NCBI GenBank assembly: GCA_016207985.1
Contig: JACQYX010000066.1
Span: 1 to 5,063 of the forward strand
Origin: Ignavibacteriales bacterium
GTDB taxonomy: Bacteria > Bacteroidota > Ignavibacteria > UBA10030 > SZUA-254
Direction: 5' to 3'
DNA length: 5,063 nt
Position 1 is the stretch's first letter, and each line of letters starts with the position of its first letter. Below are positions 1-5,063 of the stretch, piece by piece. The notes beneath the pieces are model-generated. The model had not been told where the DNA came from. It did not search any database and saw only the letters and a list, made by a program, of their open reading frames with translations. Made by a program: the position numbers and the translations under genes.

Positions 1-118
1 AAATACAAAAAATCGGAATTTAATTCCATCAATTTAAAAAAATTTCGGGGAAAGTCAAAATTAAATAATGGGAGAAACTGAGTTTAGTTTATTATGGATT
101 CTCCGCAAAAAATTTTTC

Positions 119-147
119 TTGACTTTTATAAATAAGAGTCGTATAAT
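119..147 (+). promoter_or_regulatory. Strong sigma70-like promoter of the small RNA candidate
   Basis: A -35 hexamer TTGACT (119-124) and a perfect -10 hexamer TATAAT (142-147) are separated by exactly 17 bases. Eleven of twelve positions match the consensus at the optimal spacing. Transcription would begin about 6-8 bases downstream, near 153-155, which is exactly where the 5' arm of the long inverted repeat starts. There is no plausible protein gene downstream on this strand, so the promoter most likely serves the structured RNA. Its classical form differs from the TAnnTTTG type promoter usual in Bacteroidia. Confidence 0.75.
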
Positions 148-153
148 TAATAC

Positions 154-226
154 GAGCATTAGGCAGGATCCACGGTTTCTGACTTCGCCTCCCAAGTTGG
201 AATGCCCACCTGCCAATGCTCTTTTT
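154..226 (+). ncRNA. Candidate small structured RNA with built-in terminator
   Basis: This is a compact transcript of about 73 nt, read from the preceding promoter. The 5' arm GAGCATTAGGCAGG (154-167) pairs with CCTGCCAATGCTC (209-221), giving 13 base pairs with A161 bulged. TTTTT (222-226) follows at once, so the closing stem also serves as an intrinsic terminator. Inside, CTGACTT (179-185) can pair with AAGTTGG (194-200), leaving an eight-base loop CGCCTCCC (186-193). GGT (174-176) can pair with GCC (204-206). Neither arm is part of a plausible protein. The opposite strand has no T-tract after the stem, so the plus strand is the transcribed one. I recognise no known family: it is not a tRNA (no T-arm), too short for 6S RNA or tmRNA, and lacks the conserved SRP RNA core. 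The function is unknown. The C-rich loop suggests, as inference only, an RNA that base-pairs with purine-rich mRNA sites. Confidence 0.6.
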
Positions 227-260
227 ATTATTATCTCCATACCTCAAGTCAAAATTATCA

Positions 261-299
261 ATAAAAAATTTAAATTCATCGCCATTAAATGTCGATGAA
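261..299 (-). terminator. Weak terminator candidate of the leftward operon
   Basis: TTCATCG (275-281) and CGATGAA (293-299) form a perfect 7 bp inverted repeat around an 11-base loop. Read on the minus strand, the stem is followed by a T-rich run (complement of 261-274, TTTAAATTTTTTAT). It lies about 120 bases beyond the stop codon of the adenosyltransferase gene and could end that operon. The stem is A+T-rich and the T-run is interrupted, so termination would be inefficient. On the plus strand it has no good T-tract. Confidence 0.3.
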
Positions 300-419
300 C
301 GTATTTTCCCATCCCCTGATAATTATCTGAATTAAAGTTCTAAGATGGAATAAAAGTTCGTGATGTAAGTATATATGTGTTTAGTTATCTACAATATACC
401 GGCTCGTTAGGACAGAGGA

Positions 420-974
420 TCAAGAATTTTTACTTCTATATTGTATCCATTTTTGCTCGGATGTATTGCTTATTGTATTCGTCCATCGTGCTAGTATGAA
501 AAGTAAATCTGAAAGGCGATTTAGGTAAACAATCGAATTCTTATGAACGGTTTCTTCATGAGATAAACGTACTACGAAACGTTCAGTGCGGCGGCAAACA
601 GTTCGTGCGAAGTGCAGCATTGAGGCTGTTTTATTACCGCCGGGTAATATGAAATTTTTTAAAGGCTCCAATTTGGGTTCGATCTCATCGATAGATTTTT
701 CGAGTCGAGATATTGAGGACGATAGAAAAGCGGAGTTACTTTTATACTCAGTTGGAGAAGCCAACTCTGTTCCGAATTGAAAAAGATCGTTTTGGATATC
801 TTCAATTATCGTGTCTATTTTTTTGACTATATTAATCGACCGACAAATGCCGAGAACGGTATTCAATTCATCAACCGTGCCGTAAGCCTCGATGCGAAGC
901 GAGTCCTTCGGAACTCTTCTGCCTCCTAAAAGAGATGTCTCACCTTTATCACCGGTTTTAGTATAAATTTTCAA
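420..974 (-). CDS. pduO: Cob(I)alamin/cob(I)yrinate adenosyltransferase, PduO type
   Basis: This enzyme transfers the 5'-deoxyadenosyl group of ATP to Co(I) corrinoid, making adenosylcobalamin in the cytoplasm for B12-dependent enzymes. The 184-residue product has the size of a single-domain PduO/ATR protein. The N-terminal ATP-binding segment YTKTGDKGETSLLGG (4-18) is typical, followed by AYGTVDELN (30-38) with D35. The middle has NFILPGG (107-113) with F108. Then comes R124-x3-RR (128-129) with E131, and YLNRLSDLLF (150-159) with N152. F108, R124, R128 and N152 line up with the Lactobacillus PduO residues F112, R128, R132 and N156 with a constant shift of four, so the active site looks intact. 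The start is TTG: the family begins with this same KIYTKTGDKG segment and no ATG lies just upstream. It sits 12 bases after the peptidase gene and is probably co-transcribed with it. No riboswitch is visible. The family call is secure. The symbol is the family name, and the preferred corrinoid substrate is not known from sequence. Confidence 0.93.
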   Translation of the reverse strand: MKIYTKTGDKGETSLLGGRRVPKDSLRIEAYGTVDELNTVLGICRSINIVKKIDTIIEDIQNDLFQFGTELASPTEYKSNSAFLSSSISRLEKSIDEIEPKLEPLKNFILPGGNKTASMLHFARTVCRRTERFVVRLSHEETVHKNSIVYLNRLSDLLFILARWTNTISNTSEQKWIQYRSKNS

Positions 975-986
975 TTGATAAGAACG

Positions 987-2369
987 CTAATATTTTTTGT
1001 TCAGATATTTTGGCAGCTCATTATAAAAATGAACGACTGTTTTAATACCGTTAAAGAAATTGTCAAGAGAAATAAATTCGTTGGGTGCATGAGCGTTTTC
1101 ATTGGGGAGACCGAAACCAAGAAGTATAGTATCGATACCTAACAATTTTTTAAATTTCACTACGATTGGAATCGATCCACCTTCCCGCTGATACAACGGT
1201 TTTTCCCCGAATCCTTTTTCAAGTGCAACAACTGCGGCTTGCATACCCGGACAATCGATCGGCGTAATAGCTGGTTCACCGCCATGCAGATTTTGAACGG
1301 TGACTTGAACGGTTTTTGGTGAAATTTTCTTTATATATTTTTCAAATAATTTTGCTATCTTGCTCGGCTTCTGATCGGGTACCAAACGCATCGAAATCTT
1401 TGCTGAAGCCTTTGATGGAAGAACGGTTTTCGCACCATCACCTATAAATCCACCCCAGATTCCATTACACTCGAGCGTTGGGCGCGCCCATAATCGTTCG
1501 AGCGTAGTGAACCCCTTTTCACCATGAAGTGATCTTACTCCCAACTCCTTTGCGTATTTTTTATCGCTCCAAGGTAACTTCTTGAACGATGTTCTTTCTT
1601 CCTTAGCCAATTTCCTAACATCATCATAAAATCCGGGAATTGTGACTTTCCCATTTTTATCATGAAGTTTTGTGATTATCTCGGCAAGTGCTTGAATGGG
1701 ATTTTGTATCGAGCCGCCGTACGAACCTGAGTGCAAATCTTTATTCGGTCCAACCAAATCAATTTGCATATATTGGAGACCACGTAATCCGTAACAAATA
1801 GACGGTACACCTTTCGCAAACATCGAAGTATCCGATATGAGAACTAAATCTGCCCGAAGAAGTTCTTTATGATTTTTGATGAACGGCTCGAGGTGTGTGC
1901 TGCCGACTTCCTCTTCTCCTTCAAGTATCATCTTTATATTAATTGGTAGAGCGCCCACATTTTTCATAAACGCTTTTATACCCGAAAGATGTATAAAGAT
2001 CTGTCCCTTATCATCGGTTGCGCCTCTCGCAAATAAATTTCCATCCCGGACGGTTCCTTCGAAAGGGGGTGATGTCCACAATTCCAATGGCTCAGCCGGT
2101 TGAACATCGTAATGACCGTAGAGCAATACAGTTGGTTTTCCGGGAACATTCAGCCAATCTGCATAAACGATCGGATGACCTTCGGTAGGAAATATCTGCA
2201 CATTATTCATCCCAAGTTGCTGCAGATACTGAACAAGCCAACTTGCGCAATGCTCCACGTCGGGCTTGTTTTCCGGTTTAGTGCTGACACTCGGTATCGT
2301 AAGTAATGTCTTAATCTCCTCAAGAAAATTTGTATGATTATGTTCGATGTATTGTAATATACGTTCCAT
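987..2369 (-). CDS. M20-family metallodipeptidase
   Basis: This is a cytosolic zinc-dependent exopeptidase of the M20 family, in the carnosinase/CNDP-like dipeptidase branch. It probably hydrolyses dipeptides or N-acylated amino acids; the substrate cannot be read from sequence. The 460-residue length is normal. Metal and catalytic residues are in place: H86 and D88 in YGHYDVQP, bridging D119 in ARGATDDKGQ, the general base E153 with ligand E154 in EGEEEVGS, D180 in LISD, and H427 in NENAHAPNEF. The lid/dimerisation domain carries DLHSGSYGG (211-219, H213) and SMRLVP (326-331, R328), which help bind substrate in the carnosinase group. QREGGSIP (394-401) is also characteristic. There is no signal peptide. 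The ATG at 2369 is well placed, although upstream there is no real Shine-Dalgarno. It is the first gene of a leftward pair with the adenosyltransferase. I see no functional link between the two beyond co-transcription. Confidence 0.93.
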   Translation of the reverse strand: MERILQYIEHNHTNFLEEIKTLLTIPSVSTKPENKPDVEHCASWLVQYLQQLGMNNVQIFPTEGHPIVYADWLNVPGKPTVLLYGHYDVQPAEPLELWTSPPFEGTVRDGNLFARGATDDKGQIFIHLSGIKAFMKNVGALPINIKMILEGEEEVGSTHLEPFIKNHKELLRADLVLISDTSMFAKGVPSICYGLRGLQYMQIDLVGPNKDLHSGSYGGSIQNPIQALAEIITKLHDKNGKVTIPGFYDDVRKLAKEERTSFKKLPWSDKKYAKELGVRSLHGEKGFTTLERLWARPTLECNGIWGGFIGDGAKTVLPSKASAKISMRLVPDQKPSKIAKLFEKYIKKISPKTVQVTVQNLHGGEPAITPIDCPGMQAAVVALEKGFGEKPLYQREGGSIPIVVKFKKLLGIDTILLGFGLPNENAHAPNEFISLDNFFNGIKTVVHFYNELPKYLNKKY

Positions 2370-2418
2370 TGATTTACCAAAATTGAGACGCAGTAATGAG
2401 GTTTAATGAAGTAGGTTT

Positions 2419-2447
2419 AATATAATAAAGCCTAAGTGTAGTTGCAA
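2419..2447 (-). promoter_or_regulatory. Promoter of the dipeptidase-adenosyltransferase operon
   Basis: On the minus strand, TTGCAA (2442-2447) and TATATT (2419-2424) are spaced by 17 bases, a good sigma70-like match at four and five of six positions. Transcription would start near 2412 and give a leader of about 40 bases before the ATG at 2369. No operator or riboswitch is apparent in that leader. Confidence 0.5.
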
Positions 2448-2498
2448 GAACAATAATCATGGAAATTAATCACAAAAAATGGTACCCACACTCTCTTT

Positions 2499-2527
2499 TT
2501 GGTAATAGATGAAGATTTTTTTATCTT
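2499..2527 (+). promoter_or_regulatory. Weak promoter candidate for the ccsA-like gene
   Basis: TTGGTA (2499-2504) and TATCTT (2522-2527) are 17 bases apart, each matching four of six consensus positions. Initiation near 2534 would leave a leader of about 20 bases before the ATG at 2553. It would exclude a start at the upstream TTG (2499), which overlaps the -35 box. In so A+T-rich a region such matches can be chance. Confidence 0.22.
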
Positions 2528-2552
2528 ATTTGCCAGAAAAATTATCATACAT

Positions 2553-3377
2553 ATGCGATTTTTTATCAATTTATTCGAAATAATCCTCCCATTTTCCTAC
2601 TTTTCCACAATCTGGGTATATGCCAAAGCATTTTTTCAAAGTAAGAAAATTGCAGAGACTGTCAAGACTCCATTATTGTATCTAACTCTTACTTGCCACG
2701 CTGTATATATTATTATCCGCACAGTGGAATATAACCATCCACCGATCACAACAATATTTGAGATTTTGTCATTAATAGCATTTACGGTAATTTTAACATA
2801 CGCTTATATTGAAATTAAAACGAAGAATAAATCTACCGGGTATTTTATTCTAATATTTCCATTCATATTTCAGTCAATCTCATCTTTATTCATAAGAGAA
2901 TTGATCGAGGTTCCACAAGTTTTACGAAGCTACCTGCTTGGATTTCATGTATCCAGTGCACTGATAGGTTATGCAGCTATTACAATCTCAGCGGTATACG
3001 GATTTTTATATTTAATGTTGTACCACGACATTAAATCGAGCCACTTCACCGTAGTTTATAAACGACTACCGAATCTTGAAATGTTGGAGCGGATGAGTTT
3101 TACCGGTACATTATTCGGTTTTATTTTGTTGACAATCGCCATCGTTGTCGGCTTCATTTGGTTACCTAAAGCCATCGAAAATTTTTCTTATGCCGATCCA
3201 AAATTAATCGGCACCATGGTGGTCTGGTTCATCTATGCTATCGGCTTAACTGCTAAGAAAATTATCGGCTGGCGGGGGAGACGCATAATGGTGCTTTCAC
3301 TGATTGGCTTTGCTATTACAATTTTATCGATGACTATTGTAAACATGTTCTTTAGTGGATTTCACAAGTTTTATTAA
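2553..3377 (+). CDS. CcsA/HemX-like cytochrome c assembly membrane protein
   Basis: This is a polytopic inner-membrane protein of the CcsA/CcmC/HemX superfamily, linked to heme handling and cytochrome c assembly. I start it at ATG 2553 (274 residues), which places the first helix (LFEIILPFSYFSTIWVYAKA) near the N-terminus as in HemX. An in-frame TTG at 2499 would add 18 residues of no family character. From ATG 2553, eight hydrophobic segments lie at roughly 3-27, 40-57, 66-87, 97-113, 127-156, 183-203, 218-232 and 245-268. Histidines H49 (LTCHAVYI), H132 (LGFHVSSALIGYAA) and H271 (FFSGFHKFY) occupy positions conserved in the family and could ligate heme. The tryptophan-rich WWD heme motif of true CcsA is absent, which points to the HemX branch. 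Bacillus subtilis HemX, also encoded beside hemA, lowers glutamyl-tRNA reductase levels. The same role here is only inference. It is followed by hemA after 74 bases. Confidence 0.85.
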   Translation: MRFFINLFEIILPFSYFSTIWVYAKAFFQSKKIAETVKTPLLYLTLTCHAVYIIIRTVEYNHPPITTIFEILSLIAFTVILTYAYIEIKTKNKSTGYFILIFPFIFQSISSLFIRELIEVPQVLRSYLLGFHVSSALIGYAAITISAVYGFLYLMLYHDIKSSHFTVVYKRLPNLEMLERMSFTGTLFGFILLTIAIVVGFIWLPKAIENFSYADPKLIGTMVVWFIYAIGLTAKKIIGWRGRRIMVLSLIGFAITILSMTIVNMFFSGFHKFY

Positions 3378-3397
3378 ATTGGAGACAAAGGATTATA

Positions 3398-3429
3398 GAT
3401 TGTAACCGAACATTACAATCAAGTATCAT
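3398..3429 (+). promoter_or_regulatory. Perfect inverted repeat over a candidate hemA promoter
   Basis: GATTGTAA (3398-3405) and TTACAATC (3413-3420) form a perfect 8 bp inverted repeat with a 7-base spacer in the short gap before hemA. A candidate promoter, TTGTAA (3400-3405) and TATCAT (3424-3429) with an 18-base spacer, overlaps it, so the repeat would cover the -35 box and the spacer. That is a typical site for a dimeric regulator. The alternative is an mRNA hairpin in a transcript that reads through from the ccsA-like gene. No T-tract follows, so it is not a terminator. I cannot assign a regulator. Confidence 0.35.
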
Positions 3430-3451
3430 TATCACCAGATCCGACGTTCTT

Positions 3452-4309
3452 ATGAATATATTCTGTCTTGGCATTAATCATCGCACAGCACCTATCGAGG
3501 TCCGAGAGAAGTTATGGTTTTCTTCGACTGAACTTCCTTTTGTTCTTTCTGACTTAAAAGAAAAACACTTCAGAGAGCTTGTCCTCGTTTCTACCTGCAA
3601 CCGAACTGAATTATACTTCGTTAGTGAGCAAATAACAAACAACGACTCGCTCTGGAAAATTCTTTCGGCACAAAAGAATGTCGAAAATGATGTCCATGGT
3701 AGTCATTTCTATTTGCTGACATCACTATCAGCCGTTAAACACCTTTTCGGCGTTACCTCGGGTATCGATTCGATGGTATTAGGTGACGTTCAGATACTCA
3801 ATCAGATGAAGGAAGCTTTTAGTTTAGCTCAACAAAATCAAGCGACCGGGCTTCTATTAAATCGTTTATTCACTACGGCATTCCGCGTTGGGAAACGTGC
3901 ACGAACCGAAACCGAGATAGGTGAAGGAGCGGTATCGGTGAGTTACGCTGCCGCTGAGCTTGCATCAAAGATTTTTGAAGACCTTACGAAACATACAGCG
4001 CTGCTTATTGGTGCAGGTGAAACTGGAGAATTAACCGCAAAACACTTAGCAAGCAGAAATTTAGGAAATATCCTCATCTCCAACCGAACACGTAAACGAG
4101 CGGAAGAGCTTGCAGCAACGCTCAATGGAGATGTGATTGATTTTGAAAAACTGTTAGAAGCACTTGATCGCGTCGATATTGTCATCAGCTCGGTAGAATC
4201 ACCTGAATATATTCTTAAGGTAAAAGATATTCGTCAAAAGATGAAAACACGTGGTAATAGACCATTATTTATAAACAGTTTAAAGCATGGTACGATTCGT
4301 TGGAAGTAA
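3452..4309 (+). pseudogene. hemA: Glutamyl-tRNA reductase, 5' part of a broken hemA
   Basis: GluTR reduces glutamyl-tRNA(Glu) with NADPH to glutamate-1-semialdehyde, the first committed step of C5-pathway tetrapyrrole synthesis. This frame encodes the catalytic domain: LGINHRTAPIEVREK (6-20), then STCNRTELY (47-55) with the nucleophile C49, then GIDSMVLGDVQIL (104-116) and VGKRARTETEIGEGAVSVSYAA (146-167). The NADPH domain follows, with the Rossmann loop LLIGAGETGELTAKHL (184-199), NRTRKRAEEL (211-220) and ISSVESPEYIL (245-255). Family similarity stops at RPLFI (270-274), where the usual DxAVPRD(I/V) segment should follow. The last residues, NSLKHGTIRWK, are out-of-frame reading of the downstream part, and the frame ends at TAA 4307. 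At 285 residues it is far short of the usual 415-430 and lacks the dimerisation domain. It begins at ATG 3452 with no Shine-Dalgarno. All visible catalytic residues are intact, so the lesion looks recent or may be an assembly error. Confidence 0.88.
4262..4285 (+). other. Predicted deletion and frameshift junction in hemA
   Basis: Upstream of here the family matches in the frame of ATG 3452 (RPLFI, ending 4273). Downstream it matches in the frame of 4261 (IIYKQFKAWYDSLEVTPTIQ, from 4264). The frame shifts at this point, and about 50 codons expected between the two parts are absent. In the downstream frame a TAG stop lies at 4258-4260, so that frame opens only at 4261. The bases ATTATTTATA (4264-4273) can be read plausibly in either frame. 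That would fit a deletion between two short direct repeats, but it cannot be shown without an intact copy. Confidence 0.75.
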
Positions 4310-4566
4310 CTCCGACTATCCAACAGTTGAGGGATCAGTTCGAGGTGATTCGCAAAACTGAAGTTGAAAAGCATCTTCATCACTTCGCAGCAGATGAACA
4401 TGAAACAATTGAAATTCTAACAAGACGCATCGTCAATAAAATTCTTCACACTCCGATGGTTAACTTGAAAAACGGCACAGGCGAACAGATGGACGACGAG
4501 ATCCGCTCAAAGATTCATACACTGCGACATTTATTTGGCTTAGACAAAAAAACTCATTTAAAATGA
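4300..4566 (+). pseudogene. hemA: Glutamyl-tRNA reductase, 3' part of a broken hemA
   Basis: This frame encodes the C-terminal dimerisation domain of GluTR. The family pattern begins upstream of any start codon, at about 4264 (FKAWYDSLEV), and continues with TPTIQQLRDQFEVIRKTEVE, a helical stretch, [16 protein letters not shown] and the typical end [10 protein letters not shown]. The coordinates give the first possible initiator, a TTG at 4300 that overlaps the TAA of the upstream part. Independent translation from it would need coupled re-initiation, and the product would have no catalytic or NADPH domain. Joined with the upstream part plus roughly 50 missing codons, the length would be about 420 residues, the normal size. 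The TGA stop overlaps the ATG of hemC in ATGA, showing that the original operon structure downstream is preserved. Confidence 0.85.
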
Positions 4567-5063
4567 AACACAAAAATAGAATAATCATTGGTACACGCGG
4601 GAGCCAGCTCGCACTATGGCAAGCAGAATGGTTGAAGAACGAACTCGCCAATCATTTTCCCGATCTTACAATAGATATAGAAATCATCAAAACGACCGGT
4701 GATAAAATTCTGGATTCACCACTTTCAAAAATCGGTGATAAAGGATTATTCACGAAAGAAATCGAACATGCACTTCTTGAATCTAGAATCGATCTTGCCG
4801 TTCATAGTTTAAAAGATCTGCCAACTACACTTCCGACTGGATTGACAATCTGTGCTATCACAAAACGTGAAGATGTTCATGATGTGTTTATCTCACATCC
4901 TCAAAAAAAATATCTCCGACTTTGCGATGTCCCCGAAACAGGTAAAATTGCTACAGGAAGTCTGCGGAGAAAGAGTCAATTGCTGCATTGGCGGTCAAAA
5001 TTGGAAATTATCGATCTGCGAGGAAACTTAAATACCCGATTTGCCAAGCTTGAAGCATCCGAT
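4563..5063 (+). CDS. hemC: Porphobilinogen deaminase (hydroxymethylbilane synthase), partial
   Basis: HemC joins four porphobilinogen molecules into hydroxymethylbilane in the cytoplasm, using a covalent dipyrromethane cofactor. The first 167 codons are present and the gene runs off the right end of the window. Motifs in order: [14 protein letters not shown] (8-21, R12), [15 protein letters not shown] (57-71), [12 protein letters not shown] (77-88) with the catalytic aspartate D85 (E. coli D84), [10 protein letters not shown] (131-140) with R135 and R136, and [14 protein letters not shown] (150-163) with R153 and R159. These match the E. coli cofactor- and substrate-binding arginines. The cofactor-binding cysteine lies beyond the window. 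The ATG overlaps the TGA of hemA by four bases, so translation is probably coupled to that of the hemA 3' part. Nothing in the visible part is damaged. Confidence 0.96.

What the first reader, a model, noticed from the sequence alone, without database searches (positions are those of the whole stretch)
119..226. Unassigned small RNA gene: near-perfect promoter, self-closing stem, T-tract
TTGACT-N17-TATAAT is followed, at the expected initiation distance, by the first base of a 13 bp closing stem (one bulge). Its 3' arm runs straight into TTTTT. Promoter, 5' end, stem and terminator fit together as one unit of about 73 nt, in a place with no protein gene. I recognise no known RNA family. This is the best candidate for something undescribed in the window.
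Basis: partly seen in the sequence, partly recalled or inferred. Interest (0 to 1): 0.72.

Follow-up and report, generated by a model that had tools for sequence, protein, structure and literature searches.

The report
New small RNA gene beside nuo
This stretch holds a gene for a small RNA of about 73 letters, absent from the Rfam catalogue and kept in 12 of 15 genomes of one bacterial family related to Ignavibacteria, that is likely transcribed on its own and predicted to damp chosen genes by pairing its nearly unchanging C-rich loop with their messenger RNAs, although no target has been proven.

Summary
Promoter (TTGACT-N17-TATAAT), 13-pair closing stem beginning at +1 (154) and T run (222-226) are there as stated. 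Relatives show that they are kept as one unit: 12 of 15 genomes of the window's family carry one copy, 0 of 376 other genomes of the class sample do. In the 11 closest copies the promoter spacing is always 17 and the stem begins 5-6 nt after the -10 box. The closing stem covaries (21 doubly changed cells; 0 of 500 shuffles reach it), the 40-nt core is 94% identical between copies, flanks about 33%. In 10 of 10 readable close relatives it lies divergent from nuoA. No Rfam family matches; SRP RNA and weak 6S candidates lie elsewhere; no Hfq was found. Function is inferred: the loop CGCCUCCC suggests an sRNA that masks G-rich ribosome-binding sites, but 1468 sampled gene starts show no general enrichment of complements. 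Post hoc lead: GGGAGGC precedes 3 of 5 IS200-like transposase starts, one with a 13-nt perfect complement. A protein-binding RNA is the main rival. New member of a known kind; moderate interest.

The parts
119..147 (+). predicted promoter: TTGACT (119-124), 17-nt spacer, TATAAT (142-147)
   Evidence: TTGAC-N17-TAnn(A/T)T kept in 11 of 11 closer copies
154..226 (+). small RNA gene, about 73 nt, predicted transcript from +1 to the end of the T run
   Evidence: fold z -5.55; 12 of 15 family genomes; covariation
154..167 (+). 5' arm of the closing stem, with bulged A161
   Evidence: covaries with 209-221
168..173 (+). 5' side of the internal loop (AUCCAC), mostly invariant
174..185 (+). 5' arm of the apical stem (GGUUUCUGACUU)
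   Evidence: nearly invariant, one-sided changes only
186..193 (+). C-rich apical loop CGCCUCCC, proposed seed
   Evidence: identical in 11 of 12 copies; CUCUCCC in G001
194..206 (+). 3' arm of the apical stem with bulged U203
209..221 (+). 3' arm of the closing stem
222..226 (+). T run; with the closing stem the predicted intrinsic terminator
   Evidence: longest T run 4 to 8 after the stem in 11 of 11 closer copies

Best explanation
This is a single-copy, stand-alone gene for a small RNA of about 73 nt, kept in 12 of 15 genomes of the window's family, that is likely made from its own promoter, likely ends at its own terminator, and is predicted to act in trans by pairing its C-rich loop with G-rich translation-start regions of a few mRNAs and so lowering their translation. 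The closing stem starts at +1 and would leave no free 5' end; with the T run it doubles as the predicted terminator, so it probably protects and ends the RNA. The apical hairpin would present CGCCUCCC (186-193) as the seed, and pairing could spread into the 3' arm, as in the 13-nt complement at one transposase start. Shown: conservation, covariation, gene anatomy, synteny. Inferred and untested: transcription, pairing, repression, targets. No Hfq was found in the family, so pairing would need another chaperone or none.
For: Conserved unit: 12 of 15 family genomes, one copy each. Closing stem: 98.4% of cells paired, 6 pairs and 21 cells changed on both sides, covariation score 0.340 against 0.169 in shuffles, 0 of 500 reaching it; slid controls at or below 0.073. 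Promoter spacing, start distance and T run kept in 11 of 11 closer copies. Mean pairwise identity 0.94 in the core, 0.54-0.55 in the stem arms, 0.32-0.34 in the flanks. Loop CGCCUCCC identical in 11 of 12 copies, C-rich in the twelfth. Candidate pairing: 13-nt complement of GCCUCCCAAGUUG over the region before the ATG of an IS200-like transposase in G010; GGGAGGC before 3 of 5 such transposases (Fisher p 3.8e-7, post hoc), or 2 of 5 with mechanical first-ATG starts (p 9e-5); GGGAGGCGTATG before a secreted-protein-like gene in G009 and G010. UCCC seeds that bind Shine-Dalgarno sites are known in Staphylococcus (passages of PMC9217828).
Against: No general enrichment: complements of 8 nt or more to the core at 16 of 1468 starts, against 21 and 26 in two control windows; 6-nt loop matches at 21 starts against 18.7 for permuted motifs, 7-nt at 6 against 2.7 (3 of 55 permutations reach it) with 8 in the downstream control window; 397 genome hits of GGGAGGCG-N(0,20)-ATG against 346 for a scrambled motif. 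G008, whose core equals the window's, has 0 of 146 starts with a loop match of 6 nt or more. Four of seven orthologues of the secreted-protein-like gene lack GGGAGG. Co-folding does not favour the 13-nt duplex over the separate folds. The apical stem sequence is as conserved as the loop, which a seed alone does not explain. No transcript data.
Confidence: 0.45

Rival explanations
1. A protein-binding RNA: the conserved internal loop, apical stem and loop would together form a recognition surface for a protein that the RNA sequesters or scaffolds, in the manner of 6S or CsrB RNA, without pairing to mRNAs.
For: Both arms of the apical stem and the internal loop are conserved in sequence, not only the loop; no general enrichment of complementary sites at gene starts; no Hfq.
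Against: No partner identified; I did not search for CsrA or RRM proteins. The C-rich loop resembles known seeds, and some starts do carry complements.
Confidence: 0.32
2. A regulator tied to the neighbouring nuo operon, acting on nuoA mRNA or through the shared divergent promoter region.
For: Divergent from nuoA in 10 of 10 readable close copies, 140-308 nt from its start.
Against: In G001 the RNA lies elsewhere, near tRNA genes. The nuoA leaders printed show no GGGAGG-like site. Genus g4 keeps nuoA without the RNA.
Confidence: 0.08
3. A cis-acting leader or attenuator (riboswitch-like) of a downstream gene.
For: Structured RNA ending in a terminator-like stem and T run.
Against: The next gene in the window is on the opposite strand, convergent, and the right-hand genes differ between relatives.
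Confidence: 0.03
4. A chance hairpin, a mobile-element end or part of a coding sequence.
For: Promoter-like sites in the window are about as frequent as in shuffles.
Against: Covariation, conservation and single-copy synteny; no viral-contig pattern match and no plasmid match; every frame stopped in at least 2 copies.
Confidence: 0.01

Closest known systems
RsaE / RNAIII type sRNAs with UCCC seeds (Staphylococcus; passages of PMC9217828)
   Same: C-rich seed that could pair with G-rich Shine-Dalgarno sites
   Different: Other lineage, other fold, no Rfam match; no target shown here
GibS / FopS sRNAs of Bacteroides (passages of PMC11697453)
   Same: Short stand-alone sRNAs with intrinsic terminators that bind translation initiation regions; FopS about 65-70 nt
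   Different: FopS has a single-stranded 5' seed and 14 paralogues; here the 5' end is paired, the seed would be a hairpin loop, and there is one copy per genome
6S RNA (RF00013)
   Same: Stand-alone RNA with a closing stem and an internal loop
   Different: About 73 nt against a 187-position model; no match here; sub-threshold 6S candidates lie at other places in relatives
Bacterial small SRP RNA (RF00169)
   Same: Small, highly conserved hairpin RNA
   Different: Separate SRP RNA gene found in 12 of 15 family genomes

Membership tests
Any Rfam 15 family | Match to the covariance model | tested here: not met
   Only a chance-level GIR1 match elsewhere in the window, 15.9 bits against a cut-off of 100
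6S RNA | Match of this RNA to RF00013 | tested here: not met
   None at this place; 5 of 15 genomes have sub-threshold matches elsewhere, 3 of them at E below 1e-4
Bacterial SRP RNA | Match of this RNA to RF00169 | tested here: not met
   None here; over the cut-off elsewhere in 12 of 15 genomes, not found in G000, G006, G011
Riboswitch / attenuator leader | Gene directly downstream on the same strand | tested here: not met
   Convergent gene in the window; variable right side in relatives
Stand-alone bacterial sRNA gene | Own promoter and terminator kept across relatives | tested here: met
   11 of 11 closer copies by sequence; G001 lacks the promoter pattern
Stand-alone bacterial sRNA gene | Expressed as a discrete transcript | not testable with these tools
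   No RNA-seq available
C-rich, Shine-Dalgarno-masking sRNA | Unpaired C-rich seed conserved across copies | tested here: met
   CGCCUCCC in 11 of 12, CUCUCCC in G001
C-rich, Shine-Dalgarno-masking sRNA | Conserved complementary sites at mRNA starts | tested here: inconclusive
   No general enrichment; single candidates
Hfq-dependent sRNA | Hfq present | tested here: not met
   0 of 15 family genomes; 5 of 14 control genomes ring

The most novel reading that the evidence does not exclude
A lineage-fixed guardian sRNA: its C-rich loop masks the ribosome-binding site (GGGAGGC) shared by IS200-like / REP-type transposases, so that one chromosomal RNA silences a family of mobile genes in trans, without Hfq.
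Probability: 0.1. Interest if true: 0.7.

Novelty: new member of a known kind. Interest (0 to 1): 0.45.

Why it matters
It adds a small RNA family, supported by sequence, structure and synteny, to a bacterial class for which the paper searches made here found no small RNA described (open-licence papers only). The core is far more conserved than its own stem and flanks, so it probably meets a fixed partner; finding that partner would show how small RNAs work in a lineage in which no Hfq was found. If the transposase lead holds, it would be a chromosomal RNA brake on mobile elements.

Tried and rejected
6S and SRP identity: rejected. Coding: rejected; the most open frame (minus strand) is stopped in 2 of 12 copies, the others in 2 or more (in one search I recounted 7 rows, leaving out L003, L004, L006, L008, L009). 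Pairing with rRNA: longest exact complement 7-8 nt in four rRNA loci, no shuffle control; the duplex energies printed there looked unreliable and are not used. Homologues upstream of nuoA in genus g4 and other families: none with R1, filters off, 20 loci, best E 1.4, none by eye in the 12 such upstream regions printed. Wider search: 12 of 391 genomes of the class sample, all in the family (strict filters lose weak matches; R2 was built from these same copies). General Shine-Dalgarno masking: not supported. GGGAGGCG-N(0,20)-ATG gives 397 hits in ten genomes against 346 for a scrambled motif; the tool's own backward controls are 202 and 217 (sums). In the first sample G010 had 6 of 142 starts with 6 nt or more, permuted mean 1.9, 5 of 200 reaching it, and G008 0 of 146; the larger sample did not bear out an enrichment. 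Of 30 loci returned for that motif, two looked like real gene starts by eye (L099, L111).

Early alignments mis-set strands or the 3' arm (A1-A4) and fold_alignment on A3 gave 0 doubly changed pairs; they were not used for the pair counts, which come from alignments fitted to a model whose structure I gave from these sequences, so they lean towards it. The identity profile leaves out L003 (same RNA as the window and L004) and G001.

The transposase lead is post hoc; 3 of 5 places one start (L231) by homology, mechanical starts give 2 of 5. No genome lacking the RNA could be checked for the same leaders.

Full report
OBSERVATION. The stated elements are in the sequence: TTGACT 119-124, TATAAT 142-147, spacer 17; 5' arm GAGCATT-A-GGCAGG 154-167; 3' arm CCTGCCAATGCTC 209-221; TTTTT 222-226. 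The site is the best of 19 promoter-like matches in the window, a number near that of shuffles. The fold of 150-235 has z = -5.55 and 0 of 200 shuffles are as stable. Rfam gives nothing at this place up to E = 5, and ARAGORN finds no tRNA or tmRNA in the window.

RELATIVES. BLAST with 150-224 found strong matches (E below 1e-11) in 10 of the 14 other genomes of the window's family; the best match in other families among the 60 genomes searched had E 0.03. A covariance model of five copies (R1) found 12 of 98 genomes of the order, adding a divergent copy in G001 (E 0.014). A model of all 12 copies (R2) found the same 12 of 391 genomes of the class sample. So 12 of 15 family genomes carry one copy each; the three without a match (G003, G011, G014) are all of genus g4. 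A DNA pattern over the genome collection gave 9 loci, titled Ignavibacteria or Ignavibacteriae (6), Bacteroidota/Bacteroidetes (2) and Chlorobiaceae (1). The same pattern had no match in viral contigs, and blastn found none in plasmids.

ANATOMY ACROSS COPIES. Over 10 copies compared pairwise, mean identity is 0.94 in the 40-nt core, 0.54-0.55 in the two stem arms, 0.55 in the promoter stretch and 0.32-0.34 in the flanks. The stem arms drift but pair: on the model-fitted alignment (12 rows, 10 distinct) 98.4% of cells pair, 6 pairs and 21 cells change on both sides, and the covariation score is 0.340 against 0.169 in shuffles, reached by 0 of 500; the number of doubly changed pairs alone is reached by 48 of 500. 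The apical stem changes on one side only. TTGAC-N17-TAnn(A/T)T, 5-6 nt to the first paired base, and a T run of 4 to 8 are kept in 11 of 11 closer copies; G001 shows no such promoter. A promoter of similar look lies about 200 nt before the 16S gene of G010, which suggests, but does not prove, strong expression. The loop CGCCUCCC is identical in 11 of 12 copies; G001 has CUCUCCC.

NEIGHBOURS. In 10 of 10 readable close copies the RNA is divergent from nuoA (with nuoB and, where in reach, nuoC), 140-308 nt from the nuoA start (one NuoA checked by Pfam, PF00507; the others by likeness). The window starts at the first base of its contig, so nuoA would lie off the end. On the right, a PduO-type cobalamin adenosyltransferase (Pfam for the window's) is seen in the window and in 7 of the 10 loci (by likeness). 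In G001 the RNA lies near tRNA genes and a response-regulator-like gene. Genus g4 keeps nuoA but not the RNA.

WHAT IT IS NOT. Not coding, not 6S or SRP, not the leader of a downstream gene. For the window's own, 61% complete genome neither 6S nor SRP was found.

MECHANISM. The C-rich loop resembles seeds that mask Shine-Dalgarno sites (passages of PMC9217828). The family genomes use Shine-Dalgarno sequences at a minority of starts: AAGGAG before 65 of 1468 sampled starts, against 4 and 9 in control windows. A general role is not supported: complements of 8 nt or more to the core occur at 16 of 1468 starts, against 21 and 26 in control windows; 7-nt loop matches at 6 starts, permuted mean 2.7, reached by 3 of 55 permutations, but 8 in the downstream window; 397 genome hits against 346 for a scrambled motif; G008 0 of 146. 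Starts were placed mechanically (first ATG of long frames). Single candidates exist: a 13-nt complement just before the start of an IS200-like transposase (PF01797) in G010; GGGAGGC before 3 of 5 such transposases found in the sample (Fisher p 3.8e-7, or 9e-5 for 2 of 5 with mechanical starts, post hoc); GGGAGGCGTATG before a secreted-protein-like gene in G009 and G010, GGGAGG in G007, neither in four other orthologues. Co-folding does not favour the 13-nt duplex. Hfq is found in 0 of 15 genomes. I commit to a trans-acting, base-pairing sRNA with few targets at 0.45, with a protein-binding RNA close behind at 0.32.

LITERATURE. In the open-licence library, Ignavibacter with sRNA gives 0 papers, with structured RNA 2 papers, listing seen only, and in the search with small or noncoding RNA none of the 15 papers listed (of 18,651) holds the name. 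Of PMC9217828, PMC2864571 and PMC11697453 I saw passages only; other papers only in search listings. The comparison with CsrB is recalled.

Noticed in passing
window 3452-4566: The glutamyl-tRNA reductase gene (hemA) is split: GlutR_N and Shikimate_DH domains in the frame 3452-4309, the dimerisation domain in another frame, 4300-4566. A frame change in the assembly or the genome.
   Followed up: partly
L155:10162-10644, L166 minus strand (start about 5493), L231 about 15857: IS200-like (Y1) transposase genes with GGGAGGC shortly before the start; short palindromes lie upstream of at least one.
   Followed up: partly
L139, L132, L135 upstream of the secreted-protein-like gene near the SRP RNA: GCCTCCC lies upstream of the GGGAGG before the start and can fold over it, the same letters as the RNA's loop: a possible own anti-ribosome-binding hairpin.
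   Followed up: partly
L043, just after the RNA on its strand: In G001 the T run is followed at once by AGGAGGTGATG, a strong ribosome-binding site with a start codon.
   Followed up: no
L083, L084, L085: Sub-threshold 6S RNA candidates (E 4e-6 to 3e-5) in G008, G013 and G001, perhaps a divergent 6S of this lineage.
   Followed up: no
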